A stretch of 50,640 nucleotides of DNA, taken from the IMG/VR virus record IMGVR_UViG_3300009034_000057, positions 1 through 50,640 of that record. One strand, given 5' to 3'. The position numbers and the translations under genes are program-made. Below, piece after piece: positions 1-50,640 of the stretch (positions are counted from its first letter, which is position 1; each line of letters starts with the position of its first letter). This stretch comes from a virus. The notes beneath the pieces are model-generated. The model was not told the origin of the DNA. It worked only from the letters and a program-made list of their open reading frames with translations, and made no database searches.

Positions 1-99
1 CAAGAGCAAAACCAAAAGTAAGTGTTTGGCCAACACCTACACTTCCTACTGGACCTACACTTGTAACAGCATGGGTAAAAATATCACAGACCGAACCAG
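1..99. repeat. Terminal direct repeat (assembly overlap of a circular genome)
   Basis: Bases 1-99 are identical to 50542-50640. A reading frame on the minus strand runs unbroken through the join (388 down to 1, then 50541 down to 50039), so the copy is best read as the overlap left by assembling a circular or circularly permuted molecule. A true 99 bp physical terminal repeat is possible but would have to interrupt a structural gene. Confidence 0.9.
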
Positions 100-388
100 G
101 TAAATGAATATCAATCCAGTTTGGCCCAATAACACCATCAGAACCTTTAGCCACAACACCGGCGAAAAACTTTTTATTAAAATAATCAGGTTTCTCAACT
201 ATAATATCTCTTGCATCAGACCAATCAGATATTGCAGTACCCAATGCTGTAACGCTATCATTCTCGGCAGTTACACCAACAGCATCCCACTGATAACAAA
301 CTGCACGACCTCGATTAACAGTACCACTTAGAAGAAATACTCTTTTAGTTTTCGTTCCAGCAGCACCGCCACTAACTTTATCACTCAT
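1..388 (-). CDS. Virion structural protein, N-terminal part (continues at 50541-50039)
   Basis: The ATG at 388 follows an AAGGGAGG ribosome binding site by about six bases. The frame stays open to base 1 (129 codons) and continues in frame on the closed circle to the stop at 50039, giving 296 residues in all. The product is rich in Gly, Ala, Val and Ser, starts MSDKVSGGAAG, and has no catalytic motif. It lies immediately downstream (in transcription) of a terminator and upstream of nothing but the capsid gene on this strand order, so a capsid decoration or other head-surface protein is the natural guess. Family not recognised; role inferred from position and composition only. Confidence 0.75.
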   Translation of the reverse strand, partial: MSDKVSGGAAGTKTKRVFLLSGTVNRGRAVCYQWDAVGVTAENDSVTALGTAISDWSDARDIIVEKPDYFNKKFFAGVVAKGSDGVIGPNWIDIHLPGSVCDIFTHAVTSVGPVGSVGVGQTLTFGFAL

Positions 389-430
389 AAAAATCCTCCC
401 TTTTCACCAAGTTACGTTTTTCCTTAATGA

Positions 431-469
431 AAATATATAGGCCGCTTAGGGCATCCACCCAGGCGGCCT
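431..469 (-). terminator. Probable terminator after the capsid gene
   Basis: On the minus strand a GC-rich stem AGGCCGC / GCGGCCT (439-445 with 463-469) with an inner GGG/CCC pairing follows the capsid gene stop at 491 and is followed by an A/U stretch (ATATATTTTC). It would end or weaken capsid transcription before the gene at 388. The inner loop reads TGGATG, a GGA loop like others noted in this genome. Confidence 0.55.
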
Positions 470-490
470 GGGTTATAAAATTAATTACTA

Positions 491-1603
491 TTAACCAGCA
501 CCTTCCCAATTACTCAGCAAGAAACCTGCATGGCGTCTATTATCACACATATAAGCATAACTAACATCTATATAAACAGTAAATACATCATGCTGACCAA
601 CTTTATTCATAGGCTTATTAATCACAAAGTTTCTATCTGCCAAAATAATAGGATAAAAGTGATTGTGATTAACTCCATAAATGGGGTCTTTGCCACGAAC
701 ATAAGTTAATTCAGTATCCAAATCATCTACATAGATAAACGGAAGTTGCTTATAAACAAGTGCTCCTGCATACTTGCCTAAATCAGCACCAAGTCTATCA
801 TCTGCTTTGGTAGCCAAATCTTCTAACTCAGCAATCACATTATTACTGGTATAAAATCTAAAGTTAGAAAAATCTGATTGAGGGTCAAGTGCTTGTTTGG
901 CTATAATAGGAGCTTGGAATTTAGTCTTACGAAAAGCTTCACTTAACTTTTTCAAAAGACCATAATCAAGATTCCCATTATGGTCATAATACCAATTAGC
1001 CCAACGAGTATTTACAACTGTAGTACAAGATAAACCACCTACTGTACTATACGCAGATTGAGCATCGGCTGATGTAGTATAATCACCTACATAGCCTTCA
1101 AAAGCACCAGTACAACTATCTGCATCAGCTTGAACAAGCCATCCAGGAATACCATGAGGCTCTCTATCATCATCAGATGCAGAAGGGGTCCTCCAAGCAG
1201 CCTCCTCAAGCAAATCAGCAAATTCACGGAAACAATTCTTTCTGCGAGAGGAAAGTAAATCATATACTCTTCGCAAATTACCCCTGTTAATAGCCAGTTC
1301 TTTCATAGAATAAGAAAAACTATTCTGGCCATGAGTCCAATTAACAGAAACTTCCCTGTCAGTATTAGCAACATTAGGAGTATCCGTCTCATACATCCTA
1401 ACGTGTTTTGCATTACCTGTATCCTTCAAGGTAATGTAACTTTTAGCCACATCTCCACCATCCATGATTTTTGCTCTTTTCATCCAATTATTTATAACTT
1501 CATAAGTAGGATGATTAAAAGTCATTTGCAAATCATCCTTGTCAAAAGCCTGGAGAGTAGCATAACCCAAGTCAATGGCTTGGTCAATTGTTATGCCTGC
1601 CAT
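491..1603 (-). CDS. Major capsid protein
   Basis: A 370-residue protein directly after an acidic scaffold-like gene, in the conserved order terL, portal, scaffold, capsid. The sequence has the mixed alpha/beta character of phage coat proteins, with a long middle section rich in Asn, Asp and aromatic residues (about 140-230) and a C-terminal part containing VFTVYIDVSYAYM. A GGAGG site lies ten bases before the ATG at 1603. I cannot assign it by eye to a particular HK97-fold subfamily. The call rests on size, gene order and general resemblance; a match to other short-tailed phage coat proteins would confirm it. Confidence 0.8.
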   Translation of the reverse strand: MAGITIDQAIDLGYATLQAFDKDDLQMTFNHPTYEVINNWMKRAKIMDGGDVAKSYITLKDTGNAKHVRMYETDTPNVANTDREVSVNWTHGQNSFSYSMKELAINRGNLRRVYDLLSSRRKNCFREFADLLEEAAWRTPSASDDDREPHGIPGWLVQADADSCTGAFEGYVGDYTTSADAQSAYSTVGGLSCTTVVNTRWANWYYDHNGNLDYGLLKKLSEAFRKTKFQAPIIAKQALDPQSDFSNFRFYTSNNVIAELEDLATKADDRLGADLGKYAGALVYKQLPFIYVDDLDTELTYVRGKDPIYGVNHNHFYPIILADRNFVINKPMNKVGQHDVFTVYIDVSYAYMCDNRRHAGFLLSNWEGAG

Positions 1604-1630
1604 AATACTTAATCCTCCTTTGAAATTTTA

Positions 1631-2614
1631 CTAAAAATCAATTCCCATATCATTGATTTTATCTTGCATTACATCCAGAACTCTCTCCTCAGTATCTTTA
1701 TACTTCTTAATAGATTTCTGACCACCTGGACGAGCAGTAAATTTTGTTTTAGCCTTATTAATCTTTTTAACAACCTCAGCTTCAGCACTATTCTCAGAGT
1801 GATTAGAAACTTTGTACATATTAACTGCTTTTTCCAAAGCATCTTCTAATTTAATACTATCAGTTTCGCATATCACAGCAGCAAATCCAAATAGTTGTTG
1901 TCTCAAAGAAGTTTGATTTTGATTAAGGGTAGAAGAATAACCCAACTCTGGGCAATCCTCTATCTTATCAAAATAGTTGTCAACATTACGACTAAAATTA
2001 ATTTCCTCTTGCTCTTCAGCAGATACACGGTGTTCATCTAAATCAGATATTTTTTGCATAGCCTGATTTATCATATCCGTTTTCTGTTTATCCGAAGTCA
2101 TTAATCTATCAACAAGAGTTTTTGTTTGAGAATCAAGTTCACTCAAATCACCTACATTCAAATAATCCACTTTTGGAATTTCTTTTTTCTCCGGCTCTAC
2201 TTTTGGTTGAACAAATTCCTGCCTTGGTTGCACACTTTGTGCTTTAGCTGATTGAACATCCTCATAAGCCTTCGCTAATCTCTCCAAATATCTTGGATTA
2301 TTTTCGGCAAGGTCAACAATTTCTTCATTAGAAAAACCATATTGCTTACCTGCCATAACTAAATTATCAGGAATAGGTTCATATTCATCTTCATCGCCCG
2401 CAGGCTCAGATTTCTCTTCTACCTCTTCCTGTTCTTTTTTATCTTCCTCTTTCGTTACAAATATTTCCTTGTTTTTTTCCCTGGGGTCAACAAAATCTTC
2501 TTCCTCTTCTAATTGAGCTTGCTCCTGGTCTTTTAAAGGTTTAGAAGAAGATTCAGATGGTCCCATTATTTTATTATATTCTTTTTCAAATTTTGCAAAT
2601 TCATCATCTGCCAT
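1631..2614 (-). CDS. Scaffolding-like protein
   Basis: About 327 residues, strongly acidic (many Glu/Asp, e.g. EEEEDFVDPREKNKE) with long predicted coiled-coil segments and a basic C-terminal tail (KTKFTARPGGQKSIKKYK), as in podovirus scaffold proteins, whose basic tail binds the coat protein. The frame could open at 2629, but AAAGGAGAT lies just before the ATG at 2614, so MADDEFAKFEKE is taken as the start. It sits right upstream of the capsid gene. It would act inside the procapsid and then leave or be cleaved. A protease is encoded in the same operon (4642-5337). Confidence 0.75.
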   Translation of the reverse strand: MADDEFAKFEKEYNKIMGPSESSSKPLKDQEQAQLEEEEDFVDPREKNKEIFVTKEEDKKEQEEVEEKSEPAGDEDEYEPIPDNLVMAGKQYGFSNEEIVDLAENNPRYLERLAKAYEDVQSAKAQSVQPRQEFVQPKVEPEKKEIPKVDYLNVGDLSELDSQTKTLVDRLMTSDKQKTDMINQAMQKISDLDEHRVSAEEQEEINFSRNVDNYFDKIEDCPELGYSSTLNQNQTSLRQQLFGFAAVICETDSIKLEDALEKAVNMYKVSNHSENSAEAEVVKKINKAKTKFTARPGGQKSIKKYKDTEERVLDVMQDKINDMGIDF

Positions 2615-2631
2615 TATATCTCCTTTCAAAA

Positions 2632-3061
2632 CTAATGTTCTCTCAAATAATTATATGCAGCAACAAGCAATTCAGCATCGTCTTTAAAGCAACCTAAACC
2701 ATTATTACAAGCGTGGCATAAAAGTCCTCGAATCTCACTTGTTTTATGATTATGGTCTATATTTAACTTTCCTTTAAGTTCACTTTGATGTTTACTACAA
2801 ATTAGACATTTTCCTTTTTGTTTTTTATACAATTTATCATAATATTCAGGATTAATATTATATTGATGTTTCAAGTGTGCTCTTAATACACGCTTTTTAT
2901 ATCCTGGCCTTTTCTTCTCAACATTATGATAATATTCTAATCTATATTTTTTCTCACAAACCTTACATCTATACTTTAAACCACTTTTAGTTTGTTTATC
3001 TTTACCAAAAGCACTTATTTTTTTTTATTTCCTTGCACTTACCACAGACTTTAGTGTTCAT
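2632..3061 (-). pseudogene. Recombination endonuclease VII-type HNH gene, split by a frameshift at an A9 run
   Basis: The C-terminal 80 residues (from 2874) hold the endonuclease VII core: CLICSKHQSEL, LNIDHNHKTSEIRGLLC, HACNNGLG, with paired cysteines and the DHNH motif. Upstream, the ATG at 3061 (overlapping the stop of the previous gene) encodes MNTKVCGKCKEIKK, the usual zinc-binding N-terminus, but runs into a stop. Removing one A from the nine-A run at 3018-3026 fuses the two into one protein (…EIKKISAFGKDKQTKSG…) of the expected ~140 residues. So the gene is either a recent frameshift, a homopolymer sequencing error, or expressed by slippage on the A9 run. Endonuclease VII enzymes resolve branched DNA, or act as selfish homing nucleases. 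Confidence 0.75.
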
Positions 3062-3404
3062 CTAATCCCCGCTCCCGCATTTGCTTTTTCTTATGTGCTC
3101 TATTCTTAACTAATAAATCTCCAGTTTCAGGATTATAAGTTGCATCAGGGTAATGCTTCATCATCTCTGGAATCTGATGAGTTCCACATCCCATTGCTGT
3201 ACTCCACCTGGGATTATCCTGCATAAGAATATCCACAAAACATTTATCTCGTTTTTGTTCTACTTTATTTTTCTCCATACATTTAGGTTTTAATTTACCA
3301 TCACAACTATCACAGAATGGATTGTATCTATCTACTTGTGAAGTTCTAAAAATCTTATCACATTCTTTGCAAAACCAAACAGTTATATAAGTTTTTCTAC
3401 TCAT
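3051..3404 (-). CDS. Zinc-ribbon protein of the head operon
   Basis: Start chosen at the ATG at 3404, which overlaps the TAA of the preceding gene (TAATG). The product has 117 residues. Near the N-terminus CKEC and CDSC pairs form a zinc ribbon; the C-terminus is basic (NRAHKKKQMRERG). The stretch RWSTAMGCGTHQIPEM followed by a YP..TYN..G.L.VKNR pattern recalls small head-operon proteins seen in many short-tailed phages, often labelled FmdB-like zinc ribbons. Function unknown; probably translated coupled to its neighbour. Confidence 0.7.
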   Translation of the reverse strand: MSRKTYITVWFCKECDKIFRTSQVDRYNPFCDSCDGKLKPKCMEKNKVEQKRDKCFVDILMQDNPRWSTAMGCGTHQIPEMMKHYPDATYNPETGDLLVKNRAHKKKQMRERGLDEH

Positions 3405-3799
3405 TATGTTACCGCTGCATACCAAACTTCTGCTTTTGCTGTGGTTGTTAATGAACAACCATAAATGACTGCTGTATTAGCAGTAGAAAAAGTGTATAAA
3501 TTAAATTGTCCATCAGGAATAGCTAAAGCTCCTATACTTCCAGAAGCAGCCGCAGGAACTACCGTAGCTACCCCAACATATAAAATGCTATGTACACACT
3601 TTACATACATAGCTACAACTTGTCCTTCAGAAGAGGCTGAAACTGTATCTATTAAAGCAGGAGTAGTATTAAATACTTGGTATAATGGTCCTCCAGCTTG
3701 GGTAGGTACATCTGATAATGCTGCTCTTGCACTGACAACTTTATCATTTCCAAGTCCAGTTACTTCTGCTATTAACCTAACCACCGCTTCTGCGGCCAT
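3404..3799 (-). CDS. Small probable virion protein
   Basis: 131 residues, low in charge, rich in Ala, Val, Ser and Thr with alternating hydrophobic strands (e.g. VHSILYVGVATVVPAA), typical of beta-rich phage surface proteins. It resembles in composition the proteins at 39236 and 39570 and may be a decoration or accessory protein. AGGAGGATTAAAA lies directly before the ATG at 3799. The reverse-strand frame at the same place is a codon-bias shadow. No catalytic motif seen; family not recognised. Confidence 0.65.
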   Translation of the reverse strand: MAAEAVVRLIAEVTGLGNDKVVSARAALSDVPTQAGGPLYQVFNTTPALIDTVSASSEGQVVAMYVKCVHSILYVGVATVVPAAASGSIGALAIPDGQFNLYTFSTANTAVIYGCSLTTTAKAEVWYAAVT

Positions 3800-4112
3800 T
3801 TTTAATCCTCCTATAACCTAATCTCCAAAGGAGATTTCCAATTTCTACAGAAATTCTTTCTACCGTATTTTCTCTGGTATGGTAATTTTCCGCATGGAGA
3901 CATTCATGCAGCAAACTAATCAAACCTAATTTAGCTCTTTTTTGATTACCATAAGGTAAACCATCTGTAATTCTAATCGCGGGGTATTCACCTTTTAATG
4001 GTATACCAGGAAAATCACACCATCCATAATAAGGTTCATCCACACCAATTTTATAGCTTGTCCCATTAAAAGAATGAGTTTTTACTACTTTTTCTGCTTT
4101 CTTCGACGCCAT
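3777..4112 (-). CDS. Small HEXXH putative metallopeptidase
   Basis: 111 residues. The motif LLHECLH (about residues 68-74) is a HEXXH zinc-binding site, preceded by a hydrophobic helix (KLGLISLL) and followed by an acidic helix (VERISVEIGNLLWRLGYR) that can supply a third ligand. This short arrangement matches a family of compact putative zincins found in phage head regions. The target is unknown; procapsid processing is possible but not shown. It overlaps its downstream neighbour by about 23 bases, so expression is probably coupled. Confidence 0.7.
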   Translation of the reverse strand: MASKKAEKVVKTHSFNGTSYKIGVDEPYYGWCDFPGIPLKGEYPAIRITDGLPYGNQKRAKLGLISLLHECLHAENYHTRENTVERISVEIGNLLWRLGYRRIKNGRRSGG

Positions 4113-4303
4113 CTACGTATCCTTCTCCATCGTTCCATTTGTCCATAAGTTAAACCAGGAACATATTTTGGAACTTTCTTTACTTTTCTTCTTGATTTGA
4201 CAGAAGCTTTTCGTGTTGCCCCTTTCATAGCAGTTTCAAATCCTTCTCCTCTTGCTAATCTTCTTTCAAGTTGTCTACCAAACTGGTATCTTCTAACTGC
4301 CAT
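4085..4303 (-). CDS. Small Arg/Lys-rich protein
   Basis: 72 residues, of which roughly a third are Arg or Lys, with clusters such as RKASVKSRRKVKK and RWRRIRRWRRRKQKK. Tyr and Trp are scattered among the charges. It could bind packaged DNA or the acidic scaffold. A GGAGG site precedes the ATG at 4303. Overlaps both neighbours slightly. No family recognised. Confidence 0.6.
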   Translation of the reverse strand: MAVRRYQFGRQLERRLARGEGFETAMKGATRKASVKSRRKVKKVPKYVPGLTYGQMERWRRIRRWRRRKQKK

Positions 4304-4478
4304 GTTTTTTCCTCCTCATCAGAGGTTTATGTTTCTTTCTTTTTAGCGGAATATTCGCTCCTGCTTTCCTTGCTTGAGACAACATCACAGCTACCTTCTG
4401 TTTTCGACTCCATCCTGGATGATGTTTCTTTATTTTCCTCATTATCTTTCCCTTGTCCGTTGTTACTGGAAGTGGCAT
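4293..4478 (-). CDS. Small basic protein (DUF6496-like)
   Basis: 61 residues with the pattern [20 protein letters not shown], which matches a widespread small phage/bacterial family (DUF6496-type: ...RKQAVAIALSEARKAG). N-terminus [20 protein letters not shown] site lies upstream of the ATG. It lies mostly inside the frame of 4327-4629, in another reading frame on the same strand. Function unknown, perhaps nucleic-acid binding. Confidence 0.65.
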
Positions 4479-4629
4479 CTTCTAATCCCCTTTTTGCTAA
4501 ATCCCACAATTCTCTACATTTTGGTTTATCTTCATCTTTAACTTTATAATCTCTATACAGTAAACGTAAGCCTACACGCTTGCTATATTTCTTTACATAT
4601 TCTAAAAACTCTTTACAGGTAGGTTTCAT
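4327..4629 (-). CDS. Small hypothetical protein overlapping its neighbour
   Basis: 100 residues. The first ~50 ([18 protein letters not shown]...) look like an ordinary folded helical protein and have a good AAAGGAAATAAG site. The last ~50 are low-complexity (Ser, Glu, Lys, Asn) exactly where the frame overlaps the DUF6496-like gene for 152 bases, suggesting that the tail is an extension tolerated because the other frame is the conserved one. Function unknown. Confidence 0.55.
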
Positions 4630-4641
4630 CTTATTTCCTTT

Positions 4642-5337
4642 CTACTTTATTTCCTGCAATACTTTATTTTCCTTATATTTCTTAATAACTTGCTTAATCA
4701 CATTGGAAGGTACACAAATTGAAATATTGTCAACACCTTGATAACCGCCTATAAGTATACCAATTACTTTCCCTTTACTATTAAATACTGCTGAACCACT
4801 ATTACCTGGGTAACTTGCAGCATCCACTTGTAACAATAACTTATCACCAAAGAAAGGTAGATTTACTCCAATACAAGAAACAATCCCTTTTGTTACAGAT
4901 GGAAAATGTATATTCCCAAAAGGAGCACCAATTATAAAAACTTCCTCTCCTAATCTTAATGTACCTGAATTAACTAATTCCAATGTAGGTAAATTTATGC
5001 CATTAACCTCCAGAATACCCACATCTATATCTGGTTCGTGATAATAGTTTGTCACTTTAAGGTCATTACCATCAATAGTTGTTATATTAAAATTAGTTCC
5101 TCCATCTACTACATGACCAGCAGTAATGATAAAATCTTCTACTATAAAACCGCTGCCAGACCATCCACTAAATCCAGTAGCATAATAAATATCTTCTCCT
5201 TCAACCTCTACATATACTACAGATGGAAGAACTTTATCTACAATACTTGGAATTGGGTCTGGATGGAAATCTACCACATTTAGACAAATAGCTACTATAA
5301 AGATTAGTATCAGATTTAGTATACTTAAATATTTCAT
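4642..5337 (-). CDS. HtrA/DegP-like trypsin-fold serine protease with N-terminal membrane segment
   Basis: 231 residues. The triad is visible: His75 in TAGHVV, Asp105 in EPDIDVGIL, Ser180 in PGNSGSAV; SGSGFIV and GAPFG are further S1C family marks. Residues 1-20 (LSILNLILIFIVAICL) form a signal peptide or membrane anchor. There is no PDZ domain, so it is about half the size of bacterial DegP. It overlaps the portal stop as TAATG, so it is a co-translated head-operon gene in the slot where other phages keep a prohead protease. Possible roles: capsid maturation, or action at the host envelope given the signal segment. The protease assignment is firm; the substrate is inference. Confidence 0.85.
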   Translation of the reverse strand: MKYLSILNLILIFIVAICLNVVDFHPDPIPSIVDKVLPSVVYVEVEGEDIYYATGFSGWSGSGFIVEDFIITAGHVVDGGTNFNITTIDGNDLKVTNYYHEPDIDVGILEVNGINLPTLELVNSGTLRLGEEVFIIGAPFGNIHFPSVTKGIVSCIGVNLPFFGDKLLLQVDAASYPGNSGSAVFNSKGKVIGILIGGYQGVDNISICVPSNVIKQVIKKYKENKVLQEIK

Positions 5338-7097
5338 TACAATTCCTTTGAACTTTTCTGAGGAGAGCGAGTTTGCTGCTGTGCAAGATTAGCATTTTTA
5401 CTTGCTGCTCCTAACATTCCTGTTTTTCCTAATCTACCATCTTCTTGCCCTGACTTTGGTGTACCCTGCAGTGGTTGATATGGATTCATTTCTGCATTAA
5501 CTGGTAAAGAAGAAAGCCACCAATTTTCTGTATTAACATTCAGATACTTAGAAGCATCTTTTATTACCTCATCTACATTCAAAACCTTTCCCTGAGATGC
5601 GGCTACCTGTGCCAGTGGTAGTACCAATTGATTAAGCATTTGCATCATATACTGGTATCTCATCTGTGGATTCATTCTACCCATTGAATAAGGTTCAATT
5701 TCAAATGTATAATCAAAAAACTCTCCTTCCTTAACAGCATCACTATACTCAACTTCCAAATCTATGCCAGCAATTCTCTTAATTAATGGAAGAATTATTA
5801 AGGGGTCAGACCACAAATGCCAAGCTAATTTTTTAGTAACGGATGTAGTAAATCTATACATCTCATTTACCATATCATCCAGTTCTCTCTGAGCATTAGC
5901 CAGAAGTATCTGTTCCTGTCCAAGTGTTTTAGCAGCGGATGTTCGTCCCCCTGTTATGTCCATATTAGGACCAGTTTTAGAATACTCAGCCAATAAAAAT
6001 TGAACAAAATCAAAAGATTGGGGATTGAATCCACCAAGGGTTATTTCATTTACTGCATTTGCATCACTAACACCTACTAATTCCCCCGAAGCAGCATCTT
6101 TAATTCTTTCAACTTCATCCGCCATAGATAAATTATATAAACCAATAGTTTTTTCCCTATCTACATTATCCCTCATTCGGGTAATAATCATATTTACTGC
6201 TTTATTTATATCCAGCCAGGTATAAACAGGTGGAATAGGAATAACTGAATTAGGAAAATATCTATAGGCTAATATATCGAATGGTCCATCTTCCGGTCCA
6301 TCATGCTCCACAGTTCTCATTATCTTGTTGCCGGAACCATGTGGAGGAATGGTAATTATTACACCATCATTAGGCAACCAAATATCCATTAACTCAACAG
6401 TAGGATGTAATTCCTGAAATCTTTTAAAAGTAGGTTTACCTACTGTTTCAGGTTTAGTAGAACCATACAAATCTAAATCTGGTATAAGGTTATCATAGTT
6501 TTTATATAGTCCAGAAGTTTTTACATACTCTTCAGGAAGTCTATATTTATGTCCCTCCAATTTCATTTCCTGGCGATTACGAGCAGCTACATCACCAATA
6601 TAATCATCAAAATCTATCTTATCACAATAAGGCTGTCCTATATCATGCAAATAACCACCAATTTCCGCAGTATGAGAGTGCATTGTCCCTGTCTTAGTTG
6701 CACCCATAGAAAATAAAGAATCAATAACTACAGGTCGTAATGTTAAGTTGGCTAATTTAATCTCATTAAACAAATGAACCAAAGCTAATTTTAAAGTATC
6801 AGCAAAAGCTCTAACATTTGGATTACCTAAACCACTTCTTACAGTAACCATAACATTGGGATTTTGGGATACCAAATATGGAGCTATAATTTGAATACCC
6901 CTATCCAACAAATTGATAGGTTGAACAGTTCTACCTTTTCCAGCAGTACCGCTATACCATCCGTTAGCATATTGCCCCAACATTCTTTTTCTACATTCTC
7001 TCATGTCCTTAGTATAAGCAAACCAAAAATTTACTGCTTGTTGGACTCTAACAGGAAATGGTCTTTTTGTTCTTTCCACTCGCTTTTTCAAAGCCAA
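5337..7097 (-). CDS. Portal protein
   Basis: 586 residues between terL (overlap of ten bases) and the protease. Size and order fit a podovirus-type portal. The protein starts with a basic tail (MALKKRVERTKRPFPVRV), then long helical segments; the C-terminal third has Gln/Asn-rich helices (MRYQYMMQMLNQLVLPLAQ) like the crown or barrel of portals. It forms the dodecameric vertex through which the terminase pumps DNA and to which the adaptor (39884-40633) binds. No short diagnostic motif exists, so the call rests on position and overall likeness. Confidence 0.85.
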   Translation of the reverse strand: MALKKRVERTKRPFPVRVQQAVNFWFAYTKDMRECRKRMLGQYANGWYSGTAGKGRTVQPINLLDRGIQIIAPYLVSQNPNVMVTVRSGLGNPNVRAFADTLKLALVHLFNEIKLANLTLRPVVIDSLFSMGATKTGTMHSHTAEIGGYLHDIGQPYCDKIDFDDYIGDVAARNRQEMKLEGHKYRLPEEYVKTSGLYKNYDNLIPDLDLYGSTKPETVGKPTFKRFQELHPTVELMDIWLPNDGVIITIPPHGSGNKIMRTVEHDGPEDGPFDILAYRYFPNSVIPIPPVYTWLDINKAVNMIITRMRDNVDREKTIGLYNLSMADEVERIKDAASGELVGVSDANAVNEITLGGFNPQSFDFVQFLLAEYSKTGPNMDITGGRTSAAKTLGQEQILLANAQRELDDMVNEMYRFTTSVTKKLAWHLWSDPLIILPLIKRIAGIDLEVEYSDAVKEGEFFDYTFEIEPYSMGRMNPQMRYQYMMQMLNQLVLPLAQVAASQGKVLNVDEVIKDASKYLNVNTENWWLSSLPVNAEMNPYQPLQGTPKSGQEDGRLGKTGMLGAASKNANLAQQQTRSPQKSSKEL

Positions 7098-9076
7098 GGT
7101 GAACTCCTCCTATCTTGCTCTTTTTTTCTTTTAGCCAAAAACATTCTATACCCTAAGCAAAATTCATCCAGAACTTTCTGCTGTTCATTTATTGCTGCTT
7201 TCTTCACATCACTCATTGCAATCACAGCTAACCCATCTGCTATAACTCTATCAGCATGAGTTAATTTAGCTCCAGAAGATTCATCGGCAGAACCTAAAAA
7301 TCCTATATCACCGTTCTCTAAAAACAAGTATCTTTCATATTCACTAATTGTATCTTCATCATAGACTATTAAAGATTTTAAAATTGGATTAGTCTTTAAT
7401 CCTTCATTCAAAGCTGTTCTTAATTCAAGAAGTAAATCATACTTTGATTTCTTAGTATTATACCAACCTCTCCTTCGTTTAGACTTTCCTCTTCTCTGGA
7501 TACTTCTTTCATCAGATAGAAAATAAACAAAATTATAATTATGGAATTGTACTCTTTTATCAAAGGAAATCCCTGGTCCATTAGCCTCCCAAATCAAAAA
7601 AGGTTTTCGTGTAAGACCACCTACCCAATGGCAGATGGCAATAACTTGGTCAGCAAACTCTTCAGGAGGCAAATCAGGGGATACAAATGTTCCAACCTTT
7701 TCATGTGTATTCACATCATATACACCAGCCACAGAATTAGAAACTCCAGCACCTAAAGAAATATCACAGGATACAATATAATTGTGATTTTGATTAGGAC
7801 GATTCTTTGTCAAATCTCCCCACCAACTAAATCTATTTTTACCAGCATAGGACCTAAATCTTATACCACACATTTTATTAGTAATTGGGTCTGATTTGTA
7901 TTCTATTTCTCCTTCATAATTAGGTTCTCTAATTCTCTCATTTCTCATTCGGATAAGGCCAGTTCTATCAAAGAAATTATCTCCAGCAGCCCCAGGTTCC
8001 ATATCAATATTTTGTGCTACATCTCTTGGGTCACGTCTTAAAACTTCTCTATCCCGCCAGGGACTTGTAAGTTTGTCCACACCATCAGCAATAAAATTAA
8101 CATCTGGTGATTTTCCTTTTGATAAAAGGTCAATTTCCAAATCACTGAATTTAAAAGGTTTTCCTATTTCAATATTATCAAAACATCCAGGGTAATTCTT
8201 TTTATAATAATCATCAAATAGAACAATCTTATTGAGGTCAGGACTTCGATACATACCAAAGTTTTTATTTGGATTCTTATGCCAGGGCAATGTAATAACT
8301 TTAATCTTACCTGAGAATCTTAATTGAGCAAAGGGATGTCCCATCCCATAAAAGTGAGTAGAATTATAAATAACAGCATCAGTAACATCAGAAACAGTTT
8401 CTCGAATGTTCTGAGCAAGTTTATAATCTACACGGCCAAATTCATCCAATAAGATTCCAGTACGTCTATCCCCTGCACCAAAGGATTCATTTGTTGCTTC
8501 TCCGTCAATAACACTTCCATTATCTGAAATTTCAATGTGCATATGTGTTTTAACAACATTTGGTTTCATCCATAAAGGGATAGTAGCATAAGTATAAAGA
8601 ATCTTATGAAATAGACATTTAGGAGAACCAGAAACTCTATTACCAGCTAATTGTGTTCCCAAGTCTACAAATTCCTCTTTTCTACTTCCTACCAAAAAAC
8701 TTGTCTCAGGAACTAAAATTGATTCCAAAGCAAATGCTTTGCAGATTATTTCAGTTGCACCTTCATCTCGACTTTTATCCAATAACAAATCATGCCCTTC
8801 TCGTATTGACTCAAAAATTTCTTGAATTGATATAATCTGTTGAGGTCTAAGGATAAAAGGCAGATTTCTTTTAAAGGGTTTCTCTTTTGGATTGTACGTC
8901 CATAAACAAGAGTCAAATGCAATTTCAGGTTTTAGATAACAAAGTTCAAGAAATACTTTTTGAGCTTCTTTATCTTTAACTAATTCACTATGTAACTTTT
9001 GTCTAAACGCTATATTTTCTGGTATTGTCCTCGGTATAGTTTTCCAAAATTTCTCAGGAGAATCAATCTTTAACAT
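7088..9076 (-). CDS. terL: Terminase large subunit
   Basis: 662 residues. The ATPase half has a Q-like motif near RPQQ (77-80), a variant Walker A loop at LLLDKSRDEGATE (about 97-109) and Walker B ILLDEFG (about 208-214). The nuclease half carries the acidic RNase H-like residues in NYIVSCDISLGAG, in LIWEANGPG, and in THADRVIADGLA near the C-terminus. It cuts and packages concatemeric DNA at the portal. The start at 9076 lies within the end of terS. Long, at the upper end for the family. Confidence 0.92.
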   Translation of the reverse strand: MLKIDSPEKFWKTIPRTIPENIAFRQKLHSELVKDKEAQKVFLELCYLKPEIAFDSCLWTYNPKEKPFKRNLPFILRPQQIISIQEIFESIREGHDLLLDKSRDEGATEIICKAFALESILVPETSFLVGSRKEEFVDLGTQLAGNRVSGSPKCLFHKILYTYATIPLWMKPNVVKTHMHIEISDNGSVIDGEATNESFGAGDRRTGILLDEFGRVDYKLAQNIRETVSDVTDAVIYNSTHFYGMGHPFAQLRFSGKIKVITLPWHKNPNKNFGMYRSPDLNKIVLFDDYYKKNYPGCFDNIEIGKPFKFSDLEIDLLSKGKSPDVNFIADGVDKLTSPWRDREVLRRDPRDVAQNIDMEPGAAGDNFFDRTGLIRMRNERIREPNYEGEIEYKSDPITNKMCGIRFRSYAGKNRFSWWGDLTKNRPNQNHNYIVSCDISLGAGVSNSVAGVYDVNTHEKVGTFVSPDLPPEEFADQVIAICHWVGGLTRKPFLIWEANGPGISFDKRVQFHNYNFVYFLSDERSIQRRGKSKRRRGWYNTKKSKYDLLLELRTALNEGLKTNPILKSLIVYDEDTISEYERYLFLENGDIGFLGSADESSGAKLTHADRVIADGLAVIAMSDVKKAAINEQQKVLDEFCLGYRMFLAKRKKEQDRRSSPWL

Positions 9077-9695
9077 CTGTTATATCTTTACTCTCAATAA
9101 CTTTAGTATTATCAATAAGTTTTCCAGCAAGTTTTTCTATTTGCTCGGAAACTATTTTACCATCCAATTTAATAGTTATATTTCTTTTCTCATCAATATC
9201 AATCTTATGTTTACTTTTCCAATTCTCAGAATCAAGATTACATAAAGCAAAGAAAAGAGCATTTGGACTTGGAGGTTGATGTTTGTGAAATACACTTATA
9301 TTCTTTTTTCCTGTTCTATTTCCTTCTACATCCTCAACCCACTTTTCATTTCTTTCCTCATAATCATAACCAGAAGCACATCTAAAAAGTTTAGCTACTA
9401 ATTGTTTAGTAGCTATATCTTTGCCTTCATGATAAGCAGTAAAAACTTGTGGGTATCGATTCTTCCATTCATTAAGAGTACTAATATGAACATTCAGAGT
9501 GTATGCTATAAAATCATCCGGCAGGCCAGCAGCTTTCATCCGAGCTATAGGTTCTACAAAAGAATAATCAAATTTGGCATGGGATTTTAATTGATATTGT
9601 TTCACTGGGTCGCCAAATTTTTTATAATCTTCTTTCTTAGCCTCTTCTTCATTTATTGGTATTCGATTTTTTATCAAATTAGTATAATCAGTCAT
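9063..9695 (-). CDS. terS: Terminase small subunit
   Basis: 210 residues directly upstream of terL with a 14-base overlap. A helix-turn-helix is visible at about residues 55-80 (AAGLPDDFIAYTLNVHISTLNEW...), the DNA-recognition domain of small terminases; the C-terminal part is helical and charged, as in the oligomerisation and portal-binding region. AAAGGA lies before the ATG. Its leader contains a short peptide ORF and two hairpins (9713-9805), suggesting translational control of packaging initiation. Confidence 0.85.
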   Translation of the reverse strand: MTDYTNLIKNRIPINEEEAKKEDYKKFGDPVKQYQLKSHAKFDYSFVEPIARMKAAGLPDDFIAYTLNVHISTLNEWKNRYPQVFTAYHEGKDIATKQLVAKLFRCASGYDYEERNEKWVEDVEGNRTGKKNISVFHKHQPPSPNALFFALCNLDSENWKSKHKIDIDEKRNITIKLDGKIVSEQIEKLAGKLIDNTKVIESKDITDVKD

Positions 9696-9712
9696 ATAAT
9701 TCCTTTAGAATA

Positions 9713-9759
9713 GAGAGGGAAGGTGACACGCCATTATCGGTCTACCCTCACCTTCTCTC
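9713..9759 (-). repeat. Inverted repeat in the terS leader
   Basis: Arms 9713-9726 and 9748-9759 pair over about 12 bp (minus-strand GAGAGAAGGTGA with TCACCTTCCCTCTC, one CC bulge). The 21-base loop contains an ATTATCGG-type sequence like the repeats of the putative origin. No U-run follows, so it is not a simple terminator. It could be a translational or packaging-control element. Confidence 0.6.
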
Positions 9760-9789
9760 CATTCTTTTCACAACGTAAGGGTAATACAT
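9748..9789 (-). CDS. 13-residue leader peptide upstream of terS
   Basis: ATG at 9789 is preceded at ideal spacing by TAAGGAGGG, among the best Shine-Dalgarno sequences in the window, and encodes MYYPYVVKRMERR before TGA. The Shine-Dalgarno lies in one arm (9799-9805) of a hairpin whose other arm (9774-9780) is inside the peptide codons, and the stop lies in the next hairpin. This is the layout of a leader peptide that controls downstream structure. No homolog can be judged at this size. Confidence 0.45.
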   Translation of the reverse strand: MYYPYVVKRMERR

Positions 9790-9805
9790 ATAATCCCTCC
9801 TTACG
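9774..9805 (-). promoter_or_regulatory. Hairpin sequestering the leader-peptide ribosome site
   Basis: Perfect 7 bp stem CGTAAGG / CCTTACG (9774-9780 with 9799-9805) with an 18-base loop. On the minus-strand RNA the 5' arm contains AAGGAGG, the site used by the leader peptide starting at 9789, so folding would hide it. Confidence 0.55.
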
Positions 9806-9813
9806 ATATATAA

Positions 9814-10107
9814 TTAACTCACTGGAGCAATGCCCCAGGTAGGTTCACAATAACAACAGGCATTAACCCAATTATCTTTCTCATCCATTTTATGTCGTAT
9901 CTGAGTAGAGTCTATATGCCTCAAACAAGATGGACAAACAACCCCATTTAGATTTATTCTATAAGAATAACCATTTCTGGCTTCAGAACCCCATTGGGAT
10001 TTATCACATTTAACTGGAATATATGGCAAAACAACCCAACTATATTTGCTATCACCACATAATTGGTTTATATATTCTCTATCTTCTTTTTTTAATAAAA
10101 CACTCAT
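9814..10107 (-). CDS. Small Cys-rich (zinc-binding) protein, first gene of the late packaging operon
   Basis: 97 residues; CPSC and CCYC pairs (about 59-62 and 84-87) suggest one zinc site. It is the first gene after the perfect minus-strand promoter at 10140-10168, ahead of the terS leader. Acidic N-terminus (MSVLLKKEDREYINQL). Family not recognised; a regulatory or packaging-accessory role is only a guess from position. Confidence 0.65.
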   Translation of the reverse strand: MSVLLKKEDREYINQLCGDSKYSWVVLPYIPVKCDKSQWGSEARNGYSYRINLNGVVCPSCLRHIDSTQIRHKMDEKDNWVNACCYCEPTWGIAPVS

Positions 10108-10139
10108 ATATTATCCTAAAACTTTTGCCCTCTCTATCT

Positions 10140-10168
10140 ATTATACCATAAATTTCTGGTTTTGTCAA
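10140..10168 (-). promoter_or_regulatory. Consensus sigma70 promoter for the head/packaging operon
   Basis: Minus strand TTGACA (10168-10163), 17-base spacer, TATAAT (10145-10140): a perfect match to the consensus, about 35 bases ahead of the 9814-10107 gene. Confidence 0.85.
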
Positions 10169-10184
10169 GTATAATCTTTGTAAT

Positions 10185-10259
10185 TTATGCAACTTTTAAA
10201 ATAAATTTTATAATTGTAGTGTTTATTATAACGATTATAGGAATTATATTAGTTATCAT
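10185..10259 (-). CDS. 24-residue hydrophobic peptide
   Basis: Between the polymerase stop (10284) and the late promoter. ATG at 10259 follows TTGGAG by about eight bases and encodes a nearly all-hydrophobic peptide (MITNIIPIIVIINTTIIKFILKVA), a single membrane segment. One of several tiny membrane peptides in this genome. Could be a chance frame in AT-rich DNA, but the ribosome site favours a real gene. Confidence 0.45.
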   Translation of the reverse strand: MITNIIPIIVIINTTIIKFILKVA

Positions 10260-10283
10260 CTAATATTCTCCAATCTCCGGTTT

Positions 10284-12131
10284 TTATTTTGATTCACTAT
10301 AATTCTGTCCTATCCCTATTTCAACTGGTAAATCGACCACCATTTGATAAGCTCCTTCCATAGTTTCTTTAATTCTTTTCGCAGCAATTTCCACATATTG
10401 GTCCTTTACTTCAGAAATAACTTCATCATGCACCAATAATACTAATTTAGCATCCCATTCAGGATTATCCAAGAACAATTGTCTAAGTCTAACAGTTGCA
10501 ATTCGTAATATATCAGAACATAATCCCTGAATTAGAAAGTTAAACGCTTGTCTAAAAGCTTTATTTGTTATATCTATAAATCTTCTCTTTCTTCCAAGCC
10601 CATGTCTAACTTCTTTTTGATATATAACTTGCTTCTTAGTCTTAGCCATTGCCTTTCTAACATCAGGATATAAATTAAGAAATCCATTTATCCATTTTTG
10701 AGCTTCTTCTTCACTAATATTAAAATCAAGAGCTAAACCATAAGTTGTCTTTCCATAACATATTGGGAAATTTACTCCATTTTTTCCAATATGGCGTTCT
10801 TTATCATATTTTTCTTTTAATTTTGTATACTCTCTATGAGTAGAAACCAAGGAAGAATCAGGGATAGCAAGATTGAATATATTATTAGCAGTACGAAGAT
10901 GTAAATCATACCCTTTTTCAAAAGCTTTAATAAGGTTTTCATCTTCACTAACCTCCGCAAGACCTCTAAGTTCTTGCCCACTATAATCAGTCACAATTAA
11001 TTTCTTGCCCTTCGGGGCTACAAAACAACTTCTAATGTCAATAGGTTCATTACTCTTTGGCAATTGCTGTAAATTAGGATTTGAAGAGCTTAAACGGCCT
11101 GTAACAGCCACAGTATTATGAAATGAGGTTCTAACTCTTCCATCTTTACAAATATGGTTTGGAAATGGTTCCACAAAGGCATCATAGAGTTTTCTGGCTT
11201 TTTTGTATTTGTCTAACAAATCAATAAATTCGTGTTTTCCTTTCAATTTAAGCATACTAAGTTTTCCAACGCTCAATTTACCACCAGGAGTTTTCTCAGT
11301 TATTTCCAAACCAAGTCGTTTCGTAATAATATTAGTCAATTGCTTAGGACTATTTAAATTGGCAGTAAGAATCTCTTTAGAACCATCAAACAGATTACAC
11401 TGGATTCCATATTTAAGGCCAGCAGCATTAATTAACTTTAATTTTAAATCAAATAATACTTTCTGTAATTCTTTTTTACATTCAATAATCCTACTCTGGT
11501 CAACTAAAACTCCATTTATCTCCAAATCCCTTAAAACAAACTGAAAAGGCATTTCAACCTTAAAAAATAAATCATCTAAACTTTGCCATCGTAATTCCTT
11601 ATCAAAGATTTTATATAATTGCCATGTCCAAATAGGGTCATTTAACGCATATTTATAAAATTCCTCAGAGTGAAAATCAGAATTAACTTGTTCCCATTGT
11701 TTAATCTCATTCTCAGGAATATTGAGATATTTGTGAGCCAAATATTTGAGGTTTTTGGGTTCATTCTCATTAATTAAATGGGCAGCCGTCTGAGTACAGA
11801 ATATTTGATTTGTAACCTCAATTCTATATTCAAAACCAAAATCTAAACAATTGTCTAAAACTTTTAAATCAAATGGAATATTATGAGCAATAAGCTTTTT
11901 AATATCATTTTTAAACTTTCTGCTTAAAAAAGCTTGTATAATTTCAGTATCAGCATTTTGGTATAAATCTATATAACAGGCAGATTCCCCATTACAGAAA
12001 GAAATACCCACAATTTGCATTTCATCCCACTTTAAACTGGTTACCTCAGTATCAAAGGCTAATTTAGAGCAATCATTAAAGGCAAACCATTCTTTAACTT
12101 GATTTAAAGTTGTTAAGACTTGTTTTTCCAC
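10284..12131 (-). CDS. polA: DNA polymerase I (family A) with 3'-5' exonuclease
   Basis: 615 residues. Exonuclease: Exo I AFDTEV (Asp27, Glu29), Exo II AHNIPFDL (Asp88), Exo III YALNDPIW (Asp165). Polymerase: TGRLSSSNPNLQQLP (344-358), motif A VTDYSGQELRG (Asp382), motif B RHIGKNGVNFPICYG (446-460), motif C LVHDEV (His568, Asp569, Glu570). Motif A has SGQE where most have SQIE, and motif B has one extra residue between Lys450 and Phe455. Phe455 is at the Klenow-762 position. There is no 5' nuclease domain. GTG start at 12131 overlaps the 49-residue gene upstream, which holds the ribosome site. It is on the opposite strand from the other replication genes. Confidence 0.95.
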   Translation of the reverse strand: MEKQVLTTLNQVKEWFAFNDCSKLAFDTEVTSLKWDEMQIVGISFCNGESACYIDLYQNADTEIIQAFLSRKFKNDIKKLIAHNIPFDLKVLDNCLDFGFEYRIEVTNQIFCTQTAAHLINENEPKNLKYLAHKYLNIPENEIKQWEQVNSDFHSEEFYKYALNDPIWTWQLYKIFDKELRWQSLDDLFFKVEMPFQFVLRDLEINGVLVDQSRIIECKKELQKVLFDLKLKLINAAGLKYGIQCNLFDGSKEILTANLNSPKQLTNIITKRLGLEITEKTPGGKLSVGKLSMLKLKGKHEFIDLLDKYKKARKLYDAFVEPFPNHICKDGRVRTSFHNTVAVTGRLSSSNPNLQQLPKSNEPIDIRSCFVAPKGKKLIVTDYSGQELRGLAEVSEDENLIKAFEKGYDLHLRTANNIFNLAIPDSSLVSTHREYTKLKEKYDKERHIGKNGVNFPICYGKTTYGLALDFNISEEEAQKWINGFLNLYPDVRKAMAKTKKQVIYQKEVRHGLGRKRRFIDITNKAFRQAFNFLIQGLCSDILRIATVRLRQLFLDNPEWDAKLVLLVHDEVISEVKDQYVEIAAKRIKETMEGAYQMVVDLPVEIGIGQNYSESK

Positions 12132-12262
12132 AGTTTTTCAATTTCCTTTAAATCCTTTACAGCAAGGTCAATAAGCTCTTTACCTTTCATTCTGGCAGCC
12201 ATTTTAGCTAAATCCAGTTTTCTGTAAGTTTCTTTAAATAAATAAGCAATTCTCTTTTCCAT
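12113..12262 (-). CDS. 49-residue helical protein in front of the polymerase
   Basis: ATG at 12262 encodes MEKRIAYLFKETYRKLDLAK... to a TAA inside the polymerase start (overlap 19 bases). The sequence is charged and helical, ending ELIDLAVKDLKEIEKLWKNKS. It is the first gene of the transcript that starts at the perfect promoter 12313-12341 and follows the hairpin leader. The polymerase Shine-Dalgarno AAAGGA lies inside it, so polymerase translation is probably coupled. Family unknown. Confidence 0.6.
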   Translation of the reverse strand: MEKRIAYLFKETYRKLDLAKMAARMKGKELIDLAVKDLKEIEKLWKNKS

Positions 12263-12271
12263 AAGTTTATT

Positions 12272-12313
12272 ATCTTGTGCTTACAGCACAATGATACCTA
12301 AACTGTAAGTTTA
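12272..12313 (-). promoter_or_regulatory. Two-hairpin leader element, copy A (polymerase transcript)
   Basis: On the minus strand: first stem TAAAC-TTACA-GTTTA (12313-12299), then ATC-A-TTGTGCT-GTA-AGCACAA-GAT (12295-12272), a 7 bp hairpin with 3-base loop, extended by ATC/GAT pairing around a bulged A. It matches three other copies (19883, 27251, 28969) in layout while the stem bases differ in compensating pairs. The predicted transcription start (~12306) falls in the first stem, so in this copy only the second hairpin is surely transcribed. Confidence 0.6.
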
Positions 12314-12341
12314 TTATATCAAATTTAAAAACAAATGTCAA
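12313..12341 (-). promoter_or_regulatory. Consensus sigma70 promoter for the polymerase transcript
   Basis: Minus strand TTGACA (12341-12336), 17-base spacer, TATAAT (12318-12313), perfect consensus. Expected start near 12306, about 45 bases before the 49-residue gene. Confidence 0.85.
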
Positions 12342-12344
12342 GGG

Positions 12345-12359
12345 AAAAATTAAATTTTT
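12345..12359 (-). terminator. Weak terminator of the structured RNA
   Basis: AAAAATT-T-AATTTTT on the minus strand: a 7 bp A/U stem ending in a U-run just after the tRNA-like body, and directly before the polymerase promoter. It could end the short RNA that starts near 12567. A/U-only stems are weak, so read-through is likely. Confidence 0.4.
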
Positions 12360-12361
12360 AA

Positions 12362-12434
12362 TGGAGAGGGTGGGAATCGAACCCACCACAGGTTGCTTGC
12401 AAGGCATCCTCGCCCCCTTGGTACATGCCTCCCC
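12362..12434 (-). tRNA. tRNA-Ala(UGC)-like RNA with an abnormal D-arm
   Basis: 73 bases, a normal tRNA length. Acceptor GGGGAGG pairs fully with CCTCTCC, including G3:U70, the alanine identity pair; discriminator A73; T-arm GTGGG-TTCGATT-CCCAC is perfect; anticodon loop CTTGCAA gives UGC with one A-A mismatch in the stem (GATGC/GCAAC). The D-arm (CATGTACCAAGGGGGCGAG) does not form a normal stem and instead pairs as GGC-GAGGAT-GCC. CCA is not encoded. Either a divergent or decaying phage tRNA, or a tRNA-like domain of a longer RNA. Confidence 0.6.
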
Positions 12435-12480
12435 TTTCAATTTCCTTTCTTTCTATTATGATTTCTTTTAATATTATATA

Positions 12481-12501
12481 TACAATACATCCTGTATTGT
12501 A
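12481..12501 (-). repeat. Perfect 8 bp dyad, AGGAT loop (copy 2)
   Basis: TACAATAC-AGGAT-GTATTGTA on the minus strand. Same size and same loop as 12537-12557; the two stems differ by one compensating pair (A-T here, G-C there), which favours a structured RNA or a dimer-bound operator over chance. Confidence 0.75.
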
Positions 12502-12536
12502 ATATACTATATATAACTTAAGACAATATATATTAT

Positions 12537-12557
12537 TACAGTACATCCTGTACTGTA
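12537..12557 (-). repeat. Perfect 8 bp dyad, AGGAT loop (copy 1)
   Basis: TACAGTAC-AGGAT-GTACTGTA on the minus strand, about ten bases after the expected transcription start of the promoter at 12574-12601. Pair with 12481-12501, centre to centre 56 bases. Confidence 0.75.
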
Positions 12558-12573
12558 TTCTAATATATTATAT

Positions 12574-12601
12574 ATTATACCATATTTTTCTTAAAAGTCA
12601 A
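12574..12601 (-). promoter_or_regulatory. Sigma70 promoter of the structured RNA
   Basis: Minus strand TTGACT (12601-12596), 16-base spacer, TATAAT (12579-12574). Near-consensus; start expected near 12567. Confidence 0.75.
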
Positions 12602-12686
12602 GTAAAAAATCTTAATTTTTATAAAATTTCTGCGAAATTTTTAGCAGGAAGTATATAATAGGGAGGTTATAGGGATTATATTGTTT

Positions 12687-12702
12687 ATAGCAGGGATGCT
12701 AT
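12687..12702 (+). repeat. Hairpin with AGGGAT hexaloop
   Basis: ATAGC-AGGGAT-GCTAT on the plus strand. The loop, closed by C-G, equals the ARGGAU hexaloop of high-affinity CsrA sites. Three more GGA motifs (GCAGGAAG, TAGGGAGG, TAGGGAT) lie in the 40 bases before it. No clear plus-strand promoter was found upstream, so transcription is uncertain. Confidence 0.5.
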
Positions 12703-12731
12703 GGTTGGCTAAAAATATATAAAAATTTCGG

Positions 12732-12750
12732 AGGCGGTTACCTACCGCCT
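12732..12750. repeat. Inverted repeat AGGCGGT / ACCGCCT
   Basis: Perfect 7 bp arms around TACCT. On the minus strand an A/U-rich stretch with U-runs follows a few bases later, so it might be a weak terminator of leftward transcripts, or an origin-region structure. Confidence 0.5.
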
Positions 12751-13017
12751 TGCATTGCCTCTCTATGGGCGTTCTGCCCCACCTACACCGTCCGATAACA
12801 CGCGTATCCATACAATCACTACAATCATTATATTATGCAAGCTACGTGCGTGCGTGATTCTATAGGGAATTAGTGGGATATAAAACTACCCATCCTACAT
12901 TATCGGACTCACATCACAACGTCCTATAACTACATCAATACTCTACTAAGTCAGTAGGATTAAACAGCCCTTCTATGCGTTCCCTGCTTTATAGTCCGAT
13001 AACACTATTTTCACAAA

Positions 13018-13060
13018 ATTCTCATTTTGTATTTGCATCTTGCTGAGAATGTGCTATACT
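13018..13060 (+). promoter_or_regulatory. Extended -10 promoter with flanking inverted repeat (first early promoter)
   Basis: TGC-TATACT (-10 at 13055-13060, extended) with TTGCAT 16 bases upstream (13033-13038). ATTCTCA (13018-13024) and TGAGAAT (13044-13050) form a 7 bp inverted repeat spanning the -35 region, a possible operator. The expected start is at or within two bases of the ATG at 13069. Confidence 0.55.
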
Positions 13061-13068
13061 CTTAGTAC

Positions 13069-13200
13069 ATGGTAAAACAAGAAAAACAATTTAGCACTTG
13101 CGATTTTTGCTTGTCTCAAAGTGAGGATGTACATATTCGTACAGGTGGTCTTTTACTTTGTGATAAGTGCTACGCGGAATATTTGGAGGCAATAGAATGA
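13069..13200 (+). CDS. 43-residue zinc-ribbon protein, probably leaderless
   Basis: Encodes MVKQEKQFSTCDFCLSQSEDV... with CDFC and CDKC pairs about 22 residues apart, a minimal zinc ribbon. The ATG sits eight bases after the -10 hexamer and has no Shine-Dalgarno, so the mRNA is probably leaderless. First gene of the plus-strand early block; a DNA-binding regulator is plausible but not shown. Confidence 0.6.
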   Translation: MVKQEKQFSTCDFCLSQSEDVHIRTGGLLLCDKCYAEYLEAIE

Positions 13201-13295
13201 CAAAAGAAGAAAAGGAAAGAATAGAGCAAATAGCCGAAGCAAACGAGAAGATATATAACGAGTTCATGAAAAAACTGGCAAATAACGAAAATTAA
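13197..13295 (+). CDS. 32-residue charged peptide
   Basis: ATG overlaps the preceding stop (ATGA). TTTGGAGG lies nine bases upstream. The peptide MTKEEKERIEQIAEANEKIY... is a single charged helix. Function unknown; coupled to the zinc-ribbon gene. Confidence 0.5.
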   Translation: MTKEEKERIEQIAEANEKIYNEFMKKLANNEN

Positions 13296-13297
13296 AT

Positions 13298-13325
13298 TTG
13301 GCTTTTTTGTTTTCTATATTATACT
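13298..13325 (+). promoter_or_regulatory. Probable promoter of the 13460 gene
   Basis: TTGGCT (13298-13303), 16-base spacer, TATACT (13320-13325). It gives a leader of about 130 bases that contains the AGGGAT-loop hairpin at 13378-13400. Confidence 0.45.
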
Positions 13326-13377
13326 TTAATACAGACAGTAGTGTTGAAATGGGATGCCGATGGCCCGAAACACCGGA

Positions 13378-13400
13378 CTTGTTGGCAGGGATGCCGCAAG
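13378..13400 (+). repeat. Hairpin with AGGGAT hexaloop in the leader of the 13460 gene
   Basis: CTTG-TT-GGC-AGGGAT-GCC-G-CAAG: inner GGC/GCC stem closing an AGGGAT loop, with a second CTTG/CAAG stem outside a small internal loop. The same inner stem recurs at 13719, 27432 and (minus) 12410. Confidence 0.6.
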
Positions 13401-13459
13401 CAATTATACTGTTTTGTAAACTGTTTCTTTGACAAGTGAATAGTTTGGAGGATTGAAAG

Positions 13460-13708
13460 ATGGCAAGAAAGAAAGTGCCGGAGAACGAGACACCGCGTCA
13501 AAAGTTTGTACGGCTGGCAAATTATCGCTCGGCCAAAGCCATCCAATTTATACTAAGTATTGGCAGTTTGGCAAATAGCCAATACAAGTATACTGAGGAT
13601 GATGTGGAAGTAATTACCACGGCATTGAGCGATGCGACCGAAGCATTGCTGAATCGGTTTGCGAATCCCACGATGCCGAAGCAAGCAAGGAATTTAATCC
13701 AAGTCTGA
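13460..13708 (+). CDS. 82-residue conserved-looking hypothetical protein
   Basis: Starts MARKKVPENETPRQKFVRLANYR..., followed by a helical region with SIGSLANSQYKYTEDDVEVI. The pattern of a basic, Pro-containing head and KF.RLA...A...I..I..L.N small helical body recalls small uncharacterised bacterial and phage proteins. TTGGAGGATTGAAAG precedes the ATG. Role unknown; its long structured leader suggests post-transcriptional control. Confidence 0.7.
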   Translation: MARKKVPENETPRQKFVRLANYRSAKAIQFILSIGSLANSQYKYTEDDVEVITTALSDATEALLNRFANPTMPKQARNLIQV

Positions 13709-13718
13709 GGATTAAAAT

Positions 13719-13741
13719 AGGCAAGGATGCCTTTTATTTTT
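13719..13741 (+). terminator. Terminator-like hairpin with AAGGAT loop
   Basis: AGGC-AAGGAT-GCCT followed by TTTATTTTT, right after the 13460 gene. It has the shape of a weak intrinsic terminator and at the same time displays the CAAGGAUG motif. Confidence 0.6.
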
Positions 13742-13772
13742 GCAATTATATCAATTATTTGGAAAGATAACT

Positions 13773-13907
13773 ATGTCAACAAAAACTAAAAGAATACTAT
13801 TGGGCATACTGTTAGCACCTATTTGGATTCCCGGATTGACTATCCTTTATGGTGTATTCTTTTTAATTTCTATTTTTCACTATATTGTTACAGGTGAAAA
13901 ATTGTAA
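13773..13907 (+). CDS. 44-residue membrane protein
   Basis: MSTKTKRILLGILLAPIWIP then a long hydrophobic stretch (LTILYGVFFLISIFHYIV) and a charged end: one or two membrane helices with a positive-inside N-terminus. TTTGGAAAG ribosome site. Early membrane peptide of unknown role. Confidence 0.55.
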   Translation: MSTKTKRILLGILLAPIWIPGLTILYGVFFLISIFHYIVTGEKL

Positions 13908-13928
13908 ACCTATATAAGGGGATTGAAA

Positions 13929-14072
13929 ATGTCAAAACATATAACATTTTGTTGTGATATATACTGTTGGGATTTCTTGCCCACAATTTGTTTAGAATTG
14001 GAAGTTGTTGATACTTATTATTTGATTTTTAGGTGGTTCTGTTTTGGGTTTACAATTAGTTGGAGAAGATAA
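13929..14072 (+). CDS. 47-residue hypothetical peptide
   Basis: ATG at 13929 follows AAGGGGATTG. Cys- and Trp-rich (FCCDIYCWDFLP...), hydrophobic, with a C-terminal SWRR. Possibly membrane-associated. No family recognised. Confidence 0.4.
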   Translation: MSKHITFCCDIYCWDFLPTICLELEVVDTYYLIFRWFCFGFTISWRR

Positions 14073-14073
14073 A

Positions 14074-14157
14074 ATGTTCTGGCAAGATATAAAAGCAATA
14101 CTGTTTCCAAGAGAAGTCTGGGTTTTAGCTATATTGGCGTTTATGGCTTTTTGTTAG
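14074..14157 (+). CDS. 27-residue membrane peptide
   Basis: MFWQDIKAILFPREVWVLAI..., a short amphipathic head and one hydrophobic helix. The ribosome site is TTGGAGAAG inside the end of the preceding frame. Function unknown. Confidence 0.4.
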   Translation: MFWQDIKAILFPREVWVLAILAFMAFC

Positions 14158-14166
14158 GAAGAAAAA

Positions 14167-14439
14167 ATGGCAAGTTTAATAGTGTTGAAAAAACGTGGTA
14201 TGTCAGACAGTAGAACACATGGCAAATCACTACACAAATTACCAAAACCAAAAAGAGAATCAAAATACAAACATAAAAACTGGTCTAAAATATCACTAAA
14301 GTTTATCAACAAATATAAAGTGATATTTGTCAATAGGAGAGTAGTGGTATTCGCACATAGTTTGCAAGATGCGAAACAGTTAGCTTGTGATATTACAGGG
14401 AAAGAATTATGTCAATTAAAAGAAATAACAAAATTATGA
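14167..14439 (+). CDS. Basic 90-residue hypothetical protein
   Basis: The first half is very basic (KKRGMSDSRTHGKSLHKLPK...), the second half looks like a small alpha/beta domain (VIFVNRRVVVFAHSLQDAKQLACDIT). The AGGAAGAAAAA site precedes the ATG. Possibly nucleic-acid binding. Overlaps the next gene. Confidence 0.6.
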   Translation: MASLIVLKKRGMSDSRTHGKSLHKLPKPKRESKYKHKNWSKISLKFINKYKVIFVNRRVVVFAHSLQDAKQLACDITGKELCQLKEITKL

Positions 14440-14744
14440 CTTTACCAGAATTGAATCAGGAAATACACTTGGAAATAACAGGTAAGTATTTATCATTAGG
14501 TACTATAATAAAAAGCCATATGAGAAACCATAAACCTCTGTTAAGAACACTAATCAAATATATTCAAGAGAAAGAAAACTTAACTAAAAGTCTTGCGATA
14601 AAAAGAGTATTATCTATATTATACTTAGAGCCCTTTGGTGTAGAATCAATAGAGCTTTTATATATTGGAATGAGCTTATTATTAAAAGAGGAGAAACAAA
14701 ATGGAAAACCAACAAGTATTCCATCCAGAGTTGACGAAGAATGA
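14409..14744 (+). CDS. Helical 111-residue hypothetical protein
   Basis: MSIKRNNKIMTLPELNQEIHLEITGKY... followed by amphipathic helices. Two start choices: 14409, with AGGGAAAG upstream, or Met10 at 14436, overlapping the previous stop as ATGA. No family recognised. Confidence 0.6.
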   Translation: MSIKRNNKIMTLPELNQEIHLEITGKYLSLGTIIKSHMRNHKPLLRTLIKYIQEKENLTKSLAIKRVLSILYLEPFGVESIELLYIGMSLLLKEEKQNGKPTSIPSRVDEE

Positions 14745-14922
14745 TATTGAAAACCATCAGGATTATTTAATAATTTGGTCTGTTGAATTTTTATCTTTAG
14801 AAGGTGTAATACCAGAACTTACTCAACTACATGAGGGAAAAAATACTTTCTCTGAAATGACACAACGATTTGCAAAAACTTTCGATGAAGTAAAAATTAC
14901 TGGTGATACTGACTATATGTAA
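14701..14922 (+). CDS. Acidic 73-residue hypothetical protein
   Basis: MENQQVFHPELTKNDIENHQ..., acidic, helical, with GAGGAG upstream inside the previous gene (overlap 44 bases). Small acidic early proteins often bind host enzymes, but nothing here shows a target. Confidence 0.6.
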   Translation: MENQQVFHPELTKNDIENHQDYLIIWSVEFLSLEGVIPELTQLHEGKNTFSEMTQRFAKTFDEVKITGDTDYM

Positions 14923-14952
14923 ACTTAACACATTTAATTAAGGGGTTAGATT

Positions 14953-15120
14953 ATGAGTTTTATTTGGCACAATGTGATAGGATGGTTATTTATTGTACCT
15001 CAATCTATTTTAGCTGAATTAAACTTCCTTGTTGGTTTATTAATTTTTAAGCTGTTTTCTCAAAACAAATTAGTTTTATGGAAGCAAAATCAAGTAAAGA
15101 AGATGTTATCTAAGTCTTAA
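14953..15120 (+). CDS. 55-residue membrane protein
   Basis: AAGGGG site, then MSFIWHNVIGWLFIVPQ..., two hydrophobic stretches and a basic C-terminus (WKQNQVKKMLSKS). A small inner-membrane protein. Function unknown. Confidence 0.5.
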   Translation: MSFIWHNVIGWLFIVPQSILAELNFLVGLLIFKLFSQNKLVLWKQNQVKKMLSKS

Positions 15121-15145
15121 GTTTAATTTATTGTGTAGGTGAAAA

Positions 15146-15280
15146 ATGGCTGGTGGAAGAAAAACATATTATGAAACAAGCTGCCCTAAATGTGGTTATC
15201 GAAACAAATGTAATATTGGGCAGAAAAAAGTGAAGTGTCAGAAACTAAGTTGTGATTGTGTGAAAGTATTAAGAAAATGA
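15146..15280 (+). CDS. 44-residue Cys-rich protein
   Basis: MAGGRKTYYETSCPKCGYRN... has CPKC, a lone Cys, then KCQKLSCDC: enough ligands for one zinc site, basic overall. Probably nucleic-acid binding; unrecognised family. Confidence 0.5.
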   Translation: MAGGRKTYYETSCPKCGYRNKCNIGQKKVKCQKLSCDCVKVLRK

Positions 15281-15354
15281 TAAACACAACGATTCTCTTT
15301 TATGGATGTGTTGGAATAGGATTGGGAATAATTATTTGTTTAATAGGGAATTAA
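15277..15354 (+). CDS. 25-residue membrane peptide
   Basis: Starts in ATGA overlap with the preceding stop; MINTTILFYGCVGIGLGIII... is one Gly-rich hydrophobic helix. Role unknown. Confidence 0.4.
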   Translation: MINTTILFYGCVGIGLGIIICLIGN

Positions 15355-15355
15355 G

Positions 15356-15541
15356 ATGTTTACAAAACAATACTATGAAGCAATAGCTGAAATAATTAAA
15401 GGACATATTGATTTTGACGATTGTTTATCTACTGGAGCTTTTGTTGCTAAATCTATTAGCAGAGAATTAGCTAATTATTTTGCAAAAGGCAATCCTAATT
15501 TTAATAGTGATAAATTTCTGAAAGCTTGTGGAGTAAAATAA
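15356..15541 (+). CDS. 61-residue phage protein of a common family
   Basis: MFTKQYYEAIAEIIKG... ending FLKACGVK. The frame MYT..HY..IA.II... L...FA..N..F....FL.ACG is a small family met in many phages of soil and marine bacteria, of unknown function. AGGGAATTAAG precedes the ATG. Confidence 0.75.
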   Translation: MFTKQYYEAIAEIIKGHIDFDDCLSTGAFVAKSISRELANYFAKGNPNFNSDKFLKACGVK

Positions 15542-15542
15542 T

Positions 15543-16514
15543 ATGCCTTCCGAAATAACTACAGTTAAATGTTACGAATGTGGGGATTCAGTTGAATCAA
15601 AATATGCTATAGAGACTGGATACAACTATTATTGTGAAGATTGTTTTTGTGATATATTTTCCCATTGTAATAGTTGTAACATTATAATCTATACAGATGA
15701 ATCATACTTATTTGAAGGCGAACAACTTTGTCAAGATTGTTATGCGGAATATAATTCACCATCTTCTAATCCTGATTTATATAATTCTTCTTATCGCCCT
15801 ACTTGGGGTTTTTATAAATCTGCACAAGATTCCCCAAGAAATAATTTATATTTTGGAATAGAATTAGAAACTGAATGTGAAGATGAGGATGTGCGACAAG
15901 AGCTTATAGATTCTTTACCATCTTATATGTATGCTAAAGAAGATGGAAGTTTAACTGAATTAGGTGCTGAAATAGTTTCTCACCCTGCTACTTATAAATG
16001 GTTAAAAGAAAATATATTAGAATGGCAAAAAATCTTGGATTTTAGAAAACATGGTGTTAGAAGTTATATTGATACTGATTGTGGAATACATATTCACATG
16101 ACAAAAGATGCTTTTACTACAAATCATCTTTATAGATTCTTAAAGTTATTTTATGATAATCCAAATTTTATACTAAGAATAAGTCAGCGTCAATCTATGA
16201 GCTGTTTGAATAGTTGGGCAGTTTTAACAGGTGATAATGAAAGTATAAAATATAAAGCTGAATCTAAAACCTCTCGTTATAGAGGAGCAATAAACTTAAA
16301 AAATGAAGATACTATAGAAGTTAGAATATTCAGAGGAACATTGAATCCTGGTTCGTTTTGGAAAAATATAGAGTTTTGTCAGGCTGTGTATAATTTCACA
16401 AGAAGAAACCCTGTTCAAGATATTAGAGTTTTTAATTTTACACGCTATGTAAAAAGATGCAAAAAGAGGTTTCCAAATTTATATCAGTTCATGAAACGAA
16501 AGGAAATGATATGA
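15543..16514 (+). CDS. Amidoligase-like enzyme A with two N-terminal zinc modules
   Basis: 323 residues. Residues 10-66 hold two zinc-binding units (C10/C13 with C31/C34; C42/C45 with C63/C66). The rest matches the glutamine-synthetase-fold 'putative amidoligase' family (Amidoligase_2): YFGIELETE (103-111), KEDGSL (132-137), AEIVSHP (142-148), CGIHIHM (180-186) and EVRIFRGTLN (259-268), which carry the metal/ATP-binding Glu, His and Arg residues. Members are predicted to form an amide bond between a carboxylate and an amine. It is followed by two small genes and a class II glutaminase, and the whole set is repeated. Substrate unknown. Confidence 0.85.
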   Translation: MPSEITTVKCYECGDSVESKYAIETGYNYYCEDCFCDIFSHCNSCNIIIYTDESYLFEGEQLCQDCYAEYNSPSSNPDLYNSSYRPTWGFYKSAQDSPRNNLYFGIELETECEDEDVRQELIDSLPSYMYAKEDGSLTELGAEIVSHPATYKWLKENILEWQKILDFRKHGVRSYIDTDCGIHIHMTKDAFTTNHLYRFLKLFYDNPNFILRISQRQSMSCLNSWAVLTGDNESIKYKAESKTSRYRGAINLKNEDTIEVRIFRGTLNPGSFWKNIEFCQAVYNFTRRNPVQDIRVFNFTRYVKRCKKRFPNLYQFMKRKEMI

Positions 16515-16666
16515 AAGTTTGGGTTGTGATGGAAAATGATGATGAAGGAATATTTGATATGGCAGGGGTTTTCTCTTCTCGGAAAAAGGCAGAAGATTTT
16601 GTAGAAATAGAAAAATCCTATAGTGAAAAAAATCGTCCTTATATTGTAAGTTGGGAGGTAGAATAA
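16511..16666 (+). CDS. 51-residue protein, paralog of the next gene
   Basis: Start chosen at the ATG overlapping the amidoligase stop (ATGA). Sequence MKVWVVMENDDEGIFDMAGVFSSRKKAED... ending SWEVE: a beta-beta-alpha-beta mini-domain of the kind seen in small phage proteins. Nearly the same start and end as the gene at 16668. Confidence 0.65.
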   Translation: MKVWVVMENDDEGIFDMAGVFSSRKKAEDFVEIEKSYSEKNRPYIVSWEVE

Positions 16667-16667
16667 T

Positions 16668-16820
16668 ATGAAAGTTTGGGTTGTATATTATGACGAAGGA
16701 TATGCGGAAGTGGTTTTACATCATATTTGTAAAGATGAAAAGACAGCAAATGAAAAGGTAGTTGAATTGCAAAAAAATGGTTATAATTATCTTACTATTA
16801 AAGAATGGGAAGTAGAATAA
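16668..16820 (+). CDS. 50-residue protein, paralog of the preceding gene
   Basis: MKVWVVYYDEGYAEVVLHHI... ending KEWEVE; the MKVWVV start and (W)EVE end are shared with 16511-16666, so a tandem duplication. GGGAGG upstream. Function unknown; lies between amidoligase A and its glutaminase. Confidence 0.65.
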   Translation: MKVWVVYYDEGYAEVVLHHICKDEKTANEKVVELQKNGYNYLTIKEWEVE

Positions 16821-16821
16821 T

Positions 16822-17037
16822 ATGACTGTAAAAGAATTGAAAATCAAACTTGGCAAGTTGGATGATGATTTATTTGTAGTAATTGAAGGTGAAAAGGGTA
16901 AAAAGTTTAATGTACTTACAGTTAAAAAGCGGAATTGGTCGGCTGGACATCACTTTTTTATCAAAATATGTTGGATTTTGCCTGGAGAATTGTTAGCATC
17001 ACCAGCCGATATTCATAAATTGTTGGAGTTAAAATAA
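16822..17037 (+). CDS. 71-residue hypothetical protein
   Basis: MTVKELKIKLGKLDDDLFVVIEGEKGKK...: the LKIKLGKLDDDL.VVI pattern is common in small phage proteins. It abuts its neighbours with two-base gaps, so it is part of the amidoligase operon. Function unknown. Confidence 0.6.
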   Translation: MTVKELKIKLGKLDDDLFVVIEGEKGKKFNVLTVKKRNWSAGHHFFIKICWILPGELLASPADIHKLLELK

Positions 17038-17038
17038 T

Positions 17039-17902
17039 ATGTGTCTCGCTTTATACAAACCAGCTAATAGATTTATTCCTAAAGCTCACTTGAGAATAGG
17101 TTGGCAAATAAATGATGATGGTGGTGGTTTTATGTGGGCTTCCGATGGACAACTATATATAGAAAAGGGCTATTTTGATTTTAATGCTTTTTATAAAGCT
17201 TTTAAAAGAGCAGAAAAAGCATTTCCTAAATCAGATTTTGTTTTACATTTGCGATTAGCTACTTCCGGTCTGAAAAACATAAATAACTGCCACCCTATAA
17301 TGATAAATAATAAAGTAGCTTTTGTCCATAATGGTATATTGATAGGTTTTGGCTGTGAGTTAAAATCTGATAGTATTGATTTTGGAGAACAAATTTTACA
17401 AAAACTTCCTGAAGATTTTATAATATCTAAAGGTTACCAATTCTTACTGGATAAATATTGTCAAGAGCATTTCTCTAAAATGATATTTATGAATAATAAA
17501 GGCAAAGCTTATATTGCTAATATAGATGGGGGTGATTGGGAAAATGGAATTTGGTATTCTAATACGTCTTATAAACAAAATATAGTTTCTAAAAATCCCA
17601 TTGTCTGGACAGAACCAAAAGTTATATTTGATGGTAGTACATACAACAGAGGGCTAAAATATGTAGGGGCTTCAGCTTACTATGTGACTTGTTGTATATG
17701 TAATAAACGACTTAGAAAAATGGATACTGTAGCAGCAGGGAATGTGTATTGTTGTAAAGATTGTGTTGAGATGCTGTACGCTTATTCTCCTTATTGTAAA
17801 ATATGTGAATCAGATACTTTTATTTTTAAGGAACAATGTATTAAATGTGGAAGAAAAATTTCTAAGGAAGAAGTTATAATTCAAGCAGTAGAAGGATATT
17901 AA
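17039..17902 (+). CDS. Class II glutamine amidotransferase-like protein A with zinc-binding tail
   Basis: 287 residues. Begins Met-Cys: Cys2 would be the N-terminal nucleophile after Met removal. Family marks follow: NDDGGGFMW (25-33), HLRLATSG (70-77), NCHPI (83-87) and FVHNG (95-99), as in glutaminase (Ntn) domains that release ammonia from glutamine. Residues 218-270 carry four Cys pairs (CCIC, CCKDC, CKIC, CIKC), i.e. two zinc ribbons. No synthase domain is attached, so ammonia or a glutamyl product is probably passed to a partner, most likely the neighbouring amidoligases. Same architecture as 19103-19843. Confidence 0.85.
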   Translation: MCLALYKPANRFIPKAHLRIGWQINDDGGGFMWASDGQLYIEKGYFDFNAFYKAFKRAEKAFPKSDFVLHLRLATSGLKNINNCHPIMINNKVAFVHNGILIGFGCELKSDSIDFGEQILQKLPEDFIISKGYQFLLDKYCQEHFSKMIFMNNKGKAYIANIDGGDWENGIWYSNTSYKQNIVSKNPIVWTEPKVIFDGSTYNRGLKYVGASAYYVTCCICNKRLRKMDTVAAGNVYCCKDCVEMLYAYSPYCKICESDTFIFKEQCIKCGRKISKEEVIIQAVEGY

Positions 17903-17904
17903 AT

Positions 17905-19101
17905 ATGCCTACAACCTCAGAATTTGTGTGTTGTACCTGTGGAAGAATTAGAAATTCCTATTCTGATGTAAAGGAATTTAAGGACAAAATCTATTGCTAT
18001 CGGTGTTTTGAGCATTACTTTTCACGTTGTATGCTATGTGGGGTTTATAATAAAAGAACTCTTTTGCAAAGGAAGGGAAATTACTCAAGATTATGTAAAA
18101 ACTGTAGGAAACTTTTTGGCAAGTGTGGTATTTGTGAAGAGCTTGAATATATTCCACATTTTAGAATATATGACGATATAAATTATTGTGCTTGTTGTGC
18201 TGATAGCTACCTTAGGCTTTGCCATCGCTGCAATAATTATGTTTTGGCAAGTGATACAAGTCTTGATGGTTTTGGTTATATATGCAATGAATGTGATGTG
18301 CAGCCAAGAGTAAGAGACTATAGTTATAGACCTAATCCTATTTTTATGTTGGGCAGCTATGAAAAGCAACTACCTGAGAATTTGTATTTTGGAGTAGAAT
18401 TAGAAGTAGAATTTCCTCCTAATAATTTTGAAACAAGTAGTTGGGGGTCTATTGCAGAATATACATTAGGACTTCTTCCATCTTTTGTTTATGCAAAAAC
18501 AGACAGTAGTGTTGAAAAGGGTTTTGAAATTGTATCTCATCCTATGACTTACAAATGGTTAAAGGAAAATATAAAAGATTGGGAGAAAATTTTAGACTTG
18601 CGGCATAAAGGGTATATTAGCTATAATACAAAAACTTGTGGTATGCACATTCATTTGAGCAAAACAGCATTTGGTAGTTTTCACCTTTATAAATTTATGA
18701 AGTTCTTCTATGAAAATGTTGCTTTTGTATTAAAGATTAGTCAAAGGGATAGCAAGAGAGAAATAAAACGCTGGGCTTCTTTTGACAATGTAGATGATGC
18801 AACTGTATTATATAAGGCTAAGTATAAAAGAGGAGGACCAGAAAGACACGTTGCGGTTAACATTAATTCTGAGGATACTGTGGAAGTTAGAATATTTAAA
18901 GGTACGTTAAATCCTATAAGTTTTTGGAAAAATATAGAATTTTGCAAATGTGTATATGATTTTACTAAAGACCACTCCAACAAATGTATTAATGTAGATA
19001 CTTTTAAAGATTATATTAAATCACATAGAAACACTTTTCCCAATTTGTATAATTTTCTCTTCAAGAGAGGCTGTGTAACTTTAAGTAAAGTGGAGGGTTA
19101 A
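17905..19101 (+). CDS. Amidoligase-like enzyme B with four N-terminal zinc modules
   Basis: 398 residues. Residues 9-130 hold about eight Cys pairs (CCTC, CYRC, CMLC, CKNC, CGIC, CACC, CHRC, CNEC), twice as many as copy A. The catalytic part repeats copy A: YFGVELEVE (161-169), FEIVSHPMTYKWLKEN (207-222), CGMHIHLSK (245-253), EVRIFKGTLNP (327-337). The two copies are similar throughout the core but diverged at DNA level, so the duplication is old. Follows glutaminase A by two bases and precedes glutaminase B by one. Confidence 0.85.
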   Translation: MPTTSEFVCCTCGRIRNSYSDVKEFKDKIYCYRCFEHYFSRCMLCGVYNKRTLLQRKGNYSRLCKNCRKLFGKCGICEELEYIPHFRIYDDINYCACCADSYLRLCHRCNNYVLASDTSLDGFGYICNECDVQPRVRDYSYRPNPIFMLGSYEKQLPENLYFGVELEVEFPPNNFETSSWGSIAEYTLGLLPSFVYAKTDSSVEKGFEIVSHPMTYKWLKENIKDWEKILDLRHKGYISYNTKTCGMHIHLSKTAFGSFHLYKFMKFFYENVAFVLKISQRDSKREIKRWASFDNVDDATVLYKAKYKRGGPERHVAVNINSEDTVEVRIFKGTLNPISFWKNIEFCKCVYDFTKDHSNKCINVDTFKDYIKSHRNTFPNLYNFLFKRGCVTLSKVEG

Positions 19102-19102
19102 T

Positions 19103-19843
19103 ATGTGTATTATAATATACAAACCTGCTGGCACAACTATTACTAAGAATACTTTAAGGAATTGTTGGGAGAACAATTCAGATGGTGGTGGCTTTATGTA
19201 TGCTGCCGTTGGGCAATTAGTAATATATAAAGGATTTGATAGTTTTAGGAAAATGTATAAAGCTTTTAGGGCACATGAAAATTATTTTTCTGGTAAGGAT
19301 TTTGTCCTTCATTTCAGGATTGCAACTTCTGGATTAAAAGATAAAGATAACTGTCACCCCATTAAAATAAATGAGAACTTGGCCTATGTTCATAATGGTA
19401 TTCTATCCGGTTTTACTCACATGGAAGCTAAACGCTCTGATACTTTTTTGTTTGGGAATAAGATATTAAGTAAATTAGATAAGAATTTTATAAAAAGTTC
19501 TGCAACAATTAAACTTTTAGAAACTTATGCTAAGTCAGAGCAATCTAAATTTGTATTTATGAATAACAAAGGTGATTATCTTATTGTTAATCAACAGGGC
19601 GGTTATTGGGAAGATGGTATATGGTACTCCAATTATGGCTATAAGTGGAGAAATCAGACTTTTGGTTTCAGTTATTGCGGTTACAACAATAATGTCAGTA
19701 TGAGTATGTGTGCTGGTTGTGGGGCTTATTTTGATATTATGGAACTTGACATTTGTATGGATAATTACTGTTATTGCAGTGATTGTCAAGAATCTTTGCA
19801 AAAACGATTAAAATATCCAAAAAATTCTTTAACAAAGACTTGA
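19103..19843 (+). CDS. Class II glutamine amidotransferase-like protein B
   Basis: 246 residues. Met-Cys start, NSDGGGFMY (25-33), HFRIATSG (70-77), NCHPI (83-87), YVHNG (95-99): the same nucleophile and binding motifs as 17039-17902, with a shorter tail holding one zinc ribbon (CAGC, CYCSDC). Last gene of the duplicated cassette; the promoter at 19840-19868 overlaps its final codons. Confidence 0.85.
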   Translation: MCIIIYKPAGTTITKNTLRNCWENNSDGGGFMYAAVGQLVIYKGFDSFRKMYKAFRAHENYFSGKDFVLHFRIATSGLKDKDNCHPIKINENLAYVHNGILSGFTHMEAKRSDTFLFGNKILSKLDKNFIKSSATIKLLETYAKSEQSKFVFMNNKGDYLIVNQQGGYWEDGIWYSNYGYKWRNQTFGFSYCGYNNNVSMSMCAGCGAYFDIMELDICMDNYCYCSDCQESLQKRLKYPKNSLTKT

Positions 19844-19868
19844 CAAATAGGTGGAAATGTGGTATAAT
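19840..19868 (+). promoter_or_regulatory. Consensus sigma70 promoter for the replication operon
   Basis: TTGACA (19840-19845), 17-base spacer, TATAAT (19863-19868), perfect consensus. Start expected near 19875, just ahead of the two-hairpin leader. Confidence 0.88.
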
Positions 19869-19882
19869 ATAAGGTAGAAATG

Positions 19883-19923
19883 TTAAGCTTACGGCTTAAT
19901 CATCATCAAGCAAAACTTGAGGA
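19883..19923 (+). promoter_or_regulatory. Two-hairpin leader element, copy B (replication operon)
   Basis: TTAAGC-TTACG-GCTTAA (19883-19899), then ATC-A-TCAAG-CAAAA-CTTGA-GGA (19902-19923). The first hairpin has the 5-base Y-U-A-Y-R loop, the second the same ATCA lead and bulged A as the other copies but a different stem sequence (TCAAG/CTTGA). The Shine-Dalgarno GAGGAG overlaps the 3' edge of the second stem, so folding could mask it. Confidence 0.65.
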
Positions 19924-19929
19924 GAAAAA

Positions 19930-20112
19930 ATGAAACAATTTAGGAAATGGTGGCATAAACACAGAGCGTCTATAGACCCACATACTTGTCAATCTTCAAA
20001 AGGCGAAACTTTAAGGATGTTAGCTGATGAAGAAGTTTGGAGGGCAGCTTTGAAATGGGCATTAACTAAAAGTGAATTAGGTATTGAAGAGGAATTAAAT
20101 ACAAGATGTTAA
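19930..20112 (+). CDS. 60-residue hypothetical protein
   Basis: First gene after leader copy B. MKQFRKWWHKHRASIDPHTCQ..., a basic aromatic head and an acidic helical tail (ELGIEEELN). Family unknown. Confidence 0.6.
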   Translation: MKQFRKWWHKHRASIDPHTCQSSKGETLRMLADEEVWRAALKWALTKSELGIEEELNTRC

Positions 20113-20143
20113 ATATCAATATCAACGAATTAGAGGGGAAGAT

Positions 20144-20446
20144 ATGAATAAAGAGAGAGAACATTTTTTAGAGCAAGTGAAAAAAGAGGCTCTTGAAGGT
20201 TTTGATGAGGGTGGTTTGGAAAATGCTCCTAAAATAATTTGTCCTCATTGCCAAACTAATTCAAATCTTATAACTTGGAGAAAGGGGGAATATCCTTGGT
20301 TATGGGGAGGCAAAGGATTAAATTGGATTTTGGAGATGTATATTTGTGGAAATTGTGAAGAGAAATTTTATATTGAATCAAAAATTGAGAAGATAAGAGT
20401 TTTAGCTGATAAACCTTACTGGCTTCATTTCTTTTCATCTCTATAA
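20144..20446 (+). CDS. 100-residue zinc-ribbon protein
   Basis: Acidic helix at the N-terminus, then IICPHCQTNS (about 31-40) and ICGNCEEKFY (about 67-76): a four-Cys zinc ribbon with a Trp-rich stretch between the two pairs. AGGGGAAGAT precedes the ATG. Unrecognised family. Confidence 0.65.
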   Translation: MNKEREHFLEQVKKEALEGFDEGGLENAPKIICPHCQTNSNLITWRKGEYPWLWGGKGLNWILEMYICGNCEEKFYIESKIEKIRVLADKPYWLHFFSSL

Positions 20447-20457
20447 AGGGGAAAGAT

Positions 20458-20736
20458 ATGGAACAATGGTGGAAAGATTGTTCAAATATAAGTCAAGACC
20501 GTAGCAATAAAATTAGGAAACTTGAAAGACAATTAAAAGAATGGTTAGAAAGAAATGAAATATTAGCAGAAGATAACAGAAAACTTAAAACTGAGAATGA
20601 AAGATTAATTGATTTGTTGTGGAAAATACGTAGAGAACATATTGAGAATAAATTAAGCAGCTATGGCAAAGTTGTGAAATATATAGATGTGGCTTTGGGA
20701 ATAAAGAAGGAAACATTAAATGAAATTAACAAATAA
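20458..20736 (+). CDS. Coiled-coil protein, 92 residues
   Basis: Residues 18-60 are a clear coiled coil (KIRKLERQLKEWLERNEI..., KLKTENERLIDLL). Overlaps the nuclease gene by 17 bases, so it may be a translationally coupled partner. Function unknown. Confidence 0.65.
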   Translation: MEQWWKDCSNISQDRSNKIRKLERQLKEWLERNEILAEDNRKLKTENERLIDLLWKIRREHIENKLSSYGKVVKYIDVALGIKKETLNEINK

Positions 20737-21580
20737 TAAAAACTTACCACAAGAATTTGTAAATGCTATTAAGCTTTATAAGCCCGACCCCGATAGAATG
20801 TCAGTCACACATTTGATAGATGAGCCTTTAATTCGCACTTTACAAATTGAGAAATGGGATGAAATAGTGGTTGATGCTTCTGATTATGTACTTATGATGT
20901 TAGGAATATCATTCCACAAACAAATGGAAAATGAATCTGATGAACATTCAGAAAGGAAATATGAAGATTTAATAGATGGAATTGCTCTTGTAGGTAAAGC
21001 AGATTTATATAGACCAAAAACCCAAAGTATTGAAGATTATAAGGTTACAAGTGTGTGGACTATTATATTTGGAGACAGAATAAAGGAGTGGGAAAAGCAG
21101 CTAAATGTTTATTGTTATCAATACAGGTCAAGAGGTTTGCCTGTTGCTAAATTACAAATACATTGTATTCTTAGAGATTGGTCTGAGACACGGGCACAAA
21201 GAGAAGATGATTATCCTAAAAATAATTTTGTAACAATAAATATTCCTATCTGGTCTATTGAAGAGCAAATGGAATATATAGAACAGCAGTTAGAATTTCA
21301 TAGAATGTGTCCAAAGGGGGAATGTTCTCCTGAATCTAAATGGCAAAAAGAAACTAAATGGGCTGTGATGAAAGAAGGAAGAAAATCTGCATTGAGGGTT
21401 TTGGATACAGAAGAAGATGCTATTAAATGGTGTGAGTTAAAAGGATATGGAAAAGTTATAAATAATTCTATAACATTAGGCAAAGATTTAAGTGCTAAAA
21501 TTGTAGAACGTCCTGGGGAATGTACCCGATGTTTAAAATATTGTGCAGTAAGAAGTGTATGTGAATTTGCAGGAGGTTAA
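20720..21580 (+). CDS. Cas4/RecB-like PD-(D/E)XK exonuclease with Fe-S cysteines
   Basis: 286 residues. GISFHKQME (His motif), GKADLYRP (Asp) and SIEDYKVTS (Glu-x-Lys) form a PD-(D/E)XK active site at about residues 74-115. The C-terminus has clustered cysteines CTRCLKYCAVRSVC (about 268-281), plus CPKGEC earlier, that fit the iron-sulfur cluster of Cas4/AddB-type nucleases. Likely a 5'-3' or ssDNA exonuclease in recombination and DNA end processing, in an operon with SSB and helicase. There is no Cas1/Cas2 or CRISPR array, so this is the phage recombination type. Confidence 0.8.
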   Translation: MKLTNNKNLPQEFVNAIKLYKPDPDRMSVTHLIDEPLIRTLQIEKWDEIVVDASDYVLMMLGISFHKQMENESDEHSERKYEDLIDGIALVGKADLYRPKTQSIEDYKVTSVWTIIFGDRIKEWEKQLNVYCYQYRSRGLPVAKLQIHCILRDWSETRAQREDDYPKNNFVTINIPIWSIEEQMEYIEQQLEFHRMCPKGECSPESKWQKETKWAVMKEGRKSALRVLDTEEDAIKWCELKGYGKVINNSITLGKDLSAKIVERPGECTRCLKYCAVRSVCEFAGG

Positions 21581-21581
21581 A

Positions 21582-21827
21582 ATGAGATTTGGAGACTTAC
21601 CCGTTGGTCACATTTTTAAGTATTGTGATTGTGATGAATATTTTCTGAAGTGTTGGGAACATAATGGCTGTAATAATGTGCATCTGAATAAGAGCCATTA
21701 CAATTATGTACTTGACTTTGAGGATGTTATCGATTGTGGAACAACTTTGATTATTAGTAATACCAATGCATCACTAACTTGTGATAATGAGTTTGAGGAT
21801 AATATAGATTCAGAGGGAGGAGGTTAA
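21582..21827 (+). CDS. Acidic Cys-containing protein, 81 residues
   Basis: Start taken at 21582, two bases after the nuclease stop, with GGAGGTTAAA encoded by the terminal Gly-Gly codons of the nuclease. MRFGDLPVGHIFKYCDCDEYFLK... ; the sequence G.LPVG..F is typical of a small beta-barrel phage family. Ends EGGG*, again because the next ribosome site is built from Gly codons. Confidence 0.6.
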   Translation: MRFGDLPVGHIFKYCDCDEYFLKCWEHNGCNNVHLNKSHYNYVLDFEDVIDCGTTLIISNTNASLTCDNEFEDNIDSEGGG

Positions 21828-21829
21828 AA

Positions 21830-22117
21830 ATGAATAATAAAATTAAGAAATGTTGTAAAAGAATAAAGAAAGAAATTATTCCACCAAACCAGTTTTTATA
21901 TGATGCTTCTGCAGTGGAAATATTGTATAATAAATTATCCGAGTTGAATGAAGATGATTTAAGGAAAGTTCAAGAGCTTTTATCTGCTGATACACGTATA
22001 CATTCTACTACTTTTTGTGGTGAAAATAGGAGATATTGCTATGATAAAACATATATTATCATTGCACATATACTGAACAACAAGTATAACATTTTGGTAT
22101 CGGAGGACTTAATATGA
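21830..22117 (+). CDS. 95-residue hypothetical protein
   Basis: Basic Cys-containing head (MNNKIKKCCKRIKKEI) then a helical body (VEILYNKLSELNEDDLRKVQELL). Overlaps the next ATG by four bases. Family unknown. Confidence 0.6.
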   Translation: MNNKIKKCCKRIKKEIIPPNQFLYDASAVEILYNKLSELNEDDLRKVQELLSADTRIHSTTFCGENRRYCYDKTYIIIAHILNNKYNILVSEDLI

Positions 22118-22506
22118 GTGATAATGTAGAACCAGTGGTGTGGGAACTTAAAGATTTGAGGATGGCAAGGATGAACGCTCTTAATAGAGCAGTTGATTTA
22201 TGTATTGCCAAGGAAATTACATTTGAAAATATAGAATCTCAAGCTGAAAAGTTTGTTGATTATATATATGATGGTGTGGAAGCTAAAGAAGAAAAGAAAC
22301 CTCCTACTCCGTTAGAAAATAGAAGGATTCTGGATAAAATTTGTGGTGAATATGAAAAGGATTGTCCAGATGGATTTGTAGTAATTTATATGACTGTAGT
22401 GAAAAAAATCTTAGAACATTTTGGTAAATTACCTACAAGAGAAGAAAGTATTCCAAAAATATTAGAAGTAATCCCAATATCAGAAGTAATAGTTGAAGGA
22501 GGTTAA
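22114..22506 (+). CDS. 130-residue hypothetical protein
   Basis: Acidic and helical (MSDNVEPVVWELKDLRMARMN...), with a Pro-rich hinge KKPPTPLENRR in the middle. Ends VEGG*, the Gly-Gly codons forming the next Shine-Dalgarno. Position between nuclease and SSB suggests a recombination accessory, not shown. Confidence 0.6.
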   Translation: MSDNVEPVVWELKDLRMARMNALNRAVDLCIAKEITFENIESQAEKFVDYIYDGVEAKEEKKPPTPLENRRILDKICGEYEKDCPDGFVVIYMTVVKKILEHFGKLPTREESIPKILEVIPISEVIVEGG

Positions 22507-22507
22507 A

Positions 22508-22756
22508 ATGAATAATTATGTGTTTCTAATTTGGTGTGAAGATGGAGGTTATGGATGGGGGGAAACAGGACAAACAGGTTTATGTGGAGCAGAAGGTGAA
22601 AATTTAGAAGAAGCTAAAAAGGATTTAAAGAATCAAATTCCAGGTGGTTATAAGTATCAATATTTAACCCAAGTTGGAAAACCGTTTGGTTTAACTTGGA
22701 ATTTAGGAGCTAATTTATCAGATATTTTTCCAAAATCTAAAAGCAGAGAAGATTAA
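22508..22756 (+). CDS. 82-residue hypothetical protein
   Basis: Start chosen at MNNYVF because GGAGGTTAAA lies just before 22508. Gly- and Trp-rich (CEDGGYGWGETGQTGLCG), likely beta. The central stretch YVFLIWCEDGGYGW recalls small HicB-like folds, but no partner toxin is nearby. Function unknown. Confidence 0.6.
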   Translation: MNNYVFLIWCEDGGYGWGETGQTGLCGAEGENLEEAKKDLKNQIPGGYKYQYLTQVGKPFGLTWNLGANLSDIFPKSKSRED

Positions 22757-22768
22757 GGAGGGGTAAAA

Positions 22769-23038
22769 ATGGATAAGAAAACTAAAGCTATTGTGTTCAT
22801 TCAAGGATTAATTAGTAGTCGAATGAAAGATGCTTATGCAAAGAAAATCCTCGCAGCTGATGATAAGTATGAAATGGAGGAAGAACATCAGAATAAATTA
22901 TATAATATTTTCTTTGGAATGAAATTTGAGTTTGAGCAGTTTTTAGATAGAAAGGGCATGAATGAATTTTGTGAACTTAGTGCTTTTTCTGAAAAGACGA
23001 GAAAAGATATAGAATCGGGAATATATAAGAAGGAGTAA
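22769..23038 (+). CDS. 89-residue hypothetical helical protein
   Basis: AAGGAGGGGT site. MDKKTKAIVFIQGLISSRMKD..., charged helices throughout. Immediately upstream of ssb. Family unknown. Confidence 0.6.
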   Translation: MDKKTKAIVFIQGLISSRMKDAYAKKILAADDKYEMEEEHQNKLYNIFFGMKFEFEQFLDRKGMNEFCELSAFSEKTRKDIESGIYKKE

Positions 23039-23042
23039 AATT

Positions 23043-23381
23043 ATGAATATATGTACTTTTATTGGTAATCTCACGAGTGACCCTGAACTATCAACTGTTG
23101 GTCAGTATGATACTGTGCTGTGTAAGTTTACTTTAGCAGTTAATACCAAGACTAAAAAGGGAGATGAAGTATTGTTTATTAAATGTTCCCTATTTGGTAA
23201 GGGTGGTGAAGTTGTTGTTAAGTATTTGAGTAAGGGAAGCCCTTTAGCTGTGAGTGGTAGATTACAAATGAATGAATATCAAGGGAAGAATTATTACAGT
23301 ATTCTTGTTAATGAGTTTAAGTTTATTGGTAATAAGAATATCCCAAAGAAACAAGAACCTGAAGATGAAGTACCCTTTTAA
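23043..23381 (+). CDS. ssb: Single-stranded DNA-binding protein
   Basis: 112 residues with the OB-fold pattern MNICTFIGNLTSDPEL...., FTLAVNTKTKK, LFIKCSLFGKGGEVV.KYLSKGSPLAVSGRL and an acidic tip DEVPF, which in SSBs binds partner proteins. Shorter than bacterial SSB because the linker is reduced. Ten bases ahead of the helicase gene. Confidence 0.92.
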   Translation: MNICTFIGNLTSDPELSTVGQYDTVLCKFTLAVNTKTKKGDEVLFIKCSLFGKGGEVVVKYLSKGSPLAVSGRLQMNEYQGKNYYSILVNEFKFIGNKNIPKKQEPEDEVPF

Positions 23382-23390
23382 GAGGATTAA

Positions 23391-24233
23391 ATGAGCTATG
23401 AAAATCTTATCAATGCAAAAGATAAAGTTAAAGATGTTGCTGCTAATATCAATAAGCAGTCGATGGGACTTGAGACAGGGCTTGCCAGTTTAGATAATCA
23501 GATAAGAGGTTTAGAGAAAGGAGACTATATAATCTTAGCTGGCAGGCCAAGTATGGGAAAATCAAGTCTTGCGACTGATATAGCTCTTGCAGTAGGGAAG
23601 GTGGGAACTGTTGTTATTTTCTCATTAGAGATGAATGGTATTATTTGTCTCGAAAGGTTGATAGCAAATTTAGCAAAGGTCAACTACCATAAATTAAAAT
23701 TAAATCAAGCTGTAAATGGTGAATTGAAGAAAGTTGACAGGGCTGCTCAGGAGTTATGTAAACGTAGGATATTAATAGATGATTCTTCTAAGCTTTATCC
23801 TAAGATTCTAAGAGAAAGATTAGAATATATAAAACCTAAATACGGATTAGAGTGTGTAATAATTGATTATTTGCAACTTATGACTGCTTGGAGAACAGAA
23901 GGCAGACAGATGGAGATAACAGATATAAGCAGGGAATTGAAAGCTATAACAAAAGACTTTAATATTCCTTTAGTAGCTGTAAGTCAATTAAGCAGAGCAG
24001 TAGAACAACGAACAGATAGGAAACCAAGATTATCTGATTTAAGAGAATCAGGTAGTTTGGAACAGGATGCCCATAAAATCTTACTGTTATATCGTCCTGC
24101 TTATTATGGTGAGGAAGATAGTTCTGAAGCTGAAATTATTGTGGGGAAAAATAGAAGTGGTCCTACTGGTATTGTAAAAGTTAAATGGGATTCTGAGTCA
24201 ATGTCATTTCAAGATATAATTGGAGGATTCTAA
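23391..24233 (+). CDS. DnaB-like replicative helicase, RecA domain only
   Basis: 280 residues. Walker A GRPSMGKSS (about 51-59), H1a FSLEM, Walker B VIIDYLQLM, VSQLSRAVEQR, DLRESGSLEQDAH and the arginine-finger region KNRSGPTG. The N-terminal primase-binding domain of DnaB is missing, so it is a short phage form, probably working with the Toprim primase at 24658. The last residues SMSFQDIIGGF are copied by a micro-ORF at 24435. The stop overlaps the next ATG. Confidence 0.92.
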   Translation: MSYENLINAKDKVKDVAANINKQSMGLETGLASLDNQIRGLEKGDYIILAGRPSMGKSSLATDIALAVGKVGTVVIFSLEMNGIICLERLIANLAKVNYHKLKLNQAVNGELKKVDRAAQELCKRRILIDDSSKLYPKILRERLEYIKPKYGLECVIIDYLQLMTAWRTEGRQMEITDISRELKAITKDFNIPLVAVSQLSRAVEQRTDRKPRLSDLRESGSLEQDAHKILLLYRPAYYGEEDSSEAEIIVGKNRSGPTGIVKVKWDSESMSFQDIIGGF

Positions 24234-24430
24234 TGAAAACTGTTTTGAAGGAAGAATTAGAAAAAACTATAAGAAGTTTGAGTGATTATGATTTAAGATA
24301 TTTAAATTCTGCCGGAGCTATACTGCAAAGGACATTGGCTAATAACTCTAAAGCATTAGAATTAAAAACATTGCCTTTCATTTTTATAGACAATTGTATT
24401 ATTAGCGAAATAGATAGAAGAGGATTATGA
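24233..24430 (+). CDS. 65-residue hypothetical protein
   Basis: Starts in TAATG overlap with the helicase stop, using its terminal GGAGGATTC as ribosome site. Charged helices (MKTVLKEELEKTIRSLSDYD...). Could be a helicase partner; family unknown. Confidence 0.6.
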   Translation: MKTVLKEELEKTIRSLSDYDLRYLNSAGAILQRTLANNSKALELKTLPFIFIDNCIISEIDRRGL

Positions 24431-24434
24431 ATCA

Positions 24435-24467
24435 ATGAGTTTTCAAGATATAATTGGAGGATTTTAA
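24435..24467 (+). CDS. Micro-ORF copying the helicase C-terminus
   Basis: ATG...TAA encodes MSFQDIIGGF, identical to the last ten residues of the helicase. The Ser codon is AGT instead of TCA and the last Phe TTT instead of TTC: both changes are silent. It carries the GGAGGA site of the next gene (24469). Either a duplicated translation-initiation cassette or a real small peptide. Confidence 0.4.
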   Translation: MSFQDIIGGF

Positions 24468-24468
24468 G

Positions 24469-24546
24469 ATGAAAGATTTTATAATTAGACTTATTATAGG
24501 TTTTATTGTTGGATTTATGGTGGGTATAATTGTTTTTGTAATGTGA
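24469..24546 (+). CDS. 25-residue membrane peptide
   Basis: MKDFIIRLIIGFIVGFMVGIIVFVM: one Gly-zipper hydrophobic helix after the micro-ORF ribosome site. Possibly a small holin-like or regulatory membrane peptide; no test possible by eye. Confidence 0.5.
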   Translation: MKDFIIRLIIGFIVGFMVGIIVFVM

Positions 24547-24559
24547 AAGGAGAGTTTTG

Positions 24560-24658
24560 ATGGATAGAATAATTCCTTATATATTCTATTTATTAGCTGG
24601 GCTACATTGGGTTATAGGTACAATACTTAGTATATATTTAGTAGCGAAAGGAAACTAA
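24560..24658 (+). CDS. 32-residue membrane peptide
   Basis: MDRIIPYIFYLLAGLHWVIG..., one hydrophobic helix; AAAGGAGAG upstream; its stop overlaps the primase start (TAATG). Confidence 0.5.
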   Translation: MDRIIPYIFYLLAGLHWVIGTILSIYLVAKGN

Positions 24659-25449
24659 TGATACGAGTATCTAAAGATATGCCTTGTCCTATATGTAAGA
24701 AAGAAGATTGGTGTATGGTTTCTCCTGATGGTAAAGCAGCAATATGTCCTCGTATTCCAAGTGATAAAATTATAGGTGAATCAGGGTTTCTTCACATACT
24801 TAGCAAAGACTATAAACCTGTTAAGATTAAAAAGAAATATCAAGTACCTATAAATTGGGATGCTTTAAATACTTTCTATCAGAAAAGGTGCAATGATATA
24901 GTTTTGCAACCTTTGGTAGAAGAATTTGGTTATACTAATTTAAAACGTATGGGTATAGGCTATGATGGGGAATCCTGGACATTTCCCATGCGAAATTCAG
25001 AGGATGAAATTATAGGTGTTCAACGAAGGTTTCTTAATGGGGATAAAAGATTTGTTAAAGGAAGTAAAAATGGTTTGTTTATTCCAAGAGGATTAAATAT
25101 TGCTGCCTCTGAAATATTAATATGTGAGGGTGTATCTGATACTATTGCTGCTCTTGATATGGATTTTGAAGCTATAGGTAGAGTAAGTTGTGGTACTGGT
25201 GTGCAGATGTTATGTGATTATTTCACTTATCAGGTTTCTTCTCCTAAGATTATCATTGTAGCTGATAATGATTTAGTGGGGATTCAAGGAGCTAAAAAAC
25301 TTGCAGAAGCTTTAATCGCTGTAAACCGTATAGCCCATGTAATCATTCCTCCAGTTGCAGACCTAAGAGCCTGGAAAGAAAGTGGTCTTACAAAAGAAGA
25401 ATTGACAGAAAAATTGGATTTAGCTCTTGACAATTTGAATGGAATATGA
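24658..25449 (+). CDS. DNA primase with zinc finger and Toprim domain
   Basis: 263 residues. N-terminal CPIC...WC...C zinc motif (about 9-31), then a linker and a Toprim fold: ILICEGVSDTIAAL (catalytic Glu) and IIVADNDLVGIQGA (DxD-like). This is the compact phage primase type that primes for the short DnaB-like helicase encoded upstream. The end of the gene contains a perfect promoter for the next gene. Confidence 0.88.
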   Translation: MIRVSKDMPCPICKKEDWCMVSPDGKAAICPRIPSDKIIGESGFLHILSKDYKPVKIKKKYQVPINWDALNTFYQKRCNDIVLQPLVEEFGYTNLKRMGIGYDGESWTFPMRNSEDEIIGVQRRFLNGDKRFVKGSKNGLFIPRGLNIAASEILICEGVSDTIAALDMDFEAIGRVSCGTGVQMLCDYFTYQVSSPKIIIVADNDLVGIQGAKKLAEALIAVNRIAHVIIPPVADLRAWKESGLTKEELTEKLDLALDNLNGI

Positions 25450-25455
25450 TATAAT
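25427..25455 (+). promoter_or_regulatory. Consensus sigma70 promoter inside the primase gene
   Basis: TTGACA (25427-25432), 17-base spacer, TATAAT (25450-25455), perfect consensus. The expected start (~25462) coincides with the ATG at 25462, predicting a leaderless or nearly leaderless mRNA. Confidence 0.85.
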
Positions 25456-25461
25456 AAAGAG

Positions 25462-25905
25462 ATGAGAATGAAAAAACAAAACGGATTCTATTGGCATATT
25501 CACCATGATAAATTAATCGAATGGTGTTACAATTATCGGGAACGAGTATATTTTATCAAAAAGTATAAACCAAAAAACGAAATCAAAACTCGTTTAAGAT
25601 TATGCCAACCAGTTAAGGGTAAACTGCCTATTGAATTTGTCAAGACATGGGAAGCCCATATTAAGACATGGGAAGCCTATGGTAAGGCATGTAATGCCCA
25701 TGACAAGGCACGGAAAGCCTATTATGGTAAGGCAAAGGAAGCCTATGACAAGACAAGGATAGCCTGTAATAAGGCATGGGATGCTCGTAATAGGGCACAG
25801 GAAACTTATAACAAAGTGCGAAAAATCTACAAAGAGGAAATAGAAGCCTTACACGCAAAGGAATGTCCTAATTGTATTTGGAATGGTGAAGAGTTAAAGT
25901 TTTAG
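25462..25905 (+). CDS. Heptad-repeat protein with conserved ends (KA..AY.KA family)
   Basis: 147 residues. N-terminal domain ...FYWHIHHDKLIEWCYNYRERV... RLRLCQPVKGKLP, then about nine 7-residue repeats of K-A/T-x-x-A-Y/H-x (25634-25820), then ALHAKECPNCIWNG. The same arrangement, with variable repeat numbers, occurs in an uncharacterised family I recall from environmental phage and bacterial genomes. The repeats would form a long charged helix. The HIHH and the ECPNC ends could bind metal. It has its own perfect promoter. Function unknown. Confidence 0.75.
   Translation: MRMKKQNGFYWHIHHDKLIEWCYNYRERVYFIKKYKPKNEIKTRLRLCQPVKGKLPIEFVKTWEAHIKTWEAYGKACNAHDKARKAYYGKAKEAYDKTRIACNKAWDARNRAQETYNKVRKIYKEEIEALHAKECPNCIWNGEELKF
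25634..25815 (+). repeat. 21-base coding repeats with AAGGCA..GGA..GCC core
   Basis: Eight or nine direct repeats of 21 bases (one of 24) inside the gene, each like AAGGCA-nGGAAn-GCC-TAT. Besides encoding heptads, several can fold as GGC/GCC hairpins with a GGA in the loop, resembling the intergenic GGA-loop hairpins. Confidence 0.65.
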
Positions 25906-25915
25906 AGATGAGGTT

Positions 25916-26107
25916 ATGATGGTTAAACAATGGGGTAAAAATCCAGAATACACATTTTATGCTTATATTAATTGGAGAGTATGGGCATTGCCTATAAGAA
26001 TTGTAAAAGATAAAATACAAGATATTATTGGAAATAAACGTTCTGCTTTTTGTTTAGAAATATTTTGCTTTGGTTTTGAAATAGAAAGATGGAAATGGAG
26101 TAAATGA
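25916..26107 (+). CDS. 63-residue hypothetical protein
   Basis: Aromatic-rich (MMVKQWGKNPEYTFYAYINWR...), ends EIERWKWSK. GAGATGAGGTT upstream. Family unknown; likely small folded early protein. Confidence 0.5.
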   Translation: MMVKQWGKNPEYTFYAYINWRVWALPIRIVKDKIQDIIGNKRSAFCLEIFCFGFEIERWKWSK

Positions 26108-26187
26108 AAATGTGGGTATTGCCATTAATACTAATAATTGTAGTAATTATGAGTATTATTATAGTTTATGAAGCAAAAGGATTATGA
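26104..26187 (+). CDS. 27-residue membrane peptide
   Basis: MKMWVLPLILIIVVIMSIII..., one hydrophobic helix, ATG overlapping the previous stop. Ribosome site weak. Confidence 0.45.
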   Translation: MKMWVLPLILIIVVIMSIIIVYEAKGL

Positions 26188-26206
26188 CTTATCAAGAGGT
26201 TCTACA

Positions 26207-26521
26207 ATGAATACGAAAGCTAAAGGAAATAGACGGGAAAGACAAGCTAAGAAAATCCTTGAAGCGGAAGGATACTTAGTTACTAAAGCTGGTGGTAGTC
26301 TTGGAGCATTTGACCTTGTAGCTTTAACTATGGGGGAAAAATGTGCTAATCTAAATTTGGTTAAATGTATTCAAGTTAAGTCTAATCGTAAACCTGGAAA
26401 GGAGGAAATGAAACAACTATATTCAGTTACTAAACAGCTTCATAAGATAGTATCATGTGAGGTTTGGATATTTCATGACTATTATCAGGGAATAGAGATT
26501 ATAGATTTAAGAGAGGAATAG
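26207..26521 (+). CDS. Hjc-like PD-(D/E)XK nuclease (Holliday-junction resolvase type)
   Basis: 104 residues from the ATG at 26207 (AAGAGG site). KGNRRERQAKKILEAEGY (Arg-rich helix with Glu), GGSLGAFDLVAL (Asp) and CIQVKSN (Gln-x-Lys) give the E...D...QxK arrangement of archaeal-type Holliday resolvases and related phage nucleases. Likely role: resolving recombination or replication junctions before packaging. Confidence 0.8.
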   Translation: MNTKAKGNRRERQAKKILEAEGYLVTKAGGSLGAFDLVALTMGEKCANLNLVKCIQVKSNRKPGKEEMKQLYSVTKQLHKIVSCEVWIFHDYYQGIEIIDLREE

Positions 26522-26524
26522 AAA

Positions 26525-27046
26525 ATGGATGATAGACATTGGGCAATAATTATATTGGCTTTCCTGGTTCTATATGTTATTGTTTGTATAAGTGGTTGTC
26601 AACAGGCATATAGAAAGCCAGAGCCGGAAAGACCCCCTACTTATTTTGAGATTCATATTGTTAAGCATCTTAATTGGATGGTTCTTGTGTCTATAGTTGG
26701 AGTAGCATTAGGTATAGCAGCTATGTTAAATGGAGCTAAATATGCTGTTCCTCTTATTGTGGGCTGCTTGGGTTCATTGGGACTAAGTATAGCTGTGGCT
26801 ACTTATTCTAAGTATATAGCTATATATGCTTTTATTGTTGCTGGTGTGGTATTTATTTATAGTGTGTTCTTAAAAGATAGAGCATTGAAAGAGATTGTTA
26901 CAGGTGGTGAAAACTTTAAAAGTAAATGTCTATTACCTGCTCCTACAGAAAATTATGCTGCAAAAGAAATGTTCAAAAGAGCACATAATAATGTACAATC
27001 TAAAACTACTCAGCAAATGGTGAAAAAGATTAAGGCTATAATATGA
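26525..27046 (+). CDS. Predicted lipoprotein with several membrane helices
   Basis: 173 residues. N-terminal hydrophobic segment ends in ISGCQQ (Cys at about 25), a lipobox. Then WMVLVSIVGVALGIAAMLNG, VPLIVGCLGSLGLSIAVA and IAIYAFIVAGVVFIYSVF are three helices, followed by a charged tail ending MVKKIKAII. No homolog recognised with certainty. As the only sizeable membrane protein of the early block it is a candidate for a lysis or envelope function, which is inference. Confidence 0.6.
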   Translation: MDDRHWAIIILAFLVLYVIVCISGCQQAYRKPEPERPPTYFEIHIVKHLNWMVLVSIVGVALGIAAMLNGAKYAVPLIVGCLGSLGLSIAVATYSKYIAIYAFIVAGVVFIYSVFLKDRALKEIVTGGENFKSKCLLPAPTENYAAKEMFKRAHNNVQSKTTQQMVKKIKAII

Positions 27047-27267
27047 GTAAATCAGATGCAGGAAAAGGTGATACTCCCAGACCAGTTAATAAAAAGAAAT
27101 ATGATGAAGGGTATATACGGATATTTGGTCAGACATGTCCTAATTGTGAGGGATTAGGGATAGAAAGATTATATCCTCCATCTGCAATTATTGATGAAGA
27201 TGTATATGTTTATTGTAGTAAATGTAATGGTAAAGGTAAAGTATATGATGTTAAGCCTACAGCTTAA
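27043..27267 (+). CDS. 74-residue protein with DnaJ-type zinc motif
   Basis: Begins MSKSDAGKGDTPRPVNKKKY..., a start shared by a common phage family, and has CPNCEGLG and CSKCNGKGK, two halves of a CxxCxGxG zinc centre. The last codons GTTAAGCCTACAGCTTAA are also the first hairpin of leader copy C. Function unknown. Confidence 0.75.
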   Translation: MSKSDAGKGDTPRPVNKKKYDEGYIRIFGQTCPNCEGLGIERLYPPSAIIDEDVYVYCSKCNGKGKVYDVKPTA

Positions 27268-27291
27268 TCATCATTGTGTGAAACACAAGAT
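27251..27291 (+). promoter_or_regulatory. Two-hairpin leader element, copy C
   Basis: TTAAGC-CTACA-GCTTAA (27251-27267), then ATC-A-TTGTGT-GAA-ACACAA-GAT (27270-27291). The first hairpin includes the upstream stop codon. No consensus promoter lies just upstream, so here the element acts within a longer transcript or uses another promoter. Downstream genes: a membrane peptide, then the nucleotide enzymes. Confidence 0.7.
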
Positions 27292-27317
27292 ATTAATAAG
27301 TTGAAAGGGGAATGATT

Positions 27318-27404
27318 ATGGTTACTGTAATTGTATGTTTAGGCATTGGCTACTTGTTGTCAATAGTGACGTGGCCGTTGGTAAAGAAAGTCTTGCGATT
27401 GTAA
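27318..27404 (+). CDS. 28-residue membrane peptide
   Basis: The AAAGGGG site fits the ATG at 27318 better than that at 27312. MVTVIVCLGIGYLLSIVTWP... is one hydrophobic helix with a basic end (KKVLRL). First gene after leader copy C. Confidence 0.5.
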   Translation: MVTVIVCLGIGYLLSIVTWPLVKKVLRL

Positions 27405-27431
27405 ACCGGTGTGGAGAAAAGGATGCTATGT

Positions 27432-27447
27432 AAGGCACGGATGCCTT
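27432..27447 (+). repeat. Hairpin with ACGGAT hexaloop
   Basis: AAGGC-ACGGAT-GCCTT, directly before the gene at 27460. Fourth plus-strand member of the GGC-ANGGAT-GCC set (with 12687, 13378 and 13719). It lies where the ribosome site of 27460 would be, and GCCTT TTAGG overlaps its edge. Confidence 0.6.
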
Positions 27448-27459
27448 TTAGGTTTTCTT

Positions 27460-27609
27460 ATGAAAAGATACAAATATAAAGACTATAAATGTGCTTGCAA
27501 TGGTTCCTGGTGTGAGGGATTATGCAGGGATGAACACTTGAATAGAAAAAGAAAGTTTGGAAATAGGTGTCCTGCTGCCTATAAAGATAGGAGAAGGAAT
27601 GACAGATAA
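27460..27609 (+). CDS. 49-residue Cys-rich basic protein
   Basis: Start taken at ATG 27460. MKRYKYKDYKCACNGSWCEG... with five or six cysteines and many Arg/Lys. The ribosome site is poor (TTTTAGG), so translation may depend on the hairpin just upstream. Overlaps the next gene. Confidence 0.5.
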   Translation: MKRYKYKDYKCACNGSWCEGLCRDEHLNRKRKFGNRCPAAYKDRRRNDR

Positions 27610-27964
27610 AGAAATACAAGATGAGATGATGAAAGATATGGGATTAAAACATGATGATGATAAACTTCGTATGGATTTAATTCCTGTAGATGCTTTAATA
27701 GGTTTATCCCAAGCACTTGCACATGGGGCTAAAGAGTATACTCCTTATAATTGGGCTAAAGGGATAAAATGGAGTAAAATATATGCGGCTGTTTTGAGAC
27801 ATTTAACTGCATGGTATCAAGGGGAAGATATAGACCCTGATTCTGGCCTATTACATATAGACCATGCCCTTTGTAATCTCGCTTTTCTTAGCACATATTC
27901 AAAACATAAGAAATATGATGGCTTTGATAATAGACCTATAAAGGAATTTATAGATGAAAAATAA
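27599..27964 (+). CDS. dATP/dGTP diphosphohydrolase-family protein (DUF5664-like)
   Basis: 121 residues from ATG 27599 (AGGAGAAGG site). HDDDKLRMDLIPVDALIGL, HGAKEYTPYNW, AVLRHLTAWYQGED.D..SG..H.DHALCNLAFL match the dGTP/dATP pyrophosphohydrolase N-terminal family, all-alpha MazG-like enzymes with Glu/Asp metal ligands. It would hydrolyse purine dNTPs, shaping the nucleotide pool. Its relative MazZ works in 2-aminoadenine phages, but no PurZ is present here. Confidence 0.75.
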   Translation: MTDKEIQDEMMKDMGLKHDDDKLRMDLIPVDALIGLSQALAHGAKEYTPYNWAKGIKWSKIYAAVLRHLTAWYQGEDIDPDSGLLHIDHALCNLAFLSTYSKHKKYDGFDNRPIKEFIDEK

Positions 27965-28397
27965 AATACGTATATATTTATCTCACTATATTCGTGGTCC
28001 TAAAAATGTAGATGCTACAGATGAGGATATGGGAAAAAACATTGAAGCAGCTATTAAACTTGGTGAACAACTAAAAGCATACTTTCTTGATTGGCATAGA
28101 CAAGATGGATTGCCAGAGATATATTTATATGTACCTGCTGAACATGATGAGTTTGTAATTACTGCTTATAAGAGAGGGTTTATTAGTGAGACAGAAATAT
28201 TAGCTGTGGATTGTGATATTATAAGTAAATGTGATATATTATTAGCCTGGAAAGACCCTACTCAAAGTAGGGGCATGATAGTGGAAGTGGAACACGCTGA
28301 TAAGATGGGGATTCCTATACTTAATTTCTTGGAATTAGACAAGCTTGTATTGTTTACTCTAAAAAGAGTGATAAAAGAAATTGCTCATGGAACGTGA
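27954..28397 (+). CDS. Nucleoside 2-deoxyribosyltransferase / dNMP glycosidase-like enzyme
   Basis: 147 residues. IYLSHYIRG near the start, then ..AIKLGEQLKAYF..., VPAEHDEF, DCDIISKCDILLAW and SRGMIVEVEHADKMGIPIL, where the Glu is the likely nucleophile. This is the Rossmann-like fold of nucleoside deoxyribosyltransferases and phage dNMP hydrolases. With the preceding pyrophosphohydrolase it could take dNTPs to free bases. Substrate not predictable from sequence. Confidence 0.7.
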   Translation: MKNKIRIYLSHYIRGPKNVDATDEDMGKNIEAAIKLGEQLKAYFLDWHRQDGLPEIYLYVPAEHDEFVITAYKRGFISETEILAVDCDIISKCDILLAWKDPTQSRGMIVEVEHADKMGIPILNFLELDKLVLFTLKRVIKEIAHGT

Positions 28398-28563
28398 TAT
28401 ACCAAAAAAATATAGAAAATTGTACCAAAAAGCTGTTTCTGGACGCAGTAGGAAGGCTGCTATACGTAGTTTCTGTTTAGAATGTGTGGGGTATATAGAG
28501 AAAGAAGTGCCTATTTGTACTGATGGGGCTTGCCCACTATATAAATATAGATTAAAAGGATGA
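28387..28563 (+). CDS. 58-residue Cys-rich protein of a common phage family
   Basis: MERDIPKKYRKLYQKAVSGRS..., then SRKAAIRSFCLECVGY, ICTDGACPLYKYR. The pattern KAAI.AFC.EC.GY....V..C....CPLY.YR is frequent in phages; four Cys suggest zinc. Starts inside the end of the previous gene; overlaps the HNH gene as ATGA. Confidence 0.75.
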   Translation: MERDIPKKYRKLYQKAVSGRSRKAAIRSFCLECVGYIEKEVPICTDGACPLYKYRLKG

Positions 28564-28919
28564 GCAAGCGTAGAAGAAAACAAGAGTTAATGGGCTTATA
28601 CAAACAGGCGGTAGACCAGTGCTGTAATCCTGATTGCAGCTTTGGCTATGGATTAGAAACTCACCATATCATTCCTATTGCTAAAGATGGATTAGATGAA
28701 TTTGTTAATTATATAATTTTGTGTGCTGGTTGCCATAAAATAAGGGGCATTCACTCCAGATATAGTAAGACACAGATAGAACTTCTAACCTATAAGTTTT
28801 ATATAGAAAAGATGAGATTTGGTTGCTGTTCTGATGATGTGGATTATGAGGTTTTTAAAGGCATTTTGAAGAAATATGTAAACTTTAAGAAATCTGTGAA
28901 AGCAAATGATAAAAATTGA
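28560..28919 (+). CDS. HNH endonuclease
   Basis: 119 residues. CCNPDCSFG, LETHHIIPIAKDGLDEFVNYIILCAGCHK hold the HNH fold: His-His, Asn and His on a zinc-stabilised beta-beta-alpha scaffold. It may be a homing nuclease or part of DNA processing. No intron was seen nearby. Followed by a stable GC hairpin and leader copy D. Confidence 0.82.
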   Translation: MSKRRRKQELMGLYKQAVDQCCNPDCSFGYGLETHHIIPIAKDGLDEFVNYIILCAGCHKIRGIHSRYSKTQIELLTYKFYIEKMRFGCCSDDVDYEVFKGILKKYVNFKKSVKANDKN

Positions 28920-28934
28920 TTTTGGAGGATTCTT

Positions 28935-28952
28935 CCCCCTTTAAAGTGGGGG
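28935..28952 (+). terminator. CCCCC/GGGGG hairpin after the HNH gene
   Basis: CCCCC-TTTAAAGT-GGGGG, a very stable stem in AT-rich DNA. No U-run follows, so termination would be weak or factor-dependent. It isolates leader copy D from upstream structure. Confidence 0.45.
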
Positions 28953-28968
28953 TCTGAGGCTTAATTTA

Positions 28969-29009
28969 TTGAGTCTATGACTCAATTATCATTGTGCAAA
29001 GCACAAGAT
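28969..29009 (+). promoter_or_regulatory. Two-hairpin leader element, copy D
   Basis: TTGAGT-CTATG-ACTCAA (28969-28985), then ATC-A-TTGTGC-AAA-GCACAA-GAT (28988-29009), then GTGGAGGATGAT-ATG. The cleanest copy: both stems 6 bp and perfect, the second extended by ATC/GAT around a bulged A, with the Shine-Dalgarno three bases downstream. Confidence 0.75.
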
Positions 29010-29021
29010 GTGGAGGATGAT

Positions 29022-29231
29022 ATGAGTGAAATACCTTGTGATAGCTGTAATAATGAGGCAGATTGTATACCAAGGGTGTCGCGCCAAGCGGAAATCCTGC
29101 AAGGATTATGTAGGGATGGAGCGGAGCCAAAGCGCGAAGAGGGGGCAATTTGGTGTGCTTGTACCGAATGCACAGAGCGCCGTGAGCAATTAAAGCAACA
29201 TCAGCAAGCCCTGAAAGGCGGTGGAAAATGA
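29022..29231 (+). CDS. 69-residue zinc-binding protein of foreign composition
   Basis: MSEIPCDSCNNEADCIPRVS... and IWCACTECTERR supply six cysteines. The central part is clearly GC-richer than its neighbours (GCGCCAAGCGG, GGAGCGGAGCC, GAGCGCCGTGAG), suggesting recent transfer. First gene after leader copy D, GGAGGA site. Family unknown. Confidence 0.65.
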   Translation: MSEIPCDSCNNEADCIPRVSRQAEILQGLCRDGAEPKREEGAIWCACTECTERREQLKQHQQALKGGGK

Positions 29232-29266
29232 CCAATGAACTTAGCCAAGCTCTAAAAGGAGGATGA
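29228..29266 (+). CDS. Micro-ORF resembling the end of the preceding gene
   Basis: ATGA overlap with the previous stop; encodes MTNELSQALKGG. Its QALKGG copies the preceding protein's QALKGGG, with four of six codons changed silently, and its GGAGGA forms the ribosome site of 29268. Same design as the micro-ORF at 24435. Confidence 0.4.
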   Translation: MTNELSQALKGG

Positions 29267-29267
29267 T

Positions 29268-29510
29268 ATGGAAACGGATTATACAAATATGATTAGAGAA
29301 GCCTTTGCTGGATTAAAGGATTGCGATTATAAAGATAGGATGTATGAGCTTTGTAATGAATTTGATAAACTCAAAGCTGAGAATGAAAGATTACAATTAA
29401 GGTTTGAAGTTATCACTGAAGTTGCTGATAAGCGTGGAATAGCAACACAAGAAGCTATAGAAATATTGCAACAGGTATTGATAGGAGAAACTGATGTTGA
29501 ATCTAAATAA
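29268..29510 (+). CDS. Coiled-coil protein, 80 residues
   Basis: METDYTNMIREAFAGLKDCD... with a coiled coil at about 32-55 (EFDKLKAENERLQLRFEVI). Overlaps the exonuclease gene by 17 bases, parallel to the coiled-coil/nuclease pair at 20458-21580. Function unknown. Confidence 0.65.
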   Translation: METDYTNMIREAFAGLKDCDYKDRMYELCNEFDKLKAENERLQLRFEVITEVADKRGIATQEAIEILQQVLIGETDVESK

Positions 29511-30156
29511 ACTTACTAAAAAAGAAATACTTGCTTTGTATAACTATAAATGCAATCACGGACACAATGGTATAGCACATTATAACTGCTATCTAAAAGA
29601 AGAGAAAGTACCCGAAAGGGTGGGGTTTCTTGATATTGAGACAAGTAATCTGAAAGCTAACTTTGGTATTATACTCAGCTATTGTATCCTGGATGGAGAC
29701 ACTAATAATATATTTAGTAGCGTAGTTACTAAAAGGGATTTACGTGCAAGCAGATTAGATAAAAGGGTGGTACAGAATTGTATTAAGGATATGAAAAAGT
29801 TTGATAGAGTGGTAGGTCATTATTCAACAAAGTTTGACCTCCCATTTATAAGAACCAGAGCTTTATACTGGAACTTAGAATTTCCAGGCTATAAAGAAAT
29901 CAATCACACTGATACTTACTATCTGGCTAAGAGATTACTTTGTTTACATTCTAATAGGCAAGGGTGTGTAGCTGAGGCTATAAGTAGAACTAATATAAAA
30001 ACAAGGATTGACCCTGGGCATTGGATTGGTGCATTGCAGGGGAATAAGGAAAACCTTGATTACATTCTTCACCACAATAAATGTGATGTTAAACAGTTGA
30101 GGGGTAACTATAGGAAATTAATTAAGTATTCAGTATTAAGGAATGTAAGTATTTAA
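29494..30156 (+). CDS. DEDD-type 3'-5' exonuclease (RNase H-like, YprB type)
   Basis: 220 residues. FLDIETSN (about 45-52, Asp and Glu), VVGHYSTKFDLPFI (Asp, second motif) and HHNKCDVKQL (third Asp) fit the RNase H-like exonuclease fold. There is no polymerase domain. Possible roles: RNA or DNA end trimming during replication. The N-terminal KCNHGHNGIAHYNCY segment may bind metal. Confidence 0.8.
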   Translation: MLNLNKLTKKEILALYNYKCNHGHNGIAHYNCYLKEEKVPERVGFLDIETSNLKANFGIILSYCILDGDTNNIFSSVVTKRDLRASRLDKRVVQNCIKDMKKFDRVVGHYSTKFDLPFIRTRALYWNLEFPGYKEINHTDTYYLAKRLLCLHSNRQGCVAEAISRTNIKTRIDPGHWIGALQGNKENLDYILHHNKCDVKQLRGNYRKLIKYSVLRNVSI

Positions 30157-30166
30157 GGGGGTTAAG

Positions 30167-30502
30167 ATGCTTGATGTTATGAAGATATATTTGTTGCTTG
30201 AAAGGAACGGGGAAACACTTACAGGTATATTAGCATTTGAAGAAGAATATATGGCTTATGATGAGATGAATAATTTAGCAAAGACAAATTCCAAGGGAAA
30301 TTATGCGATAATTCCTATGGATTATATTACTAAAAAAAGGAAAAGAGCTAAGAAAGTAGATAAAACTCTCACAGAACTTATAACAGAAAGTGTGCCAGAT
30401 GCTCATAGACCACCAAGAACAATGCGTGGACCATTATATCAGGCAAGTCCCTGGGCACAGTACCAGAGTCCCTGGGCATTGGATTCCAATGAACCTGCTT
30501 AA
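30167..30502 (+). CDS. 111-residue hypothetical protein, last early gene
   Basis: N-terminal half looks like a small alpha/beta domain (MKIYLLLERNGETLTGILAFE...), the C-terminal tail is Pro/Trp/Gln-rich with a repeat SPWAQYQSPWAL. AAGGGGGTTAAG site. Followed at once by the terminator. Family unknown. Confidence 0.6.
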   Translation: MLDVMKIYLLLERNGETLTGILAFEEEYMAYDEMNNLAKTNSKGNYAIIPMDYITKKRKRAKKVDKTLTELITESVPDAHRPPRTMRGPLYQASPWAQYQSPWALDSNEPA

Positions 30503-30522
30503 ATATTTTAATCCTCCTTTTT

Positions 30523-30555
30523 GCCCTGGTAACTTGCCACTGCCAGGGCTTTTTT
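30523..30555 (+). terminator. Intrinsic terminator ending the plus-strand early block
   Basis: GCCCTGG (30523-30529) pairs with CCAGGGC (30543-30549), followed by TTTTTTATTT. It lies in the 50-base gap between convergent genes; on the other strand it has no U-run, so it is one-directional. Confidence 0.88.
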
Positions 30556-33500
30556 ATTTGTTCAACATTGTCTGCAGGGTAATCAAGTCCTCAACATTTG
30601 CTTTATCAACAATGTTTTCTCTGGCTTGTTTCTTAGCTTTATCTACGGCCTCTAATATAACTTCTCTTTTGGCTGTATCATCAAGGCTTCTATATATATT
30701 GTGATTTAATATCATAGGCAATAGTTTGTTAAGATAGCTCTTAGCCATAGTTTGATATTCTTTATACCTATCATCATTAAGAAACCAGTTCGTTGCTATT
30801 CTTCTACTGAAACCAGGGAAGGAATTTTCATTTATGTATAATCTTTCTAACTCAGTTCTGGTATTACTTGGTAAATTTAGATAAAGTCTGGATGCAGACT
30901 TCCTTTGTTCTATAGCCATTCTATCCAAGAAAGCTACATTCTCTCTTTCAGATTTAGTTTTTATTTCCTGCATTTCAATCTGAGGTCTTATTTGACGTAA
31001 TAATTTCTGAGCATCCGAACCAATATCATCCCACCTTTGTCCAAATACTTCCCTTGCATAACCATCTTTTACTAACCGAGATTGTTTCCCTGGGGATATG
31101 GGGTATGTTTGTACTCCGATACCATGAAATGCCAATGGTGCTGCTATTGCTCCCCCTACTAATCCTTGATGATATAAAGCTTCAGATGTATCTCTAATAG
31201 AGAAGGGAACAAATAAATTCCAGAACTCTCTCATAATAGTGTCCTGGTCAAATTCAACAGGCTTTCCTTCAAAAGTTCTACGAGTAAATATATCTGATAC
31301 TAAACCACCAATGGGGGAAAGTTTTCCTCTAACAAATTGAGTAATAACTTCTCTTGCATCCACTCCATAAATTACCCCTGTATCAGAAGCTTTTCTTTCT
31401 CCTGTTATAAGTTGAGTAACAAGACGAGCAAGGGGGCTAAAACCTCCCCAAAAATCTATTCTGGTATCTCCATATCTAATCTTCCCAAAGTCAGAGCTAC
31501 GTGGGTCTTTCTCTATACTAACACCAGGAATAAGAGACATTAAATATAATGCTAATAAACCCCCACCTACGAATGATGCAGCTTCAGCCCACATTATCTT
31601 TCCTATATTTCTTAGCTTTGTAGGAGAGGCTAAATCCATAGGATGAACTATAAGAGATTTGGTAAAACGTGGGGCAAAGAACACCGCGTTGAGAGCAGGA
31701 GCATAAGCACCAAATTTCTTTAGTTTAGGTCTACCTGTAGAATTATTAATGAAATCAGCTAATTGGTCATACCAAATATCAGGTTGATTCTGACCTTCGG
31801 CTTGTTCACAATAGTAACTCCAAATATCATTTCTTAATTTATTTCCCCCAATAGCATAAGCAGCAGCACTTCTTTTTACTAAAGGTCCAATGTAAGGAAT
31901 CTTCTGAGCATAGTCAGACATATATGGTTCGGGTCTTTCCAAGAAGGTTCTTGATGCCCCTTCCCATTCTACCCAATCTAATTTATGTTGTTGGCCTTTG
32001 CCGAAATATGGCCCTGTCTTAATAGTATTTTCTAATTGGTGAGAAGCCGCTTCTACATTAGGGGAAAAGAAGCTTTTATAAGCAGCCCCAACACTCTTCC
32101 CCCATATAACAGGATGCCTTGGCAGCCATCGAATACCCTGTCTGCCAGGATAGGATACATCTACACTTGCACATAAAGTTCTTGGAAGGTTGGTTATCTC
32201 CCCAAATATTCTATGAGCTTTTATTGATGCAGATTGTAACTTCATTAAATCCTTGGCAAATGTTTCTCCAAATTGTTTCTCAAGTAAGCTAATTTCATGT
32301 TGAGTAGGCATATCTTGAGCAAGTAATTTTAATAATGCTCGCTCACAATCTACTTTATCAAAGAAATTTAAATCAGGATTATCACGAATCTGGTAACGTA
32401 AATCATTTTGTTCCTCTAAAGTAAAGTCCTCTCTAAAAGAAAGCAAACCTTTGGGTAATTTACCTTTCAGTCTGTATAATGCCTGCCATAAAGCTTCAGG
32501 TGTGTTCCTTCTATATGCTTCCTCGGCTTCCCCTACTCTCCTTCCTAATTCTTCTCTACGTTCTGTTCTAACTTTAGCTTGTTCAGCAGGAGATAATCTT
32601 CTTGCTTCCTTTATAACCCTGCTTAATTTATCTTGGGGGGATTCAATATCAACTTCCTCTAAAGGAATACCAATAAAACCTTCAGCAGTTTCTATTCCAT
32701 GAGGAAGTTCTATATCTTCAATAGGAATAATGGGTTGAGTAGTTTCAGTTGGGGCTATAATTCTACCACCAGCACCAAGTATGCCACCAGCAACCATACC
32801 ACCTAATCCAGCTTGTCCTACCCTTTTACCTAATTCTTCAATAGAAGGTAGAGGTTTGCCATGCAGGGATGGTACTAAAGCACTTACTGTTTCTTGTAAA
32901 GCTTCCTCAATTCCTTCATTAATAGATAATTGAAATACATCTAATCCAAACTTACCAGCTTGCTTACCTAATTTCTTCCAGGCTTTCTGTCTTGCTAAAG
33001 TAGCTACTTGTTTAAATGTTCCTCTACCTCCACCTTTAGCAAATCTAAATAATCTATGAATCTGCATTTGTTCTAATGCACCATTAATAGTACCTACCAG
33101 CAATCTCTCTAATTCTGCTTGTCTCTCAGATGCACCTGTTTCCAATGCAGTTCTATAAGCATCCTCTCCTTCCGCTGCAAACCCTACAGTAAATGCAGCC
33201 CAAGGTGTACCTGTTAGTAATGTAGCTCCAGTAGCAGCAGCCATATATGGCAATGCTCTACCTACAGCATTAGCAACAAAACCTTTAACTCCTCCTTTTT
33301 GCCCTGGGGCATAAGCTGGTTCATGTGCTTTATGATATAATTGTCTTGCCCACTTATCTAATATTCCTTCTTCGGGTGGTTTTATTACAATTCTTCCACG
33401 TTTCTCAGTTTCTATCTCATCAATAAGTCTCGTTGTCTGAGGAAAGAATTTACCTAATAGACCACTAAGACCACCAGCAACCTGCATACTACCACCGGCA

Positions 33501-33652
33501 ATAGCTCTGCCTAATTCACCGTGAAAGGATTCATATTGACGTGGAGTAAATTCAGGCATAGCAGTGACAGGTTTGGATATTAATTCTGTTCCTTCTTCCC
33601 ACCAGCTTTCCGGCTCAACTAAAGTGGTATTTTTCTCATACCATTCAGGCAT
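30554..33652 (-). CDS. Large internal virion (ejection) protein
   Basis: 1032 residues, the largest gene. Residues ~120-310 hold Gly/Ala-rich, membrane-like stretches (GRALPYMAAATGATLLTGTP, GGMVAGGILGAGG), then long charged helices, then a domain with FGAYAPALNAVFFAPRF, which recalls domains of phage 'large polyvalent' proteins, and a second membrane-like piece (AEAASFVGGGLLALYLMSL). This fits a podovirus ejection protein that enters the cell with the DNA. ATG at 33652 overlaps the previous stop. No lytic or nuclease motif was found. Confidence 0.65.
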   Translation of the reverse strand: MPEWYEKNTTLVEPESWWEEGTELISKPVTAMPEFTPRQYESFHGELGRAIAGGSMQVAGGLSGLLGKFFPQTTRLIDEIETEKRGRIVIKPPEEGILDKWARQLYHKAHEPAYAPGQKGGVKGFVANAVGRALPYMAAATGATLLTGTPWAAFTVGFAAEGEDAYRTALETGASERQAELERLLVGTINGALEQMQIHRLFRFAKGGGRGTFKQVATLARQKAWKKLGKQAGKFGLDVFQLSINEGIEEALQETVSALVPSLHGKPLPSIEELGKRVGQAGLGGMVAGGILGAGGRIIAPTETTQPIIPIEDIELPHGIETAEGFIGIPLEEVDIESPQDKLSRVIKEARRLSPAEQAKVRTERREELGRRVGEAEEAYRRNTPEALWQALYRLKGKLPKGLLSFREDFTLEEQNDLRYQIRDNPDLNFFDKVDCERALLKLLAQDMPTQHEISLLEKQFGETFAKDLMKLQSASIKAHRIFGEITNLPRTLCASVDVSYPGRQGIRWLPRHPVIWGKSVGAAYKSFFSPNVEAASHQLENTIKTGPYFGKGQQHKLDWVEWEGASRTFLERPEPYMSDYAQKIPYIGPLVKRSAAAYAIGGNKLRNDIWSYYCEQAEGQNQPDIWYDQLADFINNSTGRPKLKKFGAYAPALNAVFFAPRFTKSLIVHPMDLASPTKLRNIGKIMWAEAASFVGGGLLALYLMSLIPGVSIEKDPRSSDFGKIRYGDTRIDFWGGFSPLARLVTQLITGERKASDTGVIYGVDAREVITQFVRGKLSPIGGLVSDIFTRRTFEGKPVEFDQDTIMREFWNLFVPFSIRDTSEALYHQGLVGGAIAAPLAFHGIGVQTYPISPGKQSRLVKDGYAREVFGQRWDDIGSDAQKLLRQIRPQIEMQEIKTKSERENVAFLDRMAIEQRKSASRLYLNLPSNTRTELERLYINENSFPGFSRRIATNWFLNDDRYKEYQTMAKSYLNKLLPMILNHNIYRSLDDTAKREVILEAVDKAKKQARENIVDKANVEDLITLQTMLNK

Positions 33653-34278
33653 TATACTTTCCTTCTTAGTTTACCAACAGGGTCACGAAATAAAGTTCCA
33701 CTTGGAAGTGCATTTAATTCAGTTTCACTTTTAGGTTCAGGGATTGTTGGAGATTCAGTTGGTTGTTCCATTGTTTCAGCAGGTACATTATATTGTGCCA
33801 TCATTTGTTCTAAAGGAGATTGTTCCCTTTGCTGAGGTAAGCCCCTATAACCATAATGTTGTAAATCGAGATTTCTTAAAGCTTCTTGTTTTTGTCTTTC
33901 AGTTAAATCAGTAGCTTTTTCTACCGTTTTTCTTGCAGCTTTATACTCTGCTCTATCTTTCATTTCCTCTTCTATATCCTGCATCTTCCTCATTTTATGG
34001 CGAAGTTCAGTTAATTCAAAATCATTCTGAGAGCGTATTTGTAGCTTTTGCATCTCCCAAACATGGGCTTGCTGCTGAGTTTTTAAGGACAAATCAGCAC
34101 GAAATCTTAACATTTCTTTCTGTTGCTGTCTGGCCCGTTGTGCTTCAGCAGCACGATAGGCCATACCTGCTAACCGTTCTCTCCTTTCAGCACCACGTCT
34201 TTCAGCAATGGATTCTCCTGCCAGTTTAGCTAATTGTCCTATTGCTTTATATGGGGTATAACTAACTCTGATTGCCAT
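33652..34278 (-). CDS. Coiled-coil internal virion protein
   Basis: 208 residues: Arg/Glu/Gln-rich helices (AERRGAERRERLAGM, QRARQQQKEMLRFRA, ELTELRHKMRKMQDIEEEM) then a Pro-rich tail. Co-translated with the large virion protein (TAATG). Such smaller coiled-coil proteins accompany ejection proteins in short-tailed phages. Confidence 0.65.
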   Translation of the reverse strand: MAIRVSYTPYKAIGQLAKLAGESIAERRGAERRERLAGMAYRAAEAQRARQQQKEMLRFRADLSLKTQQQAHVWEMQKLQIRSQNDFELTELRHKMRKMQDIEEEMKDRAEYKAARKTVEKATDLTERQKQEALRNLDLQHYGYRGLPQQREQSPLEQMMAQYNVPAETMEQPTESPTIPEPKSETELNALPSGTLFRDPVGKLRRKV

Positions 34279-34293
34279 AATTTATCCTTATCA

Positions 34294-34467
34294 TCAAGAT
34301 ATTAAATCAGATTCTACTATAATATCTTTTTCAAGTTTTTGGAAGCGAGATTGTCTAACAGATTCTATCACATAATCAATTATATCTTGTTTAAAAGCAG
34401 GAATATCCCACCAGATTTCCTGAAGTTCTTCTATATATTTATCTGGAATATTAAATTCTATTTTCAT
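34294..34467 (-). CDS. 57-residue acidic hypothetical protein
   Basis: ATG at 34467 is adjacent to the fibre gene's TAA. MKIEFNIPDKYIEELQEIWW..., acidic and helical. Short open frame fully inside the gap between two virion genes; in that place it could be a tail-fibre chaperone, which is inference. Confidence 0.55.
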   Translation of the reverse strand: MKIEFNIPDKYIEELQEIWWDIPAFKQDIIDYVIESVRQSRFQKLEKDIIVESDLIS

Positions 34468-36123
34468 TTATGTGGCTTCTCCCAATTTATTAGAAGTGTA
34501 AGATAAGCAAATCCCATGTAATTCTGCATCTGCACTTAGGGTATCATTAGCATCTGCTCCTAATCTTTTTATTCTTAGAAACAAACAAATATCCGATGAA
34601 CTTGGTACATCAACACCAGTTATTTCACTTATGATAAAACCTTCGGCTGTTGCAGAACTGGCAAAAGTACCTGATAAAGTTTCTTGTGCAGCAGCAGTGC
34701 TTTCTTCATTGGCACTACGCCATAAATATTCTGCTTGCCATACTGCATTTTTTTCTGTAGCAGTAGACGACCAACCTATTTTTATACTTGGAGCTACAGA
34801 TATATCCATGTCTTGAGGAACAGGAATATGTGCAACTATAGTATCATCTGTTCCATCTGTAAATTGCCAGGAACCTGCAATACCATGGTCTACAAAAACA
34901 GCAGGTTTCGTAGGTGGGTCTTTAACTGCATTAGCTCCCAACCACAAACTCTTTTTTACTCTTGCAGTTCCAGCAAGATTTATTTCTCCATCTGGTTTTA
35001 TTTCTGTATGATTAGAAGCATCCCCAATTTTTGTACTACCTGTACCTACCTCGTCAGAATCAAGTATTAAATCAGTTCCATCATAGTAAATTCTTGCATC
35101 ATAGCCACTGCCACAAACAAAACCATACCCATCAGAAACAATGCGAAGGTCTACATAACTTGTAATATAAGTTGAAGTAAAATATAGTTTACTAACTGAA
35201 AGACGGTCAATTAGTAAATAATTTGAGAATTGCAAACGAGCAATACCATTGGCATCTATAAACGCTTTAAGATAGTTACCACTTTTATCATCAAAGCCAT
35301 TTATTTGAAATGCTGAAACATCACTTGTCTGTGGTATAAGCAGTTGACTACCAATTCTACCACCACCAACAACATCTAACTTATAGGCCGGAGTAGAAGT
35401 TCCTACTCCTAAACGTGATTGATGTAAACGCATCCCTTCTTCCAGACCAGAGGCATCATTAAAATTATAAAATACTAAATCTGCATAATCAGAATCAACA
35501 CCAAAATTACTCCATACATTTTCTATCCTACCTGTTAAAGTAGAATCACCATCATCCCTTTCAATATAAAAATCTATACCTATACCATCCTTTGCTACTG
35601 CTGCATCAGTAGTTACTCTTTCCAAGCGTAACATTTCTACAGCGGAAATGGTACTTGCAGAATTAACTTTAGCATGAAGAGGAGCTAATGGAAATGTACC
35701 AGTTCCAATAAACTCTTCTACGAATAAGGCACTTATAACGTATATAGTCCCAACAACGTGAAGTGCTGTGGATGGAGTCACAGTTCCAATGCCAACTTTA
35801 CACCCCATAATTTCCAAGTAATCATTAGTATCATCGAAAGTCATTCCTGGGCCAACAGGTGTTGCTATACTTCCACCATCAGACATAAGAATATTGGATG
35901 TTAAACTTATGGTATCTATAGTAGCGGTATTGACAGTAAGTGCAGATACAGTAGCTTGATAAATAGTAGCAGTATTAGTAGTTAAAGCAGATATAGTTGC
36001 AGAAGAAACTGTTACTCCTAAAAATGTAGGTATAGATTCCGTGCCAAGTTTTTGAGAAGCTAATATCTGTATAGCTCTACGTACTGACCTATCACAGTTT
36101 TTAGGTGTGGGGATTAGACGCAT
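34468..36123 (-). CDS. Tail fibre / receptor-binding protein
   Basis: 551 residues. After a short head, Thr/Ala/Ser-rich repeats (TISALTTNTATI, TVSALTVNTATI) look like a triple-stranded beta shaft. Two copies of a VG.GT.TP...L.VVG motif (about 110-126 and 242-258) are typical of phage fibres and spikes. The C-terminal third is beta-rich with no enzyme motif. It should bind the host surface. No chaperone cleavage motif recognised. Confidence 0.8.
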   Translation of the reverse strand: MRLIPTPKNCDRSVRRAIQILASQKLGTESIPTFLGVTVSSATISALTTNTATIYQATVSALTVNTATIDTISLTSNILMSDGGSIATPVGPGMTFDDTNDYLEIMGCKVGIGTVTPSTALHVVGTIYVISALFVEEFIGTGTFPLAPLHAKVNSASTISAVEMLRLERVTTDAAVAKDGIGIDFYIERDDGDSTLTGRIENVWSNFGVDSDYADLVFYNFNDASGLEEGMRLHQSRLGVGTSTPAYKLDVVGGGRIGSQLLIPQTSDVSAFQINGFDDKSGNYLKAFIDANGIARLQFSNYLLIDRLSVSKLYFTSTYITSYVDLRIVSDGYGFVCGSGYDARIYYDGTDLILDSDEVGTGSTKIGDASNHTEIKPDGEINLAGTARVKKSLWLGANAVKDPPTKPAVFVDHGIAGSWQFTDGTDDTIVAHIPVPQDMDISVAPSIKIGWSSTATEKNAVWQAEYLWRSANEESTAAAQETLSGTFASSATAEGFIISEITGVDVPSSSDICLFLRIKRLGADANDTLSADAELHGICLSYTSNKLGEAT

Positions 36124-36126
36124 TTG

Positions 36127-36921
36127 TTACCAACCTCCAGTATACCCATAATCTTGGAATGATTGACGTACTGGACCAACAGTAGGTTTCTTTGGAAGTT
36201 GTGGCTTTTTCCCACCTGGGTAATACTCAGAAGGAATCTTCCAATCTTTCCAACCTTCTCCTGCTGTCGGGGCTGCGGCAGCTTTTGGTTTTTGTAAACC
36301 TTCTAAATATGTTTTATAGCTATATGTATAACCACCACCAGGCATAGGATATGGTCCCCCTCTACCTGCGGACAAAGCACCTGTTGGGGCTGCCGCTTGG
36401 GCAGGTGCTTCCATCATACCAGAAGAAGGAAAATCTTCCTCGAACCTTCGGTGTGTGCCGCCCCCCATTGATATAAAGCCCCCGCCGCCTCCTCCTCTTT
36501 GGGCGGCAGCTTGGGCTAAAGTAGCCATAGCACCATAATCGGGGTAGACATCTTCTCGTCTTTCAATAAGACCGGCTTGACCCAACTGAGCTTGAGATAG
36601 TCTTTCCATCAAAACATCTTCAAGTCTTAGTCTTGATGGTTCGCCCACTTCAGATTCCCACTTCTTTTCCAAACCTGCTGTAGTAGTAGTACCATGTAAA
36701 CCAGAGGAAACCAGCTCTTGTCTCTGCTGACCTACAGTTCTAAGTTTTTTCTTCTCAAGTTCAGCCAGTGATTTAGTTTCAAAAGCACCCCCAGGTCTAT
36801 ATCTACTTACTATCTCATCATAGATTGCCATAGCCTGTTCATATCGTTTTAGATTAGCTGCTTTTGCAGATTCAGCCTGAGTGCTAAATTGTTCTAATAA
36901 TTGTTCAAATGTATCTGCCAT
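36127..36921 (-). CDS. Gly/Ala/Pro-rich virion protein
   Basis: 264 residues. The N-terminal ~120 are helical (MADTFEQLLEQFSTQAESAK...), followed by low-complexity Gly, Ala and Pro stretches (QRGGGGGGFISMGGG, APAQAAAPTGALSAGRGG) and a Pro/Lys-rich end. Between nozzle and fibre genes, so probably a tail or ejection component. The ATG overlaps the nozzle stop. Confidence 0.6.
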   Translation of the reverse strand: MADTFEQLLEQFSTQAESAKAANLKRYEQAMAIYDEIVSRYRPGGAFETKSLAELEKKKLRTVGQQRQELVSSGLHGTTTTAGLEKKWESEVGEPSRLRLEDVLMERLSQAQLGQAGLIERREDVYPDYGAMATLAQAAAQRGGGGGGFISMGGGTHRRFEEDFPSSGMMEAPAQAAAPTGALSAGRGGPYPMPGGGYTYSYKTYLEGLQKPKAAAAPTAGEGWKDWKIPSEYYPGGKKPQLPKKPTVGPVRQSFQDYGYTGGW

Positions 36922-39008
36922 TATCGTACTCTTCCTACGCCTTTAATATTTGCAATAAGTTTTTCTAATGCCCATGTTTCTGTATCAATAGAATTAACTG
37001 CCAGTATTCCAAAGTAAGCTCCTCTTAATTTAGTTCTTATTCTTGGATGTCTACCAGCACTTGTCAATGCTATAGTCATAAAAGCAGAAGCTCCATCTCC
37101 TATATCTTCTAAGATAAGTTCAGGATTATCCCCTTTAAATAGTCTAATCTCCAATGTATCTGTGTCACCGTAAGTTCCACCAGATGCACCACCAGCGGTT
37201 ATAGGTGTTAGACTTAAAAGCTTTCCTTCTCTCTCAGCATCCTCGCCTAATTGTTGAACAGGCATAGCACAATAACTGTGTATAGCAGTATTAACTGCAC
37301 CTTTATCATCATCCTTGGATGTCCCATCATATTTTCTTATATAACCATCATAGCTTCCAGCCAATAAGGTTCTGTAAGCATCGTCGTCAGCATCATAAGA
37401 GAACAAACTGTATATCCCACACTGTGTAGGATAAGTTTCAGGGAAGAAACCTTTGGTATCTAAACTATAAAAGTAATTAGTATTAGTTCCATCAGCTAAT
37501 AATGTTCTACATATTAATATTCCATTATTAATTCTATCATAACCTAATACTACCCTATGTAGAGAAGAATCAAGTTCCCATTCACTTACAAAGTTGGGTA
37601 TAGCCCCCTGGCTTAAACCTATAATTTCTCTATAAGGAGGAGCAAGAGTATATATTCCATTAATACCTACTATATATATATTACCAGCATCATCTATACA
37701 CCAGGATTTAGCTCCAAATATACCAGTAGGAGAACTTATCTTATCTAAGGAACCACCTGCTACAGGGTCACCTTCCAATAACCACATAGAATCTGCACAG
37801 CCAAAGATTAAGTAATCATCCCCAATAGGAATAAGAGCTTTTACAACGTCTCCTATTTCTCCTACATCTGCATTTTGTCCAGCTACAGGAGACTGTGGGT
37901 CAATTGCTGTATATTGCCAATCAAAAGGATTCCCTTGTCTTGACATATACCATTGGTGAGGATATTGTTGATTACCTGATAATACAAATCTTCCTCTATA
38001 TAAACACCCCAAGGTAGCCCAACTTGGCATAGTTCCATAAGTGTTAGTATCTCCAGCATAAGGATTCCAATCATACCAATGTGGTCCTGCAACTTCATCC
38101 GCATTTAATGTAAATGAAACACTACCAGCAGCATTAGTTACAACATCTGTATCTACAAAAGTATCAGTTGTAATTCTTTGACCATACACATAGGCATCAC
38201 CATCAGCAGCAGATATAAAACTTAATACCATTTCTGCTCCTGATGTTCCCCCTACTAATATAATCCCTCTTTCTGGGGTAAATTTGGTAGCAGGTTTTAT
38301 ATCAGTAGTATGTATTTTTACATTTCCAAAATCAGCTACTTTAAAAGTGGTATCATTTGCTATAAATACATTTTGGTATCCTTCAAACATAGAAAGAGGA
38401 ACAGTAGTAGCAACTTCTCCCGCAGAAGCAGCAAGTTGTATCATACTACCAGCAGAATCTTCATACCAAATTGAATCAAAAGCAGCAGCCACTAATTGTT
38501 TTTGATAGACTTTATCTGTTGGTGCTCCTCCACCTACTCCATAAGTTTCAAAAACAAAGTCAATCCCAGATGAAGTAGTCCAAGAGGAACCAGTATCAGT
38601 GCTGCTTTCATAGTTTCCTCCGGTATATGCACCAGCACTATTACGTCTCCAACCTGCTGTATGTGCAGGGTCAGGAGCACAACGAATTACTATAGCATAC
38701 TTTGTCCCTGAAGTAAGTCCATAAGAAGAACCAAAGGTAATTTCTCTCCACTCTCCAGAAGTTCCCCCTGTCAGAGTATTCCCATCGGTAGTTCCACTGG
38801 TTAAATCTGCACCTGTGGGATGTCCACTACCATCAACTGCTCTAATACTAACTGTAATAGTATTTGGATTTCCTGTTCTATAAAGCTTTAATTTAACACT
38901 GGAAATATTGTAGGAAATAGAGGCAGTAAATGTTTGTGCAAACCAAGTGGTATCTGTAAAATCTGAACCACCATTATCCCCTGTAATATAGTAATCTACA
39001 GCAGCCAT
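36921..39008 (-). CDS. Tail nozzle-like protein with an N-terminal beta-sandwich insert
   Basis: 695 residues. Residues ~5-160 resemble a beta-sandwich/carbohydrate-type module (FAQTFTASISYNISSVKLKLYR, GNTLTGGTSGEWREITF, SGTKYAIVIRC). The rest is propeller-like (ALIPIGDDYLIFGCADSMWLLEG, DAGNIYIVGINGIYTLAPP), as in podovirus tail tube B/nozzle proteins. The usual nozzle N-terminus (PLKGI...NVRP.DVLENR.R.GQRPGLDKW) is encoded separately at 39010-39234, two bases away and in another frame. Confidence 0.7.
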   Translation of the reverse strand: MAAVDYYITGDNGGSDFTDTTWFAQTFTASISYNISSVKLKLYRTGNPNTITVSIRAVDGSGHPTGADLTSGTTDGNTLTGGTSGEWREITFGSSYGLTSGTKYAIVIRCAPDPAHTAGWRRNSAGAYTGGNYESSTDTGSSWTTSSGIDFVFETYGVGGGAPTDKVYQKQLVAAAFDSIWYEDSAGSMIQLAASAGEVATTVPLSMFEGYQNVFIANDTTFKVADFGNVKIHTTDIKPATKFTPERGIILVGGTSGAEMVLSFISAADGDAYVYGQRITTDTFVDTDVVTNAAGSVSFTLNADEVAGPHWYDWNPYAGDTNTYGTMPSWATLGCLYRGRFVLSGNQQYPHQWYMSRQGNPFDWQYTAIDPQSPVAGQNADVGEIGDVVKALIPIGDDYLIFGCADSMWLLEGDPVAGGSLDKISSPTGIFGAKSWCIDDAGNIYIVGINGIYTLAPPYREIIGLSQGAIPNFVSEWELDSSLHRVVLGYDRINNGILICRTLLADGTNTNYFYSLDTKGFFPETYPTQCGIYSLFSYDADDDAYRTLLAGSYDGYIRKYDGTSKDDDKGAVNTAIHSYCAMPVQQLGEDAEREGKLLSLTPITAGGASGGTYGDTDTLEIRLFKGDNPELILEDIGDGASAFMTIALTSAGRHPRIRTKLRGAYFGILAVNSIDTETWALEKLIANIKGVGRVR

Positions 39009-39009
39009 A

Positions 39010-39234
39010 TTATACCACCGTTCCTACTGAACACATATTAACAATTGCAGCTTGCAATAAGTCGCCATCACCCCACTTATCCAAACCAGGTCTTTGTCCT
39101 ATACGTATACGATTTTCTAATACATCACGGGGACGTACATTATTCATATAACCACTTGTTAAATTAGGATTCTTATCAAAGGTCATTCCCTTGAATATGC
39201 CTTTGATTGGTAAAAGAACCTCTACAACAGGCAT
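39010..39234 (-). CDS. Detached N-terminal piece of the nozzle protein
   Basis: 74 residues: LLPIKGIFKGMTFDKNPNLTSGYMNNVRPRDVLENRIRIGQRPGLDKWGD then VNMCSVGTVV and TAA. In related phages this is the start of the ~700-residue nozzle protein. Here a stop follows, and TAATATG restarts in another frame. A one-base forward shift at GTA-TAA would fuse the two. Either a split gene with coupled translation, or a frameshift. Confidence 0.65.
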   Translation of the reverse strand: MPVVEVLLPIKGIFKGMTFDKNPNLTSGYMNNVRPRDVLENRIRIGQRPGLDKWGDGDLLQAAIVNMCSVGTVV

Positions 39235-39235
39235 A

Positions 39236-39556
39236 TTATCTCCTATATTCTAATATAACTCCATCATTATCATGTCCACCCCAAAAGTGCAATAGATTTA
39301 AATTAGAAACAGGCACTCTAATATAACTAAAGTTCCAATTACTTATCAAAGGAATGGCAATTGCTATTCCTTTGGAAGAGCTTACAGCACTACTAAAGCT
39401 CATAGTTATTGGGTGAGTATTACTTATAGCTCCTTGCACAAATACTTCCTTACATTCTACAGTAGAACAAACTGCATAATTGCTTGCTATAAGAAGCTGT
39501 TCACTACCACCTGAATTAGATACTAAATCGGATGGAGTATTTCCATACAAAGTCAT
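39236..39556 (-). CDS. Small beta-rich virion protein
   Basis: 106 residues, low charge, ending HFWGGHDNDGVILEYRR, which resembles small tail/head accessory proteins. AGGAGGATTAAG precedes the ATG at 39556. Possibly a decoration protein that sits near the tail genes. Confidence 0.6.
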   Translation of the reverse strand: MTLYGNTPSDLVSNSGGSEQLLIASNYAVCSTVECKEVFVQGAISNTHPITMSFSSAVSSSKGIAIAIPLISNWNFSYIRVPVSNLNLLHFWGGHDNDGVILEYRR

Positions 39557-39569
39557 ATCTTAATCCTCC

Positions 39570-39869
39570 TTAGACTACAAATGCACTAATTGAACTAAAC
39601 GTAGGAGCACTTGTTGAAGCTGCAGTATTAACTAACCAACTACACGAATTATGAGCTTGATTACTCGTAGTTGCTATGATAAGACAGTTAGTTGCAAACC
39701 TAAGTCCAGGTGTACTACAAAAAGCAGATAAAGTACCTAATGCAGTAATCTTGGCACAAGCAAGAACTATACCATCTGCATTTTCATAGATAACCTGTAT
39801 AGATGTACTATTAGCAGCATCCGCAGGTATCATGTTATTTAATTCATTGCCTATATTAGCAATTGACAT
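39570..39869 (-). CDS. Small beta-rich virion protein
   Basis: 99 residues from ATG 39869 (GGAGGATTGAAA site). Ala/Thr/Ser-rich (MSIANIGNELNNMIPADAAN...), four Cys. Similar in style to the 3404 and 39236 proteins. Family unknown. Confidence 0.6.
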   Translation of the reverse strand: MSIANIGNELNNMIPADAANSTSIQVIYENADGIVLACAKITALGTLSAFCSTPGLRFATNCLIIATTSNQAHNSCSWLVNTAASTSAPTFSSISAFVV

Positions 39870-39883
39870 TTTCAATCCTCCAA

Positions 39884-40633
39884 TTAATCGGTTGTGTATG
39901 TTACGTTGTTTATTCTATATGAACCTCTATGAATATCCCATGGGGATAAACCACGGCCAGGAGCGTTCATACCCAATGTTTTTGCTTTCTTTTGATTATC
40001 ATTAAAGATAGTTTGCATTAATAATTCTTTCGACTTTTGTTCTTGAACTCCTAAATTCTCATCCTGATAACTTTCCGCTTCAGCTAAACAAATAGCTTTA
40101 AGACATTCAGATATATCTTGTCCTCCTATTGGAATATCATTATCACCCTCTAATTTCTCTACAAGTATCTTATAACAATAATGCAAAGTATATGCCGAAT
40201 CAAAAGTAGGATAGAAAATAGCCTCCCACTTTTGCCCTGCTTCTTTGGAATAATGACCAGGACGAACAGCAAAATATTCAGCATATTGATTATATGAACT
40301 AACAGCCCTCATATCTATGATTTGATTAGCACTTCTCTCTTCTATTGGAGCGTATGCAGTATCAGAACTGTATTGAAAAGTATTGCTCAGAAGATTACCA
40401 AAATTATTTGGCAATTCATATTCCCAAGTACCGGATACAGTAATAATTCTATCATATCTTTTGAGAAAGGACCAAGTATTGGGATTTGAATTTAGGAATC
40501 TTCGATACGCAGAATTAACTATTCTTTTAGCATCAGCTAAATCATCTGTACCTGGACCGGATGAACCGTAAGTACCAAGGAATCGAGACACTTCATTGTA
40601 TAAATCAGAAAAAACTAATTCTAAACTTGCCAC
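39884..40633 (-). CDS. Head-tail adaptor protein
   Basis: 249 residues from a GTG at 40633 with GGAGGATTAATT directly before it (the frame is open further upstream but has no site). LELVFSDLYNEVSRFLG, DDLADAKRIVNSAYRRFLNSNPNTWSFLK are typical of podovirus portal-adaptor proteins (gp4/gp6-like helical ring), followed by beta segments with LEGDNDIPIGGQDISECL. It would dock under the portal and receive the nozzle. Confidence 0.75.
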   Translation of the reverse strand: MASLELVFSDLYNEVSRFLGTYGSSGPGTDDLADAKRIVNSAYRRFLNSNPNTWSFLKRYDRIITVSGTWEYELPNNFGNLLSNTFQYSSDTAYAPIEERSANQIIDMRAVSSYNQYAEYFAVRPGHYSKEAGQKWEAIFYPTFDSAYTLHYCYKILVEKLEGDNDIPIGGQDISECLKAICLAEAESYQDENLGVQEQKSKELLMQTIFNDNQKKAKTLGMNAPGRGLSPWDIHRGSYRINNVTYTTD

Positions 40634-40714
40634 AATTAATCCTCCATAAGATAAAGGGCCAAGTGTGTACATCACTCAGCCCTCGAAAGGAAACAGAAAA
40701 ATTTTGGATAATTT

Positions 40715-41209
40715 TTATCCAAAGTTATTGTATTTCCTCAAATATCCAATAGCTCTTATTAAGTTACTTATATGTTCTTTAGCAAAACCTATTGTGCTAT
40801 TACAATTACCACAAAGTAACCCTCTAATTTTTCCAGTTTTATGATTATGGTCAATACATAATCTCTTGTCTAATTCAGATTGATGTATTTTACAAATAGC
40901 ACAACATCCATCCTGTTCCTTAAATAATCTAATCCAAGCTTCCTTCCTTTGTTTAAAAGGTATTTCAGACTTACTACAATAAAAATTCTCTTCATTCCAT
41001 TTCTTATTTCGTTTCAGAACTTTTTCCTTATTCTTTTTATAATATCCTTGTTTCTCTTTTATTCTTGGTCCTTGTTTTCTGGAACGCTTTTTACAACATT
41101 CTTTACATTGATTCTTATATCCATCTTTTACAATCTTATCTTCATAAAAATCTTTTATGGCTAAAAGTTTGCCACAATCAATACATATTCTCAAACATGA
41201 CATAGCCAT
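40715..41209 (-). CDS. Endonuclease VII-type HNH nuclease, intact
   Basis: 164 residues. N-terminal zinc motif CIDCGK...CKECCKK, basic middle, then CCAICKIHQSELDKRLCIDHNHKTGKIRGLLCGNCNSTIG: the endonuclease VII core with DHNH. Closely related to the frame-broken copy at 2632-3061. It lies at the border between tail genes and the glycan cassette, where a mobile nuclease could have helped bring in the cassette. Confidence 0.85.
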   Translation of the reverse strand: MAMSCLRICIDCGKLLAIKDFYEDKIVKDGYKNQCKECCKKRSRKQGPRIKEKQGYYKKNKEKVLKRNKKWNEENFYCSKSEIPFKQRKEAWIRLFKEQDGCCAICKIHQSELDKRLCIDHNHKTGKIRGLLCGNCNSTIGFAKEHISNLIRAIGYLRKYNNFG

Positions 41210-41215
41210 TCTTTA

Positions 41216-41362
41216 TTAATCCTTACCACACTCTTTTGTATTTTCATCTATAAAATTTCTAACAGCTTCCAAAGCTTGGCTGATAATAGCATGGGTTTGC
41301 CTATCAGCAGTTATTTTACCTGTAGCCTGTTCCAGTATTTGTAATGCTTTATTGACATCCAT
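41216..41362 (-). CDS. 48-residue hypothetical protein
   Basis: AAAGGAAAAGAAT site, ATG at 41362 overlapping the preceding stop. MDVNKALQILEQATGKITAD..., helical, with polar tail. Family unknown. Confidence 0.6.
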   Translation of the reverse strand: MDVNKALQILEQATGKITADRQTHAIISQALEAVRNFIDENTKECGKD

Positions 41363-41526
41363 TATTCTTTTCCTTTAGTTTTTAAATAATAATCTCTATT
41401 CACCCTTCCATAAAAGTGCTTATGATTGAAACTTTCTAAGTCATGCAAAGTCCAAGCAGGTCTGAATATGGAAGCATCCAGTTTTAACCTCGACGATGTA
41501 GATTTATTTTTTCGCTTGGTTGACAC
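41362..41526 (-). CDS. 54-residue basic protein overlapping the NeuB end
   Basis: GTG at 41526, seven bases after GGAG inside the neuB gene, reads another frame through the last 43 bases of neuB: MSTKRKNKSTSSRLKLDA... then FNHKHFYGRVNRDYYLKTKGKE and a stop overlapping the next ATG. Ribosome site and coupling support it; function unknown. Confidence 0.5.
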   Translation of the reverse strand: MSTKRKNKSTSSRLKLDASIFRPAWTLHDLESFNHKHFYGRVNRDYYLKTKGKE

Positions 41527-42287
41527 TTCTTTTCTCCATTACCTAAAATCTTTTCTACATCTCTTATTGCTTGAACTAAACCAACAAGTTCCAATGGTTC
41601 TAAAGATACTTTATGGTCTGGCCCTTCCATATCTTTACTAAGGGTTATATGTTTCTCAATTACTTCTGCTCCCAATGCTGCTGCTACCACAGGAACAATA
41701 GTACCTAAAGTATGGTCGGATAATCCTACTGAACATCCTAATTTCCATTTAATATTTCGCATAGCTTTTAAATTCACATCTTCAAATGGAGTAGGATAAG
41801 AAGAAACACAGTGTAATACTATAGTTCTATCTACTTCTAATATGTCAAGAGCATTATCTATCTCTTCTAAAGTTGACATTCCTGAAGAAAGAATAAATCT
41901 ACCAAATTTGTCTTTAGCATATTCAAGATATTCTTCATCAATTATTTTACCAGATGGAATCTTTAAAGTTAATGCTGTAGACGGTTTTCCAACATTTGTC
42001 CAACAACCAAAACTATTTACATAATTTAGACTCTCTAACCCAAATGCAGAACAAAGAAAATGTATCCCAACTTCTTTACAATAATTTCGTATTTTATAAA
42101 ATTGGCAGGGGGAAAACCAGTATTGTTCTATCTTATTCCATACTTCGGGAACTTCCTCTTTAAAAAATAATTGAAATTTCACAGCATCACACTTGGCCGC
42201 TACAGCAGTATCTACAAGTTGCTTTGCAAGTTTCATAGAACCATTATGATTAATTCCTGCTTCCGCTATTACATATATCTGTTTCAT
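41484..42287 (-). CDS. NeuB-family nonulosonic acid synthase lacking the SAF domain
   Basis: 267 residues. IAEAGINHNGS (7-17), LSSGMST, LHCVSSYPTP, GLSDHTLG, GAEVIEKHITL and EGPDHKVSLEP are the barrel motifs of NeuB/PseI/LegI, which condense phosphoenolpyruvate with a six-carbon amino sugar. Usual length is ~340; the C-terminal antifreeze-like (SAF) domain is absent, the protein ending shortly after CQPSEKINL. The sugar made (sialic, pseudaminic or legionaminic type) cannot be told. ATG overlaps the acetyltransferase stop. Confidence 0.88.
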   Translation of the reverse strand: MKQIYVIAEAGINHNGSMKLAKQLVDTAVAAKCDAVKFQLFFKEEVPEVWNKIEQYWFSPCQFYKIRNYCKEVGIHFLCSAFGLESLNYVNSFGCWTNVGKPSTALTLKIPSGKIIDEEYLEYAKDKFGRFILSSGMSTLEEIDNALDILEVDRTIVLHCVSSYPTPFEDVNLKAMRNIKWKLGCSVGLSDHTLGTIVPVVAAALGAEVIEKHITLSKDMEGPDHKVSLEPLELVGLVQAIRDVEKILGNGEKKCQPSEKINLHRRG

Positions 42288-42874
42288 CTTCTTATTATAT
42301 CTCCTGCTCTAATTATTGAATCAAATGGAATCTCTACATTGTTATACAACATTGCTCTGCTTCCTATAAATGTTCTATCCTTTACTACACATTGACCATT
42401 CACTATTGCTCCGGTACTTATATGACTGAAGTTCCCTATCTTAGATTCATGTTCTATTATAGTTCCAGTATTTATAATACAACATTTACCTATTCTCACA
42501 TCTGCTCCAATGGAAGCATTGTGCATTACAACTGTACCAGCCCCAATCTTGGCAGTAGGAGATACATAAGCCCTCGGTGATATTACTGTCATTGGGGTAA
42601 TACCAAATTCTTTTAATTTATTGTAAATCCATATTCTTGGATTGGGTGTTTTTATCTGTCCTACTGTTATAAAGAATCTATCATACTTATCTGTCAATTC
42701 TTTCCATTGTTCATCAGTGAGTTTTCTTGTATCTTTGATTATCTCACCAATCTTAATCTCACCTTGGAAGGTAACAGAGTAATCCCTAAAGTTTCTAAAT
42801 ATATCTATTACAGCTTTACAATGTCCACCACCACCAAGGAGGACTACTTTCTTGCTTTTATTTTCAGATTGCAT
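42284..42874 (-). CDS. NeuD/PglD-like sugar O- or N-acetyltransferase
   Basis: 196 residues. N-terminal Rossmann-like GGGGHCKAVIDIF, then hexapeptide repeats of a left-handed beta-helix (ISPRAYVSPTAKIGAGTVV, HNASIGADVRIGKCCIINTGTIIEH). This is the NeuD/PglD type, which acetylates nonulosonic acids or their amino-sugar precursors. Adjacent to neuB with ATGA-type overlap. Confidence 0.85.
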   Translation of the reverse strand: MQSENKSKKVVLLGGGGHCKAVIDIFRNFRDYSVTFQGEIKIGEIIKDTRKLTDEQWKELTDKYDRFFITVGQIKTPNPRIWIYNKLKEFGITPMTVISPRAYVSPTAKIGAGTVVMHNASIGADVRIGKCCIINTGTIIEHESKIGNFSHISTGAIVNGQCVVKDRTFIGSRAMLYNNVEIPFDSIIRAGDIIRR

Positions 42875-43305
42875 TTTCCATTTCCTTTCACATCAACGGT
42901 ACAATTATACCCCAATTCATCAAATAAAGCAGGATACATTACTTCACAATGTTCACAATATCTTTTATACTTATCCTTACCTAAAATCCTACAACTTGGA
43001 CAGTCTTTCATTTCAAGAGTAAATGTATTTAATCTTTGTTTTGTTTCATCTATAAATATGTGCAAACAATAATCTGCATTTTCTTCCTGCAAAACTTTAT
43101 CCCAATATTGAGCACAACCCCATATATCTTTTTCTTTTACTAATTCTTTTAAATCAGCAAGAAGAATATCTTTAGCTTTAATCCAAAATCTTATAAGGTA
43201 ATCTGGTAAATTTTTTTCTCCTATATCAAACTGGTCATACAAATTACCAATAGTTTTAAAGGTAAGATTATAAAACTTCACAAACTCAGGCGTTACTGCA
43301 CTCAT
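42844..43305 (-). CDS. Cys-rich protein of the glycan cassette
   Basis: 153 residues from ATG 43305 (AAGGAGACAG). Helical N-terminal two thirds, then DCPSCRILGKDKYKRYCEHCEVMYPALFDELGYNC...KCNLKIK: two CxxC pairs plus two Cys, a zinc or Fe-S site. The basic tail overlaps the acetyltransferase start. Not recognised; its place between radical SAM and sugar enzymes suggests a redox or scaffold role, unproven. Confidence 0.55.
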   Translation of the reverse strand: MSAVTPEFVKFYNLTFKTIGNLYDQFDIGEKNLPDYLIRFWIKAKDILLADLKELVKEKDIWGCAQYWDKVLQEENADYCLHIFIDETKQRLNTFTLEMKDCPSCRILGKDKYKRYCEHCEVMYPALFDELGYNCTVDVKGNGKCNLKIKARK

Positions 43306-43316
43306 TTTCTGTCTCC

Positions 43317-43544
43317 TTAACACATAGTACATTTACTTTTAGATTTTGCAAAGAACACCAAATCTGTAACAGGAAACTCTATCTCATCATTTACATCAGG
43401 AAATTCATTATTTATTCTAACTGATTTCTTTCTTAACCATCTTTTAATTTCAGAATTACTTGGAGGGTAAGTACAAGGTTTCTCTTTACTCATTGGCAAT
43501 CTACCAAATATCTTTAGATTTTTTAAATATCTAAGAGCAATCAT
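43317..43544 (-). CDS. 75-residue hypothetical protein
   Basis: ATG overlaps the radical SAM stop (ATGA). MIALRYLKNLKIFGRLPMSK... ends SKSKCTMC. Basic; Cys pair at the very C-terminus. Family unknown. Confidence 0.5.
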   Translation of the reverse strand: MIALRYLKNLKIFGRLPMSKEKPCTYPPSNSEIKRWLRKKSVRINNEFPDVNDEIEFPVTDLVFFAKSKSKCTMC

Positions 43545-44419
43545 AAAGTACAGTTCCTACACAGTTTCAATTCGTTATATTTCCCATCTAACAGCATCCG
43601 ACGATATTCATTAATCTTACTCCCACTCCAAATATCCATAAGAGTTTGATTATTAATATCCCCCACTATCATAAATCTGTCCCAATCAGAACAACAAGCT
43701 GTAACTTTCCCATCCCAATCTACACTTAACTTTGTAAATAATTCAGGACAGTTTGGAGTGTCCTTTCTTTTACCATCCTTAAATAAAACTTTTGTTTTTC
43801 CTATTTCTACTTTATCACAAATGTCTATAACTAAATCTTTAAAGTTTTTAATATCCATTTCATTTTCAGTGGTAATAGTTGTACCAATTTGAATGAATGG
43901 AAGCTTTCGTTTATGTCTATATAGATATAAGTTTCTTATATTATCAATCAACTCTCCAAAGAAATCCTCTCCTCTCCACTTCTTATATTCATACCTGTCT
44001 GTACCTTGGAAACTAAACTTAATACTATCCAATGAACTGTGAACTATAGTGGTTATAAAATTACTATCTATATAAAATCCATTAGTGTTTAAATGAACCA
44101 GCAAATTATAGCCTTTAGCCAAATCTATATATCTTGTAAGATAAGGGTGAAGTAAAGGTTCCCCCCACCTTACAAAGCGTAGAGCAGTATTGTAAGCTGC
44201 TGCTTCTCTAAGAATCCTTATGAAAGTATCAAGTCTCATAAAACTTTCTGGTCTGGTTATTTTACCACAACCAGTGGGACACATCTTACAATTGAAGTTA
44301 CATAGGTTACATAACTCTACGTCAAGTAACAAGGGAAATTCAGGCAGTCTATCAAACTTCTCTTGATTAGTTCCTTCATTACATTTCTTATAAATCTGGT
44401 TGAATGGGTTTATCCTCAT
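43541..44419 (-). CDS. Radical SAM enzyme with SPASM-like C-terminus (1)
   Basis: 292 residues. CNFNCKMC (about 40-47) is the CX3CX2C motif for the 4Fe-4S cluster that cleaves S-adenosylmethionine. RWGEPLLHP is the GGE-like SAM region. The C-terminus (NCPELF..LSVDWDGKVTACCSDWD......CRNC) is an SPASM auxiliary-cluster region. Such enzymes modify peptides, amino acids or sugars. In this cassette a sugar or protein-glycan substrate is the likely guess. Confidence 0.85.
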   Translation of the reverse strand: MRINPFNQIYKKCNEGTNQEKFDRLPEFPLLLDVELCNLCNFNCKMCPTGCGKITRPESFMRLDTFIRILREAAAYNTALRFVRWGEPLLHPYLTRYIDLAKGYNLLVHLNTNGFYIDSNFITTIVHSSLDSIKFSFQGTDRYEYKKWRGEDFFGELIDNIRNLYLYRHKRKLPFIQIGTTITTENEMDIKNFKDLVIDICDKVEIGKTKVLFKDGKRKDTPNCPELFTKLSVDWDGKVTACCSDWDRFMIVGDINNQTLMDIWSGSKINEYRRMLLDGKYNELKLCRNCTL

Positions 44420-45125
44420 TTACCATTCTCCTCTTCAAAACTAATTCTGCAACCTTTAAATCGAACTTATCATCTATATCTATACAATCATCATGATTCA
44501 TTAAGTATGGTCTTATATCACATTCCCACCAATCTAAATTCTTATAAGCTACATCATATTTTAAAATATAAATATACCCATTTATTTGGTAAGATTTACG
44601 AATCTGTTGACTTTGTTTATTACGAAGATTTTTAGGCATCCAATCCTTTAAAGCATAGGGGCTATCAAAATGAAAAGGAATTGACTTACAAATACCTGCC
44701 GGAACTCTTGATGGTATCAAACTAATTAATACTTCACAATTCCAATCCAATATTAATTTAGCTGCTGCTTTTATTGTATCTGGTCTAAGTAAAGGACAAG
44801 TAGGTTCTATTATCTGCACATAATCATACTTCCGACTTGGGCTATTAATAAGATAATCTTCCAACGCATCTTGTATTGTAGAATTATCCTTTGCTAATCT
44901 TTCCGGTCTAACTACTGCTGAAGCTCCATGCTTGCAAGCAATTGAAGATATTTCCCTATCATTGGTAGAAACTACAATATGGTCAAAAACACCAGAATCT
45001 ATTGCAGCTTTAATTCCCCAAGTAAGTAATGGTTTATCTAAAAGAATCTTTTTGTTCTTATCAGGGAATCTCTTACTGCCTTTTCTTGCTGGTATAAAAG
45101 CCAAGAATTTTTTATTTCTTAACAT
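44388..45125 (-). CDS. Acylneuraminate cytidylyltransferase (NeuA-like)
   Basis: 245 residues. FIPARKGSKRFPDKNKK (10-26), LLTWGIKAAIDSGVFDHIVVSTND, RPERLAKDNST, then IDIDDKFDLKVAE: the CMP-sugar synthetase fold of NeuA/PseF/LegF, which activates a nonulosonic acid with CTP. Together with the NeuB-like gene this gives the core of a CMP-nonulosonate pathway. Overlaps the radical SAM gene by 32 bases. Confidence 0.9.
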   Translation of the reverse strand: MLRNKKFLAFIPARKGSKRFPDKNKKILLDKPLLTWGIKAAIDSGVFDHIVVSTNDREISSIACKHGASAVVRPERLAKDNSTIQDALEDYLINSPSRKYDYVQIIEPTCPLLRPDTIKAAAKLILDWNCEVLISLIPSRVPAGICKSIPFHFDSPYALKDWMPKNLRNKQSQQIRKSYQINGYIYILKYDVAYKNLDWWECDIRPYLMNHDDCIDIDDKFDLKVAELVLKRRMVNEDKPIQPDL

Positions 45126-45406
45126 ACGGCCTCCATTCCATCACCGAGGTCCCTATTTAAATTTCTAAATGGGTTCCACCATCTATATTGATATTTAACA
45201 ATAGACCTCGTTACTTTTCCACATTTAAGTTTTTTTTCCTTATACAAAGAGCGTCTTTCTAACCCACACTTAGTGCATACTTCATGAGTTTCATTTGGAT
45301 TTTCAAAATGTAAATTCTTCCATCTATGAGGAGTTCCTTTATGTTCTCCTCTATAACAATATTCTTCACGATTTTCTATTTGCTTACAGTTTCCTTTATT
45401 ACCCAT
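45119..45406 (-). CDS. 95-residue protein with zinc-like Cys pair
   Basis: MGNKGNCKQIENREEYCYRG..., HEVCTKCGLERR, KCGKVTRS. Basic, Trp-rich C-terminal part (YQYRWWNPFRN). Overlaps both neighbours, so translated in a coupled operon. Family unknown. Confidence 0.55.
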   Translation of the reverse strand: MGNKGNCKQIENREEYCYRGEHKGTPHRWKNLHFENPNETHEVCTKCGLERRSLYKEKKLKCGKVTRSIVKYQYRWWNPFRNLNRDLGDGMEAVC

Positions 45407-46473
45407 TTTCCATTTACCTTTTCAAAAATATTCCTATTCCAAAATTTCTCTACTATACTCCAAAATTCCTCTTCTGTATAACCTGTAAAATTAAGAAAAT
45501 CCTGTAATATTTTAGGGTCTAATTTATGGTCATGTTCCTCAATAAGTTTTCTACCTTTTTCCTTTTTAATAAATTTATCTCTTATCCAATATCCAACCAC
45601 GTCTGTAGTTCTTGCAAATCCAAATTTAGGATACTTCATCCAAACATTCATCAAGTAACCTATAGAATCAATCTGGTCATAAAAATCTATATAGCCATCT
45701 CTACTCCATTCACCATATAAATCTTTAAAGCCAAATCTTTTGGCTACCATTTTATTATAATGCCCACTCCAGTTAACAAAGTAACTAAGATAAACAGGCT
45801 CTATCCAAGGTTCAATTCCTGGATATTTAAGAAAATTAAGTTCTTTATCTGTGATACCATTTTTGTACCAGAGTTCAAAATCTACCTTCTTAGCCACATC
45901 ATTATTTATCTGGTCTTTAGCACTATAAGTTTCTTTCTGTTGAAATCCACCATATTCCCAAGAAACATTCTCTCCATAGAATACTAATGGAATGACCATC
46001 TTAATTGCCATTTTTATAGGAAAACAATATATAGCTCTATCAATAGGCCAAGTAGGGCTGCCAAATTCCTCAAAGGCAATCCTTGTCATTCGTCTGACTA
46101 AATCAGGGCTAAGGTCTAATGTAATTAAATCACAATTAAATACATCACAGAGGTTTCTTAAATTATATATACCAGTCTTTGTTTTGGTATAAGGGTCATT
46201 CACAGTCACCAGCAAAGGATTCATCCCCATTATCTCTTTGATAATATAAACTTGATAATAACTATCCTTGCCCCCACTTACTGCAATAACACAATCGTAA
46301 CAACCATCGGTTCTTTTATAACTATTACATAACTTATCTAATTCCTGCATCCTTACTTTATAGTCAGTTTGCTTCTTTATCTTAGCGTGTAGACAAGCTT
46401 GACAAATTCCATTCTCATCCAATACTAATCCTGGCTTTGTATCACACATTAAACAATTATTACATCTTTTCAT
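45376..46473 (-). CDS. N-acetyl sugar amidotransferase (PseA/WbpG type)
   Basis: 365 residues from ATG 46473 (GGAGAGGAAACAAA site). MKRCNNCLMC....GICQAC (zinc motif), PP-loop IAVSGGKDSYYQ (about 81-92), then GENVSWEYGG and a C-terminal helical region. This ATP-pyrophosphatase family turns acetamido sugars into acetamidino sugars (PseA in pseudaminic acid, WbpG in O-antigen). Glutamine-derived ammonia would be needed. Part of the nonulosonic acid cassette. Confidence 0.85.
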   Translation of the reverse strand: MKRCNNCLMCDTKPGLVLDENGICQACLHAKIKKQTDYKVRMQELDKLCNSYKRTDGCYDCVIAVSGGKDSYYQVYIIKEIMGMNPLLVTVNDPYTKTKTGIYNLRNLCDVFNCDLITLDLSPDLVRRMTRIAFEEFGSPTWPIDRAIYCFPIKMAIKMVIPLVFYGENVSWEYGGFQQKETYSAKDQINNDVAKKVDFELWYKNGITDKELNFLKYPGIEPWIEPVYLSYFVNWSGHYNKMVAKRFGFKDLYGEWSRDGYIDFYDQIDSIGYLMNVWMKYPKFGFARTTDVVGYWIRDKFIKKEKGRKLIEEHDHKLDPKILQDFLNFTGYTEEEFWSIVEKFWNRNIFEKVNGKWVIKETVSK

Positions 46474-47191
46474 TTTGTTTCCTCTCCATTTCCTCAAGAT
46501 AGCCTTTACTACCACTCTGCTCATTTCCAGGACGGGGTTTAATTATAGCTTGAACTTCAGGTATATAACCAGATTTAACTCCAGCTTTAAACATTCTTTC
46601 AGGCAAATCTATATCATTATTCTTATTCCATTTCTTTTTCCACGAATCATCACTATATCTAAACTCTTTTAAATAACCAGCGTATAACCAAGTTTGGCAA
46701 CTGCCTAACTGATGTCCCTCAATTAAATAAGGTTCTACCCATTTACCATCTGTCATATCTCCACCGGAGCCAAATTCCCATTTGTAATCTCTGCAATAAT
46801 GAAGCATATTCTCAAGATGAAATTCAGTCCAATATGTATCATCATCTATGCGAGCTATCCAATCACCTTTAGCTAATTCTAATCCCTTATTTAAAGCTCT
46901 TACTGGCCCCACTAACCAGTGATAAATAGGTTCATCAGGATAATGTAATACTTTAGGGGAAAGTCTTTCAAATCTAAAACGTTCATCCCTGTGAATTAAC
47001 GCACGTAAAGTAAATGGAATTTTAGAATCATCATCAATAACAATTAATTCCCAGTTTTTATAGCTTTGTTTTAAAACTGTGGGAATTGCCCTTTCATAAA
47101 TAACTTTCCATCTATTTCTGGTAGGACATATAATACTAATCAATGGATTCTTTTTCTCTATTAACTTGTCAAAGAGTTCTTTCTTATACAT
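46460..47191 (-). CDS. Family 2 glycosyltransferase
   Basis: 243 residues. SIICPTRNRWKV..RAI.TVLKQSYKNWELIVIDDDS (nucleotide-binding half), ALNKGLELAKGDWIARIDDDTYW (metal-binding DxD). GT-A fold, soluble, no membrane helix. It would transfer a sugar from a nucleotide donor onto a growing glycan or virion protein. Overlaps the amidotransferase start. Confidence 0.88.
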   Translation of the reverse strand: MYKKELFDKLIEKKNPLISIICPTRNRWKVIYERAIPTVLKQSYKNWELIVIDDDSKIPFTLRALIHRDERFRFERLSPKVLHYPDEPIYHWLVGPVRALNKGLELAKGDWIARIDDDTYWTEFHLENMLHYCRDYKWEFGSGGDMTDGKWVEPYLIEGHQLGSCQTWLYAGYLKEFRYSDDSWKKKWNKNNDIDLPERMFKAGVKSGYIPEVQAIIKPRPGNEQSGSKGYLEEMERKQNEKM

Positions 47192-48111
47192 TCCATTTCC
47201 CTCGCATCTTGTGGTGTATGTTTCTTTTCCTCAAATGGACGATAGTTATATGGTGTCCAATTAGGAAAATCTTTGAAACCACCACGTTTCCAATAATCTG
47301 TTTCCGGTTCAAATGTATGACCTTCAAGAAATTTCCTTAATCCTTCTATATCATATAATTTACATTTCCCTGCTTTACATTTAGGAGAACCAATCTTTTC
47401 TAATCGTTTCATATTCTCAGGGGATATATCATCCCATTCCTGGTCGTCATTAGGTTTTATTGGCATAGGCAAACAAGCAGAACACATAGGACAGAGATGA
47501 AGTCTTTGTGCCAAGAAGGGTTGTTCCCAAAGTGCTTTTTTCCACCAACCAGGTTCTACAGGCATACCAAGATTGCTATCTAACAAATGTGCTCTTGCAG
47601 CAGCTACTTCACAAAAGAAAGCACCTTTAGGTGTTATTGAAGCTGACCATCTATTCTGTACCCAACAATTATCTATGATGCTAAACATCAACCATCTATC
47701 TTTTATAACTTCCTCAATTCCCACCTGGAGAGGTTGATGCCAACAAGGCTGTACTTCCTCGTGTTCATTATAAGATATTAATTCAGGATAGAAAGTCTCT
47801 TCAATTACATCCCTATGTTTCTCCCAATTAAGACCATTAGTCCATAATTGTCTACAAGCTTTAACAGGAATATACTTTTGATATAATTTACAGATTTCCT
47901 CAAAGTCTTTATGTAATGTTGGTTCACCCCCCATTATTCCAACATGACCTGGAAAATCAATCAAAGTTTGCAATCCATTTTCTACTTCATCTAATGTCAT
48001 AAAGAATGGTTTAGGGTGATGTCCAATCAAACGAGAACAATGACAACATCTTCTATCACAAGCATTAGTAATTTCAATCTGTATACATTTCATATACTTA
48101 GGGTCTACCAT
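47161..48111 (-). CDS. Radical SAM enzyme (2)
   Basis: 316 residues. CDRRCCHC (about 18-25) gives CX3CX2C; MGGEPTLH is the SAM-binding GGE motif; later CPMCSACLPMP and KCKAGKCKLY hold extra Cys, possible auxiliary cluster ligands. Not closely similar to the radical SAM gene at 43541. Substrate unknown. Overlaps the GT2 gene by 31 bases. Confidence 0.85.
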   Translation of the reverse strand: MVDPKYMKCIQIEITNACDRRCCHCSRLIGHHPKPFFMTLDEVENGLQTLIDFPGHVGIMGGEPTLHKDFEEICKLYQKYIPVKACRQLWTNGLNWEKHRDVIEETFYPELISYNEHEEVQPCWHQPLQVGIEEVIKDRWLMFSIIDNCWVQNRWSASITPKGAFFCEVAAARAHLLDSNLGMPVEPGWWKKALWEQPFLAQRLHLCPMCSACLPMPIKPNDDQEWDDISPENMKRLEKIGSPKCKAGKCKLYDIEGLRKFLEGHTFEPETDYWKRGGFKDFPNWTPYNYRPFEEKKHTPQDAREMECIRKNSLTS

Positions 48112-48114
48112 TTT

Positions 48115-49419
48115 CTATTTCCCTTTCTCATTTTGCTTCACTATCCCCAAATCTTTAATCTGTCCGTTTAATGGTCTACGGGCTAATGATATACCACAAT
48201 GAGGGCATTTAATCATGTCTTGGCCAGGAGGAGTAAAACTTCCCTTTCTACAACATTCACAAACCCATTGTTCAATTTGTTTAAATATTCCTGGAGTGTA
48301 AAATTCCTGATTATCTTCAGGCCATCTATCAGGAATACTAAGATTCTGTTTCTTCTTCTTAAACATCTTAGATATTCTTTTTGCTGCTCTTAGACAAGCA
48401 TTGCCATCTATTCTACCATAAAACTCCTTTTCTAATATTTTGATAGCATCCAAATCAGCATTTGATTTAGTTAAATCAGTATCTTTGATTGCTCTTAATA
48501 GCTCATCCACGTCCTCAAAATCAGGAGATACATGAGGTCGGTCATATTTAGGGGTGTGATTAAGTGACCCATAAAAACTTAATGCTGGTATCTTAAATAA
48601 GTTAGCCTCAATAGCCAATGTTGAGCCTGCATGAACTAATAAATCCATGTGTTGCAAACAAACAATTGCAGGGCAGGGAGTAGTAATCTTAATTCCCGTA
48701 TCTCTCAATGCTTCCTGGTAAGGTTTTAAATACTCCCCTGTTTTTACTCGTAAGAAGAAATCCCATCCACTGCCTTTTAATTCTCCACAAATCTTTTTAA
48801 TCATTTCTATCCAGGCTTTGCGGCCTTTAATATTCCTATCATAAGCATCTTTATGAATGGAACTCCCTGGGGGTGCTTCAGGAACATTATATTCTGGTGT
48901 CCTATCTGCATGACCCCACCCTGATGCAAATAGAAGATTCTTCCTTCCTTTAGGTCTTGGGGGTCTTTTGTTTACAAAATATAAATCAAAGGGGAAACCA
49001 CCAGCAGCATAAACTCTGCTTGCAGGCAAATAACCATGTTTAGCCATTAACTTTTTAAAATCATGACTCCACACAATTTCTAAATCTAAATCATAAGGCC
49101 AAGCTCCTATAACTGTGTTCTTTTCATCCTGGCCCATTGCTTCCCAAGCTTTCCAAGCCGCTCCTCCCTCTGTTCTACGAGCTATAGCTATTCCTCCCCA
49201 TTCTCTAAATTGTTTGGCAAGACCAATAGTATATTCACATCTTGCTTCAGGAAGAATAATTATTTCTGGTTTCCAAAACAAAATGTGATTCCTATTATCA
49301 GGAAGGAAAGGAGTAACTCTAACTTCAAATCCTTCCTGTCTTAAAAAATGCCCAATACGTTCATCTGTAACTCTGTCTCTTTGTGGAAGATTATTAAAAA
49401 TAATTATCTTCTTTTTCAT
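48115..49419 (-). CDS. Surface carbohydrate biosynthesis protein (GT-B-like) with zinc ribbon tail
   Basis: 434 residues. Residues 1-330 have the look of GT-B/CDP-glycerophosphotransferase-like 'surface carbohydrate biosynthesis' proteins: KKKIIIFNNLPQRDRVTDE..., FASGWGHADRTPE, and VCLQHMDLLVHAGSTLAIEANLFKIPALSFY, the usual nucleotide-sugar site near H-AGST--IEA. The C-terminus adds a zinc ribbon (CECC...CPHC). Between radical SAM and methyltransferase, co-translated. Confidence 0.75.
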   Translation of the reverse strand: MKKKIIIFNNLPQRDRVTDERIGHFLRQEGFEVRVTPFLPDNRNHILFWKPEIIILPEARCEYTIGLAKQFREWGGIAIARRTEGGAAWKAWEAMGQDEKNTVIGAWPYDLDLEIVWSHDFKKLMAKHGYLPASRVYAAGGFPFDLYFVNKRPPRPKGRKNLLFASGWGHADRTPEYNVPEAPPGSSIHKDAYDRNIKGRKAWIEMIKKICGELKGSGWDFFLRVKTGEYLKPYQEALRDTGIKITTPCPAIVCLQHMDLLVHAGSTLAIEANLFKIPALSFYGSLNHTPKYDRPHVSPDFEDVDELLRAIKDTDLTKSNADLDAIKILEKEFYGRIDGNACLRAAKRISKMFKKKKQNLSIPDRWPEDNQEFYTPGIFKQIEQWVCECCRKGSFTPPGQDMIKCPHCGISLARRPLNGQIKDLGIVKQNEKGK

Positions 49420-49979
49420 TTTATTCCCTTTCTATACATCCAAATATTATCCATTCTATGTATTATTAAAAATTCAGTGGTAATATCTTCAGCAAAACAT
49501 TCTTTAACTGCTTGCATTACATTTGGGTACATTAAACAAAAATCGTGACCAGAAATTATTCCTCCAGGTTTAACTTTCTTTGACCATTCTTGAATATCTT
49601 GTTTTACATATTCATATTTATGATTGGCATCTATATAAACAAAATCTAACAATTCATCTTCAAAATGCTTTACTGCTTCCATTGAAGTCATTCGTAAAAT
49701 AGAAACATTTTCTTTATCATTAAATAATGTTTTTACTAAATTATAACGAGCATCCTGTATATCTTGAGAAAAATTATTAAAATCATCATAATCTTTCTTT
49801 GGATAATGCTTCCAGGGGTCAACCAAATAAAGTTCTAAATTAGGAAAATTTCTTAATAAACATTCCGAAAAAGCCCCATTTAAAACTCCAATTTCAGCAC
49901 CTTTTTTACATCCTTCCGTTTTTAATGTAGTTAAATAATCTATTTTATCCCAAGAACGTAATAAACACTGTTTATCCAC
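49416..49979 (-). CDS. Class I SAM methyltransferase of the glycan cassette
   Basis: 187 residues from a GTG at 49979 (AAGGG site; an upstream TTG is less likely). GAEIGVLNGAFSECLL is motif I, LYLVDPWKHY binds the ribose, LDFVYIDANHKYEYVKQDIQEWSKKVKPGGIISGHDF is the Methyltransf_24 signature, seen in sugar and FkbM-like O-methyltransferases. First gene after the terminator at 49993-50024, so the cassette is expressed by read-through or an unseen promoter. Confidence 0.82.
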   Translation of the reverse strand: MDKQCLLRSWDKIDYLTTLKTEGCKKGAEIGVLNGAFSECLLRNFPNLELYLVDPWKHYPKKDYDDFNNFSQDIQDARYNLVKTLFNDKENVSILRMTSMEAVKHFEDELLDFVYIDANHKYEYVKQDIQEWSKKVKPGGIISGHDFCLMYPNVMQAVKECFAEDITTEFLIIHRMDNIWMYRKGIK

Positions 49980-49992
49980 TTCATTTCCCTTC

Positions 49993-50024
49993 AAAATAAA
50001 GGAGGGATATATCTATATCCCTCC
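49993..50024 (-). terminator. Strong intrinsic terminator before the glycan cassette
   Basis: Minus strand GGAGGGATATA-GA-TATATCCCTCC (50024-50001), a perfect 11 bp stem, followed by TTTATTTT. It ends transcription of the virion gene at 50039 and lies just upstream of the methyltransferase. Confidence 0.85.
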
Positions 50025-50038
50025 CCTATAAAGTCCTT

Positions 50039-50640
50039 TTACTTAGATACTGCGGCATTGGTTTGAACTATCCAATTAGCACCAGACCATTCCAAAAGTG
50101 CAAATTCGTTGGCAGTTTCAAAAGTAATAATACTTACTGCTGCCATCACAACACTTCCAGTTCCTATTACTACACCGCTGGAAAATTCAACATATAAATT
50201 ACTTGCAGGAACAAGTTCAGTGGTATTTTCCACAGCCGCAAGAGCATAACGAAGTGCCATTTTTTGCCCTATATATTCGCCATCGGCTATGTTGACAGAG
50301 GCAATACCAGCATCTAACGCTGCACTTACAAAACATATAACTCCACCAACAGGACATGAAACAGTATAATCCATTAGAGAATTTGTTGCAACCTCTTGAT
50401 ATCCACCTGAAGGTGGTCCATCTTGAAGTTTGGCCATTACATAACTACTTGCAACCCCTTCCTGAAGTACGGTTGCTGAACCTTCCCCTGGAAAACCTTG
50501 GCCCATAAATTCACCTTGATTCTGCAAGACGCCTGAACTATCAAGAGCAAAACCAAAAGTAAGTGTTTGGCCAACACCTACACTTCCTACTGGACCTACA
50601 CTTGTAACAGCATGGGTAAAAATATCACAGACCGAACCAG
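50039..50640 (-). CDS. Virion structural protein, C-terminal part (starts at 388 across the join)
   Basis: The frame is open from the window end down to 50039. The last 99 bases repeat 1-99, so the unique part (50541-50039) supplies residues 130-296 of the protein that begins at 388. Low-charge, Gly/Ala/Val-rich beta sequence: GQGFPGEGSATVLQEGV, VCFVSAALDAGIASVNIADGEYIGQ-like strands. There is no need for the internal TTG at 50527 as a start. Role as head-surface or decoration protein is inferred. Confidence 0.75.
   Translation of the reverse strand, partial: GSVCDIFTHAVTSVGPVGSVGVGQTLTFGFALDSSGVLQNQGEFMGQGFPGEGSATVLQEGVASSYVMAKLQDGPPSGGYQEVATNSLMDYTVSCPVGGVICFVSAALDAGIASVNIADGEYIGQKMALRYALAAVENTTELVPASNLYVEFSSGVVIGTGSVVMAAVSIITFETANEFALLEWSGANWIVQTNAAVSK

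Follow-up and report, generated by a model that had tools for sequence, protein, structure and literature searches.

Multi-site translational regulons of double-stranded DNA phages are best known from T4. In this phage, the proteins gp32 and gp43 repress translation of their own mRNAs, gp43 by acting via a hairpin located ~40 nt upstream of the start together with the ribosome-binding site, and gp32 by way of a site that forms a pseudoknot (PMC3014915). The put sites of phage HK022 comprise two stem-loops downstream of the early promoters, span ~70 nt and have long, multiply bulged stems (PMC9378689).

The DNA analyzed here (the window) is an IMG/VR virus contig record of 50,640 nt. Identical stretches of 99 bases are found at both ends of the record, and this terminal overlap, together with the classification of the record as a virus contig, indicates a circularly closed phage genome of ~50.5 kb, whose G+C content is 34%. 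The gene of a family A DNA polymerase (pol) is located at 10284-12131 on the minus strand (phrog_17, E 1.2e-121). Scans against Pfam and PHROG identified a DnaB-type helicase, an SSB, a Toprim primase-like protein, exonucleases, a dATP/dGTP pyrophosphohydrolase and, as a weak match, a deoxyribosyltransferase on the plus strand, and the terminase and structural genes on the minus strand. The polymerase is about 31% or less identical to those of annotated phages, and 50% identical to those of the nearest IMG/VR contigs. Single-sequence scans with pol and the helicase (against viral contigs) and with the terminase (against genome contigs) returned no close relative, and an alignment-based scan with pol delineated a clade, in which the polymerases are 38-50% identical.

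Several other features of the genome were observed. Amidoligase-like proteins encoded at 15543-16514 and 17905-19101 appear to be duplicated, and so does a second pair, at 17039-17902 and 19103-19843, both members of which match one region of the relative L036. A 21-bp tandem-like coding repeat (25621-25830) is located inside an ORF (25462-25905) with a weak alanine-zipper match and a perfect promoter of its own (25427-25455). Possible homing enzymes are two proteins with endonuclease VII domains, 2632-2874 and 40715-41209 (minus), and an HNH endonuclease, 28560-28919 (plus).

Anatomy, covariation and folding of a two-hairpin element

Read in the sense direction, the element consists of hairpin 1 (5-6 pairs, loop YTAYR), 2-3 nt, ATC, an unpaired A, hairpin 2 (5-6 pairs, small loop) and GAT. 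In copy A (12272-12313, minus) hairpin 1 is TAAAC-TTACA-GTTTA, followed by GGT and ATC-A-TTGTGC-TGTAA-GCACAA-GAT; in copy B (19883-19923, plus) it is TTAAGC-TTACG-GCTTAA, followed by TC and ATC-A-TCAAG-CAAAA-CTTGA-GGA; in copy C (27251-27291, plus) TTAAGC-CTACA-GCTTAA, followed by TC and ATC-A-TTGTGT-GAA-ACACAA-GAT; and in copy D (28969-29009, plus) TTGAGT-CTATG-ACTCAA, followed by TT and ATC-A-TTGTGC-AAA-GCACAA-GAT. A preliminary description had listed four copies with such loops, ATCA and a bulged A, often closed by GAT, and all of them were read directly: ATCA is present in all four, while GAT closes copies A, C and D and is replaced by GGA in copy B. Copies B, C and D constitute an ungapped repeat family of exactly 41 nt, in comparison with which copy A has a shortened hairpin 1 and a lengthened loop 2. 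Hairpin 1 of copy C includes the stop codon of the ORF before it (27043-27267). Loop 1 of copy D contains an ATG (28977) in frame with the 69-codon ORF that follows, and judging from the reading frame, part of this copy could in principle be translated from it. Shortly 5' of copy D (28935-28955) there is also a hairpin CCCCC-TTTAAAGT-GGGGG without a T run, which is absent before the other copies.

The loop YTAYR and ATCA are constant across the copies despite changes in the stems, where swaps are evident both in hairpin 2 (TTGTG/CACAA versus TCAAG/CTTGA) and in hairpin 1 (TTAAGC/GCTTAA versus TTGAGT/ACTCAA). These four related sequences are a small set, and the structure itself was derived from them, which calls for caution; among them, 7 of the 15 pairs are altered on both sides between copies, as compared to a mean of 2.0 in shuffled data, with none of 500 shuffles reaching 7; moreover, 96.6% of pair cells are kept across the four copies, and the covariation is lost when partner columns are slid by 1-3 positions. 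A descriptor comprising a 5-bp hairpin with a YTAYR loop, then ATCA and then another 5-bp hairpin gave 4 matches on both strands of the window against a mean of 0.03 and a maximum of 1 in 60 dinucleotide shuffles, a comparison that is not an independent p-value, since the descriptor was written after the copies had been seen. In a motif-free scan, where each double hairpin was compared with all others of the same geometry in its genome and the unpaired letters were scored, the B/C pair ranks first with a score of ~15, the best shuffled score being 6.8 (one shuffle per genome, ten genomes). The earlier claim that the stems vary yet stay paired is thereby upheld. Among the ten genomes scanned, the window included, only the window has a family of double hairpins that keeps its pairs while the stems change. 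Stronger scores in genome G020 turned out to come from identical terminal duplicates, and a pair in G008 (score 11.2) has one compensatory pair only.

According to folding energies, hairpin 1 is favored in copies B and D, and the MFE fold of B has both hairpins, while A and C favor an extended hairpin 2 built with the 3' arm of hairpin 1. This arm also has alternative partners near the start codon, namely GTTTA/TAAAC in A, GCTTA/TAAGT in C and ACTCA/TGAGT in D. One could imagine a conformational switch that operates without any protein, in which the 3' arm of hairpin 1 pairs either with its own 5' arm or with the segment adjacent to the start codon; alternative pairing is indeed used in the MFE folds of A and C, but for each copy a comparable match is to be expected in 11-16% of random segments, and in B there is no such match, so that the pairing is not significant and the switch appears improbable. 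The strength of the duplex between the element and its own initiation region is remarkable in copy D only. Complementarity between loops 1 and 2 (TTACA/TGTAA) was noticed by eye in copy A only, and a kissing interaction was rejected for this reason.

A covariance model built from the four copies assigns them 51.7 (A), 58.5 (B), 64.3 (C) and 63.0 (D) bits, all four being training members, and in the window its only credible matches are these copies and their opposite-strand mirror images, with no fifth copy. The search of relatives with such a model, suggested in the preliminary description, yielded no instance outside this genome (closest pol ~50% identical): in 28 related records nothing was found at a meaningful E-value (best E 0.118, discounted), and none in 80 other pol-bearing loci. 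Absence from related genomes, which had been named beforehand as an outcome that would refute the element, was found as far as could be searched; since the related records are without exception distant and in many cases fragmentary, this absence is informative at ~50% pol identity and not closer. In IMG/VR, the pattern ATCATTGTGN{3,8}CACAAGAT matched 26 viral contigs, of which 0 have hairpin 1, and the pattern TTRAGYYTAYRRCTYAANNATCA gave no matches. BLASTN of copy C against phages returned chance matches only. Rfam 15 has no match to the whole window at the gathering cut-off, and permissive scans around A, C and D gave only sub-threshold ones, in keeping with the earlier statement that no described family has this form.

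The absence from relatives, together with the sharp 41-nt edges, is what might be expected of a dispersed mobile or REP-like repeat devoid of a regulatory role. We consider such an origin hardly probable, as the positions are all at gene starts rather than scattered, and drift would break pairs that are in fact nearly all kept. No REP-associated or transposase-type match was found among the proteins scanned, which cover the small ORFs in part.

Position of the copies with respect to genes and promoters

All four copies are co-directional with transcription, and the first ATG is located 9 (A), 6 (B), 20 (C) and 12 (D) nt downstream of the end of the element. The preliminary description, which placed the copies just before start codons of units carrying the polymerase, replication genes and nucleotide enzymes, was right about the distance, the sense orientation and the content of the units, but these ATGs belong to small head ORFs of 48, 60, 30 and 69 codons (A-D) and not directly to pol or the enzymes. 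Behind copy A, a 48-codon ORF predicted from sequence (12116-12262, minus) overlaps the start of pol and has no clear Shine-Dalgarno sequence. Copy B is followed by a 60-aa ORF (19930-20112, plus) without a Pfam match, whose GGAG abuts hairpin 2, and by an exonuclease/SSB/helicase/primase unit. A predicted hydrophobic ORF of 30 codons (27312-27404, plus), with AAAGGGGA upstream, comes first after copy C, in a unit with the dATP/dGTP pyrophosphohydrolase and the weak nucleoside deoxyribosyltransferase match. Copy D precedes a 69-aa ORF (29022-29231, plus), also without a Pfam match, with GGAGG 2-3 nt past the element, and a unit encoding an RNase H-like exonuclease; all these functions were assigned by Pfam/PHROG matches. 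The proposed proximity of a hairpin to the Shine-Dalgarno sequence thus holds for B and D, where the latter adjoins or nearly adjoins hairpin 2, but in C it is further down and in A none is recognizable.

Two perfect sigma-70-type promoters (0 mismatches) are found next to copies A and B, for which transcription starts are expected from the usual promoter-to-start spacing. The promoter at 19840-19868 (plus) should start transcription at ~19875, i.e. ~8 nt 5' of hairpin 1, so that copy B would be transcribed whole. The promoter TTGACA-N17-TATAAT at 12313-12341 (minus) overlaps hairpin 1 of copy A, the final T of the -10 box being the first base of its 5' arm; the expected start (~12306) falls in loop 1, hence the transcript from this promoter should not include that arm. 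The earlier notion of a two-hairpin leader accordingly fits copy B, but not the transcript that copy A's own promoter would produce. RNA initiated there folds into one longer stem, GTTTA with TAAAC. Judging from this arrangement, hairpin 1 of copy A can only form in RNA that reads through from the upstream promoter and tRNA-Ala (anticodon TGC; 12362-12432, minus); either copy A acts via hairpin 2 alone, or it acts in read-through RNA, or the palindrome has a role in DNA. The sequence of tRNA-Ala itself includes GGCGAGGATGCC. Copies C and D are intercistronic within a rightward operon, and the promoter scan found no plus-strand promoter directly before them. The idea that the element regularly accompanies strong promoters was dismissed, as it is present at only 2 of the 4 perfect promoters.

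The palindrome of copy A, which spans the -10/start region, would suit a site acting at the DNA level, where a phage repressor or a replication or recombination protein binds palindromes in duplex or extruded DNA. Operators conserve the sequence of their half-sites, while here both arms vary together, what is conserved on the sense strand includes the non-palindromic loop and ATCA, and each of the four copies faces the sense direction close to a start codon, all of which makes a DNA site quite unlikely.

Factor-independent antitermination, in which a nascent two-hairpin RNA of the put type binds RNA polymerase so that terminators are read through, is another scenario to which we give little credence: the element has two hairpins and copies A and B lie close behind strong promoters, but its 41 nt contrast with the ~70 nt and long, multiply bulged stems of put, two copies (C and D) have internal positions close to start codons, and copy A would be missing one arm of a hairpin. 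A somewhat better, though still unlikely, candidate is a 5' or intercistronic element of mRNA stability or processing, whose hairpins block decay dependent on the 5' end or mark sites of cleavage with no dedicated protein. It would explain why two copies head transcripts and two lie between cistrons, and why structure outweighs stem sequence, as for a simple barrier, but such a barrier has no need of a kept YTAYR loop, ATCA and bulged A, and the transcript of copy A would start within hairpin 1. Moreover, for RNase III, stems of 5-7 bp would be on the short side.

A candidate CsrB/RsmZ-like RNA upstream of pol

A separate observation concerns the region 12470-12610 (minus), just upstream of tRNA-Ala, where two hairpins, TACAGTACAGGATGTACTGTA and TACAATACAGGATGTATTGTA, are located behind a TTGACT-N17-TATAAT promoter; four further CA(N)GGATG hairpins are found on the plus strand (12687, 13386, 13719 and 27432). 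CAGGAUG in a hairpin loop is the CsrB repeat, and it is close to the CsrA SELEX consensus. Candidates are also seen in the relatives L139 (9345-9490), L123 (8888-9045), L138 (7255-7392), L122 (4345-4470) and L036 (about 9330-9560), and several relatives have multiple such hairpins upstream of pol, their regions having been picked by eye. In an alignment of four records (G022, G006, G021 and G005), AGGATG and CGCAGG are kept while their neighbors vary, and a promoter is located directly upstream in 3 of the 4. Among the clade records, GGA is the commonest of the 64 cores in hairpin context (33 versus a mean of 10.6, the next reaching 21). In a fixed block of 850 nt upstream of pol, CA(N)GGA shows no strand bias across the whole clade (60 versus 55), which confines the GGA-hairpin signal to certain members.

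No CsrA gene was found in this phage or in 22 relatives, so host CsrA would be the target. Rfam has no match for the GGA-hairpin RNA, and among titles in the literature on CsrA/RsmA and phages or on TwoAYGGAY none points to a comparable CsrA sponge in a phage. We regard the RNA upstream of pol, both here and in several relatives, as a candidate promoter-driven CsrB/RsmZ-like sponge. In the same neighborhood, the motif CTGCGAA is found a short distance before the pol promoter in seven relatives (G001, G005, G006, G009, G012, G021 and G022), and its reverse complement is present in the window near 12640; it is possibly a protein-binding site. The ~1.6 kb between the divergent units (12550-14160), with few convincing ORFs and many short inverted repeats, is a possible regulatory or origin region.

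Proposed function and comparison with known systems

The sense orientation of the two-hairpin element, its proximity to start codons and the changes that keep its structure point to the RNA level, where it probably acts as a control element. Since the loop and ATCA are kept, a binding partner is suggested rather than a bare barrier, and as copies C and D have no plus-strand promoter, it is not simply a feature of transcription starts. Our preferred reading, to which we give a probability of about 0.4, is that of a lineage-specific cis-acting mRNA element, bound by a trans factor at the site where the ribosome docks. Hairpin 2 in mRNA, which has a base of 3 bp, a bulged A and a small loop, would be recognized by the candidate factor, and hairpin 1 would join in the recognition where it is transcribed. 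The factor would probably be phage-encoded, perhaps a replication protein, and its binding beside the start site would alter the initiation of translation at the small head ORF and at the genes coupled to it, whereby the polymerase, replication and nucleotide genes would be tuned together. The translational operator proposed in the preliminary description is likewise inferred by analogy; the effect could have either sign, repression, as in T4, being the default guess. The inconstant distance to the Shine-Dalgarno sequence, the better folding of A and C with hairpin 1 opened and the restriction to only four copies in one genome count against a cis-acting mRNA element of this kind, and there is no RNA-binding protein among the Pfam and PHROG matches of the proteins scanned. 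A more specific proposal, that of a novel type of phage RNA operator, in which one phage RNA-binding protein reads the two-hairpin mark (YUAYR loop and bulged-A hairpin) on four separate mRNAs and thus governs a post-transcriptional regulon of polymerase, replication and nucleotide genes, is doubtful. If true, it would be a second multi-site translational regulon, in a double-stranded DNA phage unrelated to T4, and the strategy would not be a peculiarity of T4; a compact operator defined by structure, on polymerase and replication units, would then serve as a small and testable RNA tag for its putative partner. With evidence from one genome, the claim is a modest one.

As in structured cis-regulatory RNAs, the element is in sense orientation upstream of coding regions in 4 of 4 cases (the small head ORFs). 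Its covariation is seen within four copies of one genome, with no homolog in the 28 related records. It resembles the operator of MS2-type coat proteins in having a bulged A in a short hairpin near the Shine-Dalgarno sequence, but here the bulge is far from the loop, there is a second hairpin and the loop sequence is different; besides, this is a double-stranded DNA phage without such a coat protein. The operator of T4/RB69 gp43 is likewise a small hairpin upstream of a start codon in a phage mRNA for a replication gene (PMC3014915). It comprises one hairpin, at the gene of a family B polymerase only, whereas here two hairpins occur in four copies, the polymerase is of family A (copy A being upstream of it with the 48-codon ORF intervening), and binding would be by inference. 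The gp32 operator is a leader of a replication gene bound by a replication protein, and an SSB is also encoded by this phage, although its binding here would be hypothetical; the gp32 site is a pseudoknot, none of which was seen here. HK022 put shares the two stem-loops, and it too has more than one site in the phage, namely two behind early promoters, but it extends over ~70 nt with long bulged stems, as opposed to 41 nt, stems of 5-7 bp and an internal position of 2 of the 4 copies, so that size and stem form exclude the element from this family. Thus, in function the element comes closest to the operators of T4 gp43 and gp32, and in outline to HK022 put; it belongs among the phage leader RNAs, in a form that matches neither these families nor any in Rfam.
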